64,000 nucleotides of DNA from Lobosporangium transversale (taxonomy: Eukaryota > Mortierellomycota > Mortierellomycetes > Mortierellales > Mortierellaceae): the NCBI RefSeq assembly GCF_002105155.1, contig NW_019028984.1, positions 248,001 through 312,000 of the forward strand, given 5' to 3'. A model generated the notes under the pieces. It worked only from the letters and a program-made list of their open reading frames with translations, had not been told where the DNA came from and ran no database searches. This document shows, one piece after another, positions 1 through 64,000 of the stretch. Every line of letters begins with the position of its first letter. Positions within the stretch are counted from its first letter, which is position 1. A program made the translations under genes and the position numbers.

Positions 1-1085
1 GACATTGCTATTGCTGATGAAGATATAAGTAATGAAGGGCAAGCGCAGGCTGATAGGCATCGTATCCTCGCTGAAGCGGGTCAGAGCCAGGAAGTTCGAG
101 CCCTAATAGATGAAGGTCAAGGCCATAAGGACCAAGCATTAATGGAAGAAGATCGAGATCGTGAGGTCCAAGGCCCTATCAATGAAAGCGAGGCAGAACA
201 GCAACAACAAGATGAATATGAGGATGGATACATGAATATGAATGAAGAGGAGCATCTTGAGCACCTTGAGCACCTTGAGCACCTTGAGCACCATGGGCAG
301 TATGGCCAATTTGGTATTCAGTACTTCGATGACTTTCCTAGCGAGCTGGGCATTATGTCAAACGGAGAAGTGCTTCCAACAAGCCTGCCGATTCCCAAAA
401 AAATCGTCCGGTATTTTTTTTTTAATGGTCATTTAACGCGATTCTTTGCTAGACGGCGTTTAGCACGAACACTTATGCACATTTCTTCTCCTATACATTC
501 ACAGGACCTCGACTGCAGGAATTCCAGTCCCATCTTTGCCGACTGCACTTCAAAAACAGCTTGTCCATACGTTCTCAAGATCCAGGATTTCTCAGGAAGC
601 TATGGCAGTCATTTTGGACGGGTATGTGTGTTGGGATAATGCTTTTGAGTAATGAGTAGCAACCCCTTTTTGACTTTCTAGGAGATTGGATGTCAATATT
701 GCAATTTCCTCTTACTATACTTCCATAGATCACACCAGTTTTTTGAACAGGCTTCAAATGATTTGACCGCATATGCAAAGCATGCTGGTCGAAAGACTAT
801 TAATGAGTCTGATGTGGAGTGCTTGATGAAAAGGTGAGATAAAGAAGATCCGACCACAGGAATGGGTCCATTTTAGTAAAGATACACAGTTTCTCACCAT
901 TTCGCATGCGTATTTTTTTTTATTTTATTACTAACATCATATGTTGCAATGTGACGCTCTACATTAGGCTCAGGATCACGAACGAAAAAGTCTCAGTAGA
1001 GTCATTGCTGCAGCGGTACCTCCCCCGAGAGCTTCGTGATAAGGTCCTCTTTCCAGAAGATTTGCAATACTTTCGCAGGAAATAA
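1..1085 (+). CDS. CENP-T-like histone-fold kinetochore protein (3' part)
   Basis: The 5' end lies outside the window; the frame is open from base 1. Exons <1-410, 505-621, 729-833 and 968-1085 give 249 residues with consistent phases. The first exon is acidic and contains a short (Leu-Glu-His)n repeat near residues 85-95. The C-terminal ~100 residues are diagnostic: a short helix region reading IPVPSLP, then FFEQASNDLTAYAKHAGRKT, INESDVECLMKR and RYLPRELRDK. That is the pattern of the CENP-T C-terminal histone fold, which in known orthologues pairs with CENP-W in the CENP-T-W-S-X complex and links centromeric chromatin to the outer kinetochore. The stop falls just after the histone fold, as usual in this family. 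The N-terminal Ndc80-binding region is not visible. MSH5 starts 305 bp downstream on the same strand. Function is inferred from family resemblance. Confidence 0.85.
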
Positions 1086-1389
1086 TTTTACTGCTTTATT
1101 GTTTTTGTCATCTACACCATATGCTCTAGATCACAGCACATGCTTCCTCTTATGGGCTTGCTACGTCTTGCATTATTATACCATCTCCGATTATCTTTTT
1201 TTTCCTCTGTACGCTTTTCGTCTTTGGTGACTTGTCAATATCAACTTATATTTTATTTCTTTAATTTTTTTTGCAACGCGTTGTAACATACTATAAACTC
1301 CAAACAAAGATTTAATCCCCATTATAGAAGAATGCCATCATAATTTAGTAATAAAAATTAAAGCTTGCATCCTCTTTTTCATTTCTACC

Positions 1390-4300
1390 ATGTCCCAACC
1401 AAGATATTCTATAGCAGGAGATAGACTCAGCATAGACAACCATCCTGCTATGGACCAGTCAGAAGAATTTGAATCTCTGTTCGCGGCAGAACATCATACT
1501 TCCCCTCCATCAACTCCGTGCCTACAAGGAGATAATAGCACTAGTACAGGGCCACCATCGTCAACAAGAGCCACCTTTGGCACTTCTATCGTGAATAAAG
1601 CGAGAGCCACGGCAGCCAGCACTCGTTTAAGTCACCATACATCACGTATTGCAATACAAAGCAATGGTTATCTCAGACCATCGTCATCCACCAGAGCCAG
1701 CCCCGTACTGGCTTCTAAAATGGCTCAAAGCCAACACAACCTTGTAAGAGATGCCGAAAATATGGCAGATAGTGAAGCTAGTACATCTTGTACAAGACCT
1801 CAGATGCGCGATGAGAGAAGCATCATACCAATGTCAAGAGCAACCACAGTTGCCACTAGTCCTTCATTTGATTGTTCGAGTTATTCTTATCCTCGTGAAA
1901 GCCAAGCCAGACCACCAACATCATTCAAGCATTATCCACGCTCATCTTCGCTGTTAGAGAGCGAGCTTTCTACTGCCAGGAATCCTCGGATGGCTAAAGT
2001 TGATAGTATTAGCAGCGTCGAATCGGGGGGTCGAATACTACATCGTAGGAAAAAGGAACCTTGCGCTCTTTCCAAAATGGACAATCCGTCTATTGCGCCC
2101 TGGTATCAACCAAGGGTAACGTCTGCATTTCAGGATAGTCGTGGCGAGTGCAGGTCAGACCATTTCCGGCCAACACCGTACCAAAGACAATCGTCTGTAG
2201 ACATGCCTGCCATGGCTGAAACTTCATTTGGGCCAGAGGTAAGAAGACGTCTTTTTTTCTTTTCATTTTTTTCTCCGATCCCCAGATCTAACTTTAAGGT
2301 GCTAGGAAGGAAACCGAAGTTAAAGCTTGATACTACGCAGGGCTACCATTAATATATTTATATACACATCTAGATCACCATGGCTGTGAATTTCAAAGGA
2401 CGAACCATGGGCTGCTCGTATTATGATGTTCAGCTATCGAAGCTCTTTGTCATGCAGGATATGATTGAATGTAACGCGGCAGCTATGATTGAAATTGGTA
2501 AGGAGCGATCAATACCAGGTTTAAACATTAGCGGGTTACTGAGCTTAAAAAGCTTGCCAACCGCTATTCAGCTACGCCAAAGATTAAAATCATACTTAGT
2601 GAAATCCCAGGTGAGACCGACCTTGATATTGATAAATACTCGGCTTGATGAGAGTGTTGTGGAAGTACTCAAGCTTGATTGTATGCTTATCTGTGAGTGA
2701 CTGTGGGGCATTGCTTAACTTTAAGTAATGATGCTCTTGCTTAAATCCTGTTGCTTTTCTCGGCGATCAATCCTAGGCACTGGTCGAGAGCCAAAGATCG
2801 AAGTACGGCCAAGCGGAGACTTTTCGTACTCAATGGCAAAAGCGAAGCTAATCTCCGTCTGGATCAGCATAAAGAGATCTCAGAAGCGCAGATTTGGAGA
2901 ACAAAGCGAGCCAGATGACAAACTGGAGCAAAATCAGCCGCCCCTCTCAGAAATGAATGACTCCACTCAGCGGGAAGCTCAGTCTCATTTGTCAAATGCG
3001 ATTGACCTTCAAAGCACTGAGAGCGTAAGTTGAGTCTATACTACGCACTAGGCTTGTGCGTATCTAGCGTGCCAAAACTAAGCCCTAGTTTTCATTTTAG
3101 GTCGCATGTGCAGGCGCGCTGATTGGCTTCATCACGAGACATGAGGCCCCGCATCGAATAGTTGGAGGCGGTCAGTCAACGATGATAATGGCGATTGGGT
3201 CGTTTTCGATGTGAGTTCCTGTTAAATACATGTAAACTATAATATTGCCGAAACGGATTGAGCTAATTTCTACACACAATGTCTTAGGGATGCCTTCATG
3301 TTCATTAATCCAAACTCCCTCAGCTCGCTCCAAATCTTTGAAGATGAGACACATCCAAGCATGCATAACAGCATCCGGGGCCGTAAAGAGGGCCTTTCTG
3401 TCTATGGTATATATTATTGAGCTGCTTAAAATACTGGCTAATAAATTATATCTGCTCGGCCTTCGATTCTATGAAGTGACTTTATAAGGTTTGTTCTGCA
3501 TCTTTAGGCATTTTAAATCAAACAAAGACACCCCAAGGGCGGTACCTGCTGAAGCAGTGGCTCTTAAGACCATCTTTAGACTTGAATGTTATCATTGCGC
3601 GCCATAAAGCTGTAGAATGCTTTGTCCGAACCGACAATCAACATATCGTCAAGCAACTCGTTAGCTATTTGTCACATATCAAGAACATGTCAAAAGTTTT
3701 GCAAGCACTGCCACGTAACGCAACCCTCACAGGATGGCAAAGCATCCTTCAGGTAAAAAAGTTTCAAAGCTGACATGGCTTTAAGCGCTCATATTCACGA
3801 CGCCACCATTTGACAGCTTACTTATTTCTTCCTTATGCCTAAAAGTTTGTTTATTACAGTCTTAAGATCTACAACGACGTCCAGGGGCTATATCTCGGCG
3901 AGCTCTATATCACTAAGGCTGTAAGAAATAAGGCTGTGGAAGAAAAGATTGCAAAATTGCGGGAAAACACTGTGATAGGTGAGGGCATGGTTCCTAACTT
4001 TTTGACCTGCTTGGTATGTTGTAGATCTCCCAACATTTCATAACTACAGACCTCGCCGATATTGGCTCGTACATTAACGATGTAGTATGTCAAAGACGCT
4101 CACATTTCTGTCCTCCTACAGAAGGCTTTGAGTATTAAATTCACGCTGCTTCGCTCTTATCAACTAATGATAGCTGGACTTTGATGAGAGCATGATAGAA
4201 GGTCGTTGTGTTGTGAAACATAATGTGGATGAAGAACTTGATCGGATGCGCAGCACATATCATGGCCTTGATAGCTTCCTATCTGAGTGCGCGAGAGAGA

Positions 4301-4763
4301 TCAGTGCTACGATACCTTCTGAGTTTACGTCAACTATCAACGTGATTTATTTTCCTCAGCTTGGATATCTAATCACAGTCCCATTAAATCCGAACTGGAA
4401 AACGGAGCAAGATTTTTATTTGGAAGGCCTTACATTTCAGGTAACTAGCACTCTGTAGCTTAATATTAATAAGGATATCACAATATCGCTGAGTGACCAC
4501 CGCCGGGCGCTTATTGGGGATACTACCACTTTGGCGTCTATAGTTTAGCACCGAAAGCGCTGTTTACTATAAGAATAATGCGATGCGTGGTATGTATCCT
4601 GCATATGCAATAGAGATGTTGGAAATAAATGTACTTTTTAACGAGCCAAGCTAATCTCTTTATCTACTCGCGTTTGATAGAGCTAGATGAGCACATTGGC
4701 GACATCCATGGGCTTATTGTAGGTATGCATGCATGTGCGTGCTTGTCACAGAAATTATCGAGG

Positions 4764-4794
<31 letters not shown>

Positions 4795-5880
4795 CGCAGT
4801 ATGTCTTCTAACATTGCTGTTATAAATTCTGGCCAATTGTGATAGATCGTGAGATCGAAATCCTACAGAGCCTACAGGAGCGGATTCTCGAGTACAGCGA
4901 GCTGCTTGTTACATGCAGCAACCTGTGCGCGGAGCTTGATGTGTATGTCAGGGACATCTGGCTTTATGAAACAATGGATTTAGATGGATTGTAGTGATTA
5001 ACGGGTTTCCTATGCTTTAGACTTGTTTCTTTTGCTCAAGTAGCGCGATTGAGGAGCTACCATCGTCCGATTATGACAGACGAAAATGTGCTGCATATTA
5101 CCAACGGCCGGTATGCTATAAGCCAGTAGGCAATTATCGATAGGGCCAAATAGATGATGAGAATGATGACCTTAAGTCCTCAGTCTCCAAATGCTTATAG
5201 ACATCCATTGCAAGAGTTAGTAGTCAATTCTTTCGTACCTAATGATACCCAATTAGGCGAACTCTATACAGCTTCTTCCACAAGAGCTGTTGCATCGACT
5301 GCTAAAGGATCTGCGACAGAACATTTGATTGCAGAAGATATTGCTGATGTGCGATATAAGAATGATCCACTACCTCTCAATAACCAAGTGATGTTATTAA
5401 GCGGTGCTAACAGTTCAGGCAAGAGTGTTTACTTGAAGCAGGTGAGGATCTCCACTAGGTTTCTTTGACTGTCCAATGATGTTATCATGCTAACAAATAC
5501 CGATTTTTTATAATAATGCTCTATCCTAGGTGGCTCTAATCACATATATGGCCCATATTGGTAGTTTTGTGCCTGCTGAATCGGCAGTAGTTGGTCTCAC
5601 TGACAAAATTCTCACGCGACTGCAAACAAGGGAAACAGTTTCGAGTGTACGAGAGTAGCAGATCCTACGGCGATAGCATTGACACTGCCGATGGTCGAGG
5701 GAGCATTTTTAACATGGTTCATATCTGCTTTTACTTCTACCATATAGATCCAAAGTGCGTTCATGACGGATTTGCAGCAGGTTTCTATGGCGCTGAAGCA
5801 TGCGACTAAGAGATCCCTTGTTATTTTGGATGAATTTGGCAAAGGCACCATTTCAACGGGTAAGGGCTAATATAAAAACA

Positions 5881-5911
<31 letters not shown>

Positions 5912-6896
5912 ACTTACTAATACAATTAACGGCCTTAATAGATGGTGCAGGGATGTTTTGTGGTGTAATCGAGCATTTTGCTAAGCGAACACATGATCGT
6001 CCACGAGTTTTAGCAACTACACATTTTCACGAATGCTTTGAAAACCATCTACTTAACCTCTCATTGCCTATATCCCTATATACTATGGAGGTCTTGCAAG
6101 GATCCAGTGGCCTCGAGGTGACTTTCTTGTTCCGGTAATTATTGAATCCCTCATGGAATATTAAGCCCCCTCGCCGCTTTCCTAAGTAATGCCAGAGCTC
6201 CATACTGACCTCATATTTTATAAATGCTAGTGTTATACCAGGTAAAACACCTTCCTCACTTGGACCTACCTGTGCAGCAATGGCTGGAATGCCAGCGTCC
6301 ATTGTACAGCGTGGTAAGCTTTCATTTGATACGCTCATTATTATAACCGCCATTGATCAAATGGACTTACAGACGTGTTTATTGTTATTTTCATTATCAA
6401 AACAGGTATTGAGCTATCTACACTATTTCGACGCTATGAGAAGGTTATTCCTGTGCTGACAGAGCGTGAAACGGCAATGCAGAGGATGTATGAGCAACTG
6501 ACGGGTATGTTGTTGCACTTGGACTTGGATAAAGACCTAGATATGTTGTCCGACGACAATGACAATGATGATGAAAACCGTGGGAAATACCTACCCACAG
6601 GATTAGAGAATGGGATAGTACGGGAATTACCTACTCATAATCTATCTGTCCACGATACAATTGCCATCCAAGGCACCGAAACTGAGACAGAGGAGAGCAA
6701 TAAGGATAGCATTTTATATGTCGATGGGAATATTTCAAAGGGGTCTGGTGTCGGAAGGAAGCGAAAACGCAGAGACAATGAAGGCGCTATGAAAGAAAAG
6801 CAGCGACATGGTGGCAAGAACTCTTTGAAAAAGGAAATTATTCATCTGTTGCAGTACGCAGCCCAAATCGATCGGTTGGAACAAGCACCTGAGTAA
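1390..6896 (+). CDS. MSH5: MutS homologue MSH5 (meiotic crossover factor)
   Basis: Twenty exons: 1390-2238, 2374-2497, 2600-2680, 2777-3024, 3101-3210, 3288-3406, 3508-3752, 3846-3978, 4050-4084, 4174-4440, 4544-4589, 4681-4722, 4846-4942, 5021-5110, 5201-5441, 5530-5646, 5748-5859, 5942-6134, 6231-6313 and 6406-6896. All phases agree and give 1240 residues. Walker A is [13 protein letters not shown] (about 897-909), followed by [17 protein letters not shown]. Walker B is [11 protein letters not shown] (about 970), then ATTHFHE. These match MSH5 rather than MSH2/3/6, and no mismatch-recognition Phe-X-Glu domain is seen. MSH5 pairs with MSH4 as a clamp that stabilises meiotic Holliday-junction intermediates. 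The first ~283 residues are a Ser-rich extension with no recognisable domain, and the C-terminal ~130 residues are acidic then Lys/Arg-rich. Two introns carry long T (4764-4790) or A (5881-5907) homopolymers. The donor after ETVSS is a weak GTACGA. Confidence 0.93.
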
Positions 6897-7154
6897 CAAG
6901 TGGTTGTCAGACCTAGTTAGTACTCTCCTTTTCGCATAATTATGAAAGCATGTGTGTTTATTATGCACAACTCCGACGTTAATGTGAATGTATCTAGACG
7001 TATATGCGCTTCTTTTTTCCTTGCTAGTGCTAGTTCGAGGTGTGATAAAGATGAAAATGATAAAACGAATGATAAGATTGACAATGCAAAAAAGGAAAAA
7101 ATGAAATGACAATGAATAATAGAATAATAATAAGACAAAGAAAGTTTGGTTATA

Positions 7155-9246
7155 TTAATCCAAATGCATGACACCCTGACTTTTTTTCAGGTTCTTCATA
7201 ACTTTCTCCTGTCTTGATTTTTCATTTGCAAAAGCTGCTTTGGTAGCCTTCTTGGTTTCACGACGGTTACGCTTCTCGGCCTTGACAGCTTCCTTCCGCG
7301 CCCTCTTCTCTTCCTTTGTCTCAGTTTTGTTGCGTTTTGAACCTAAGTTCTCTCGTTCTTCGTCCTCAAACTCCTCATCATCGCTGTTATCGTCTTCCTC
7401 ACTGCCGCTGTAGCTGCCTTTAATAGCGGTCTCGGACTCCTCAATTTCCTTCCTACGCTGCAATGCTTTTCTAGAGAGCTTTTCTGTGACAACAGGCATA
7501 CCAGTCTTGGGGTCAATTTTTATTCTCTGACGAGGTTGCTCCTTGATCATTGCGGGATGATTATCCAAGTTAGAGTATGTGCCTAGAGAAAAAAAAAATA
7601 GAAAGGCACTTAAGAAATTGTTTCCACACACGGAATAGGAAAATCAAAGAATCGAGAAGGTTGAACTTACTCAGAATCGTTTGGACATCCCAGTTATCAC
7701 GCATTCTTTCTGCGCGACTCCTGAAATCCGTTTGCAGCTCTGTTGCCATATCTTCGTCTAGGTTCTTTTTCTGAGACTTCTTTGAGCCACCGACCGTGGT
7801 TGCTACTGATTTCACATCATCTGCTTCGTCTGCTAATAAGGCTTGGCGGATCGTCGTCAATTTATGTTCACCTGTGGTACCATCAAGCTTGGGGACCATT
7901 TTGGATCCCACGATCTCAAACTTGTCCAAGAAATCATCCAGAATCGAGTCAAAGTCCTTCCTTAGTTCTTCGGCCTTCAAATCACGAGGACTCTCATCAT
8001 CCTCATCTAATGAATCATCCTCATATTCCTTTTCAATTTTGTCAAAGCGTTCATCTAAAAGAGTGAGATTTTCGTTACGGAACATGGCAGAAGACGACAT
8101 TGAGAAAGTTGACGCAGAGGCTCCACCGGATCGGCGTGAGGTCCTGGAAGTCTGACTGTAGTTTCCGTCGTCCGATCCATCAAATGAGCCATCATCAGAA
8201 ATGTAATTTTGATCCTTTTTGAACTTTTTAAAGTCTGCCTCCCAGCCTGCTCCTTCTTTCCCATTCTCATTCTCATCCTCATCCTCATAATCATCACCAT
8301 CATCATAGTTATAATTGCCATCGAAATCTCCGTCATCGTCCAACTGATCAAAAAAGGACTCGTCCAAATCCCCATCTACGAAGGCATCGTCTTCTAGGGC
8401 CTCCAGGGTCTCACGAATATCAAATGGCATGTCTGGTTGCAAGCCCAATGGGACAGCACTTTGATAAACATCAGAGAAATCCAGTTCCTCTCTAGAGGGC
8501 AAGACCTCCGAGGGTAAGCTAAATCCTGTTGATGATTTCTTGTTTGATTTCTTTGAGGTGGGGGCTGTTGAGGCGACTAGCCTTTCATCTTTTGACATTT
8601 CCTGAGCAGCACCAGCGTCTGTGAATTGAATACCACGGGATTGAGCAGCCTTCTTCTCTTGGGCGACGGTTTGAGGAGCAGCGACATAGACAGCATCCGA
8701 AGCCTTCCCCATCTCTTTCATGTGTTGTGAATAATCATATGTGCCATCATTAAATTCATCGCCGACCAATCCCATCAATGCGGCTTGTCCAATCTTCCTG
8801 TTGGCGAGAAGGGAAAAAGAAATACATATATATACATATGTCAATTCTCTGGTCAAAAGAATGAAAGTACAAACATACAAATAAATAAATGCAATCATAA
8901 AGCATTACGTCTCGTCCTTGCCGGTGGTTTTTTTATTATTCTTCTTTTGAGAAACAGCAGGAGCCTCCAAGAGTTCGGTCTCTTCGACAGCGCGATCGTA
9001 GGTACCGTAGTTGATGCCATCATCATCACCATGTCCTCCAAAGATATCCTGATCATCATCTGAAAAGTAGTCTATATTAGGGTCGTCATGAGGAACTTGA
9101 ACTTTCCCGATCATATTGGCGGGGATGACTTCCTTGAGAACTCGTTGCGGCGCAGATTCGTCACGGGAGAGAGGGTCACGTTGGGAACGGTGAACCAAGT
9201 GGAAATGGCGAGCATTTTTCCGGTCAATAAACTGCTTTTTACCCAT
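7155..9246 (-). CDS. LTV1: LTV1 40S ribosome biogenesis factor
   Basis: Exons on the minus strand: 9246-8909, 8797-7671 and 7582-7155, giving 630 residues. The N terminus, MGKKQFIDRKNARHFHLVHR followed by SQRDPLSRDESAPQRVL, is the LTV1 signature. The block IGQAALMGLVGDEFNDGTYDY and the C-terminal QTILSTYSNLDNHPAMI are also typical, and the splice junctions restore both. In known systems Ltv1 binds pre-40S particles near Enp1 and Rps3, is phosphorylated by casein kinase 1 to allow beak formation, and escorts the small subunit out of the nucleus. The middle is strongly acidic (Asp/Glu runs around residues 190-260) and the last ~60 residues are Lys/Arg-rich. The gene converges on MSH5, with 258 bp between the stops. 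Confidence 0.95.
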
Positions 9247-9465
9247 ATTTGAGTTAAAATGAAGAGATAAAGGAAAAGGTAAAAATAATAAAAAAGGATT
9301 CGATGTTTGAGTGAGCGTGAAAGGCTCCTAAGAGTAAGCTATTATCCTTGTTACGTATATTTTATATGTGCAGACTCCCCAATAAATGTGGAAAGAATCG
9401 CCACGAGCAAAAAATAGTTCAGGTGGAAAGTTAATGAATGAGTGTGTGCTACTGAATACCATTTC

Positions 9466-9496
<31 letters not shown>

Positions 9497-9605
9497 GCTT
9501 CATGTGGCTTTAAAAAAAATAGAAGCGGACTGCTTTCTAAATTGGCCACTGCGGTGATTATTTGGTCCGTGCGAGCTACGTGTAAACAAAATTTTCTTTT
9601 CAAGC
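9247..9605. other. Upstream region of LTV1 with A25 tract
   Basis: I see no gene here. The region holds the LTV1 leader and an uninterrupted A run at 9466-9490. Short open frames on either strand are Lys- or Phe-rich translations of that homopolymer. Confidence 0.5.
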
Positions 9606-9614
9606 GACTTGACT

Positions 9615-11690
9615 CTGTTGCTGGCTTTCTTCAAAGAGCTTCCTTGAGCCTCCTTGTGGCAAAACGTGATCTGCCTCTCGGTTGTTGGCTAGAGGCAGCC
9701 AAGCAATTTGAGACCGGTACTCGAGCATCTTGCCCAGACTACGCTGCTGTATCCATCGGGCATATAATTAAGCATCAAATTCTGGATGATACATTCCGGC
9801 CATGCCTAGAAAAAAAGCGCATGAAGAATAGATAGGAAAAAAAGAACATTAATTTCAACTATTCATTTTTCAATGCTTTTATTATCTACTCTATTCTATT
9901 CTTCCTTTTTTTCTTTTTTTCTTTTTTTACCTGTTCTGTTGTAAGCTTCCCCAATGTCTTGCTGCGCTGGATCTGTGCATCAGCACGATGGTACCATTGC
10001 TTGTAATACCTTTCATAAGCCGCACCGATACTCTTAGAGGCTCGGTCAGGCATACTATACAAGCAATTGGCAAAGGCAACAGCATCTTGCATCGCGTTTA
10101 TAGCACTTAATATGAATGAGATGTTTCAACAGCGTGTACTAGCAACATAAGTAGCACAGCAGTTTTTTTTTGTTTTTCCTTATTTCGTTGATCGTTTTAG
10201 CCTACCTTGACCGCCAGAAGAGAGCATCTATAAGAAACGACAAAATACACTAATTCGTTGAAAAAAAAAAAAAAAAAAAAAAAAAAGAAAGCTTAATAGA
10301 GGTCTATAAGAACATGAGGCGATAGCATTTTTCCCTTTTACCCCTTTGCCCTACCTTATGGTATGCTGTTGAAATGAATGGTTTAATTAATTCAGCTTTA
10401 CAACGCTAATATTTTTAAATTAAAATACAAACGTGTATATAGGCTTCGTGGCAGCATATCTACCATCACCAATAAACACTGTACGGTCATGATACCAAGT
10501 TGTGAACAGCTTCTCTTTTATTTATACTTTCGATATCAAGCTTCTGAGTGTTGCTTCAATGACCTCTCCCATTGTACCACCCCAGGGGCAAGGGTGGTCT
10601 TGGAAGTCCTTGATCAGAGCCTCGATAGACTCAGGGCTTCATTCTGAGTTCCGGAACCGCCGGCTTTGTGATTCCTCTGCTGTTAGCTGGATGCTAAGCG
10701 TCCAGTAGGTTTGGCTATCGGCAACATTGAAAACACCCCATTATTTCTGGATATCCAAATGAATAAACAATATGACCCTATTGAACAAGGCATTATATAA
10801 CCAATGTTTGTTACAGTAGCATGTCAAACTTGCACCTCGACTGTCGCCCCCAAGGACCTTTGAAAACCGAGCATACTGTTCATTCAGCTGGGGGTGCCTT
10901 TCTGAATCTTTTGGATTGGCCACACCGACCATACTGACACATCCAATCGAAAAGTTTTCGAGATCATCTTTGGGTGGTAAACCTTTTTCATCCAATTGCT
11001 TGTAAAAGGATTTTGAACACCGCTATAAGCGCCATCGGCTCCAACGAGAAGGCCTCCTTCATGCTGTGTATTATCAGAACAGTAAATCCGAGCTTTCCCA
11101 TCTTTCTCTTCTGCCCGAAGGACTTTTCTGCCCATGCTGACCTTGTCTGCTGGAATATGTTTACGTAAGACCTCATAGAGCCTTGGTCTCGCGAACGCTA
11201 AACTTTCATAGGTCATTCTAGATATGCGATATAATAAGAATAAGAATAGTAAGCAGTAGGGGTAAAAGTTATAAAATGAAAAAGAAAAGTAGAAAGAAAC
11301 ATATGCTTCCTTGACTCCGTCCATGCCAATGATACCAAGTTTCTTCATTTGAGAATTGTATACATGCATCTCAACCGAAGGTAAAGAAATTCTTCCGATT
11401 TCATGTAGGAGGCCGAGTTGCTCAAAAACTGGTAGGATATTTGGCCCCAAACCCATCGCTGACCCTACGTAACGTTTGCCGCTTAGTGTCGTGTGTCAGC
11501 TGGTAATACAAAACACAGCAGCTTTTTCCCTTTTTCCCTTTGTTTTAGAGATCTGATTACCAAGGGGTCTGACTTCTGTTGCTTGTTCGACTATATGGTA
11601 TGGAATCTTAGTACTGTCCAAGAGAATACTAAACAGGGTACTTTTTAGGCTAATTTCCTCTCCTGAATTTTGGAATGTCATATCTTCTTG
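9615..11690 (-). pseudogene. Decayed FAD-dependent monooxygenase paralogue
   Basis: The minus strand carries, in order, every exon of the intact gene at 49792-52249. The equivalents are KIPYHIVEQATEVRPLG (near 11600), MGLGPNILPVFEQLGLLHEI (near 11440), FARPRLYEVLRKHIPADKV (near 11160), GADGAYSGVQ (near 11030), the DFQDHPCPWGGTMG segment (near 10590), MLSSGGQ (near 10220), INAMQDAVAFANCLYS (near 10080) and AWLPLANN (near 9690). It is broken several ways. The GxGxxG dinucleotide-binding segment is gone. A one-base loss near 11010 shifts the frame. A Trp codon has become TGA near 10630, and a TAA follows near 10520 (after ISKV). A further one-base loss lies near 9770. One intron holds an A26 tract (10261-10286). 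The copy has kept most intron positions, so it arose by DNA duplication rather than retroposition. Confidence 0.85.
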
Positions 11691-12433
11691 CTTTGTTTTC
11701 TCTTAGTGCGTCGTCTTGGGCTTTTAGGAGATGGAATGGGAATGACGAAGAATGAATAATTGCGAAGATAGAAAAAAAAAAAAAAAAAAAAAAAAAACGA
11801 TCTATACATGGAGAGACGAAGCCTTGCACATAATTTCAGCTTTCGTTTGAAGGCCCGTTAAAGCCATTGGGGGCGTTAGGGGCATGGACTGAGTTGGAGA
11901 AATGTCAGTGATAAGAAGAGTCCAGTGTGAGGAAGAAGAGCGTGACCAATTGACTTCTTTTAACCACAAGGTGCAGTGTACATTACCAGCCATTGATCAA
12001 CCAGTTAGTTTTCCGTATTGCCCACCTTTGACACAAGAAACTCTCGTCCCAAATTTCAAACTTATTAAGCACAACTAACTCAATCAAGTAAAAAATTATG
12101 TACATGTTTTCATCCATAATTTGCTCCTCTTGTCATAAAAGCTACTCTTGTTGGATCATCTTCAGAGAGCTGTCAATAGTTTGGGTATAGCCTTCGAAGA
12201 AATCCTCCTAAGTAAATAAATCCGAGTGCGAATAGGAGTTATTGCGGCAGTGAAGGTTCAGTAACAGAAGGAATTAAAACTCGGGGTAGAGGGTTATTTT
12301 GATAGGATGAGTGAGAGATCACTCTGCTTCCAACTATTCGAACAAATCGGATGGTAATATTCGCTTAAAGGTATCTTTACATTTTTGCTGCTCAGACTCT
12401 GCGCGGACTCTTCACTAGCATCTCATAGAAGCC
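11691..12433. other. Intergenic, no gene recognised
   Basis: Contains an A26 homopolymer at 11772-11797. The 63-codon minus-strand frame at 11802-11993 has no recognisable motif and no homology to the neighbouring genes that I can see. Confidence 0.5.
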
Positions 12434-13918
12434 AATTAATGAACGATTGTCCTACTTGAACTAAAGTCGTCATTCACATTAGCTGCTGTCCCTTTTCAAG
12501 AGCCCAACATAGTTGTTAATGGAATAGTGTATATGTTTTGTCCGTTAGCCATGCTTTGAACTAATATTTGATCCCGCATATTTATTAAAACAGGCAATGA
12601 ATCCTTGTTTGGAGTGAGTGAAGGTTTTCAAAGCACACCTTCAAAGCACTTTAATATTACTGGATCGTGTTAAGACAACTTATGATATATAAAAATACAC
12701 AAATATATATTTCGCTCGACTAAGACTATTCCAGGGATGTTGAATGAATGAAGCCAGGTTGCATGTAGCGATGGAATTGTCTGTTTCAATTTGGTGGCGC
12801 ACTTGCAGCATCTAAATTAGGTTATACGTGACTGTTGAGTGCTACCACCACACCACTCTGTCATCGTCGCCATTACCATCACCAAAAAAAATAAAAAATA
12901 AATGACAGAATTCTTCTCCCTGCGGCATGTACTATACAAGATGACCAACTTTTCATGATATGGCTTAAGTATTTATTCCTGATGTTCTCATTAATTTCAA
13001 ATCGGCTCTAGGGTAAGTACCCGCTTTCAAAAACGCGTGCCTTCAAATTAGAAGAGATCCAACCCTTTTGCTGCCTTTTCCTTACTATACTTCATTACCA
13101 ATCGCATACTTGTGTTGTTGTTTTTTTTTTCTTGCAACATAAGGCATTTGGCAGTTAGCATCGATGTAAGCGTCGATGCAATCTGTTAAAATTGCCAATG
13201 AGCTCTGGTGATTGAGTACCTTCTCACCAGAGCCAAAGGTGAGTACTCTCTTTCGAAAAGTGTACCTCCCGATTAGAAAGAGATCCAACCCTTTTGCTGT
13301 CTTTCCCTTGCTATACTTCATTACCAATCGCATACTTGTGTTGTTGTTGCTTTTTTTTCCCTGCGACATAAGGCATTTGGCAGTTAGTATCGATGTAAGC
13401 GTCGATGCAATCTGTTAAAATTGCCAATGAGTTCTGGTGATTGAGTACCTTCTCACCAGAGCCAAAGGTGAGTACTCTCTTTCGAAAAGTGTACCTCCCG
13501 TTTAGAAAGAGATCCAACCCTTTTGCTGTCTTTCCCTTGCTATACTTCATTACCAATCGCATACTTGTGTTGTTGTTGCTTTTTTTTTTCTTGCGACATA
13601 AGGCATTTGGCAGCTAGCATCGATGTAAGCGTCGATGCAATCTGTTAAAATTGCCAATGAGCTCTGGTGATTGAGTACCTTCTCACCAGAGCCAAAGGTG
13701 AGTACTCTCTTTCGAAAAGTGTACCTCCCGATTAGAAAGAGATCCAACCCTTTTGCTGTCTTTCTCTTGCTATACTTCATTACCAATCGCATACTTGTGT
13801 TGTTGTTGCTTTTTTTTTTCTTGCGACATAAGGCATTTGGCAGTTAGCATCGATGTAAGCATCGATGCAACCTGTTAAAATTACTAACGACTTCAAGTAG
13901 GACAATCGCTCATTGATA
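12434..13918. mobile_element. Candidate inverted-repeat-flanked unit
   Basis: The sequence around 12436-12461 is repeated as its reverse complement at 13891-13916, with 23 of 26 bases matching around the core GATTGTCCTACTTGAA. Between them lie ~550 bp of AT-rich DNA and a tandem array. No transposase frame is visible. This could be a non-autonomous DNA element or a chance duplication that carried the array. A target-site duplication is not clear. Confidence 0.35.
13011..13895. repeat. ~229-bp tandem repeat, four units
   Basis: The junction motif (AAAGGTGAGTAC or a close variant) recurs at about 13015, 13241, 13470 and 13700, so the period is 226-230 bp. The first and last units are the most diverged and the last is cut short. 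Each unit has two perfect stem-loops. One has arms GCATCGA and TCGATGC (first copy 13158-13179). The other has a 10-bp stem, GCTCTGGTGA with TCACCAGAGC (first copy 13202-13233). The minus-strand open frames of 80-94 codons simply follow the repeat, and the period is not a multiple of three, so coding is unlikely. Confidence 0.9.
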
Positions 13919-15392
13919 TATACTTGCAAGACATCCTAATCTCGAGTGGCAATCTAAATGCAACAGCTACGCCCTCAGGACAAAGTGGAACAATAACTGG
14001 AAATATTAATAAAGCTCACCTGTGTATAGCTCTGAGGAAGATGTCATCATCGGCATGGGGTCAGTATGAACCACAGCAATGGTAGACGATAACAAAAAGA
14101 ATTCGAATGCGAGACAAACAGGCCGCTATCCAGAACTGAGCCATCCTTTGTCACAAGCAACTCGTGTGGACGATGATGGCAAGGGCCAGAATGATAATGA
14201 GGCAGGTTCAAATGATGATGGTAGTGTGGTTGTGCCCCCACTGCTCCGGGTGAGGATTATCCAGGCCAACAGACAATTGAGCATAAGGACAAGGGCTCTG
14301 TATCACTCTAAGCAGCAACGACCACATTGCTACATGCGAAAGCAAGTATAAGCAACAATAGTTTGTACCATCCTCTTTTTAAGTAAATATCAATTACAAT
14401 TACTCAAATGGTCACTGGCGATCATAATCAAGGATAGAATTCGGCTTCTTTTTCCTCGACCGGCTGGTATTTCTTCAACCAACTTACTACTACTACCATC
14501 CATACTGCCGACACCACTATTTCCAGCGTTGATGCCTTCAGCATGTTTCTGCTGGTACATCCTCAACACCCTAATCATTTTTCAGTTTAGACCAACGCTG
14601 GTGCTCAAAGATGCCTCAATAAATCCTCACCACTAATGTGAATGCTAAGGTCGGCGAGTTCATAAATATGCTTCAAATAGGAAGACATTCTAGAGCGGAC
14701 AAAGTGATAAAGTTCATGCTCAGGACAGCTTTTTGAATCTGGGATGGGCTGAATGCATGTGCACGTACATTTACATCTGTTCCTTCGCTGATAACTGGGA
14801 GCAGAGACTAAAGGACAGTATCTGCACTTTGAGCTCAACTCCCAAAGAGACTTTGATTATACTAGAATAAAGAGCGCCTGATTAGGCAGTTCTGTAATTA
14901 ATAGCCATCATCCAGCTTACCATTAATAAAGTGAATATAGGATAGTATAAAGATTCCAGTCTCTCTTTCCTATTTACTTTTGTTTTTACTTAGTGCGTAC
15001 AACGAATTAACGAAGAATGCGAAAGAGAAGGAAAAGGGATCATTTGAACATTTTCTGGGTCTAGTGCCTTGTTTTCTTTTTTTGTGTTTGTAGACCGGCC
15101 TAGCAAAGATGTAGATAAAATTTAAAAAGACCAGGTCGCCTTGGTTGCCAGAGAGAAACAAAAGCAGACAGGATTATAGCCATATGGACGCTTACTAGAT
15201 CCCCCAAAGTATCAAGAGGAATTAAGTACATTTTCATTCAATAGCATTAGAGGAAAAGGGGACTGCATTTTCTTGAGAAAACCTCCAAATTGCGAAGCAC
15301 TTCTCGTACGAAAAAAGATCCCACAATCAATCGAACATGTCAAAGGTTGGTGATAAATGAAAAGAAAGCAAGTCACTAGGCCCTGAAAGCGT
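13919..15392. other. Intergenic with a Cys-rich minus-strand frame
   Basis: No confident gene. On the minus strand, 14838-14605 encodes 77 residues with a Cys cluster (CRYCP, CKCTCTC, SCPEHELYHF) followed by a helical SSYLKHIYELADLSIHISGE. It may be the last exon of an unrecognised zinc-binding protein, but I could not join it to upstream exons. The plus-strand frame at 14079-14351 is unremarkable. Confidence 0.3.
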
Positions 15393-15400
15393 ATAAAAAT
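15393..15400 (+). promoter_or_regulatory. TATA-box-like element
   Basis: TATAAAAA, 60 bp before the ATG at 15460 and followed by a pyrimidine-rich stretch. The spacing is plausible for a core promoter of the downstream gene. Confidence 0.4.
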
Positions 15401-15459
15401 ACCTATCTTTCCCCTCTCTTTTGAGTCTCTAACGATCTAACGATTTGACAACAGAGAAA

Positions 15460-17842
15460 ATGTCTGCTTTTCCCAAATTCCCACCAAACGGAAATAAGAA
15501 GTTCAAAGTTGATGGCAATCATGTATTTTTCTCAGATCAGAAAGTTCACCCAAATGACTGGACACCATGGAACTTTGCCAATTACCAATTTGGAAATAAC
15601 TTCAGCGAATATCTTCAAGGCTTGCAAAAGTTGCGTCGCGCGGGTAAATCAGCAATATGCTGCCATGCCAGAGAAATTTTACAGTGGATCGATAACCCAT
15701 CGAACGAAAACCTAGTCTTGCAAGCAAAAACGCGAATTGCTGAGAAAATTTCTGGCCAAATCGCCGAGATGGCGGCTAATGCAAGGAAATACGAAGATGT
15801 AACTAACATGCCTACCAACAAGAGGTCTCAAATTGGTATGTTTTTATTTTGCTAAAATTTGATTGTTATTAAAACAAGGATGTAATGAAAACGTATGTAG
15901 AGTCAATATTCCTTACTGTCTTCGAACATCATTCTTTGCTTATTCATGCCACCAAAACAAGCATCAGCCTCCTCTAGTATGGCTACGCCAATTACCTCAT
16001 CAGTCCTTACTACCACTTCACCTGCTATCGCTTCACCTACTATCGCTTCGGCTACTACCACTTCACCTACTACCACTCCACCTACAGCTATCTCCACACC
16101 CATTTCCAACATTATAACAGAAAAGCCGTGGCACCTTCTAATGGTCGCGTGCATAAACAAGGCAAGCGATTTATTTATTGGATTTGTCATTTCTTTATTA
16201 TATTGCCTTTTAACATACATAACTTATGTGATTTAGATGCGGAACCACAGTATGGATGGGCTGGATAGCCTTTCGTTGGGAGGCCTAGAAGAGCTGGAGG
16301 TTCCCATCTTTAAAATCTCCAGAAAGCTCCTTAGGCAAACGCATCTATCAATGATGGAGACAAAGGACTTAATGTAGGTTGGACGTGATTATATGCATGA
16401 TGTGAATCAAACTCTATTCGTGTTTCACTCATTTATTCTCTGACTTTAAATGTTAGGGTCGCCATGTCAGGAATTCTGGATTTAAGAACATGGGACTGCG
16501 ACAGGGCTCCATCTGCAATTGAGCCAACATTGTACTCCAATAATGACGATATTGGACAGCTAAATACCCAGTTATCCAAAACCCTTCGACTTGGGGTACA
16601 AATGTTTGCTCTAAATTGTGATGTAAAGATTGGAGAAATCGCCGAAGTGAAGATGCAAGGTGGGGATGTCCCGACAAGCACCCCCATGCTTCGACTTGTC
16701 TCGCATTTGTAAGCTTGCTTATCAAATTTGGAATGATCGCCCACTGAATACTTAAGGATACAATCACTTTCTACGACTCCCTCATCCGTTTATTTATTGT
16801 CTCTTGCTGCTTTCCTCTTTACTGTTTTAGTGCTAATTTAATTGAAAGAGGCAATATACCGGTTTCAGAAGGCGAGTTTGTAGGGCTTTGGAAGGCGACT
16901 CTTGAGATCCTAAGCGAGGGCCACCTTAAGTTTCTAAGGTATTAGGAATTATTTTGCAGTCATGAATCAATCTTTCTACATGTTGCACAGTCTAATTTTT
17001 GAAGTTTCATCAGTGGAGAGAAAGTTTGTAAGGCTACCCAAGCAGCAAAACGCCAATTCAAAGAAATATTTGGCGTGGAAGGGGAGACAGACAGTGGTCG
17101 GCGAGTTGACTTGTTGCTACGAATTGGTGATATGGAGATCCTCAATACTGAGGCTAAAGCTCTGGGTTGTGATATTCAATGTGAGCAACAATACAAAAAA
17201 AACATTCGCATTAATCACGCAATTTATCAAGAAGCGAGACGGAGCAACATTGACCTTCCACCTATACTGCTACTTGATATCCGAGGTAAGACTAATGGAT
17301 GCAGTCCAAAAATAAGAATAAGACCATTTCATATCGATTTATTGTCTGCCTAAATAGGGTTTTCGGCAATGGTATGCCAATTAAGAAAAGCAAGTGATAC
17401 TGTATTCATTGCGGGAGCAGCACATGAGAGAATGATAACTCTTCCCAGCAACCAGGATGAACTCCATAAGTTCTTGGATGGCCAGTCGCCGCAAATACTA
17501 TGGAATTATGCGGTAAATAAAATAAGCATGTCCATATGCTGAAATACTATGTAATTTTTAACTTTTCTTACATATTCATTTCTCTATGTATTACTGTAGT
17601 CATATTTAGTGGTATATCAAAACCAAATACTGACACAGTTAGAGAAAGCGAAGGATTTGTCGACAACAACCAATACAAAACGGAAAATGATGAGCTTCGA
17701 TGATGACGTTAATATTAACAATAAGCATGATACAGAGCGCCCTTGTACACCGCCCAAGAATCGATTACTCAAAATCGGCGATACAACTGTCTTCACTCCA
17801 AAGAAATCAGTAAAACAAATAAAGCTTGGTCAGCAGCAGTAA
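15460..17842 (+). CDS. Unknown protein with PD-(D/E)XK nuclease-like C-terminal region
   Basis: Eight exons fit with consistent phases: 15460-15835, 15962-16161 (or 16143), 16237-16373, 16457-16708, 16831-16938, 17014-17285, 17358-17512 and 17600-17842, about 580 residues. The second donor is either a GC donor (AAG|GCAAGC at 16162) or a weak GT at 16144. Residues ~125-185 are a Thr/Ser/Pro-rich linker. Exon 6 reads GRRVDLLLRIGDMEILNTEAK. An Asp in a strand, then Glu-X-Lys at the end of the next strand, is the core of the PD-(D/E)XK restriction-endonuclease-like fold. It is followed by a helix with an Arg/His-containing INHAIYQEA and a strand PILLLDIRG. The C-terminal tail is basic and low-complexity. 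This resembles lineage-expanded fungal proteins and Crinkler-type C-terminal nucleases, but that is inference and I do not recognise the family. Catalysis is unproven. Confidence 0.7.
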
Positions 17843-18425
17843 CAAGAACAACAACAAAAACGCAGGTATAATATTAGCGGGTTAAATTTGATGCTTTGCC
17901 TGGAAGATAAGATGTCTTTTACAATACTGTAGAGACGGGGGTACTGTTCACACGAACAGGTTTGGGTCAGTGCCTAGGAGCTGGTCTGAAATAGATGATC
18001 AAAGTCTTGTCCGGGAACAACAGAAATAAACTTTTTTTTCTTATCAAAGAAAACAGAGTTAATTCAGATATCGCCCTTTGCTGTAGCAGTCCTATTAAAT
18101 TAACGAAAAGCAAAGATATTTGTTGGCCCATAAGTTCCGGCATCAGTGGAGACGTTACTGGTCGTGTTTATTCCTTCTTGGAGTAACAGTGAGTAAATAG
18201 GTCTTTGATCGTCATCTTCTCGCTGGGAGAAGCCTTGTGGATGCACGGGAGAGCGAGAAGAGAGAAAAGGTGGCGGCCTTGGCGATCTTGGCAGCCTTTG
18301 GTATAGGGTGGCCAAACCTTTAGGACTAGAGAGCTTGAAAAGCTAGAAACCAGTCTCTTAAGTTTGTCTAGTGAGGATTACTTTATTTCAACGTACACAA
18401 CTGGGCAAAAATGTCTTAATGCTCC
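17843..18425. other. Intergenic, no gene recognised
   Basis: Short frames on both strands are not supported by any motif. The region separates the nuclease-like gene from a minus-strand coding remnant. Confidence 0.4.
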
Positions 18426-18830
18426 CTATGGGCAAACATTCCTCCTTCGTTTCATAGGAATCATTAATATAAACATTACTAGTGTTTGGCAAAGATAAAG
18501 CACCCATTGGTGTTTCGGGTCGTTGCTGTATTGGGAGCCGAGCTCAAGTCCTTGAGCGCCATCTACAGACTCCTGAGGTACATCGATGTTTAGTTTTGGA
18601 CCTGTAGTGCCATCGGTCACCGTAATGTATCTGGGTCCATTCTATGGGAACGGTGACCACACTTTCATGTTACCGGCTCCTTGCACCAGCCTGCGAGCTG
18701 TGCATTCGGAAGTACCTAAGATCCACTCAATGTCATCAGAGTCCTCTACCAAGAACCGCTTGGCGGTGACTGTGGTTTCGACAGCAGGCTTGAATATATT
18801 GTTTGATAGAATGTGTTTTATGTAATGTTG
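18426..18830 (-). pseudogene. Remnant of a protein-coding sequence, possibly beta-trefoil
   Basis: Read on the minus strand, one frame gives protein-like text on both sides of a single TAG near 18645. Upstream is VTAKRFLVEDSDDIEWILG. Downstream is GPRYITVTDGTTGPKLNIDV and then LELGSQYSNDPKHQWVL. The ending, with an N/Q-x-W after a short Leu-rich strand, is reminiscent of ricin-B-type beta-trefoil repeats. Frame conservation across the stop suggests a recently disabled exon. No start or partner exons were found. Confidence 0.35.
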
Positions 18831-20408
18831 TCTCCATTATTACTATTGCCACAGTTGGATGTCGTGGTCACAGTTTCCCTTACAAATTATGTTTTCGGCT
18901 TCTTCATTATCCTTTCAGCTCAGCTTTCCTTAAATAACATCTCCCAAAAAATGATCACCTCAACAGGAGTACTCCTGACAATAACCCTCATTAAACCAAC
19001 ACCATCTCCCACACCAGTAGCTCCTTCTATCCCTACTTTCTCTACCTACTCACCACATATAGGTGCCATGCAGAGTATAGAAGAGGCAGGCCTTGCGAGT
19101 AATGTTCTGGTTTGGACAGTTGGTTTTGGCTTAGGTTATCTCCTTGCAACTTTCCTCCTCTGCGTATGTTACGCGAGGAGGCTTCCCTCCTATTTAGCGC
19201 CCACTACTATGGCTACTTCCACAACAATACCATCCAATAACGCTTTGTCTCCACATCTCCTGCAAGCTCCCTTACGTAGTAACCTCACCTCTGTCTTTCC
19301 TGCCTCTGCTCCTTCTCACTGCTCGCAAAATTATCTTCATGAAATACCTCTCCGGGAGGGCCTCAGGCTGCCTACGGCTAAAGAGGGAACGAGTGGTGTC
19401 AATAGAGCAGTAAACGCGCTTCATGAGTCAGCAGACTTTAGGCTAGTCGAGCAGGCCGTTGCAAGGATAGTTGCTGTTGCTCCTGCTCCTTTATCCGTCC
19501 CGAATCATGTAGCAACTACTTTTAATGTTTCTGCTGGTGAAATGCAAGAGCCAGGCAGACCACAAGAAGGAGCCACAATGACAACCACAGCCGAAGCTTC
19601 GTATGCATCTGGCGACAGCTGTAGCGCTCAAACAGAGGATATTAGCACTACCACCATGATACCTACTGCACCTACAATTTCTACAGGCCATGAACTTAAC
19701 CACGACTTTCAACTTGACAGGCTTGGCTCTTCAGAGTCGCCTATCCCATCGAGCCATGAAACGCAAAAGACTGCAGTCACTCTGCCTTATCTTCCAATCG
19801 CCGCTTCCAACATGGCTTGTAAGATCTCAAGTCGCACTATACTTCAGACGGTAACTGTTCAGAATAATGATAACAGGAATGAGAACCTAATCGAGAGCAA
19901 TAATAAGAATAAGGTTATAAAATCGAATCCTCTAGAGATAAATTTCGACGAGGCAATATCTCTACCATTGGTATTCACCCCGTCTTTGCCCTCTTTGCCA
20001 TTGATATCGTCGGCACCATCGTCACCAACGTCATCACCGTTGACTAAAGAGAGCTTATGGAGATCAATGCTCCGGGAACGCTCGCAACCACTAACTGAAG
20101 AAATTGCTGTTCTCATATGCACAAAATATGATCAAAAGTATGGCCAAAAGCAAAGGGAAGAGCACTTCACTCAGGAATACAATATCCAAGTTGAAAGCCA
20201 AATCATAGAGCAAACTTTTTTAAATATTGTCACTTCATCAAACTTAGATTATTCTTCCACACAGAAAGAGGAGGAGCATCAAAACCAAGTGGGAAAAACC
20301 ACTTTTTTCTGTGTCAAAGATCCATATAGGAAAACAAGTAAGGCGAAGAAAAGACGATCCAGTGAAAGTAATATTGATCCTCATATAATCCCCATTAAAT
20401 CAGTTTAA
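18825..20408 (+). CDS. Single-pass membrane protein of unknown function
   Basis: One uninterrupted frame. The first in-frame ATG after the preceding stop is 18825, giving 527 residues, though a missing 5' exon cannot be excluded. The N terminus is hydrophobic (LLLLPQ, then VFGFFIILSA). It is followed by a Pro/Thr-rich segment (PTPSPTPVAPSIPTFST) and a clear membrane helix around residues 95-118 (VLVWTVGFGLGYLLATFLLC) ended by CYARR. The long C-terminal part is Ser/Thr/Pro-rich and hydrophilic, ending in a basic KAKKRRSS patch. The layout suggests a short exposed N-terminal part and a long cytoplasmic tail. I recognise no catalytic domain. Confidence 0.6.
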   Translation: MLSPLLLLPQLDVVVTVSLTNYVFGFFIILSAQLSLNNISQKMITSTGVLLTITLIKPTPSPTPVAPSIPTFSTYSPHIGAMQSIEEAGLASNVLVWTVGFGLGYLLATFLLCVCYARRLPSYLAPTTMATSTTIPSNNALSPHLLQAPLRSNLTSVFPASAPSHCSQNYLHEIPLREGLRLPTAKEGTSGVNRAVNALHESADFRLVEQAVARIVAVAPAPLSVPNHVATTFNVSAGEMQEPGRPQEGATMTTTAEASYASGDSCSAQTEDISTTTMIPTAPTISTGHELNHDFQLDRLGSSESPIPSSHETQKTAVTLPYLPIAASNMACKISSRTILQTVTVQNNDNRNENLIESNNKNKVIKSNPLEINFDEAISLPLVFTPSLPSLPLISSAPSSPTSSPLTKESLWRSMLRERSQPLTEEIAVLICTKYDQKYGQKQREEHFTQEYNIQVESQIIEQTFLNIVTSSNLDYSSTQKEEEHQNQVGKTTFFCVKDPYRKTSKAKKRRSSESNIDPHIIPIKSV

Positions 20409-20494
20409 AGGAAAGAGAAAATAAAGTAAAATGCTAAACAAATACCTCGCTATGTAATCGCCTAAGGCTCCACAATAGCAAAATGAAGAGAAAA

Positions 20495-20596
20495 GAAATT
20501 TGCATAGCCCCGACAAAAATCTTGATCGAAAGCGTCTAGGTGACAGGCCTTACAGGTTGAACGTTCTTTGTGCAAGGGTGTATGAGTAGGGCCCTA
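20495..20596 (+). mobile_element. Retroelement fragment, direct copy of 54713-54815
   Basis: The stretch beginning TTTGCATAGCCCCGACAAAA matches TTTGCATGGCCCCAACAAAA at 54715 in the same orientation, and similarity continues through CAGGTTGAAC. It is diverged by roughly a quarter of positions. It abuts a segment that is inverted relative to the other locus, so the block has been rearranged. Confidence 0.5.
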
Positions 20597-21240
20597 TAGT
20601 GCTATAGGTAAAGTCACTCATTTCAAACCTAATCGGGTTCGTTCCGTCTGGAGCCGCTAGCAGGCGCAGAAGAGCAACTTATTCAAGTGGTTTTTACGCT
20701 TTCTGATGAATGCTTTTTTGTAGTTATGTGAAGAGTTATTTTAAATCGAAGATAACAAGTCCCACTTGTCGCTCAATCCAACAGGAGCCATTCATGCTTA
20801 AAGTAAACTTTGTCGCGATTTTTGGTACAGTCCCAGTTAACGCTGAACGGACTGTTATGTCTAGCGTTCTCTTTTGTACATTGGATATAGAAACGTGTAG
20901 TAAGCACCTGGTGCTCGAAGGAAGACACAACAGCTTACGATGTGTCGTCCATTGACACCTTTACTGAGGACAATCCTGTGTTGATGAAAAGCAAAAGAAC
21001 TTCTGCTGAACTTGTTGACATCCAACAAAAAATGGTGCACCACTGTGGGTCAATGTACCTTTTCGATCGTGATATCCTGCTTAAATCTAGTGACAATAAC
21101 GGTTAGAGACATCAACGTATTTATGTGAGTCTGATGCTTCCTGTCTATTGACGTTTTTATTTAGAGAAAGCCCACCAATTAAAGGTGGATTTTTACTTGA
21201 AAGACTGAAATAATAACCCCTATGCAAATAAAAAAAAATA

Positions 21241-21850
21241 GGATTAATCTATTTGGCAGCCCATACCAAATATAGTAATTTTTGCCTCTATTTGGCAGCC
21301 TACTTCTGGGGGCTGCCACTTAACTTCGCACTCTTGGGTGGCAGCTGGGCTGCCAAATACAGTACTTTTTCTTTTTTTTTTCTTTTTCTTTTTCTTGATA
21401 ACAGGGTCATAACATCAGTGGTAAAACAAGCAGCATTCTGTGGATACATTGCCTTGCACAGCTAATGCCGCCGGAGGTACTAAGGGCAGCGGCGATGACA
21501 TCTTCGCAAAACAGCCTTCAATGTACACGGTTAGGGAATGATTTATTGAAGACGTCTAGGTAGCAGGTGAGACGCGTTTGCTCCGAGCGAAAACCTCTCA
21601 TAGGCATTGATCTCCAAATGGCACCTCCAAAACTGTATGAGCGACCTACTTGAAGACAATGTCACTACACATAACTATGACGTAGAAGACGGGAGCTCTA
21701 TTAATTTGAAGTATGAGCGTTATAAACATATACGGTTCCTAGGAATGAAAAAAAAAAAAAAAAAATAGTTAGAGGCCAAATAACGCTGGGTAGGCTGCCA
21801 AGTAAATAATGAATGTTATTTGGCAACTGGGCTGCCAAATAGATTAATCC
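21241..21850. mobile_element. 610-bp non-autonomous DNA transposon with 23-bp TIRs and 9-bp TSD
   Basis: The ends are perfect 23-bp inverted repeats, starting GGATTAATCTATTTGGCAGC at 21241 and its complement ending at 21850. They are flanked on both sides by AAAAAAATA, a 9-bp target-site duplication. The other arm of the inverted duplication (near 53940-53960) has the unoccupied site with a single copy of this A-rich target. The TTTGGCAGCC motif recurs several times inside, near both ends. No transposase is encoded. A 9-bp duplication is typical of Mutator-like elements (hAT gives 8), so MULE-like mobilisation is a reasonable inference. Confidence 0.85.
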
Positions 21851-21989
21851 AAAAAAATATTTGAATAGAGAGGCAGTGTGAATAAGCAATGTACGAGACC
21901 GCAAAATAACCATCTAAAGAAAACTTTGGTTTAAGTCTAGCGCATGTAAAAGGTATGAGACAAAATTATATAAAGTCAAAAAAGAATCG

Positions 21990-22070
21990 CGACAACAGCA
22001 GGATTTGAACCTGCGCGGGAGAACCCATGAGATTTCTAGTCTCACGCCTTAACCGCTCGGCCATGTTGTC
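21990..22070 (-). tRNA. tRNA-Ser (anticodon AGA)
   Basis: On the minus strand an 81-nt cloverleaf folds. The acceptor pairs GACAACA with TGTTGTC, with G as discriminator. The D-arm is TGGCCGAGCGGTTAAGGC. The anticodon stem TGAGA/TCTCA encloses the loop CTAGAAA, giving anticodon AGA. A long variable arm typical of class II tRNA-Ser follows, and the T-arm carries the B-box GGTTCAAATCC. The gene has no intron. A second identical copy lies at 53744-53824 on the other strand. Confidence 0.95.
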
Positions 22071-22117
22071 CCCATTTACAAATTCCTAATTATCCTAGAA
22101 GAATATAAAAGGAATAA

Positions 22118-24436
22118 CTAGGTGATCCGCACGTGTCCGATCAAGTTACCTCAGTTACTGAGAACCCCCTTGTCTGTTTACGCGCTGACGCGAACAGAAC
22201 TTTGACAGTATCACCGGCTAATCAAGCTGTTGAGCCACCAATTGGAATTAAGTGGATTCTAGATCAACAGAAGGAGCGGAAAAAGAGACGAGAAGCTGTT
22301 ATGAAAGAGGCGCGCAGAGCAACCAGAGAACATAATCTTAGGCGACAAAGAGCAAAGTTAGATGCCATAGTCAGAAGAGCAGAACGCCACCAGGACCGAG
22401 AGCGAAGGCATGGTGAACGCATGCGAGCCCGCGAAGAAGCGAGGAGACGCCGGACCCAGAACACAAGGAGATATGAGGGTCTGAGCGAGCAAGCTCTGCT
22501 AAGGAGAGCAAAAGTCGACCTGGATTCCAACGAGACACCGTGCCTAAAAGTGATCCCTGAAGTCAACAGAGGCCTAGCCAGGGACACAAATGGAGTTATC
22601 ATTAGTGCCAATACTGAGGAGAAAATCCAACGCCAAAGGGAACGGTACAATATCCAGCCGGGTAATGTCATTTATACGGATGGATCTCTCAAAGATATTG
22701 GCACTGAAAGAGTAAGTATGGCATTTGGTGTGGTAGTCCAGACACAAGAGGGTGAGTTTTACACTGCGCTATCTGGTAGAGTAGCAGGCAACGCATCCTC
22801 GACAAAGGCAGAGCTAGCTGGTTTGTTGGCAGGAATACTTATCAGCCCACGAAACAGACCTATGACAATCCGACTTGATAACAGCGCAGTTGTGACTCAA
22901 TTCCGAGCATTGGTCCGAGGCAGAGTGGATAGCACTTTGCGACAACGTATTAGATCACCGTATGCAGTATGGTGGGCAGCTATACACAACGCATTTATTC
23001 AACAAGGATCGGAAGTCACGGTCGAGTGGGTCAAAGGACATGTCGGCAACAGAGGGAACGAAGAAGCGGACGAAGCAGCAAAACATGGACATTATGGCGA
23101 GCTATGGGATATCAACATAACGGAGCATAATGACATGTACTGCCATGCAAAGTTCAACGGTGTACCAGCGGAAGATGACTTAAGGCAGATCCTTAAGTTA
23201 CAGTCAACAACTCGTACACATCACACGTGGATCGCTCAGAACAGGACGCAGGAGCATGTTAAGGATTGGACAAAAATTGATTGGCGAGCTACTATGAACA
23301 TTGTTCATGATAGCAACCTACCGAAAGGACTCTTCACCAGCCCAGCGGACTGCCAAAAGCGAGCGCACAGGATCAAGAAACTCCATGGAATGTTGCCTAC
23401 ACAGTCATATATGAGACACTGGAGGCCAGACCTTTATGAAGACGGCAACTGCAGAGTGTGTGGGACAGAGGATGAAGATACATCGCACATCTGGAGATGT
23501 CCAAGGACGATGGAGACTCAGGCCGAGAAGTGGAAGGAGATAATCCAAAATGTGAATGTGATAGGGGAGAGGACATGGAGGAAAGAGTTGAAAGCAGTGC
23601 AGGAGCAAGCACAAAGGGCCAGAGAGAGAGGTGTAGACCCACCAAGGACAAAAGAGCCAACTTTTACTGCGGCAGAGGAGGACTACATTTGGGGGACTCT
23701 GGAGATGCATATCGATGGTGTGCGAGAAGTACGACGCCATGGTGATAGGAGCGGCGATGATGAGGAAGAGAGAGAGCACACACCAGATTGGTCTGTGCAG
23801 GACATTTACCACGGAATTACGCCCAAGTCCATTGCTCAGAGTTGGAAAGTTGGCTTCAAGACAACAACAAGGATAGCTACATATATGGCAGGGCGCTTCG
23901 TCAAGGCCATAGAGGAATTCGGTCGTACAGAAATCTGGAACAAACGGTGTAAAGTCACCGTTGAATGGGAAAAGGCTCGTGGAATCACTGCTATAAGCAA
24001 ACGCGCTAGAGGATGCAACTGTGTTGGGGAGCACAGACGCAGTAGCAATGATTTCCTTGTCCCCTCCCTCAGACAAAGACAGAAGCTGAATGTAAAAGAG
24101 ATCTACAAGATCGCGGATGACCGAGTCCGGGACAGTTACCTTGGGAAAACCAAACTGGACGTGATGGAGCGGCTAGGTGGAATGAAGTTTTTGATGACTA
24201 TGGATAGCGGATAATTTGTCGTGTTGCGCAACAGGCCACGTCGGAAAGGTGGACTTTGAGTACCAACCACGGCGGTCAGGGTTTATGAAATCATGGATAC
24301 AGCGGCTCTTGTCGTTTGTGCAGTAATAGCTGTTTATTGACTATAGTTTCTGGAGCATTTTGTTCATAGAGTGTAGAAAATAAATCCCATGACCCTGAGG
24401 GTCCTTGTTATTAAAAAAAAAAAAAAAAAAAAAAAA
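22118..24436 (+). mobile_element. 5'-truncated LINE with intact RNase H ORF and poly(A) tail
   Basis: An open frame runs from just after a stop at 22115 to 24214 (699 codons). There is no authentic ATG at the start, so this is the C-terminal part of a longer ORF2 whose reverse transcriptase is missing. After a basic coiled-coil-like stretch (Arg/Glu-rich, residues ~50-125) comes an RNase HI domain with all four acidic residues in place: YTDGS, KAELAG, RLDNSA and NEEADEAA, plus WVKGHVGNRG. A zf-RVT-type knuckle CRVCGTEDEDTSHIWRC follows. The 3' UTR (24215-24414) ends in a small palindrome, GACCCTGAGGGTC, then CTTGTTATT and an A22 tail. The 5' edge lies 47 bp from tRNA-Ser. Confidence 0.85.
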
Positions 24437-24836
24437 ACCGAACCAGCGGTGCATCTGGCAGCACATCCTCCCATTCACCCACTTGACTAGGACAGCGATG
24501 ATCACAAAGTTTGAGTCCACCCCCAAGATTTGGGTCCACATGCCAGTGGATTTGATCGAATAGGAAAAAAATTAAGTCGTCCTTAGCTAGAGTCGGCACG
24601 CCAGCCTCCGCGGCTTTACACGGGCGTAGCAGGCCACATCGGGAAGATGAACTTCGAGAACCGATCACGGTGTACATTGGTAGAGAAACCATGGATACGA
24701 ATTGGCTCTTCATAGCCATACTATGCGAACTTTGAGAGTTTCGCTTGTTTCATAGTTGAGGGCGATATCATTAATTTAGAGTGAGATTATGAAATAAAAT
24801 TCCTCACCTCTGTGGGTTCTTGTTAAAAAAAAAAAA
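24437..24836 (+). mobile_element. Second LINE 3' end fragment
   Basis: From ~24610 the sequence resembles the 3' UTR of the preceding LINE (CAGGCCACATCGGGAAGATG against CAGGCCACGTCGGAAAGGTG). It ends with the same terminal motif (GTGGGTTCTTGTTA) and an A tail. No frame is preserved. The stretch 24437-24609 is of unclear origin. Confidence 0.6.
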
Positions 24837-25560
24837 AAGTATTACACCACTCAATTTGATAAATGAATGGAGCCCTCTGTTTTGCACAGAGCGATCTGTC
24901 GCTCGTAAAGTGATTTTCAAGTTCATTGACTACCTTGAGCAGGCTATGGAGTAGATTTGAAAGCCACGTTGTAAGAAAACCATCGCCAAGAAGGACTGAG
25001 GTGTGAGACCGAGGCAGAGGCGTACGCCACACACTGGGCCAAGAGGTGACTGGAGTAACGGATGTAGCTTTATGACAGAAGACTTTTGCCCTTGAGGTAC
25101 GACAATGGATGTGCATCGCGACAGGTGCTGTCCAGGACCTACGTTAGACCCACCCGCCGCAAACAGGGTTCTGTTGCAGGGCTTATTAGGACAACGGCAG
25201 TTGAGAACCATGGAAAAGATGGGGCGCTTCCTTTCCTGTACCAGTATGTTTTTGACGTTAAACACGGCGATGAGTCGTGGCAATAGTCGCGCGGTACCCG
25301 AAGGACTTACCGAGGGAGCGTGACTAGACTTGTGGCGACTGTAAAGCGATCCTCTCCGGAGGATAGAGCATCGAGTACATTTTAGACTAGATAGTTCTTC
25401 AGTTTTATAGCGTTGTTCGTTTAGGGGCCTCGTAGGTCCTTATTATCAAAAAAAAAATAGTATTGTCCGTTTAGAGAGGCAAATTGTTATAAAAAAACCC
25501 TGCTGTTTATTGCATTGTTCGTTTAATGAGACTAATTGTTATAAAAAAAATAAAATAAAA
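24837..25560 (+). mobile_element. Third LINE-like 3' end and short tandem 3' terminal repeats
   Basis: Ends with GGGCCTCGTAGGTCCTTATT and an A tail at ~25449-25458. Two further short copies of the terminal motif follow (ATTGTCCGTTTAG, then ATTGTTCGTTTAA, each ending TTGTTATAAAA). It looks like reiterated 3' ends of the same retroelement family. The body (24837-25400) encodes nothing I recognise. Confidence 0.45.
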
Positions 25561-25893
25561 AAAGGTAATACAGAGGACGCAATTGTGCTCGTTATCAAAA
25601 AGAATTAAAATATTTATATATATAAAAAATAATATGTGTAGAATCATAGTAATAAAAAGCTGTCTATTGTGTGAAAAGCGATCAGCAAAGTCATCATGTC
25701 TATTTAGAGGTGGCAAAGATTAATATGAATTTTCGTAGTATCAATAACCATTTTTACAGTGGGGGATGGCATATATATACCTTGGCAAGTGACAATTTTT
25801 TATATTTCGCTATTCTTGATTAATGACTTTTTGTAAGAGATCATTGAACAATTGAAAAACTTTATTTTACAAAAATAAAAAATTATACGCCTC

Positions 25894-25925
<32 letters not shown>

Positions 25926-26015
25926 CTATCACTATTTACTAAATGAATGCTACAACCAATGCCCCGATTTCTTCACAAAAACTAGTCATACACAAGTCTT
26001 TTTTTCTTTTTTTTC
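25561..26015. other. AT-rich intergenic DNA with T29 tract
   Basis: Contains (TA)-rich DNA and an uninterrupted T run at 25897-25925, just downstream of the SWIB gene stop. No gene seen. Confidence 0.5.
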
Positions 26016-27567
26016 TCATGCTGTCTGCTCAGGTTTTGTAAGATGGTTGCCAATATACTTGTTCATAGTGAAGCAACTAATTTGGTCTTGTCCATCAAAT
26101 AGTGTCTTGAGTTTACTGTCACAGTTGATCAGGCGTTTGTCTAGCAGTTGAGGTCCCATCCACCCAAAAAAAAAGGGAGGGAAGAGAAGAGAAGAGAAGA
26201 GAAGAGAAGAGAAGGAAACACAATGGATGAGGAACCAATGCTTCAGAAGGAATTGATAAAGTAATATATAAGAATAGCTTACCATTAGGTGCCTGAAGGT
26301 TGTTCTCTTTAATATAAACCCAAATTTGCTTAACGACTTCGGGTCGAGACATCTATAAAAGAAACAGTGAAGTTTAAATGTTAGATATACAAAATCCTAT
26401 ATAATTTAATATCAAAAAGGAGGGAAAAGTTAGTGTTTACCTCAACTTTTCCGGAGGGACCGATTTCTCCTGCATGCCCGATGACATCGTGCAGCGTGGG
26501 GCTGATGAGCATGGGACGTGTGAAGTTATTAACTTTGGGCGTACCATCCTTATTTGTCGGTGTCTTACGCTTGGATTTATCATCTGTAGACCTTTTTGAT
26601 GATGCCTTTGACGGCTTGGCCTTAGACTTTGATTTCACTTTTACTTTCTTTGATGAAGATGAAGTCTTAAGTTTCTTAGTTGCTGATCCTTTGTCCTCTT
26701 CTACAGATGAGAACGATGCGTCTGATTCACCTCCTACATCGTCGCCGTCCTCAGAACCATCCTCCGAAGCAATGGCTGATGTAAGTGCTGATGCTGGCAC
26801 TGGATTTGGTTTAGGAGGCATGTATGATGTTGGAGGGAGAGATACTCCGAAGGCAATTGTCTGTGGCGGCAATTGCTGCTGTTGCTGCTGCTGCTGTTGT
26901 TGTTGATAACGATTGCCGTTTGATTCAGGCGTGGCACCATTCAGTACAGCACGCTCGATCTGGTTCACAGTGTGAAACATCGATTCATTAGTAAATTCGA
27001 TTTTTTTTGGCAAAAGGAAAATTCCGATCCATGCTTTCAAAGAAAAAAAAAAAAAAAGGGTAAGGGAGCATACAAAGGACAGGAGAGGTTGAACATAAAA
27101 ATCTTACATCGTCCGTGATCTGTTGGTATATTTCCATAACCATGTCATCAAAGTCCTTCTTCACATCCTCAAGACTAGTATTAGTGAGAGACTCTATCTG
27201 TTTCCTGATTTTACGTGCAGATACGGTGGTGATATCAGCCTGGCGGATAAGTTCTAAATCAATACGATCAATATTGGTTATTTATTATGTATTAAAATCG
27301 AGCCAAGATGTATGTCATACACCAAAGCGTTGAAGGATCATCAAGCATGGCGAAGCAATGAAGGCGATGATAGTGGGGTTTAGTACACACAGCCTGTCGA
27401 TCGTATTACTAGTGCTTCAATTGCATTATCACCATGATGAGGCGTAATGAATCGAGGCAAGAAGAAATGATTATTATTGCCCATCAAGAGACATTCCTAT
27501 TCACAAGGCTAACTTCTTTCCTACAGTAATTACCTTCCACTTTGGCACGGTAAATGTCCACGCTCAT
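26016..27567 (-). CDS. DEK_C plus SWIB/MDM2 domain protein (UAF30/TRI1-like)
   Basis: Minus-strand exons: 27567-27534, 27253-27108, 26959-26441, 26352-26283 and 26140-26016, giving 297 residues in consistent phase. Residues ~1-60 (VDIYRAKVEELIRQADITTV, SARKIRKQIE and LEDVKKDFDDM) are a DEK C-terminal-type helical domain. The middle contains a poly-Gln run, an acidic patch and a Lys/Ser-rich segment. The C terminus is a SWIB fold: FTRPMLISPTLHDVIG, MSRPEVVKQIWVYIKENNLQ, KLKTLFDGQDQISCFTMNKY. The same arrangement occurs in yeast Uaf30, a subunit of the Pol I upstream activating factor, and in Tri1. A chromatin or rDNA transcription role is therefore likely, but the exact orthologue is undecided. 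Intron 4 carries a (GAAGA)n microsatellite. Confidence 0.9.
26176..26213. repeat. (AGAAG)n microsatellite in a SWIB-gene intron
   Basis: The pentamer repeats about seven times on the plus strand, giving a pyrimidine-rich run on the gene strand within intron 4. Confidence 0.85.
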
Positions 27568-27645
27568 CTTGGGTTGGAAATCAATTAACCAAAAAATGGA
27601 AAGGTATCTTTGTATTTATACTGAGGTTTTGAAGTATTGGAGCTG

Positions 27646-27676
<31 letters not shown>

Positions 27677-30087
27677 TTAATGTGGAAAGTGCTTCTTGAA
27701 CTTTCACACAAAAGTTGACCAAAGAATGTCGATTCAATTACTGATGAAGCAATGTGGAGAAGAGCTGTGCTAAAAAAAGCGTGCTTTGGTATTCTACATG
27801 CCCCTCAAATGTGGCTGCAATAATTGTTTTGCCTCACAACACGTGCAAAATTGCCCCAACCTGACCCGTGAGGAGATGTTTGATCAGTTGGGATTGGGCT
27901 AAGCACAAGGATTGCAGGAGAGTACAGTAGTTTGTGGTTGCTGATGGGCGATACCACACTTTAAACAATAATGACAAGAATCCTTGAGGAAAAACTTGTT
28001 ATGCACGGTCTACTAAGTAGAAATATCCCCTTGGCTCTTTGAAGCATTTCATGTCTCACATGTCGGTGGTATATTTTCAAATGAGAATTAGGCATCGTAG
28101 TTAATCGGAATGCTAGCAGACGTATATATACATTTATATATATAATATACAATACTGATTGTTGTTTACAGGAACCCACACTGCCTCATTTTCCTATTCA
28201 TTCGAATAGCAAATGGTGGAGCGCGAAGAAGTCTTTCGAGAGGGGGAGAATAAATATTTGGTCAATCTGGCCAATCTGCTTCAACCTTTTTAATTTCATA
28301 CATGTCAGGATCTGGATGGGAAATTCGAGGGCGAGACCCTCGATTGGTGAAAGGAAAAAAAAATAAAAAAATCGTGTCGTCATTGTTTGCGCGGTTTTTT
28401 AATAACAAACGCGAAAAGGAGAAAAGAGAAAGTTCGAGAGGCGCTTCACCCCGCTTTGATTTAGATGAGTCGGTGCGTGGAACTAACAAGGAACTGTCGG
28501 CTTCTGGGGACATTTCAAAAAAAAATATTGCAATACGTTTTGAATTTCTCAATGAAATTCTGACCTGTTATTAGTACCACTTCTCAAGTCAAATATGCAT
28601 TAAAACATCATAGTGTCCCTGGCTCTTTTCTTGTCCCTTGTTATCTTAGCTAATAGTTAGTTTCCACAATATTCTGAGGATGTACTCTTGAGGAGAAAAA
28701 CGAGAATAGTAATAAAATAGGGACAGGGAGTGGAGAACAAGGAGTAGGGACAATGCACAGCTTGTTATAAACCTATTTATTGTATTAGGACGTCCGCGCT
28801 TTATGAAAATGTCGATGTTCGGTATCCTTCAAGAGAAGAACTTGCAAAAGTTGCACGGTAAAAATATTAAAAGAATGGACACGTGGATGACCTAGTCGCA
28901 GAGCCATTCTTTTGATAGCGATATTTTCAGTAATAAAACGATCGACACATGCGCCAGTGCAACACTAACCGTATATATCTTCTATCCGGGCACAAACGAT
29001 CGCAGTCGTTCGTTCTAGTGCCTATTTAGTCCAATTCTCTTACTAAAAGCTTGAGATTGTGCAGGAATGTAATCGGACACGGACTCTAAGAAGGAAATGA
29101 AGAGAAAAGGTGTTGGTGGCTATGTGTTGGATACTTGATAGTTTTCAAAGAGCGGAAAGTTTGACATGGCATCATGTGTATTTGCCTTTTACCAAACAAT
29201 ATCTCCCCTATCTCTTACCATCTTGTCTTTGACCCTATGATGCTCACAACGATTGCAGTGATGTGTTTTTATTATTATCATTATTGTTATTGTCATTTTT
29301 TTTTGTTGGTGAGCTTAGTTTAGCCATTCTCGAGGACTTGAATAGCAAAGCAGACAGTGGTACAAGTCCTCTTTTTTTTTTTTTTTGCGATCCAAGATCT
29401 GGAATTGAAAAAAGACAAAGAGCCTAAGAGATTAGCCTAACACCAATATAATAAAACAAGGCTATTCGTCTATTTGTCATTGATGCGATTTCCTTTGCTT
29501 TTATAAGCCGTCTTTTTCTTTTTTTTTGTCTTTGAAGGCGCATATCGGCAAATGCAGATGCAGTGTTGCATTTTGCATGGTGCTCTCGCTGCATACTTGG
29601 GGACACAAAAAAAGAAAAAATGAGTGAACGCATTCTTACAAGGACAGGAGTTAAATGTGTATATTTTGCCATGCCATGCTTTGCCATGTCATTTCAAAAC
29701 TAAAAACGACAAACACGTTGAGCACAAACAATTACAACCTCCATGATAGAATATGAAGCAAATTCACATTTCAAATTTACTTCTCATTCAATTACTCTCT
29801 CTCTTTTTCATTCTGTCATTCCCTCTTTTCTTTCTTGTTTTTTTTTTTTTTTTTTTTTTTCTTCATTCATCAAGTACATTGTTGACAATAAGCACTGCAG
29901 GTAAACTCACTAAAACTCAGGCACAGTTTTATTTTTTGTTTTGTTGGTTCCCTGCCTGTTGGGTTGTCACCATCTCACTCTTATTATGTCTATGGTGTCC
30001 CTCCCATTTATCATAGTCTTCTTTTGATTATTTACTTTAATCCTCAACAGAAACACAACTCTCTCACATACACTTTAGCATAATAAC
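27568..30087. other. Long intergenic region between divergent SWIB and histidine-kinase genes
   Basis: No supported gene in 2.5 kb. It contains a TTA trinucleotide run (27649-27677), an AT-rich stretch near 28130-28150, a T run at 29838-29860 and a strongly pyrimidine-rich leader (29790-30080) ahead of the kinase ATG. An open frame of 90 codons at 28302-28574 is Lys/Arg/Ser-rich without a motif. Confidence 0.5.
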
Positions 30088-33000
30088 ATGTCCGAATCCA
30101 CGGAAGCTTTGCACCAACCGCCTGCTATTGCTGTCGCCATCACTGCTCACAACGATACACTTTTACTACAACACCAACAACACCAACAACAACAACAAGT
30201 TATGCTCCTTCCTTCGCAATATTTACAACAACAACAGCTGCTCTTACAACAACAACTGCTACTATCGCACCAACATCAACAACAGCAACAGCAACAGCAA
30301 CAGTTAAGACAGCCTACTTCACGCGCACCGTCTCCTACACCACCACAGTCTAAGAGTGATATCAACAATAACAATGCTACCTTAGCTCAGGAACAGTACC
30401 AAAACTTCCTTTTCCTTCAGCAGCAACAACAGCAGCAACAACAACAGCAACAACAACAACAGCAACAACAGCAACAGCAGCAACAATACCAGTACTTTAT
30501 TCAATATCCTCAATCCCAGGCACTTTATCCCATGGACCCTGTTGTAAATGCTGAATGGGATCCAGATACAGCAGCAGCAATCATAAATATGACAGCTGAC
30601 AACACTACCAATACATCTGCTTCCGTATCACAGCATGCACATGAGAGGGTTCGCCAGTTTGATATGAGTAGATTTATTGACTTTTGTGTTGAAGCATCTA
30701 CTCTACTCGAGACGCTTCATCAAAACGGGCTTATCCATGGACAACTTTGCCCCACGTCGTTCCGCTGGGAAGAGTCATCGTCTATGAAGTCTACTGATAG
30801 CCATGTCAACGGCAATAACAGTAACAGCAGCAGTAGCAGCAACCTTGCTAACAGCAAAACTGCTTCATCTCAAGCTTCCGCCTCCGCAACATCCAAGCCG
30901 GAAATGGATCATACTTTGAGTAAAGGTCTTACTACTACTCCCTCGCTACACTATAGTCACCAGACACATCCAAGCAGTACTAGCAGCAATAGTGCCAGTA
31001 AAAGCCATAGCTCTTGGCGGACAGGGAAACAAAGGAGATACTCACTTGTCCTTGACTGCACACACCTCCGCGAGCATTCTCAGTCCTCCTTCAATGATCT
31101 TAGCTCCACTTCATTCACTGTTGCTGGACCTAGTCAAGCTGGAACAAACAACACAGCAATAGCAATGCCAGAGTCGGGTCCAAGCATCGGATCTGTTATT
31201 GATCCTACACTCTTTTCGCCTTTAGACCTCAATTTACCACCCTATACTAGTACTAATGGCGCTGTCATCCACGACGCCATCACTTCACGCGTCGCACGCT
31301 TCAAGCGTTCGTTCCTATTTTCATCCTCCTCTTCTCCAGCTGTCACTCCTTCATCTTCATCGTCATCATCTTCATCGCCATCATCCAGCATGTCCTCTTC
31401 GCCCTTGTCTACATCATCATCTCAAGCGACGACTCCTTCTCCTGGAGGGGTTTCTGGACCAACTTTCCAACCCATGCCTGTCAAGCAGCACTTCCTACTG
31501 CATATTCCCCAGGTAGGGCCAGCTTTTTTATCCTTTGTGGTTTTTTGTGTTTACTTCCTGTGATGCCCATTTCTACTTTTTCCTGCATCAGACACCCTTA
31601 TGCAAGGCAATCTGGTCATAGTGCATCGTGCATTTTTTTTTTTTTTTTTTTGCTGACATTTTGACCTGAAAGATCACATTGGTGAAACAGACGGAAAAGA
31701 AAAAGGAGAAAAAGACAATTAGACTAATAATTCAGTCTGGCAAGCTTTTTTTTACCAGAGCAGGCATATTTGACATTAAGGGATGGGTTACTGAACGACA
31801 CTAAATAAAACATTCTCTTTTATTGCATATATTAGGGGTTGCATTCACCTTCTGGGTGTGTTCTTCCTGTCCAAATAGATATCTATTCTCTCGGTACGGC
31901 TCAACAACAAAGAGTGTCCATGTTGGAAATGGGCAGAAAGAATACTGGCTGACCTCGTGTGGTTTTGTTTTTTTGTTGTCTGCATATGCATCTCCGTAGT
32001 CTCTCACAGAGGGGATCTACATTCGATTTTAATTAATTTCTTGTGCTTTGGGCATCTGTTTACATCATTGCCATATGTCATCTCTCATAGGTGTCATGTT
32101 TTACTACTTATGGGCTTCATACACAACATTTCAGCCAGGGGACTTAAATCCTGGGGCCATCGCAGAAGAATTAGATGCAGTCGCATCAGGGTTTGGAGCA
32201 ACATTTTCAGAACGAGTGTCTGCTCATCCAAATACACCTGCGTTACTGGCCAATGTCATCTTAAGAATGGTAGCCAAGGTAAGCCATGAAACACCTCAAT
32301 TTCCGAGTGCTTCTGTTACGATTTTCAATCTGATGTTCTTGATTAAGTTATGAGTAGGAAGGAGATTAACAAACTCGTGCGAAAATGAATGCAATTTCAT
32401 GTGAAACAGAGTTCTAAGGACAGATTCTCGAGCATGGTTCAGGTTAGAAAAGAGTTGACGGCTATCAAAGACCAGGAACATGAAGCGCTGAAGAAGGATG
32501 CTGAATCTAAGGTAGGGAGTATGTAGCGTATAGCAAAATGATAGCGTCTAGAGATTAGAACGACAGAAATGATAATAGGATGCAATTGTAATTGTTTGAC
32601 ATCGTAAAAAGCTACAATACGAAAGAAGCCTTTCTTTGAAGATCCTCCCTTCTACTTTCTCAAGACTGCTTCATTTTGCACTCTTTATACTCACACTCCA
32701 AATGCTTTCTTGGATTTATAAATTCATATCAACCATCCCCAAACTGGTCTTATTCAATTATGTATTTTATATTTCTATTTGCTTTACTGACATCATTCTA
32801 CATCCTTCTTCTCTGCTTTTATTAGGCACTCAACAGAAGTTTGACAGCCAATAAAGGCCTTCAGATACAGGGAACATCGTTCTCCTCATATTCTTCGTCT
32901 ACCACAGCGCGACCATCCTCGCCCACCAACTCTAACTACTCCTTCAAATCTACATCCACCCATACAAGTCAAGATCATGATATAGGCTCGTTCTCAACCC

Positions 33001-36000
33001 GATTCTCCGGATCTAATCACAATAGTGCTGATAATAGCATTAGCAGTAATGGAAGCAATGGGAAAAATAGCGGTGGCACTAACAACAATATTTCACATGA
33101 AGATCGTGCGTTTGTGCTCGAATCAGTGTTGGCTTTAGCGCATATCTCCAATTTGCAGGAATTGCTCCGCGCGATTTCTCACGCGTTAGATAATTTATTG
33201 GTGGGTCATCCACCAGAAGAAATGGCAATTATCCTATGGCAGAAAGATGAGCATCTTCCCAATGGCGGAGCCTGGGCAATCGTGGAAGATAAGTATCAAG
33301 TGGGGGCAACACAACCCACATTGATTTGGACAGATCTTTCGGAGCGACGGGATCATATGCCAGTACTATTACGTAAAGCTTTAGATACTCAGGAGCCTAT
33401 TTTCTCAACTGCTCTGGGGAGTCGGTCTCAATTACCAACAATTGCCTGTGTACCCATTATTGCGGTGCAAACAGGGATCTCAACACTCTTGGGGGCAATC
33501 TATCTTCATCACCTGCATCCTCGGTTTTATTTCAAGAAGCGTGAACAGGACATGCTGGTTCTATTCTGTCAAAGGCTTGCGACACCATTATTGCATTGCG
33601 AAAAGGTGTCGGGACTGGAGAAGCTACTATCTCATGCAACACAGAGAAATCGCGTCCTGGAGGATACATTTGCCAGGATCCAGAAGGTACCATCTATTAC
33701 CATTTCTGCTTTATATCCTTTGCCAACCTTGTTAGACTTTAACTAATCAAAGGATACCTTAATCCTCTAACAATGTTCTAGAATGAACATGAGGTCTTCT
33801 CGTGGATGGAAGCACTACCATGCTTTGTTTGGGCGGCTGAGAGGGATGATAGTACGAAAGCGAAAGCAGAAACAAAACAAAAAAAAAAAAAAAAAAAAAA
33901 AAAACGCGATGGCTTTCTTGACCTTTCCTGTATAACCCTCGTATCTCAATTAATCTAGCTTTTCTTCCTATTTGCTAAATTTTCATGATAGTTGTGAGCC
34001 GGCGTTACCTCTCCCGATCTTGGTTTGACTTTACTGGGCTTCCAGGAGATGCCCGTACAAGTGACCGATGGCTCAGTGCTATGCAGTATGTTTGAGACAA
34101 TACCACTGGATTTCACCAAATCACGTTAATAACTTCTGTGAATATTGGTTATTGATACGTTCTGGCCTTAATACTTCAAATAGTCCTGATGATGTCGCCT
34201 CATTCCAAAAGGAGGTATCGCAGAGCTACAAAACGGGTGTGTACAAAGATTGCGAGTTTAGATTGATGCGTTATGATGGCGTCTATCGTTGGCACCTTTC
34301 CCGTGCTGTCCCCGTGTTGAACCACAGCGGAGTCATCCTGAAGTGGATCGGAGTCACTATTGATATTGGTGAGTATATTAAACTTACATGTATATTTAAA
34401 AAGAAGCGAAAACGAAGGTATCTAACATAGTATTGTATACATAGATGACTTGTACCTGGCACAAAAGGCTGAGTTACACAAGAAATCAAATTTCCTTGCC
34501 AACATGAGCCATGAGCTACGAACGTAAGCTTCATACAGATAGCGCCCATACAGTTGTATCATATGAATCATTTTATGCGGATAGATTGACATGTCAGCTT
34601 TCTTTTTATATTATTATTATTACATTTTTTTCATCTCTCCTACAACATCCTTCCAGTCCGTTCTCAGGGTTCCATGGGATGTTGAGTCTATTAGGGTACT
34701 CCAACCTGGACGAAGAACAACAAGAATGCGTATTTACTGCTAAAGCTAGCTGCGAGAAATTATTGCTCATTATTGATGATCTTTTGGATTTTTCCAAATT
34801 GGAAGCCGAAAAAGTTACTCTGGAAGCTTCACCTTTTGACTTGCAGGACGTGTTTGATGAAGTTGAAGACATTGTAGAATCGTTAGCGGCACAAAAGTCA
34901 TTGGAACTTGCATTTATTAAGGCTGACAATGTTCCAGAGGTTCTAGTTGGGGACTGCAATCGACTCAAGCAGATTCTGCTAAACCTAGTAGGCAATGCCA
35001 TCAAATTCACGCACGCAGGTCACGTCATTGTACGATGTGAAGTCTATGATCGGGATGCAGAGATGGCCGCAGTGACTGAGAATGGTACAGCCACTTTGGC
35101 AGAAGAGATCGAAAACGACAAGTTCTACTTTATGCATGGAAAAAGCAATGGAAGGCAGGACCCATCTGATTCACGCCCACCAAACTCCGGCCGCTTTTCA
35201 TCGCCAGAACCGTTGAGCGAGACATCAATCAAACTTGTATTCACAGTTGAAGACACTGGCATCGGAATTAGCGCAGAGGAGCAAAAGATGTTGTTCTCTC
35301 CATTCTCTCAGGTGGACGGAAGCGCCACGAGGCCGTACGGGGGATCTGGTCTGGGCCTTTCTATCTGCCGCCAGTTGGTGAAGCTGATGAAGGGCCGTAT
35401 TGATCTCTTTTCCACCCCAGGAAAGGGCTCCACATTCTGGTTCATGATCCAGTGTGAGCCATGTGCACCACCGGAAAGCCCGATGAAACCTGTTCCGGAA
35501 GTAGAGCTTGGCGATTCTACAAAAGAGATCAAACGTATCACACGAACTCTAGGAACGCCCCGTATTTTGATTGCTTCCACTAGTCAGATGACTGTCAGCA
35601 CCTTACAGTCTTATCTTTCAGACTTTAATACAGAGGTTGCTAATACACCATCCGCTGCAGCCAGTCGTCTTGAGGAGTCTGTTACGAATGGAATTCGGTT
35701 CGACTTTGTGTGCTGGGACTTCCCAAAATATGATCCAGAATACACAATGATGCTTGAGCTGCAAGCTAGACCCAACCTCAACAATGTACATTTTGTTCTC
35801 TTATATACACCCAATACAGATTTCGTCCGACGTGCTCATTCACTCCAGCTACCGCATTCATCTTCTAACAGTTCATTAGCTGTTGGAAGGAAGAGGCCTG
35901 CACTGAGTCAGTCAGTCTCATTGCGGGTTGAGAACAGTGGCTCAAACTTGGCATATAATAACTATTCGGGCTCGACACTTGCCTCCACCTGCGAAGTCCC

Positions 36001-38953
36001 CGGCCTGAGCCCAGAGAAGCTTAACAGTCTACGTATCACTTGCATCTCCAAGCCAATCCGGCGACTCAAGCTCCTACGCGCTTTTGTAGAAGTCCTTGAC
36101 GACTCTACGCGAATCCACGGTGCACAAACAGTAAAAAAAACCGCTAGTGCTGGTGGGGGGAGCGTCACATCGGGTGCTACACCCTCGAGTCCTATTATAA
36201 CAACGACCCCAGCTCCAAATATGGCATCGGCGCCTGTGTCTTCGCCCACAATCTCTGCCCCTGTTCCTCCAGTTGCTTTGCCCTCGACTATGATTCGTAG
36301 TCCTTCAGCGCCTATGGTCTCAACTCTAGAAGAGGCTCTTGGTATTCAAATGCCTCAACCGATTACGCCAGCTATCATCACCATTGAAGAGGCCCCTGTC
36401 AGGCCGGACCTTCCTAATGTCGACAGTGGTACTCATTTCCTGAGTATGGCCCAGGAGCAAAAGACAATCAGTCAAAGTCTTGCAGAGATAACAGATTTGT
36501 TCACTCAGTCTACTCCAGATAATGATGCGACGAAAGTACTATTAGAGGAGTTAATTTCGCCCGAAGAGAAGACGTCCGAGGGAAAGACATCTGGTGAGAA
36601 GGAACCTGATGAGAAGGCGCTCGAGGAGATGAAGAATGATGTACAAAAAAACGACAAAGAGCATGGCGAAGAAATGGTAATTACAACAGTCATAGAGAAG
36701 GAAACTTTACCTGAACTATTGCCACCCGCTCCTAATGACATGGAGATGAGAGAACCAGCTGATACTAAGGAAGCTAATAATGAAGCTGAAACTGAGGCTA
36801 GTCCAGAACTAGAGGCCAAAATGAATCAAGGGGATGAAATAGAACTCACGAAAGAACAAGGACAATCTAGTGGCAAGGACAAAGAAGATGACGCCGAAAT
36901 AGAAGAAGAGACGGTGAAGGAGAAGGAGAAAGAGAAAGAAAAGGAAAAGCCAGTAACCAAAGCAAAAGCTTCGCTGAAACAAAAGATGGCTGCAACAGCG
37001 AATGGGAAAAGCAGCAAACTTCGTTCTAACTCACCCAAACCTGCGAAGACATCCAAGTTAGTGACCGAGGAAGCGACCGAGATCTCATTATCGCTGGAGG
37101 AAGCTAACAGGATTGCAGGCATGCGTATTCTTTTAGCTGAAGACAATTTGATTGCACAAAAGGTTCTATCAAAGCAGTTAGCTCTTTTTGGACTTGTGAT
37201 TTCATGCGCGAACGATGGTGCGGATGCCTTGAACCTGTTTAAATCTCATCCGCGAGGATACTATACTCTGGGCTTCTTTGATCACCACATGCCTAACTGT
37301 GATGGTGTACAAGCAACGCAACAGATCCGAGCACTTGAAAGAGAACACGCTGCTGAAGTCAAAGGGCCAGTTCCACGGTTGCCTCTTGTAGCAGTTTCGG
37401 CAGACATCCAGGAAACAGCACGCAAAGCATGCCTCAACTCCGGTATGGAACGCTATGTTACCAAGCCACTGATGCAAAAGGACTTGGTAGCAATGGTCCG
37501 TCATTATTGTGTGATTGGTGATGCTGAGGCGAGCACCCTTGCATATGTCCCCCCACCTGAGGAAGCACTACCACAGAACCACCCCATTGTTGGAGTTCCC
37601 AGTACCACAGCTGTAACCTCGACAGTTGAGGCCATGGTCTCGGCAGGCCATGTTTCGGCGCCAATAGGAATCACCAACGCTGTTGGTCTCACTCCTCCTC
37701 CATTGCCTCTCGCTGTCACATCGACACCCACAGGGACATCCATCCTTGCTAATGCTAGCGTTGCAGCTGTTGTTGAAAAGGCACCAGCTCCAAAACTAAC
37801 TGCACATCCCAAGCGTGAGCCGGAGCTATCGCCTGCCGCATTACGTGGACTAGCATTGATTCGCGAAAATACTTTGCAGGACGAAAGCTCCAAAGTTGGA
37901 GGCGGAGGGAATATCAAGTCCACGAATATTATGATGGCAACTGTACCCTCTTCGGCAGCATCTGTGTCATCTCCAATATCCACACCAATAGTTCCCGCAA
38001 CATCATTAGCGACAACAGGTGTTTTCACCGGCTTGTCGGGGACACAACCTATGCAACATAGCAGTAGCCATCATGGATTCGGTAAAAATCACAGTAACAG
38101 TGAAGCTGGCGTTAATGGACATTTGAATACATATGGAGGACACGTGCTTTGCAAAGCTAGTTCTTCGTCATCTCTATCAGCTAGCTACCAGGCTGCTGCT
38201 GCTGCTGCCGCTGCAGCAGCAGCAGCGACTGGAGGAGGACTAGTGTCAGCACCGATGATGTTGGTTACATCTCCGAACTCAACTGGACCAACTATCACGC
38301 CATCTCCATTAGCATCGGCTGCAGCTATACCGACACCTGGATTGGCGGCACTGCCACCGCTACCACCAATAACAGCAACAGGTTTAGGGTCCACGTCGAT
38401 GTCGGTCTCCACGAACGGACTGAACATGAACGCGACGATGGCTGCAGCCTTGTCAGGAATCCAGCCGATTACAGCCATAGCGGCCAATGCGGCAGCAACA
38501 TCGGCAGTTGTTCACACTGGCGGTTCTGCCATCCACGATCACATTATTCATTCGACACCGTCGACTTTTGTAACTACAGCTGCTACTGGGTCAGCAAGTG
38601 CCGGGATTAGAACTTCTACTGTTGCTAGTGCTCCAGTTCCAGCTGCAACTGTAGTAGGAGCTAGTGAAGTAATGAATGGTGCGCCGTGGCCGACTGTAGT
38701 GAATGGCACTCTACTAGACCCACATACCCAACTCATATGGCAACAGCAACAGCAACAACAACAGCAACAACAGCAACAACACCACCAAGCTGTTATGCAG
38801 CAGATTCAGCAGATTCAGCAAATCCAACAGATTCAACAGATCCAACAGATCCAGCAAATCCAGCAAATTCAGCAGATTCAGCAGATTCAGCAACTGCAAC
38901 AACAACAGCAACAGCAACACCAGATACAGCAACATCAACAGCAACAACAACAA

Positions 38954-39002
<49 letters not shown>

Positions 39003-39589
39003 TACTGTCATCTCTATCAGCACAACCAATGCAGCTACCGGTGCAGGTTTCAGTGCAAGTCCCCGTAGCACAGGCACCAGTTCCATTGCCAGTCCAAGTC
39101 CCTGTTCAAGTGCCAGCCCAAGTGCATGGATTGACGCCAGCGAACTTGGATCAATGTCAGCAGCAGCAGCAGATCCACTCTCCAAAGGAGGTTTTCGCTC
39201 CTTACTTGCACCCATGTGAGCCTTCACCGACGACAGAGCCAGACCATAATCCGATGTCAATGAATGGTACTGGAAATGAGAGTGGAGCTGAAGTTGGGGC
39301 TGGAATTATCCCAGTGACTACTGCTAATCTGAGTATAGTCCATGGTATCGCGAATAGTGTTGTAACCGCTTCTGGCGCTGGCCCTGCTATCATTACGCCA
39401 GTGCCGGCTTCTGCGTCTGCAGCAGATGTTGTTGCCAAGGCACAAGCAGCGGCGGCGGCGGCGGCGGCGGCCTCAGTAACCACAGCTTCTACTTCAGCCA
39501 CTGTAGCTAATATGGCGACAACAACAACCACTAATATCTCAGGATCACCTTCCCCTGTATTCCCTGTGAAGCTGAACCATTGGATGTAA
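30088..39589 (+). CDS. Hybrid histidine kinase with N-terminal pseudokinase, GAF, PAS and receiver
   Basis: Ten exons: 30088-31512, 31836-31893, 32091-32278, 32410-32511, 32826-33686, 33782-33851, 33992-34085, 34184-34368, 34445-34523 and 34657-39589, giving 2664 residues with all phases consistent. Order: Gln-rich N terminus. Ser/Thr-kinase-like domain (~190-580) with HGQ at 217-219 where HRD is expected, a long Ser-rich insert, then DIYSLGVMFYYLW. GAF (~680-853). PAS (~890-1000). HisKA with MSHELRTP (His1017). HATPase (NAIKFTH, EDTGIGIS, GGSGLGLSI). Glu/Lys-rich linker. Receiver (~1840-1965) with AEDN, FFDHHMP (Asp1896) and VTKP (Lys1957). A ~700-residue Ala/Thr/Gln-rich tail with QQIQQI repeats follows. 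The layout recalls fungal group X kinases (Chk1/Mak2/Mak3), which sense stress and feed Ypd1-type phosphorelays, but the central AAA-like domain of that group is absent. The protein-kinase region is probably non-catalytic. Confidence 0.93.
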
Positions 39590-41620
39590 AAACAAAAATC
39601 CATGTATATATATACGTGTATACAATTATAGTGGCCATTTACAACAGAGTGCACCTTCATCTTTTGTATGTAAATTATATCCCAATAAAAAATAATGAGG
39701 AGGGAAAAACTTCGTCCGTCACAAGGGCAAATTTGCCATTATAAATGGGCTAAAAATCCAGCAATCCATGGGCATTGTCTTGAAATTTTATTTCGATGTC
39801 GAAATAAATGACCGAAAACTAAATTGTCATGGAGCTATCCTGGCTTCTTTATTTGTGCAAATAAAAAAACTCTTGAAGACTTTCTCATGACCCTAGCATC
39901 CGCTTGGGAGTCCATTGTATCGTTTATTTATTGACAGGTGTAATATAGCAGTGATAATATTCGCCGCCGTAGTCTCGACTTGAAAGGAGGGCAATCTGAG
40001 TTGATTCATTCTACCGCACCATGGAGCTTGACTAACTTGATCTTTTCCTGTACAGCCCGGCAAGACTTGATTTGTCACATCGTTTGCTTGCTCGTCTTCT
40101 TGCGTTCCCTTGATGTATCTGGGTTGGTAAGCACTGCTAATAGAGTTTGTTGGGCCTGTTGAAACCAGAGGGAGCCACAGCAACATATCATACCCAAGGT
40201 GATACAAATATCTCTGTTGGAGTGAGTGGTGAACTGTATGTGGTTCAGATGTAGTGGACATAAACGGCGAAAGAATGCATCGAAAGGATGTGAGCGGTTA
40301 TGAGAGCAAGGAAGAAGGGGTTGGTAAGCCTGTTCAAGTCCTTGGCAAGAGAGCATGAGCAGCAGTTGTGATCAATGGTATAGTTTCTAGACCCTATCTT
40401 CCACGTACAGCATTGCATTACTGTTGTTTTCAGACCTGGCACCAATCATGCGAGGTATTTCTTTTTCTGAGGGTTCCTTGTGTTAAATGGCCAGACAGAA
40501 AGCTTAGAAGAGATACAGACACAACGGTGAAAAAAATGTATGTGGGCAAACAGTTGCTGTGTTTATTTGTTGTCTGCCTTCTTTCATCGCGGGCTTTTTT
40601 TTTTATTGTTTCGCAAATCTTGTTTCCTTTTTTGTTCGTCAATCACTGTGTGCACGAATAAGCAGCTGAAGCATCTCTTTGGTTTCTGTACATGTATAAA
40701 CACATTTTACATCGTGGCGTCTTTTTTTGTTCAAAATACAAGCGTTTTCCATTGGTGCCTCCAAACAAACTTTATTTTGGTGGCCACTCCACAATCATTC
40801 CATGGTTATAACAATCCCTAGGAAAGGATCAAACGCGTCGGTATCAATCTCGCTTCTGTATTTCTAGATGCATATGTTTTGGCAATTGGTATCAACTATC
40901 AAATTCACACATACACACACCAAACGACCGCCAAAAACCACCACTCTCGCTTCTGCTCTCCCTCCATCCACAAGGCGCTGCGCAATATCACCATTAACAA
41001 GGCACCGTCCAGTAAGAAAGGGTGCTTAGATAGCTTTTACTCCAAGCAATAAGCGCATGCAACTACATCACTCCTATCTCCGCCATTGATGCCGGAATCT
41101 GAGAGTCAACGAATATCTCTGTTTTAACGCAATAGTACTGGGGCTGTTGGAGCAAAGAGCATCATATGAAGCCATTCTCTGATAAAAAAGACTTTTTTTT
41201 CTTTAGTTGTTACCTTTGACAAGGATATAATCACCGAGTCATATCTGTCAATGCATTTATTACCCCTGTTCAAAATTATAAATCTTCTTTTATTCATTAA
41301 ATTCCTCACAAAGCACAAAGCAAGGGCCAGTGCAAACAAAAGAAACTGAAAAAAAAAATTGTGTAAAAAAGATCGACATCGACACTGTATGCTGTATATG
41401 GAGATGATTTTTTCGAATGCTCACTTTGGTATCTCAATACTATTGTTTCCAATCCGGCGCTCATGCGAGAGCTTGTATTTATTTGTCAATCTCTGCTATT
41501 GACTTGGACAAAACCCCAAGCCAAACAAAGGAACTGAATAAAGATTGATGTGGCCTGTGAAGCAAAGGATCGATATCAAAACCATATGAGACAATGTTAA
41601 AATTCATCATCAATCCAGGA
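39590..41620. other. Intergenic, no gene recognised
   Basis: About 2 kb with only short frames and no family motif, tRNA or clear repeat. It is the left flank of the Fanzor-like locus. I searched by eye for inverted repeats shared with 45358-45540 and found none convincing. Confidence 0.5.
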
Positions 41621-41628
41621 TATAAAAA
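41621..41628 (+). promoter_or_regulatory. TATA-box-like element upstream of the FEN/Fanzor-like gene
   Basis: TATAAAAA, 225 bp before the ATG at 41846, followed by a long C/T-rich leader. The ATG context is GACCATGG. This looks like an ordinary host-type promoter. Confidence 0.35.
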
Positions 41629-41845
41629 GGGATCATTGTCTTCCTCCTTCAAAGTCCCATCCCTTTTACCACTGCCACTTGTTCCTGTATCTTTCCCTCA
41701 ATATTCTTTATTTATTCACTTTGGATCTTTAAACCATAAAAAAGCTCATCCTTTTATACCTTTGTCGCTCTTTTTTTTTCTTTTTCATTTCTTTTCATCA
41801 CCACCATTTTTCCTTTTTTCTTTCTCTTTCGCTTAGATATTGACC

Positions 41846-42942
41846 ATGGGGCTGAAGTCCTTCTTCAAACTGGTTGCGGATCGCGGGGTTTTACCTTCGG
41901 AAACTGACGTGGGCACTTTCTTGGCGGCAAATCCTGACTATTCTGTTCATGTAGATCTCCTCAATACGTTCTATTACGACATCCTCCGCAGAGTCGTCCA
42001 TGCAAAGATGAAAAACGAATCCATCATTGATGTAGGAAGGTCCCTGGCTCTCGTGATAAAGGATCTTTTCATAACGGACAATCTGACTATACATATTGAT
42101 GGGGAACCTTGTACTGAGAAAGAAAAAGCAAGGACAGAACGGCAAGCCATAAGAGAAAAAAATATGGATGCTTTGGAGAACGATATGAGCACCTTCGAGA
42201 GAAATTCTCGGAGTGGGTATGGACTCGTCCTCAAGTCATGAGGCGCATCCAAAAGGGTCTTCGAGAAGTCCACACCCTGAGCGTCCAGGACAGGGATCAG
42301 CTGGCAAGAGGCCTTAGCTCTGTCTTCGATGTCTGTCTGTGTGCATATGAAGCGGACCCATGCATAGGGTGCCATGATGAGGAGAATGATAGGATCGTGA
42401 TATCCCAAGACTCTGATTTTTTTGCGTACGAACGAGTCTGCTTCCTAGTGCGACCCCTTCCGCACCGTAGACGGAAGTTTGGGGTTTACGACGTAGACAA
42501 CGTTATCCAAGCACTAAGACTGCCATCACACGCGCATCTGGTGTTATTCTGTGCCATCGCAGGCAATGACTACTCAAGGAACCTCGAGACGTTAGGCCCG
42601 GTTAATAATCTTCGATTAATTCGAAAGGTTGCGTGGAACGAGAACTACAATAAAATGCTTCGGAACTACCTAAGGGAAGCTAGCAAGGTGTTGGGAAGGA
42701 ACGCAGCCTCTGAAGAAGGCCGTTTTAGAGTAGCTCTCCGCATTTTTACTTCCGGCCATCAAACATCGGCCCAAGCGTTACCATTGAACAATGAGTTCGA
42801 TAACTTCAAGCAGCGTCTACTCAATGGAAAGGATCTCGCCATAGAGTGGCTCAGCAAAGGCGAGCGCAGCGCCGCAGAACGTAAGAAAGCTCAAGCTATA
42901 GTTTTGGCCTTGAAACCATACGTCCCCAATACTAATCGTTAG
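41846..42942 (+). pseudogene. FEN/XPG-type nuclease region, N-terminal half of a larger gene, frame broken
   Basis: The frame opens at ATG 41846 (MGLKSFFKLVADRG, like the N terminus of FEN1/XPG nucleases) and continues to about 42160. There the coherent protein moves to another frame (RYEHLREKFSEWVWTRPQVM) and runs to 42942. Together the pieces carry the FEN catalytic acids: HVDLLNTFY, HIDGEPCTEKEKARTERQ, YEADPC, ISQDSDFF and AGNDYSRN (counterpart of FEN1 GCDY). The region is ~365 residues, the size of a FEN-type core. The frame change coincides with an A7 run (42156-42162), so it is a one-base indel, either real or an assembly error. Coding sense continues directly into the Fanzor-like half, so I treat the two as one gene. 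Known FEN/XPG proteins cut branched DNA; activity here is unproven. Confidence 0.7.
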
Positions 42943-45357
42943 TCCCTTTCTTGGAAAATGTAGAGGCGCACCATCATTCTATACAGCGGAAGGGTCACAT
43001 AGGAACCAGTTCCGGCCCATCTTTTCTGACAAGGCGAGCATATTGAATGGGCGCACAGTTGATATCAGTAACTACCGTCAGCACGATAGGCCGGGCCTTA
43101 AGCATCCACCACGTCGGAAAAAGACAAAAAAGAAGCAACAGAAAAAACAAAAGCGGAAGCACAAAGGCAAGAAGCCCCACAGGGCTAAAAAAGAAGGTGC
43201 ACCAATTAGGAACTTGAAGGATGCTACGAAGGTTGATCACAGCTACAGCAGTAAGCATCCTATCAAGGCCTTAACAATTGGGTCCCTTAAGGCCTCCATG
43301 GCAAGGAAAGGCGGACTGGACGCAGATGAAAGGGATAGTATTGCAAACCAGATCCGAGGGGCAGTTGTTGTCCTCAACCGACTACGCCGCTATGCATACT
43401 GGGTGATTGCCTTGGACATTGAGAGGATCATGCGGTTACCAGGGGCAGCAAGGTCGAGGAAAAAGGCACTGGACGAGGTCTTGGATAGCAATGACTATTC
43501 CTTCCGTCTCGCCACCCTTCTTTTAAGTGGTCAAGGTGGCCCCAATTCAGCTTACGCGAGGGCAAAAAAACAAGGAAAGACGGTAGAAACGCCCCATTAC
43601 CTCCTCGCTTATGAACATTTCAAGGCCACCACTGAACTTTCCCCAATAAAGGAAATAGACATCACATTGGGGGACGTGCAAGGCTTTGATCCCAAAAAGA
43701 TCTCATTTCCAAGAGCGTCAGAGCTACTAATGGGCCAAGTACAGACATCATTAAGGCAGCACTACAGGAACGCAATGGTATAGCTTGTGTAGGGTATTTT
43801 CATGTATATTCTGCAATCAAATGCTCTTTATTCAGACTCTTTTTTTTTTTTTTTTCTTTTTTTCTAGTTTGATGTCGAGAAAACAAACGAAGATATGAGC
43901 GACATTGAGTTTATTTTGCGGGAGAACAAAAAAGTGAAAAATACTCAGACTTTCCTACGTCCCCCTGGTCACCCGGGTATGTGTATCTGTCTGAACACGC
44001 CCTAGTTGACATCCTCTGGGCGAACGAAGATACCAAGCAGCTGCTGGAGCGTATTCTGCCTCTCAACAATCCTTCCAAGACTGCAATGTTTGAGTGTGTA
44101 CAGGGAACAAAAGGGGTTTTGATACAGGCTCTCTTTTGTGACATTGGAAGTGATCGCATGGTTCTTGGATATCGAGACAAAGTATCCTTGCTGTCACAGG
44201 ACAAAGATCTAACTCGGTTCAAACTCAAAGGAACGATTTCTACCAACGGTCTAGTTCTGAATCTACTTGCCTATGACACAACCCAGACGAAGAGACAGCA
44301 GCAGTCTGACGTAGATGAAGAAGACTCCAGGCAAGAACTGGAGCTTTCTCAGGGATTCCTCAACACGACGTGTTCAAAGGCAGCCGGTGAAGACCTGACA
44401 GATGAAGACTATGCAAACATAAACTGGAAGAGGAGCTCCAAACTGCTCGAAAACGTTGAGCTCACATTCAACAAACCAGGGCGGTGCCCATCCGCAAACA
44501 CCACAACTATCGTCGGATGCGATCCTAGTATTGTTAACGCCCTTACGTTTTCCTCCCTGGATCCTCACAACCCTAACTTGCGGCAAACGGTAAAGGTGAG
44601 AAGCAGGTTCTTGTACCTCCCCGCCCTCCGCTTCAATCACCTGTTGAACAAAAGGAAGCGTGAAAAAGGAATGATTGAGGTTGAGAGCGCCATCCCTGTG
44701 TTTGGAAGGGATACGTACAATGAGTACTTTCAATGGATGAACGAGGAGCCCCAGACACAAATAGGATCAAAGAATTTGGATGTGCTTCAAGAATTCTACG
44801 AGTCCAGGTGGCACCTGAAAAAAAATGGGACCTACGAAAGGCTCAACGAGCTACGTTCGACTACGCGGTACAGCGAGTGTTGAAGATACTCGGGGGAAAA
44901 GGAGTGCTTGTCGTCGGCCTAGGGTCCTTTGAAAGTAGTAAAAGAGTTCCCAGCAAGCACACTGCTATAACGAGACACCTTATCACACAGGTATGACTTT
45001 TTTTAAAAAAAAAAAAAAAATAAATAAGAAAAGCTGGAAAGCCATAGAACCCTTGCTAATAAACGACTGACCATTTGAAACGCTTAGATCAAAGCACGAG
45101 GACACTTCGCTGTAGGAGCGCACGAATTTTACACCAGCGCCCGCTGTCCCCGACCCCTCTGCGATAGCTTTTTAGAGACGGTGTACCCTCGCTCTAAATA
45201 TTGCCGGACATGTAAGGTATTCTTCGACCGTGACGCAGTAGGGGCGGAAAACATCGCAAGAATCGGTCTTGCTCAAATTGAGAGGCAAGAGAGGCCTGCA
45301 AAGTACAAGCCCACGGAAGAGCCGCCTGCTCCGGCTGCGAAGCGCGCACGACGCTAG
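42943..45357 (+). pseudogene. Fanzor/TnpB-like RuvC nuclease region, C-terminal half of the same gene, frame broken
   Basis: Coding sense resumes as SPFLGKCRGAPSFYTAEGSH, then a very basic linker (PPRRKKTKKKQQKKQKRKHK) likely serving as a nuclear signal. Introns are 43778-43867 and 44991-45087. RuvC-I is IVGCDPSIVNALTF. The RuvC-II region reads VLVVGLGSFESS, lacking Glu at the usual spot, with a candidate replacement Glu in AHEFYTSARCP. A zinc ribbon follows (CPRPLC ... YCRTC), then RuvC-III FFDRDAVGAENIARI. This is the C-terminal architecture of TnpB/Fanzor RNA-guided nucleases. The frame changes near 42930-42950 (one base extra), near 43930-43960 (beside an A6 run) and at 44818-44825 (A8 run); all other segments are open. 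No obvious transposon ends flank it. The short indels imply recent loss or sequence errors. Confidence 0.75.
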
Positions 45358-45542
45358 ACACAAGTATTTGGGTGCCGGCACACCCACAAAAAATTTGTAA
45401 GTTCTGTTTATTTTCGTCTCCTGTGATCCTCTCTAATCTTTTGCCACTAACCTTAAAAACCGTACAGATCAACAGATATTTACGTATGTACTTGAACTCC
45501 TTAAGCTTCTACAAGAACCTGTAAACAAGCCAGGCATACAAA

Positions 45543-46609
45543 ATGGTTTCTCCACCTGCTCACACATCGGTAGAGCCCCCGCGTCTCATCAGTGCTGTAA
45601 TAATCAAGATGGCTTCAACTTCTAGCTCTACTCCAAAGTCTCGCCATTTTACTCCTGCTTTTATTCCAATCCGCGATCGCGTACCAGAGAACCTTCAAAT
45701 TCAACTTCACATTCGGAAAGGTCGTCCTCAGGTGACATGTCGAGCTTTAAAGGATCTTCCTGATCCTGCACCATGGACTTTTGTCCTCAATCATGAGGAT
45801 TTTGAGAGCTTGCTAATGGGAATTCGTGATCATATTCCAAAAGCAACCAAAGATGGTTTTTACTGGCCAGAGGATGCCCAACCATATTTACAGCCTACTC
45901 ACAATACGACACAAAAGCTTTATCAAAGGCTGGACCCAGAAAATTATAAAATGCTGCTTACAAAGTCATGGCGGAAAGAACTTCGACGGATGAATGGGGA
46001 TGCGTCAAAAGTCTATGTTCACTTGTATATTTATCTTGCTTCACCAGAAGAAGGAGAAGAAGGACAGGAACAAGGACAGGAGCAAGGACAGGAACAGGGA
46101 CAAAGACAAAGACAAAAACAAAGGCAAGAAAGTGCTGATGGCGTTTCCGTTATTACTGATGATAGACAATCAACGCCTGCCAGTCAAGGAGAAGCATCAA
46201 CGTCTAGGAAGCGAGGCATTTCAGAGGTAGTGAGCATGGAGCCACGACGACAGGATTCTATGGTTGGATACATTACTCCAGTCCAATATGGACGTCGCTC
46301 AGATCGTGAACCAATGTTGCGTACACTTGAAGATGATATATTACTGCAGCTTGAGAGAGAAGCGCAGATTCGAACACAGCTCATTCGCGAGAGAAGACAA
46401 GCGGCAGAAGAAGCAGAACAACGACGGCAGTTGCGGCAGCAGCGTCAACATCAGCATCAACAAGAGGATCTTGATGATGACAATGATGAGATGAGAACCA
46501 TCTACGTTGAGATCAATGGCACTAGACTACCTGTTCGAGTGGATGTACATTCTTTGAGAAAAGCGCTTGGCGTACCAAACCCAAATGAATTTGATGATAC
46601 ATGCATGTG

Positions 46610-46610
<1 letters not shown>
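45543..46610 (+). CDS. Intronless unknown protein with Gln-rich and coiled-coil segments
   Basis: A 355-codon uninterrupted frame starts at ATG 45543; an alternative in-frame ATG is at 45609. Residues ~40-170 look globular (FIPIRDRVPENLQIQLHIRK, FYWPEDAQPYLQPTHNTTQK). Then comes a (GQEQ)n/Gln-Arg repeat around 180-205 and a charged coiled-coil region (LEREAQIRTQLIRERRQAAE). The C-terminal segment TIYVEINGTRLPVRVDVHSL resembles a small beta-rich unit. I do not recognise the family. The stop codon is followed at once by an A32 tract (46611-46642). Confidence 0.65.
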
Positions 46611-46642
<32 letters not shown>

Positions 46643-46643
<1 letters not shown>

Positions 46644-48177
46644 GAATAAACGAATAAAATACCCTTGATGCTATTATGCACCTTTTTCCCTTTAATAAAA
46701 TAGAATCCTTTGTGGCCTTTGAGTCCGATTTTAAAGTTAAAAATATGAAATGTGCCGACAACTTTGTACATGTATATAAATTAAATTTTCTTAAAACCAG
46801 TTTGTGAAACTCATCCAGTAAAATTTAGATAACTTTTTATATATATCTTATATATCTTAGTTCATGGGATACAGAGTTCAGGGTCAAATTGTTTTCGCAA
46901 GTGCTGTGCTTGTAAACCCATGGAGAGGATCACTGCTTTTCAAGCAATTCCTATATATATATATATATACATGTATATATAGATACAATACGAGACTGTA
47001 TTTCAAAACAGGTAGCTAATCCAGTCTAGTTGTTCAGTGGACCAGTCGTTCAGCGGAATAACAATGATGAATCCTTAGTTGCCTAAATTTTTCGTCCTCT
47101 TTCTTCCTTGGGAGGTGGTTTTTTCCCCTCCGCCTCACTTCTTAGTATATAATCCATAGATTTTATAAATATATAAATATATATATATATATCGCCAATT
47201 TTATTTGGTCACGATACCTTATATTTTTAATCTAAAAACGATGATTGAATTGTTCTGGTGGCATCTCACTACGTGACGGACTTGCAACAATACTCGTAAC
47301 AAGCGAGCTAATTGGCTGCCAATACACTCGAAAGTATTCAAAAAATATAAGGTATCGCGACCAAATGAAACGGGCTATATATACATATCACCTTCAGTTT
47401 AAACTCTGTAGGACTATCCGGAAAAAATGTTGTAAAGACAGTACCCCAATCTCCCACAAACTTTAAAAAACATCTCACAGATGGATGATTGATAGCAAAT
47501 ATATATATATATATATACATTCATAATATTGAAGTATCTAATACAATGATGGATATATACATCCATGCCTTTACGGGGGATTAAGTCTACATAGCAGACT
47601 AACCTTAGAAAAGATGAGGCATACGGGACACGGAACTTGTAAACCGAGTTGACGCCCTTTCAAGACGCTGAATCGCTTGTCCTGAACACTATTCACCTTT
47701 TGTTGGAAATTGCCAGGATGTGTACATGTATACTGTTTGCCCAAGTCATGTGTGACATCTATGACCAGTCGCATATGGAGCTTATATGAGGAAAAGAAGA
47801 GAACATCTATTGTACAATTGTATATACAACACCAAGGACTCCTGCAGACAAAATGTAGGCGATGTCATCGCGCTTTGCTTTTTAGGGGGAAGTGGTTTTG
47901 CTTTTGCTTTGTTTGTAAATCGGCCGATCTGCGAAATAGACTATGGGTCCTAATAAATATTTATGTCAAGGTACAAAGACTAAAAAGCATCTAAGAAAGA
48001 TGTGATGATGGTCGATGAGAGCTGATGACTGTAAGCTTTCTTTCTCCTGTGCTTCCATTGATTTAAGAACAATGAATATTGCTGAATGACTTTCAGTCTT
48101 CATTACTTCTCTTTGCCCCTTTTGCTGCAAAATTAAGGTCAATGATGGCTTGTCTACAGTACGTGGGCATACGTATA
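46643..48177. other. AT-rich intergenic DNA, no gene recognised
   Basis: Contains (TA)n stretches near 46950-46975, 47160-47190 and 47500-47515, and the inverted repeat listed separately. Short frames have no motif. Confidence 0.5.
47198..47370. repeat. Short inverted repeat with ~28-bp arms
   Basis: TTTGGTCACGATACCTTATA near 47204 reappears as its complement near 47346-47366 (TATAAGGTATCGCGACCAAA) with one mismatch in the core. The loop is ~115 bp and the flanks are TA-rich. It could be a small hairpin element. Confidence 0.6.
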
Positions 48178-48179
48178 TA

Positions 48180-48435
48180 CAGTGGAATCTCGATAATTGT
48201 ACACTTTTGTACAAATTTCAAATTTGATATATTTCTAGGCCATTGGTTGGCTAAGAGCCTTACTCTTTTAAAAAAAAGTATTCTAAAAAACCCACACTCA
48301 ACTGGAGTAGAGGAATCAGCAGAGGATTTTTAGAATAGTTTTTCATGAATTGTGGGCTTCTTAGCCAATCAATAACCGAGAAATATAGCAAATTCGAAAA
48401 TTGTACAAAAGTGTACAATTATCGAGATTCCACTG
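48180..48435 (+). mobile_element. 256-bp TA-flanked MITE (pogo/Tc1-mariner type), copy 1
   Basis: Begins CAGTGGAATCTCGATAATTG and ends with its complement. The terminal inverted repeats extend imperfectly for ~75 bp. A TA dinucleotide flanks each side (48178-48179 and 48436-48437), the target duplication of Tc1/mariner/pogo elements. There is no coding capacity. Termini of the CAGT...CTCGAT type resemble pogo/Tigger families, so an autonomous relative is expected elsewhere in the genome. Confidence 0.9.
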
Positions 48436-48883
48436 TATATTATACAAACCATGAGTGCCATTTATGGTTGTATAAAAAATTACATATCTTTATTCATTCC
48501 TAGTTTGTCAACATGTCGATCATTCTTTTTTTTTTTTTTTTTTTTCCAAGCTGAGCCCACTTACAGTAAATAATTGTATATATATATATATTGTTTAATA
48601 TTTGTTTTTTCTGGTCACGAACATATTTTAAAATCATAAATGTAATGATAGAATTAGCTTAGCGGTCCCACAAAATGGTAACCAATGTCCTTTTTTGATA
48701 GATCCTAGACTTTTTTATTGAACAGAAACAGCAATCAGAACAAGGCTTGACTACAAGGAATGCTGGACTTCATGTAAATTCAGCATCATTTCAGAGTGGT
48801 GCACTTTTTCTAGAGTCAATTTAATTAATATAACGATAGAATACATATTAAGTTCTTACTAAATGACGGGGACAAACCCTGTA
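48436..48883. other. Spacer between the two MITE copies
   Basis: AT-rich, with a T20 run at 48526-48545 and a (TA) run near 48578-48590. No gene seen. Confidence 0.5.
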
Positions 48884-49139
48884 CAGTGGAATCTCGATAA
48901 TTGTACACTTTTGTACAATTTTCGAATTTGCTATATTTCTCGGTTATTGATTGGCTAAGAAGCCCACAATTCATGAAAAACTATTCTAAAAATCCTCTGC
49001 TGATTCCTCTACTCCAGTTGAGTGTGGGTTTTTTAGAATACTTTTTTTTAAAAGAGTAAGGCTCTTAGCCAACCAATGGCCTAGAAATATATCAAATTTG
49101 AAATTTGTACAAAAGTGTACAATTATCGAGATTCCACTG
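48884..49139 (-). mobile_element. 256-bp TA-flanked MITE, copy 2 (inverted)
   Basis: This is the reverse complement of the copy at 48180-48435, same length and nearly or fully identical, again bounded by TA (48882-48883 and 49140-49141). The two copies lie 448 bp apart in opposite orientation, so this DNA could form a large cruciform or hairpin. Confidence 0.9.
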
Positions 49140-49632
49140 TATAATAATACTTCTTTATTTAATATCATTTGGCTTGGTTTTCAGGGGTCTTCTCACTTTC
49201 AACTACGCTTCAGCTGCTCTTCAATTGTCGTGATTCTGATTTGCTGACTTCAACCTTATGCTTTCGAAGCTTCGTTGTACTCAGCAAGGGAACACATGTG
49301 TCACTAAAAATTAATCTTACACTGTGCCTGAAAAGAGATTGTCTTTAAGATGCAAATATATATATACAAATAAGAAACCAGGGTATGTGAAGCAATGGTA
49401 TACGCATCGTTTTTTCTCTTCCCAATGGGATGCCCGTGTATGGACATGTATTTATATACATATTTTATATATAATACCATGTATCCTCGTATTCGTCGGG
49501 GAATCAAGCATTGCAGGTCGTAATGGGTGGAATGCATGTCGGGGATCCATTTAACGTTACATTCATTCACATTGTAAATGTTAATTTTTTTCTCGGAAAA
49601 TAAGTTTGAGCCAGTATGCATTCAATCTAGAC
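49140..49632. other. Upstream region of the FAD monooxygenase gene
   Basis: AT-rich, with TA-rich segments near 49355-49370 and 49450-49475. No gene seen. Confidence 0.4.
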
Positions 49633-49640
49633 TATAAAAA
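49633..49640 (+). promoter_or_regulatory. TATA-box-like element
   Basis: TATAAAAA, about 150 bp before the ATG at 49792 and followed by a C/T-rich leader with repeated TCATTC and TCTTC motifs. Confidence 0.45.
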
Positions 49641-49791
49641 CCAGGTAACATCGGGGAGCATGCCATGGCTCATTCTCATTCATCTCTTCTCATTTCTCAA
49701 CCAACCTCGTATTTCATCTCTCTTCATTCTTCTTCTTTTGTCATACTAGCATCATAAAATATTACCATTCATCCATCCATTCTTTTAAAAT

Positions 49792-52249
49792 ATGTCAATC
49801 ATGTCCGGCACATCATCACAACAATCACATCAGCAGCCACCTCAACGGGCATATCCTTCCGTCATAATCGTTGGTGCGGGTCTTGGAGGATTGATGCTTG
49901 GAGCACTGCTTGAACAGATCAACATCCCTTATCACATCTTTGAACGTGCTGCCGAAGTTCGGCCTCTTGGTAAGCCTCAAGAGACTGATTTTTATAATAT
50001 GTGTTCAATAAACATATTTTGTGTTTTGTAATGTTTGGTGCTTGATATGTAATGGGCACAAACAATAGCAAAACAACAAAGCAGGGTGGTACAAAGGATG
50101 TACAGCATCCAAGTAACACATGTATCGATAACTCATCTTTTTTTTTGTTCTTCACGGATGAATGATGAAAAGGATCGGCGATGACTCTTGGTCCAAATCT
50201 TATGCCTATCTTTGAGCAGCTTGGACTAGTAGAAGAGATTCGAAAGTTCTCATTACCCTGTCTGGGCTTGGACGTCTACAACGAATCCATGAAGCATCTA
50301 GGCACGATCGACCTGAAATCCCATAAGGCTCTGTAAGTCATTCCTTCCCCAAATCATATCCTTATCCACCTCTTCGCTCAGATATACCAGCATACAAACA
50401 TGGACAAACAAATGCATCTCTTCGTATACGGCGTTGCCTTCTTTGCTCACTTTCTTTCACGCCATCCTATTCCTTCTCATTTGCTCACTATATCCATTCA
50501 ACAAACTTACACACAAACAAACAAACATTCCGGCATTCTCCCCCACACAACTATTTGTCTTTTATAATATTTAAGATATTATAGCAATGGTTTCTCATCC
50601 TAAACACGCACTCATATATCCCTACTTTTTTATTATCTCATGACATCAAAAAAAAAAAAAAAAAAAAAAACGACTATAACAGCGCTGGTCATGAACATCT
50701 GCTTTTTGCACGCCCACTTCTTTATGAGTTGATGCGGAAACAAGTTCCGGCAAGCAAAATTACCATGGGCAAAAAAGTCCTACGAACAGAAGAGAAAGAA
50801 GATCGAGTGGTGATTCACTGTTCAGATAACACAACCTATGAAGCTGATATACTGATTGGAGCCGATGGCGCATACAGTGGAGTTCGGCAGTCGCTCTACA
50901 AACAAATGGATGCACAGGGAATCCTGCCCAAAGTCGACCTAGAGAATTTCTCAATTGGCTATGTGACCATGGTTGGGGTTGCAAACCCTCAGGATCCAGA
51001 AAAGTTTCCACAACTCAAAGATAGCGTATCACACTTCACCTCTGTCATGGGAGAAGGCAGTAAGAACGTAAGTTTTACCATTTCAAAAAAGATATATCAT
51101 GCAAAGTATGATATTTTGCTATAAATGTATCTACTGCTCCTTTGTGTTTTTAACCATATATCTGTATACCATTTTTCATTCTTGGACAAAAATAAAATAA
51201 ACATAAAAAAGTGGACAATAGTCAACGTTCCTAATAATCAAATCTGCTGGGCCATGAGTGTTCAGCTGGGGGATTCTAAACTCAAAGGTCAACAGTTCCG
51301 CAACTCAGAATGGGGACCTGAAGCCAATGAGTCTATGATCAAGGAGTTCCAAGATTTCCCTACACCTTGGGGCGGCAAGATGGGGGATATCATAGAGGCC
51401 ACACCCAAGCACTTGATTTCCAAAGTATTCTTGGAAGAGAAGGTGTTTAAGACCTGGTACCATGGCCGAATTGCCCTTTTGGGTGATGGTAAGTCATAGA
51501 ACATTAGACAGGACAGGATGAGGATATAGAAAAAACTAGCATTCTAAGACACCGACGCTCCCTCCCTACTATACTTTCAAAAAAATAGCTGCCCACAAGA
51601 TGTTGCCATCTGCAGGCCAAGGTGAGTCTCTTCTTAATTCCTGATGGATCCTGTAGGTCAAAAATCATTGTCTAAACCATAGTCTCATCCTTTTTTTTTT
51701 TTATTTTTTTTTTAGGTGCTGTTAACGCCATGCAAGATGCTATAGTGATGGCTAATTGTCTGTACAATATGTCTAATTGCTCTGTTGCAAGCATCCGCGC
51801 AGCATTTGAAGATTATTACAGTCAGCGATACCATCGTGCAAACGAGCAGTTTGAGCGAAGCAAATCACTGGGCAAAGTTATGCTTGGACAGGTAATAAGC
51901 CTTTTTATTCTCTTTATAATTTCAAACACATTATTGATCCTCAAAAATTAAACGATTATGATTGCTTTTTGTTAATATCACTTAAAAAAAAAAAAAAAAA
52001 AAAAAAAAGACTTGGTCAGATAGAGTCGTCCGTCACGCAATTTTCAATTATACGCCTGATTGGGTAGTACAGCGCGGGTTTGCAAAGTCATTTGAATATC
52101 GTCCACAAGCTGCATGGTTACCTCTAGCGGAGAACAAGGGTACTGGCAAGGTTCTTCCTCAAGAGTGCAAGAGATGGGAAATTAACGATAAGGAAAAACA
52201 AGTAGAGCAAGCGCAACAACAGGCACGGCAACAGGTGCAACAAGTATAG
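49792..52249 (+). CDS. FAD-dependent monooxygenase (PHBH-type)
   Basis: Seven exons: 49792-49969, 50173-50332, 50683-51067, 51212-51488, 51589-51621, 51716-51891 and 52010-52249, giving 482 residues in consistent phase. Motifs of FAD_binding_3 enzymes: an N-terminal dinucleotide fold VIIVGAGLGGLMLGALLEQ (~24-42), the ADGAYSGVR segment (~205) typical of the second FAD/NAD(P)H motif, and GDAAHKMLPSAGQGAVNAMQ (~335), which contacts FAD ribityl and pyrophosphate. Such enzymes hydroxylate aromatic or isoprenoid substrates; the substrate here is unknown. There is no signal peptide, and the tail is Gln-rich. A33 is an unusually small 33-nt exon 5. Exon 7 starts directly after an A25 run, its last A and the next G forming the acceptor AG. 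A ruined paralogue lies at 9615-11690. Confidence 0.92.
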
Positions 52250-52463
52250 TATTAAGCACAACAGGCACAACAAGTACAACGACAGTATATATATCATAAA
52301 ACACAAATCTTGTTCCAATAAAATGACGGTATAAATTGAAAGACTCTACGTGAGAAAAGTGACTTACTTGCTTGCTTGCCTTTGTTTGTCAAAGTGCTTA
52401 CGTACGGCCAGCAATGAATAATTTACCATAAAATCTAACTCCTAGCTTCTAAAAGCTCTAGTG

Positions 52464-52507
<44 letters not shown>

Positions 52508-52680
52508 GAGTCATATAGCCATGCTTCGATCTATGGAGGCGCTTCCTTTAATTTCTACACCTTTACTTTGTCGCGTTTTATGTGATCATAAACTGTGCTT
52601 ACTGGAAAAAGTTTTTTTTGTAATTAACGTCCATCCACGACATTATTGGCCATTTAACTAAGATCCGCAATGCGGCCGTC
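52250..52680. other. Intergenic with A41 tract
   Basis: The longest homopolymer of the window, A41 at 52464-52504, lies ~215 bp after the monooxygenase stop. No gene seen. Confidence 0.5.
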
Positions 52681-53493
52681 ATCAAATAACTACGAAAGCG
52701 TAAAATTGTGAAATTGGCCCTCAGTTGTGCACCTGAGTGAGAAGTCTATTCTGGACAAATTATATAACTACATGTACACGAACTGAATCTCCAATCTGCA
52801 CTGCAAGCTCAGAAGGCTCCGAATTAGCGTATGTAGCAGCCATTAATCATACATCGTATTTCGCACCGAGGCGCTGGTTGTTTCTATGGTTTGTCAGAGC
52901 AGGTCCAATGACAGCATCCATGAGGGTAGCCAAATCTGTACATGTTCACCCATAGGCCCGATTGTCAGATATCTGGTACTGTACCAGCCAGGTCGCAAAT
53001 AAAGCAGTATCCAATAATCAGCCGAAGCCGCATCGTCATACTGCCACAGTACTACATCCTGTTCATAAACCACATCAGCATTGAGTAGACTTCCTTGGTC
53101 CCTGTGGACCTGTGCCACGGCTCTACCCCTTACTTGGTCTGTTGTGCGCGAAGGTCATCCTTTTACTGCCTCACTTATCAAAAATTTACAACTTTCCAGG
53201 CGCTCCATCACCCCCTATTCCACCTGCTGTCGGTAGCTTGGCGCCACCCGCTGGTCTGCCTCAGTCCTGATCGCCTTCACGCCTGCTGCTCGTTGTTGTC
53301 TCAGGATAGGTCCTAAGAAATCACCTCTGCTACGTCTGTGCTGCCCAACACAGGTGCGTCCCCCGGCGCGTTTGCTCAGAGGTGATGCCTTTAGTTCTTT
53401 CCCAGTCGACAGTGACTTTACAGCGTCTGTTCCAGATCTCAGTCCTTCTGATTTCCTCGATAGCTTTGGTAAATCTGCAAACCACTTATTTTG
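52681..53493 (-). mobile_element. Diverged LINE C-terminal fragment
   Basis: On the minus strand, 53490-53215 translates to text parallel to the end of the LINE ORF at 22118-24214. Examples are SLSTGKELKASPLSKRAGGR and CVGQHRRSRGDFLGPILRQ, against KARGITAISKRARGCNCVGE and HRRSSNDFLVPSLRQ. After a stop it continues VMERLESCKFL, matching VMERLGGMKFL. The rest down to ~52690 is presumably its 3' UTR, without recognisable coding. It is a degenerate relative rather than a recent copy. Confidence 0.7.
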
Positions 53494-53692
53494 CTTTTTT
53501 TTTTTTTTTTTTTTTTTTTTTGATAACAAGGACCCACGAGGTCATGCAAACCATTTATTTTGCAATGGATGCGGTTGTCTTGAAAGTATCTTCCAGAAAT
53601 GCTGTAGGATCTCTCTAGGCGTCCGCGCGTAAACAGACGAGGAGGGGGAATTCCGGGTGGCTGGGGCATCAGGTCGGACACGTGCGGGTCAC
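53494..53692 (-). mobile_element. Internally deleted LINE copy with poly(A) tail
   Basis: Minus strand. It starts like the LINE 5' edge seen at 22118-22190 (CCGCACGTGTCCGA ... GTCTGTTTACGCGC), then jumps to the LINE 3' end (CATGACCTCGTGGGTCCTTG, TTATCA) and a tail of 27 A (53521-53495 as T on the plus strand). Almost the whole ORF is deleted between these parts. The tail abuts the older LINE fragment. Confidence 0.65.
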
Positions 53693-54575
53693 CTGGTCTC
53701 TTCTCTTATGATTTGCGGAGGCAATTAACAATTTATAAATGAGGACAACATGGCCGAGCGGTTAAGGCGTGAGACTAGAAATCTCATGGGTTCTCCCGCG
53801 CAGGTTCAAATCCTGCTGTTGTCGCGATTCTTTTTGACCTTATATAATTTTCTCTCATACCTTTTACATGCGCTTTAGATGAAGTTATTTTGCGGTCTCG
53901 TACATTGCTTATTCACACTGCCTCTCTATTCAGATATTTTTTTTTTATTTGCATAGGGGTTATTATTTCAGTCTTTCAAGTAAAAATCCACCTTTAATTG
54001 GTGGGCTTTCTCTAAATAAAAACGTCAATAGACAGGAAGCATCAGACTCACATAAATACGTTGATGTCTCTAACCGTTATTGTCACTAGATTTAAGCAGG
54101 ATATCACGATCGAAAAGGTACATTGACCCACAGTGGTGCACCATTTTTTGTTGGATGTCAACAAGTTCAGCAGAAGTTCTTTTGCTTTTCATCAACACAG
54201 GATTGTCCTCAGTAAAGGTGTCAATGGACGACACATCGTAAGCTGTTGTGTCTTCCTTCGAGCACCAGGTGCTTACTACACGTTTCTATATCCAATGTAC
54301 AAAAGAGAACGCTAGACATAACAGTCCGTTCAGCGTTAACTGGGACTGTACCAAAAATCGCGACAAAGTTTACTTTAAGCATGAATGGCTCCTGTTGGAT
54401 TGAGCGACAAGTGGGACTTGTTATCTTCGATTTAAAATAACTCTTCACATAACTACAAAAAAGCATTCGTCAGAAAGCGTGAAAACCACTTGAATAAGTT
54501 GCTCTTCTGCGCCTGCTAGCAGCTCCAGACGAAACGAACCCAATTGGGTTTGAAATGAGTGACTTTACCTATAGC
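53620..54575. repeat. Inverted duplication, arm 2 (pairs with 20597-22190)
   Basis: Reverse complement of arm 1 without the 610-bp transposon. It includes the tRNA-Ser gene and the retroelement fragment. The sequence near 53940-53960 is the uninterrupted insertion target. Confidence 0.85.
53744..53824 (+). tRNA. tRNA-Ser (anticodon AGA), second copy
   Basis: Identical cloverleaf to the copy at 21990-22070: acceptor GACAACA/TGTTGTC, loop CTAGAAA with anticodon AGA, long variable arm, B-box GGTTCAAATCC. A T5 run eight bases downstream (53833-53837) can act as the Pol III terminator. Confidence 0.95.
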
Positions 54576-56700
54576 ACTAAGGGTATCGACATGTCCATAA
54601 AAACACCCATGCAAATAGTTTTTTATAAGCGAAAATTTATTTGCATAAAGGCCGTACAAATAACTTCACCACTATTATCTGCCTGGTTACTTCTATGCTT
54701 TATATGTTGTCATCGTTTTTGCATGGCCCCAACAAAATCTAGTTCGAAAGCGCCTGTGACCTGTGCTATTCAGGTTGAACATCTTTTGTGCAGAGGTGTA
54801 GGAATAAATTACTTTTATGGATGCTTCGTGACATTGGCTGATGAAAATATTAGCATTCCAGGCATTGGCCTGACGGGTAACATTGATTTACAAGACTGTT
54901 TCTGCTCTTTCGGAAGCTATCGACAATTCCTATCCCATCATCATTAGAGTGGATTTATTCCACCAATTTGGCTTTTCCGGTTGTGGTTTCATTGATCTCG
55001 GGGATGATGTCGAACCTGAGAAGGATGTGAAACCATCCTTGATCCCTAGCTAAATCCCTGATGAAGAAAAGACTTTTATAAAAAGAAAGCTTGAAGCGAA
55101 TAAGAGCACTGCCAACGGGTAGTCAATGTCCTGTACCAGAAAAGAAAGTGTTTCCACCCGTAAATGCAATTCTATATCGAAGACCACGATCTTCTGCTGA
55201 ACTTGATAAGACCAAAGAAAAAAATAGATCGGTGATGATATCATCACACATTGGCTTCGGCTGGCAACGCTCATAGTAGCACGCTTACACTGGTGGCTAA
55301 AAAAGATGAGCAAGGAACCAAACCCTTTGGCGTGTATGCCTTGATCCACGTCCGCTTAACAAGCATCTTCCGGATGACAACTATCCCTTGCGTTTAATAC
55401 CTGATATCATAAGGCATTTAGCGGGTCATTCTATCTTTACCATGATCGACTCAACAAAGACTTATCATTAATTGCCCGTGGATGTTGACGATCAACCTCT
55501 GATTGCTTTCATGCATCTAGGAACACGATAAATGTTTAAGAAGACACCATTTGGTTTGAAGTCCTTGTCTATTCTTTATCAGAGGGAATGTCGCGAAGTC
55601 TAGGTGATCTATCATTTACCCATAACCCTACTAATGACATTGTGGTGTTGTCAAAGGATAGAGATGAACATGCATAACAAGCGCGCACTGCGATTAACCG
55701 GCTGAACGAAGCCAACTTGGATTTAATATTGATTCGCACGGTAGAAGCGTCAATCTACTAAATTCGTAAACATAAATGACTGGAGAGAGTCCACAACGGC
55801 GAAATAAATGTAGCTATCCCGACATGTTCAACTTCTTCCAAGAGTACATCCGCCTTTCCAGTGAAGTGTTGGCGCCGTTAGGGCGACTGTTCGATGCTTG
55901 TTAGTTTTCCAAATCTGCTCTGATTTCACCGTAATTTAGCGGAGTTGATTAGATCCCCTGAATAGCTGCCATCCAGAGGGACTACTTCGAATGGACAGGA
56001 TTTATATTGTGTTGTTCAAAACAATAAAACTTGACTGAAAGTCTGCTAATCCTCACTCAAACCATGAGGCAAATAACACCTCTGAGCACTTCAATAGGAT
56101 TATGGCGTGCTTTTAGGGTGCAGAGAAGACAACATTGTCTCTTTTGAGCAATGAAGGATATAGGATTTGTTCCTTGGGGCAAACTTTTTTTAAGCCACGC
56201 TTGTTGCTAGTAAAAACACAAGTGGTTCCTGTTTTCCGCATACTTTCAGCGCTTCCACAATCCATAGGCTGTGATGTAGCCATTAAATATTACATGTTTG
56301 TCGAAACATTGACACATCCCTTGCAAATGTTCAGATGTATGCTAAGAATATTGTTTAAGGGACATAGAGTAGTCAATGACATGTGGTAGTGGTCAGATGT
56401 TTATACAGTATCATATGGAGTCGAACAGTCGCCTAGACGGACTTCATAATCGTGTTGATCTTTTTGTATATTAAATGACACTTTCTTTCTTTGAAAGAGC
56501 TGTGCACTCATGCACGTGTATTATCATTCCTGGACTTCAGTAAACCCTTTAATGTTGCAGCAGATGCTTCCGATGTGGGTATTGGAGCAGCCTTGTATCA
56601 GGTACCAGAAGAGACTGCAAAACCTTACAAATTCAGCTACGTATCCTTTATGGCACATTCTCTCCAAGGACGAGAGTAAGAATATAGCACTACAAAAAGG
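54576..56700 (+). mobile_element. Degenerate Ty3/gypsy-type retrotransposon
   Basis: Several frames, interrupted by stops and shifts, show the expected order. A possible protease-to-linker region lies around 54900-55080. Reverse transcriptase text KKTPFGLKSLSILYQRE is near 55540-55590, the family PFGLKNAP...FQR motif. RNase H text FNVAADASDVGIGAALYQVP is at 56548-56607, followed by AHSLQGRESKNIALQKGAL. No intact ORF, and no LTR pair that I can define. It lies next to tRNA-Ser, a common target zone of Ty3-type elements. Confidence 0.75.
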
Positions 56701-56954
56701 AGCTCTTAGGAATAGTGTTTGTTTTAAATGTTTCGTTACTATTTATGGGGCAAGCAATTTGTATAATTCGCATAAAACACATGTAATTCTCTACTTTTTT
56801 TTTTTTTTTTTTTTTTTGGTGGCAACTAAGTTGCTTTTGTTTATTTTTAATGCTTCATTGTCTACATTCACATTTAACTTTACTAAAACATTCGTCTCTC
56901 TCTGTTATTGATTTTCGAAACCATTTAACAGTCCTTGTAAAATTCATTTCCCTC

Positions 56955-58846
56955 ATGTCAGACAATGAAAGCATCTATTCGTTACAAGCAAGCAGTAATT
57001 CCTTAGAAAGTCTGCTGGCTGAACAATCAGATGAGGCTAGATTTTTTCCTCCGCTTTGGCAACAAAGGAGGAATCTAGCTGCACGTATCATTAAAGACGA
57101 ACATGCTACTTCTGTAGGTGCTTTGCCTCGAACTAGTTGGATACTAGTGTAGTCTTTACTCTCGCGAGATCTTTTTCTCTTTATTTTATTTTTTCTAATC
57201 CGGCTTTCGCGTGCAAAATAAAACAAATGAAATAAAAATCAAATAGGTAATTGACTTTGGGTGTGGTGAGGCTGCTTTGACATCCTTCTTGATCTGGGAG
57301 TCTACAGAGAGTTATCCGATTACCCACATCGTGGGTGTAGATGTGGCTGAAGATCGGCTCAAACTCGCAGAAGAATCGTGTCAACCACAAGATTTTGAAC
57401 TTGGACCTAATCTACGGGTAAATCCACTGACGATCGAGATCTTCCAAGGATCTGTCGGGCAAGCCGACTCACGGTTTGTCGGCTATGATGCATTGGCATG
57501 CCTTGAAGTGTAAGGTTATTTCATAAACTTTTTTTCTTTGATCACTTGATTGTCAGATTCTTATTGATATACTGATCAACCAAGTCTTTACATTTGGGTT
57601 TTTCTTTGTTTATTTGCAAAGCAGGGTTGAACACTTGGATCCGGATGTCCTCGAGAAGTTCTGGAGTGTGGTTTTGGGTGCGTTAAGGCCCAAAATTGTC
57701 ATTGTGTCCACACCTAATGTAGAGTTTAACATTCACTTTCCACAGCTCAAATACGGCACTCCAGAATCAATCTTCAGGAACGATGATCATCGGTTCGAAT
57801 GGACGCGTCAAGAATTCGAAACATGGTATAAATATTTTTTTTTTTTTTTGCTTGTCTCGGCCACACTCTGATCTATCTTGTCATGTGCAATATCTTCCTG
57901 ATACTTTGAGCTCTTTGTTTCTTTGAACATCTGAAAATGGAACATTGGCTCCTGTAGGTGTAAGGATGCAGCCAATATGTATGCGTATGATGTATCTTTT
58001 ACAGGGGTTGGCACCCTGCCGAACGGAGACCGGACAGTAGGGCACTGCACACAGTTTGCAATTCTTCGGCAGAAAACAGCCCTGCCATCTGATATTTCGA
58101 GGACCATTCCCACCACTACAGAGTGTTATCGCCTCATATCCAAGATAGACTACCCCATTTATAGTGAAGTACATACTGAGGAGGAAGTAATGATGTTTTT
58201 GCTTGAGAAGATTGCCCAAATCCGACCACGTCCCCCGAATCCTCTTAATGAAGACGAGGAATATCACTCAGGATGGGGAAATAGTCAAGCAAATGAACAT
58301 ACAACTGCAGTTGATGGCAATGCTCCCTCAACTAAGCCCTCAGCTGAGCCTGAGGATAGGCAAGAAGTTACAGCGGTCGAGCTAGGAGTATTGCCTCTAG
58401 ATGACCTTTGGCTATCACTTGACATTCGACAGCGCTGCAAGACGCGCAATAATATGATCAAAATCCTTGAGAAGAGCCCACTACTTAAGCTAGATCTAGA
58501 GAAAGACCGAGTTGTGTTTGACGATGAGGACGAATTTTGGAAAGCATACGACCGAAAGATCACTGAAATACCAGACAATGGCTCTGAGAGCTCATGGCTT
58601 AGCGGGAAAGAAGATGATTGGGACGACGATCCATGGGATGAAACGGCCATAGAAGATGTAGAATGCCAGCAAGATCTCATGACGATCGATTGGAACCAGA
58701 CTCAGGGACAGCAACTTGTCAGTGACGGCTGGGAATCAGGTAACGCGTTATCAGCTGAAAATGGTGATGAAGGAGTCGGCTCTGGATGGTTAGTTCCGGT
58801 AGGCGAGCCTAGTCCACGTCCGGCTGACCCATGGGATTCAATGTAA
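56955..58846 (+). CDS. HEN1: HEN1 small-RNA 2'-O-methyltransferase
   Basis: Four exons: 56955-57113, 57247-57509, 57625-57825 and 57958-58846, giving 503 residues in consistent phase. It begins with FFPPLWQQRR, then the SAM-binding VIDFGCGEAALTSFL (~54-68), PLTIEIFQGSV and FVGYDALACLEVVEHLDPDV. The Glu-x-x-Glu-His of LEVVEH, together with His in DDHRFEWTRQEF, matches the metal-binding set that distinguishes HEN1 from other methyltransferases. Then come VIVSTPNVEFN and FTGVGTLP...VGHCTQFAIL. HEN1 methylates the 3'-terminal 2'-OH of small RNAs to protect them from uridylation and decay. No dsRNA-binding or FKBP-like domains of plant HEN1 are present, so it is the short type. The C-terminal ~170 residues are acidic with Trp-Asp-Asp clusters (DDWDDDPWDE, ADPWDSM), which may bind a partner. 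It implies a small-RNA pathway in this organism. Confidence 0.95.
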
Positions 58847-60046
58847 AATTTGAGTGAACTAAAAAAAATAGTACATATTATCTATATCTTCCGACATATC
58901 ATGGCCTATGATAAACGAGATGATTGACGAGTAAAAAAAAAAAAAAAAATTGGTTAAATAAAAACTAAATAGAATTGACTCTCTATAAGTGCAACACACC
59001 TGTTGCATTGCACAGACAGTGCTTGCAGTTATGAGGCATCACGTGAAGTAGTTAGAACTAGTTGGCCACCCAAACCCGATCCTGATTGTAGCAGTTAGCA
59101 CTTCGGTAAAGTCGACTGTATATGTTAGACCTTAGGTTAATGATGCAGAACAATGGTAACGTGGCCCATGTGCCGTGGATATGACCACAAAGTCCGTCAG
59201 CAAGTCTCTGACTGCTGTTTTTGTGTAAGCTACAATCGCGAAGTTCTCCTAGGTTCTGAAGTCTATATAATCTGAAAGTCCACTTACTTGACTTTAGACT
59301 TGATTTTGTAAAAAAAAGACAAAAGCTCGTATCAAAATATCTTTGCATTAGCTAGGCCACATGCCTATTACGCTTTTTTTTTTTTTTTTTTTTTCAAATT
59401 GGGCACGATCCACAAAACTTCTTCGCAGTGGAACTTCTCTTTACTGCCTTGAATTATCTCAAAACTGTTACGTTAATGGCCCTAACCGTCATTGTCACCA
59501 CAATTGCTATGACGCTAATTTTCTCTTATTCGTAGTGGAGTATACAGGATTGAATGATTAAATTGGCACCATTTGTCTGTACGGAAGAGAGAGGGAAGGA
59601 AGGAGAATGGTTTCTGATCGAGAGATCTCTCATCCGCAGATGACAGCATCGCTAACAGAGTGATATGTAATAAGCAATTGTCATAATAGAGTACATGTTG
59701 AGGGTAACGAATGTACTCAACGTTTTGGTCATTATTATGATATTAGATCGCCAGCGGATTGTTGGAGCAAAGAGGAAAATCCTTGTCCAGATGGACACCA
59801 AAGATGCATAGCCTGAAGCAGGCAGGTTGGAAGAGGTGCTTTTACTTGAGAAACGTGGGGAGGTTACTCAATTACGCGCGTTTTTTTTTACGCAATCAAC
59901 AGAAAAAACGCTTTTACCTCCTCATTTCATTTCTTATTTTCCATTCCTCTTGTTTCTGTTCAACCTTTTCTTTCATTCCTCTCTTTTACAAATAGACATT
60001 CCTTCCCTCCATTGCCCTTCTCTAATTCTTTACTTCACATTCCTAC
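58847..60046. other. Intergenic between HEN1 and PAP2 genes
   Basis: Contains A/T homopolymers (58934-58949 A, 59374-59394 T) and a C/T-rich leader before 60047. No gene seen. Confidence 0.5.
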
Positions 60047-60625
60047 ATGTTTGGTTTACTTCGACTCGAGAGGCGGACAAAGGAGTTATGCAAGAGCTAT
60101 GGCAATGACTGGGCTTTAGTCATTTTTGTCCTTGTGGCATTAAGCCTTATCGAACAAATCGAGCCATTTCATCGTCAGTTCTCTGTCAGAGACACCACTA
60201 TCCAGCATCCTTTTGCCAAAAGAGAGACCGTTCCCGTCTGGCTTCTATTGGTATAGATAAAGATGAACAATGGTAATGAGCGACGCGTTTTTTCTTTTAG
60301 TTTAATCATGCTAACGCGCCTTTTTCTTTATTAAAAAAAAAAAAAAAAAAAAAAAAAAGGTCCTGTCATTCTTGTTGCCAATGTCAGTTATAGCAGTGAT
60401 TTCAATATTCTATCGCAAGTCTTACACTGACTTGCATAATGGCTTCTTGGGACTCTTCCTTGCCCAGTCCTTGGTTCTCATCGTCACAGACTGTGTCAAG
60501 GTAAAAAAAAAGTTGATCAATATTCAAAGAACCAAAAAAGAAAAAAAAGGTGGTATGTGCACGTATATCGACAAGGGCACAGGATGGTGTTGTTTTCTCC
60601 AGAGGATCAAATGCAAATAGGAATC

Positions 60626-60663
<38 letters not shown>

Positions 60664-60794
60664 GAATGAAGTATGTCAGGATGGTTGCATTTGAGATAGT
60701 TGCGGTGAAACAAAGCAAGAGGGAAGAGTGTGAAAGACTCTCAATTGTACAATCTTCTGACTGTCCGTATCCTGTGCTGACGGACTATCTTCTA

Positions 60795-60827
<33 letters not shown>

Positions 60828-61622
60828 CGTCTTATTCAGATTGCAGTTGGGCGGCCAAGGCCTGACTTTCTTGATCGATGTTTGTCATTGTACGACAATG
60901 CAAAGGCAGGCACACCCTTGGGATTATTATCAGACCCCCCTAATCTTCTCTCCAACTCATCCATCTGCACAAGGACTGATCTGTTACGTGATGGCTTCAA
61001 GTCATTTCCTTCTGGACATTCGTCGTTTTCATTTGGTGGCCTTGGGTTTTTATCAATGTATTTAGCGGGCAAGCTCCATCTTTTTGACGAGCGAGGACAT
61101 ACCTACAAGTCACTTGTGGTCCTAGCACCATTAATTCTGGCTTCTCTAATTGCCACATCCAGGTTAGGGGACTATCGGCACCATTGGGAGGATGTGCTTA
61201 CGGGTTCATTCATTGGCAGTGTCTTTGCAGTGTTTGCATATCGTCAATACTATCCATCGTTAACATCTGTCAAATCGGATTATCCATTCGCGCCAAGGAT
61301 CAAGGAGGATTTCTTGTTGCCGGTAGCGAACTTACTAGGGCGGGACCATGTTCAAGGAGCAGAGACAGATCTACTAAATCAACAGTACATGGATCAGAGC
61401 GACAATGCCAACAATCTGTTGCACGATGGAGATGAGGTAGCCGAGGAAGGATCACTTCTTGGCGGAAGACCCGACGTGGGGTTCTCACAGTTCTTCCGGC
61501 GAGATCCTGTAGATGACGGACTGATAACGGACAACAATGGCAATGGCAGCGGAGCATATACTCGTGGAGGGAATAACAAGAGCAATGGCAATGGTCAAGA
61601 TGCTCATCTTGTAAATATTTAA
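60047..61622 (+). CDS. PAP2-family lipid phosphate phosphatase (DPP1/LPP-like)
   Basis: Exons 60047-60250, 60360-60500 and 60840-61622, giving 375 residues in consistent phase. The three phosphatase motifs are present: K-x6-RP as KIAVGRPRPDFLDRC, PSGHSSFSF, and SRLGDYRHHWEDV. Membrane helices are visible around WALVIFVLVALSLIE, VLSFLLPMSVIAVIS, LGLFLAQSLVLIVTDCV, SLVVLAPLILASLIA and GSFIGSVFAVFAY. Yeast Dpp1 and Lpp1 dephosphorylate diacylglycerol pyrophosphate, phosphatidate and lysophosphatidate in vacuole or Golgi membranes. The Asn/Gly-rich C-terminal ~100 residues are lineage-specific. The first intron ends in A26 plus G, so the acceptor AG is made from the homopolymer. The second intron holds two long T runs (60633-60660 and 60797-60827). 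Confidence 0.94.
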
Positions 61623-61827
61623 TAATATTTTGTAATTATCTGTCAGGTCAGCAGAACAATGTCTAATTAAACTAATGGAAAAACTTTTTAAGACATTCTG
61701 ACTCTGAAATGTGTTTGTTAGGCCACACATTCGTTAGACTTCATTCATCTTTCTGTTCAACTCCTTGCATCATTCATTTCCATTTGAATATTTATACCCA
61801 TTAAAAGTTGGACCGTCAATAATTACC

Positions 61828-63385
61828 ATGTGCATCTTACTTTGGACTCTACCTTTTTGCAACCATCCTCGGTTCAAATTGTATGATAAAAGATAAAAAA
61901 AAAAAAAAAAAATGCTCATAATCATATTCAAAAGTGTGGGAAAGCGGCGTAGAATATGTATCATAGATTAAAAACAAAGCTTTTTATTGCGATAGTGCAT
62001 TTGCAAGCAATCGTGACGAGTTCATGGGTCGTGAGGCAGCTCGTGCGGATTTTTGGGATATCCCATCTGTCCTGAAGCGAGCCAACACCCCCAAACAACC
62101 TAATCGTGGGACGTGTGGTGTAGGGATTCTCTCCGGTCAGGACCTTCAACCATCTCAAGCGGTGAACTATGTGATTCAAGAGACTGAGACATTGCCAGAT
62201 GGCCAAGAAAAGACAACATTGGTCTTGCCGACCGAGGATGTACCGGGAACATGGCTGGGGATCACGACTCACGGAGATTTGGTAGGACTGACGAATTATC
62301 GAGAAACGATGGCTTACCTGGCTGAGAAGCGGTCACCCAAACTTTCTAGAGGTAAAGTCTGTGGGGAATACTTAATCGCCATGGCGTCTGCACATGAGAA
62401 CCATTATCGCCGTCAACAGCAACAAAGCATGGTGAGTGACAATTGTGATAGCAGCAGTAGCATCACAGCAGCAACAGGGGTACCTAAGGACCGTGCAGAG
62501 CAATGGATCAGAAAACGAGCAGTTGGTTGGGATACTGAGTTTGAAGGATTAAACCTGTTGGTAGTGCAAAATGCCGGCGACCAACAGAGCGTTGCCGGCA
62601 ATAGAGAAGGATCGGAGCTTTTTGTCTTTAATGAGACATCGAGGAGTAACGCAGCAAAAGTGGCAATAGCTACTTCATATGATAGTGATCCATTGGACAA
62701 CAGTAATCCCACAATCCTACCAGGATCTGTAGTTGGAGTCAGTAATTCCGTCTTCAAGCGCCCATGGACCAAGGTTGATATTGGAGTCCAGGCTTTGGAG
62801 AAGATACTGAATAAGAGTATCGAGCTTTTTGGAGCAGGCTCAAAAGCATCACTCCGAGAAAGTGCTGCCTCTCTTATTCCTTCCCCCTCTTCTAATTCAC
62901 CATCAATACCATCGCCACCATCCACTAACGATGGTCGTCCAATCATATCTAACGATGACCAAAAAGAAATAGCCTGGCTAGTTATTCAGATGTTGACACT
63001 CTTGCGTGTTAACACCAAGCCATTTCCTGACGACAGAGGTGAAAAAGACGTACTGGCCAAAATTAATGGGCTTCGCGAGCGTGTGTTTATTCCTAAAATC
63101 ACTCTGGGAATAACAGATAGTCATGATTATGATTATGGTACGCGATCGAGTACAGTCGTATTGTTCGGACGTGAAAACAAGGTGGCAGTATATGTGGAAA
63201 AAATCTGGTATGGACCCTTGGATACGGAGACGGGTACACGGGAAGAATATTCAGTCAATAGCACAGAAGGTATGGTGTGGTGGCAAGGCATCGTAGGTCA
63301 GCCACAGGAGCAATGGCGGAGAGTGCAAGGCCAAGAGCTGGAAGGTTTGATCGAGCTTGCGTATGACATCAAGACAAACGTGTAG
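61828..63385 (+). CDS. TANGO2: TANGO2 (NRDE-family) protein
   Basis: Exon 1 is 61828-61880 (MCILLWTLPFCNHPRFK), exon 2 is 61996-63385, giving 480 residues. Joining at the GT of 61881 and the AG of 61994-61995 restores RFKFAFASNRDEFMGR, the NRDE signature with the Cys2 start conserved in the family. Then come GRE...FWD, GVGILSGQDLQ, GTWLGITTHGDLVGLTNYRE and, in the C-terminal part, RVFIPK...YGTRSSTVVLFGREN, all typical of TANGO2. The human protein affects Golgi/ER organisation and mitochondrial and lipid metabolism, and a haem-handling role has been proposed; its biochemical activity is debated. The low-complexity Ser/Pro insert near 62870-62940 is variable in fungi. The intron contains an A18 run. 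Confidence 0.93.
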
Positions 63386-63431
63386 GAAAAAAGATGACAT
63401 AGAAATCATGCAATGGTCTATGGTTTTTACG

Positions 63432-63466
<35 letters not shown>

Positions 63467-64000
63467 TTCCTGTGAAACCATCCAGATCTCTGTTGCTGTT
63501 TTTACATGTAGAATAGTAGAATACAGTCGAGCGCTACGGATTGCAAATCAAAAAATTGTCAAGTTTTGTTATATTTCCAAGATTATCATTGGCTTAGAGC
63601 ACATTTCAATTCAAATATTTTTTACTTTCTATTCAATAACTTCAGCCTATCAACTCCTATTCTCACTGAAGATACGTACGCCATGATTTTTTTTGGCGAA
63701 GGGGAGCCCTGCTTGACACTCTGCCTAAAATGGAAACTGATAGTGACACTTCATTTGACTATTAGCTCTGGTAGGAAGACATTTTTTTTTCCGTTTCGTG
63801 TTTCGTCCTTGTAAAGAAGGCTTTTCAATTTTTGGGGATGCAGTAACGTGACGAAGGGCCATGAAGCCTGGTGGAGGCACAATGAAAACCACAGTGCTGA
63901 AGGGGTAGTGGAGAACTGTCATTGGTTGAGTCGAAAACAAAAAACCATCTCCTCACCGCTGCCGGTTTGTCACACGCGCCACTAGTCGGAATTAGAAGTT
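63386..64000. other. Intergenic to window end
   Basis: An A31 run (63432-63462) follows the TANGO2 stop by 46 bp. No gene is supported in the last ~540 bp. Confidence 0.45.

Follow-up and report, generated by a model that had tools for sequence, protein, structure and literature searches.

A FEN/XPG-like nuclease and a Fanzor-type RuvC nuclease encoded as one gene in transposable elements of Lobosporangium transversale

Background

Fanzor1 proteins have been described in transposase-less mariner elements of the PUl-4 type (Bao & Jurka 2013, PMC3627910), and the available text of that report gives a Fanzor/TnpB motif, D-X(125,275)-[TS][TS]XX-C4-X(5,50)-RD, calls the N-terminal half highly variable and records a separate GIY-YIG endonuclease protein beside one Fanzor (PGv-1). 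A normal Fanzor1 length of 600-700 aa is stated in the accessible part of a further paper (PMC11423790). For SpuFz1 of Spizellomyces punctatus, excerpts of the report (PMC10432273) locate the guide RNA in the interval from the stop codon to the right repeat, give CATA as the target motif and describe a conserved CA that precedes the left repeat of the ghost loci. Among engineered systems, an EXO1-based Cas9 editor raises homology-directed repair, according to excerpts of its description (PMC11107001).

We analyze a stretch of 64,000 nucleotides of the Lobosporangium transversale genome (contig NW_019028984.1, positions 248,001 to 312,000, forward strand; hereafter the window) together with related copies elsewhere in the same genome. 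An earlier note on the window, made from its letters, had described a flap nuclease running into a Fanzor-type nuclease. Our comparison makes it very probable that the two halves belong to one protein, and we discuss, more tentatively, what such a protein might do for the element that carries it.

Results

The window copy and its element

Reading the window letters at 41846-45357, we find an ATG at 41846 with MGLKSFFKLVADRG, followed by HVDLL, HIDG, YEADP, SQDSD and GNDY, then a Lys/Arg-rich stretch, CDP (RuvC-I), EVES (RuvC-II), a four-Cys ribbon and FDRD (RuvC-III). The order and placement that had been claimed, from FEN-like acidic motifs through a Lys-rich linker to the RuvC-I/II, ribbon and RuvC-III block, are therefore correct. 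The interval itself covers the gene but not the element, which is larger:

About 39710..45478, + strand: family-1 transposable element, left tip altered in the window copy (from end points that copies share)
Typical family-1 element ends, + strand: left (T/C)TATCCCTT..., right ...CAACAGATA (from end points that copies share)
41846..42880, + strand: exon 1, FEN/XPG-like nuclease domain, frame broken in the window copy (motifs; profile match to FEN1/RAD2/XPG/EXO1 structures)
42881..42963, + strand: predicted intron 1, phase 2, GTAAGA...ATGTAG (family 2 has the same place and phase)
42964..43777, + strand: exon 2, Lys/Arg-rich linker and beginning of the Fanzor half
43778..43867, + strand: predicted intron 2, phase 0
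43868..44990, + strand: exon 3, RuvC-I (CDP), RuvC-II (EVES) and a putative WED/REC region, the last assigned from position; frame broken in the window copy
44991..45087, + strand: predicted intron 3, phase 0
45088..45357, + strand: exon 4, four-Cys zinc ribbon (TNB) and RuvC-III (RD) (PF07282 over cut-off; profile match to TnpB-like protein L79)
45358..45478, + strand: candidate guide-RNA (omega-RNA) region, from stop to right end (position analogous to the SpuFz1 omega-RNA in the available text of PMC10432273)
45397..45467, + strand: predicted intron in the 3'UTR, GTAAGT...TACAG; its end lies 11 nt from the right end of the element

The coding sense had been taken as continuous, which does not hold for the window copy: the predicted introns at 42881-42963, 43778-43867 and 44991-45087 interrupt it, and in exons 1 and 3 the frame is also broken several times, so that the copy looks like a decayed gene, a pseudogene that is apparently dead. 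Open exons are present in other copies (349 codons for exon 1); other family-1 copies read also have broken exons.

Two halves in one protein

The strongest case for a joint product comes from a second family of elements, which is 31% identical to family 1 in the FEN exon and 36-39% in the RuvC exon (family-1 exon 3 sequences versus the family-2 exon). Once three in-frame GT-AG introns are removed, one of the three family-2 copies read (L048) has a continuous frame of 1,209 aa that runs from a FEN exon through a Lys-rich exon and a RuvC exon to a zinc-ribbon exon, and at the level of the gene sequence this establishes the fusion in family 2. Copies of this family are near-identical (mostly 97-99%); the FEN frame is open in all three that were read, one of them being open throughout and the other two carrying a stop or deletion. 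Intron phases are the same in both families (phase 2 for intron 1, phase 0 for introns 2 and 3). Downstream of intron 1, no in-frame Met occurs over 149 residues (two family-2 copies checked) or over 111-155 residues (four family-1 copies checked), and in-frame stops lie upstream of this stretch in all four family-1 copies. The stretch is nevertheless conserved, and an exon-2 start that is conserved without an in-frame Met would be translatable only from the FEN exon. Together with the recurrence of the order described below, these observations bear out the proposal of a single joint protein, which we consider well supported.

Copies, lineages and selection

The last exon of the window copy scores at 40 places in the same genome, and the FEN-Fanzor unit recurs in dozens of dispersed copies, which argues that the order did not arise by chance. 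Across at least four diverged lineages the FEN half and the RuvC/TNB half follow the same order, a recurrence we regard as established, with families 3 and 4 decayed. In the 5 kb upstream of the 82 TNB places, a same-strand FEN match is present for at least 44 of them, where about 0.35 would be expected, and for at least 48 when a family-3 query is added. This count uses 73 FEN places, one per locus, taken from those listed among 156 matches, with overlapping fragments dropped, and all 82 TNB places; four further FEN-TNB pairs (C55, C69, C85, C49) were read by eye.

The 34 TNB places that lack a FEN match among the matches listed were suspected to hold FEN-less Fanzors. Four were read for FEN, and the suspicion was dropped for these: two look 5'-truncated (L081, L082), one has a FEN remnant (L084), and one is rearranged, with FEN, linker and RuvC-I lost (L086).

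Between subgroups A and B, the point values of dN/dS are 0.39-0.49 for the FEN exon (4 pairs) and 0.26-0.30 for the RuvC exon (3 pairs), so that in these alignments both exons lie below 0.5. Point values within subgroups are 0.34-0.42 for FEN and up to 1.13 for RuvC, where one pair shows 6 changes, none of them synonymous; in exon 4 the values spread between 0 and 1.07.

The FEN half

By profile, the N-terminal part is FEN1/XPG/EXO1-like. All 28 PDB matches of the FEN profile up to E 0.1 are FEN1, RAD2, XPG or EXO1 (best E 2.4e-7), and the DGEP, DxD and DY blocks line up in the alignment to these structures. The acidic residues that are catalytic in these enzymes (D; DG; E-A-E/D; D-x-D; D before Y) are found in the window, family 1 and family 2, with D replacing the second E of the EAEA block. 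A family-4 copy has KSD where the EAD block is expected. Pfam XPG_I matches 8 of 9 FEN sequences at E up to 1 (best 3.4e-4), below cut-off in the two with scores given; for the window copy the match is at E 0.022, below cut-off. A single-sequence AlphaFold2 model of 42118-42939 has a mean pLDDT of 38, too low to inform on the fold. Distant relatives were sought by comparing the FEN alignment with viral and prokaryote contigs, where tblastn upheld no stretch, and a PHROGs search of the FEN exon gave nothing convincing.

The Fanzor half

The C-terminal part is of Fanzor type as judged by its motif and its TNB score. Two family-2 copies (C51 and C84) satisfy the published motif, with spacings of 223 and 207 and a C4-RD gap of 5. 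Pfam Cas12f1-like_TNB (PF07282) scores 27.9 bits on the last exon of the window copy (cut-off 26.3, E 2.7e-6) and 30.4 bits, over cut-off, on family 2, and it matches 10 of 10 exon-4 sequences at E up to 1 (best 3.2e-12). NCBIfam guided_TnpB matches 8 of the 10 (best 5.5e-9; where a score is shown, 21 bits against a cut-off of 100). The exon-4 profile matches the TnpB-like protein L79 in the PDB (E 1.9e-7), none of its 42 matches up to E 10 being named Fanzor, and in PHROGs the ribbon matches a transposase (E 9.5e-5). A profile of exons 3 and 4 has no PDB match up to E 0.1, so the RuvC-I/II part is identified by motif order; exon 3 alone gives no nuclease among its PDB matches up to E 1, the PHROGs search of the RuvC exon gave nothing convincing, and in a search of viral contigs for distant relatives of the RuvC alignment no stretch was upheld by tblastn.

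A further suggestion, that FEN stands in place of the usual N-terminal part of a Fanzor, is not favored, because roughly 800 residues, basic linker included, separate the FEN exon from the RuvC-III motif, which equals or exceeds the length of a normal Fanzor1.

Element ends and flanking bases

Shared end points fix the element ends, and TA stands at both. On the left side, and there alone, the base that precedes this TA is subfamily-specific, a pattern expected of a Fanzor target motif. It is G at 14 of 16 family-2-type left ends; among ends of the other type, 12 of 42 have G (Fisher P 7e-5, among the matches listed). The test covers 58 zero-mismatch ends among the best 100 of 116 matches, and the control ends sometimes include both ends of one element, so that not all are independent. 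The first 14 flanks read did not take in C53:485017 and C59:3413, neither of which has G, nor C96, which has it, and this makes 14/16 the fair figure. Another control set, the TCACGAT variant, has G in 6 of 15 (counted by eye, among the matches listed). For family 1, 20 left ends were taken (L052 and L053 unreadable, L061 and L062 sharing one flank), along with 27 right-end rows (two unreadable, one flank present twice). These flanks support a Fanzor that would use a short left-flank target motif with TA as its last two bases, and the subfamily motifs would be AGTA, NTTA and ACTA; the base before TA could also be an element base rather than target.

Over 44 bp, the family-2 left end shows 91% identity to the terminal repeats at either end of L085, a 7-kb DDE_3-type element with ORFs that hit DDE_3 at scores under the cut-off (E 2.4e-4); the family-2 right end has only a short stretch in common. 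In blastn, the 7-kb element aligns with a family-2 element (L049) at the terminus only, and it has no FEN-like ORF among ORFs of at least 140 aa. We recognized no transposase among the long ORFs of three family-2 elements, and six side ORFs gave no Pfam match up to E 0.01. Family-1 ends differ from this mariner-type terminus, and for them we tentatively prefer a TA duplication over Helitron-type ends or duplication-free insertion.

The 3' region

The candidate guide-RNA region holds a predicted hairpin (45370-45385, RNA fold). All 34 family-1 loci checked have the donor of the predicted 3'UTR intron, and 7 of 8 right ends in family 2 have it at a corresponding position; these copies are near-identical. 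High identity of the last exon had suggested extra selection on the 3' RNA; the identity profile along the element has no clear excess, and we set this idea aside.

Discussion

On our reading, a TA-ended element carries one gene for a FEN/EXO1-superfamily nuclease, a Lys-rich linker and a Fanzor-type RuvC nuclease. Our best explanation of what the protein does, plausible though somewhat short of probable, is that the two nuclease activities would combine at sites that lack the element. A guide RNA from the element's 3' end would read the right flank; the RuvC half would cut a copy of the site that has lost, or never had, the element; the FEN half would remove 5' ends or flaps at the break; and this 5' processing would steer repair toward copying the element back. 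The cutting of empty sites followed by FEN processing remains a tentative proposal, in favor of which we count the EXO1-based Cas9 editor as an engineered analogue, within the text available for it (PMC11107001). A fuller version we find rather unlikely: an RNA-guided, homing-like nuclease with a built-in 5' resection or flap nuclease, in which splicing of the 3'UTR intron would put a scaffold hairpin beside the guide and the target motif would have changed between close subfamilies.

The same fusion might instead act on nucleic acid of the effector complex, with FEN trimming the displaced R-loop strand or maturing the guide RNA and no resection of the break. FEN-family enzymes cleave branched 5' structures, and the putative guide-RNA region has both a hairpin and a predicted intron, which suit such a role. 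Against it, SpuFz1 cuts with no such domain described in the available text (PMC10432273), and we think this reading doubtful. Less likely again is a service to transposition, in which FEN would process flaps or gaps after a transposase acting in trans excises or inserts the element: the lack of a recognized transposase in family 2 (long ORFs and side ORFs alike) and the terminus in common with the DDE_3-type element speak for it, but that element aligns with its family-2 relative at the terminus alone and its mobility is seemingly independent of FEN, since none of its ORFs of at least 140 aa looked FEN-like. That the gene is now functionless in this genome, every copy a relic conserved from a past active stage, seems improbable; the broken window copy, the broken exons of other family-1 copies, the decay of families 3 and 4 and the stop or deletion in two of three family-2 copies fit such an end, but the family-2 copies are mostly 97-99% identical, with FEN open in all three read and one frame wholly open. 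Two separate adjacent genes in one element are very unlikely: retention of intron 1 would bring the FEN exon to a stop, which in family 2 would yield FEN as a stand-alone protein of 341 aa, but the Met-less exon-2 start in six copies, the in-frame stops upstream of it in four family-1 copies and an intron phase kept across about 31% identity all argue against them.

If the copy-back explanation is true, the protein would be an RNA-guided cutter that controls the repair of its own break, and a possible ready-made editor favoring homology-directed repair. It would also answer why transposons carry Fanzors, namely so that the element is copied back where the cut was made. Target motifs could then be read off a genome sequence alone, from the base next to the insertion site that is specific to each subfamily.

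Among known systems, the PUl-4-type elements have the same Fanzor/TnpB C-terminal motif, TA ends and a terminus in common with a transposase-bearing element, whereas a FEN/XPG domain, 'flap' and 'fusion' go unmentioned in the available text on Fanzor1 (PMC3627910). SpuFz1 resembles the present protein in its RuvC and four-Cys ribbon, and its guide RNA occupies the position that is a candidate here; the excerpts mention no fused flap nuclease (PMC10432273), and the motifs proposed here differ from its own. With FEN1, RAD2-XPG and EXO1 the N-terminal half has in common the MG start and the succession of acidic blocks (D, DG, EAD, DSD, DY), but here a domain of about 340 aa heads a transposon protein, and the single FEN-exon sequences scored fall below the Pfam cut-off. 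A likeness in architecture is seen in the Cas9-EXO1 editor, in the available text an RNA-guided nuclease joined to a 5' exonuclease of the FEN superfamily (PMC11107001; PMC9450370); that fusion is man-made and uses Cas9 instead of Fanzor, and the Lobosporangium protein would be its natural counterpart.

A multicopy element carrying the FEN-RuvC gene

Motifs of a FEN/XPG-like nuclease and of a RuvC nuclease with a zinc ribbon occur in the window in the order and at the position that an earlier note had claimed (41846-45357, forward strand): MGLKSFFKLVADRG, HVDLL and HIDG (a FEN-like N-terminus), YEADP, SQDSD and GNDY, and, 3' of GNDY, a Lys/Arg-rich stretch, CDP, EVES, a four-Cys ribbon and FDRD. 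The continuous coding sense also claimed there did not hold up in this copy, where the motifs are not in one frame: three coding introns are predicted, and the frame is broken at several points. Its last exon scores above the Pfam cut-off for the four-Cys ribbon (TNB), its FEN piece gives a hint of XPG_I only, and phmmer against PDB gives Rad2 at E 6e-4. The window's gene content (LTV1, TANGO2 and a hybrid histidine kinase) and its introns point to a probable fungal origin.

Features of the window
22118-24211: RNase H ORF that probably belongs to a non-LTR retrotransposon
34508-39586: histidine kinase ORF that includes a response regulator and long runs of Gln; about 120 bp separate its end from the family-1 element
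39710-45478 (approximate): family-1 transposable element
41846-45357, forward strand: FEN-RuvC gene, window copy
47167-47386: short palindrome-ended element, with ends resembling the family-2 left terminus and many near-identical copies in the genome
48174-48440 and 48919-49143: palindromic repeat with many copies at 97-100% identity, the second copy inverted and 0.5 kb on

We searched the genome (42.7 Mb, 127 contigs) for further copies. The FEN piece gave 156 matches and the RuvC piece 145, and the last exon was scored at 40 places out of 62 candidates, the window itself counted. Family-1 copies share a left end near 39710, (T/C)TATCCCTT; on the right they end together near 45478, CAACAGATA, beyond which the flanks diverge. 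Each of 26 others matches the window copy at 93-97% identity where the two align locally.

Both nucleases in one protein

The claim that one protein joins the two nucleases is supported by family 2, a sister family with elements of about 6.1 kb. The copies read (L047, L048 and L049) mostly share 97-99% identity, which falls to 93.6-94.6% in 3' blocks for one pair. All three have an open FEN exon of 341 aa, with acidic residues in FELD at 33, HIDG at 83, NEAD at 170, SGDSD at 188 and DNDY at 241. Removal of three GT-AG introns from L048 leaves 1,209 residues without a stop, of which the last some 45 are not the usual tail, because the frame after the RuvC-III motif departs from that of L047 and L049. 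L047 has a stop within exon 3, and exon 2 of L049 carries a deletion. Intron phases are alike in families 1 and 2 (intron 1 in phase 2, introns 2 and 3 in phase 0). Downstream of intron 1 runs a Met-free stretch with conserved sequence (RPxF...QHDRP), 149 residues long in the two family-2 copies compared and 111-155 in the four of family 1; being conserved and without an in-frame Met, it must be translated from the FEN exon. Retention of intron 1 in L047-L049 brings a stop at once, which means that the same gene could also yield a free FEN protein of 341 aa. Upstream, the family-2 elements also contain an antisense piece (L049:1039-1667) whose main block matches window 44610-43925, in the family-1 RuvC exon, at 86% identity, together with a short part of their own 3'UTR in inverted orientation.

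A nine-sequence FEN profile matched FEN1, RAD2, XPG/ERCC5 or EXO1 structures in all 28 PDB matches up to E 0.1 (best 2.4e-7), with alignments covering the DGEP region, DxD and the DY region. The exon-4 profile found the TnpB-like protein L79 (E 1.9e-7), then LaTranC and Cas-phi (E 0.004-0.013), and NCBIfam guided_TnpB matched 8 of 10 exon-4 sequences (best 5.5e-9). No nuclease was found among the PDB matches of the profiles for exon 3 (up to E 1) or exons 3 and 4 together (up to E 0.1); the putative RuvC-I and RuvC-II of exon 3 are assigned from motif order.

Diverged lineages and selection

The same domain order recurs in two diverged lineages, family 3 (L079, L080) and family 4 (L083); all three loci are decayed. 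They have MGIEGLW/MGVHGLY starts, DSD and NDY blocks and a ribbon; RuvC-I reads GLDLG/GMDPGE in L079 and L083, the EAD block reads KSD in L083, and family 3 has a clear basic linker, family 4 a weaker one. At 44 of 82 TNB places, one of the FEN matches listed lies on the same strand no more than 5 kb upstream, where about 0.35 such places would be expected by chance; 2 have it downstream and 1 on the opposite strand; a family-3 query adds places on contigs C55, C69, C85 and C49, giving 48/82. Locus L086 (C53:481000-486200) is a family-2 derivative lacking FEN, linker and RuvC-I, and other TNB places that lack a FEN match may resemble it. Elsewhere, an ORF at L074 (C117:643640) scores above the XPG_I cut-off with no TNB match within 5 kb.

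Comparison of family-1 subgroup A with subgroup B gave dN/dS of 0.39-0.49 for the FEN exon in four pairs, and of 0.26-0.30 for the RuvC exon in three. Values scatter from 0.66 to 4.6 for the linker exon, resting on one to three synonymous changes, and from 0 to 1.07 for exon 4; within subgroups the RuvC exon reaches 1.13, one pair having zero synonymous changes, and family-2 pairs have few changes. Judged from these sequence comparisons, selection seems to have maintained both nucleases, with recent decay on top.

Candidate target motifs and guide RNA

The base before TA at the left end differs among subfamilies. Among the matches listed, it is G in 14/16 family-2-type ends versus 12/42 elements of another type with nearly the same terminus (P 7e-5), and in 6/15 of a third terminus variant; position -2 is A in 10 of the 14 family-2-type flanks read. 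Family 1A has T in all 10 readable ends, and family 1B has C in 6/7 with A at -2 in 7/7. The first base to the right varies in family 2 (T 5, C 2, A 1; n=8) and in family 1 (A 11, G 7, C 4, T 2; n=24 distinct). For SpuFz1, the Fanzor of Spizellomyces punctatus, PMC10432273 describes CATA as the target motif and a conserved CA ahead of the left repeat in ghost elements. Given this parallel and the subfamily-specific left-flank bases, we regard AGTA, NTTA and ACTA as candidate target motifs; alternatively, the base before TA may be a fixed base of the element. The family-2 left end also resembles the two termini of the 7-kb element L085 (91% over 44 bp), whose ORFs gave sub-threshold matches to DDE_3 and Tc3-type HTH models.

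Family 1 has 121 nt from the stop to the right end, with a GGGTGCCGGCACACCC hairpin followed by AAAAAATTT and an intron-like GTAAGT...CTAAC...TACAG that ends 11 nt before the right end. Of 8 family-2 right ends, 7 show a hairpin, AAAAAATT and GTAAGT...CTAAT...TAG at the corresponding place; that of L047 is without the GTAAGT donor. The SpuFz1 omega-RNA lies between the stop and the right repeat (PMC10432273). By analogy with that position, and from the hairpin and predicted intron, we speculate that a guide RNA might be matured by splicing.

Relation to known systems

The portions of four Fanzor papers covered here (PMC3627910, PMC10711439, PMC10432273, PMC11423790) do not mention a FEN/XPG-type domain. 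Literature searches pairing Fanzor with XPG or with PIN domain found no papers, and those listed for FEN1 or flap are, by title, reviews (one on cargo integration) or tool papers. The priority of the FEN-Fanzor fusion is not proven. The likeliest reading is that the Fanzor half would cut the empty site next to its motif and that the FEN half would trim 5' ends or flaps, which would favour copying from the element-bearing chromosome. We liken this proposed role of the FEN half to that of EXO1 in an engineered Cas9-EXO1 editor (PMC11107001).
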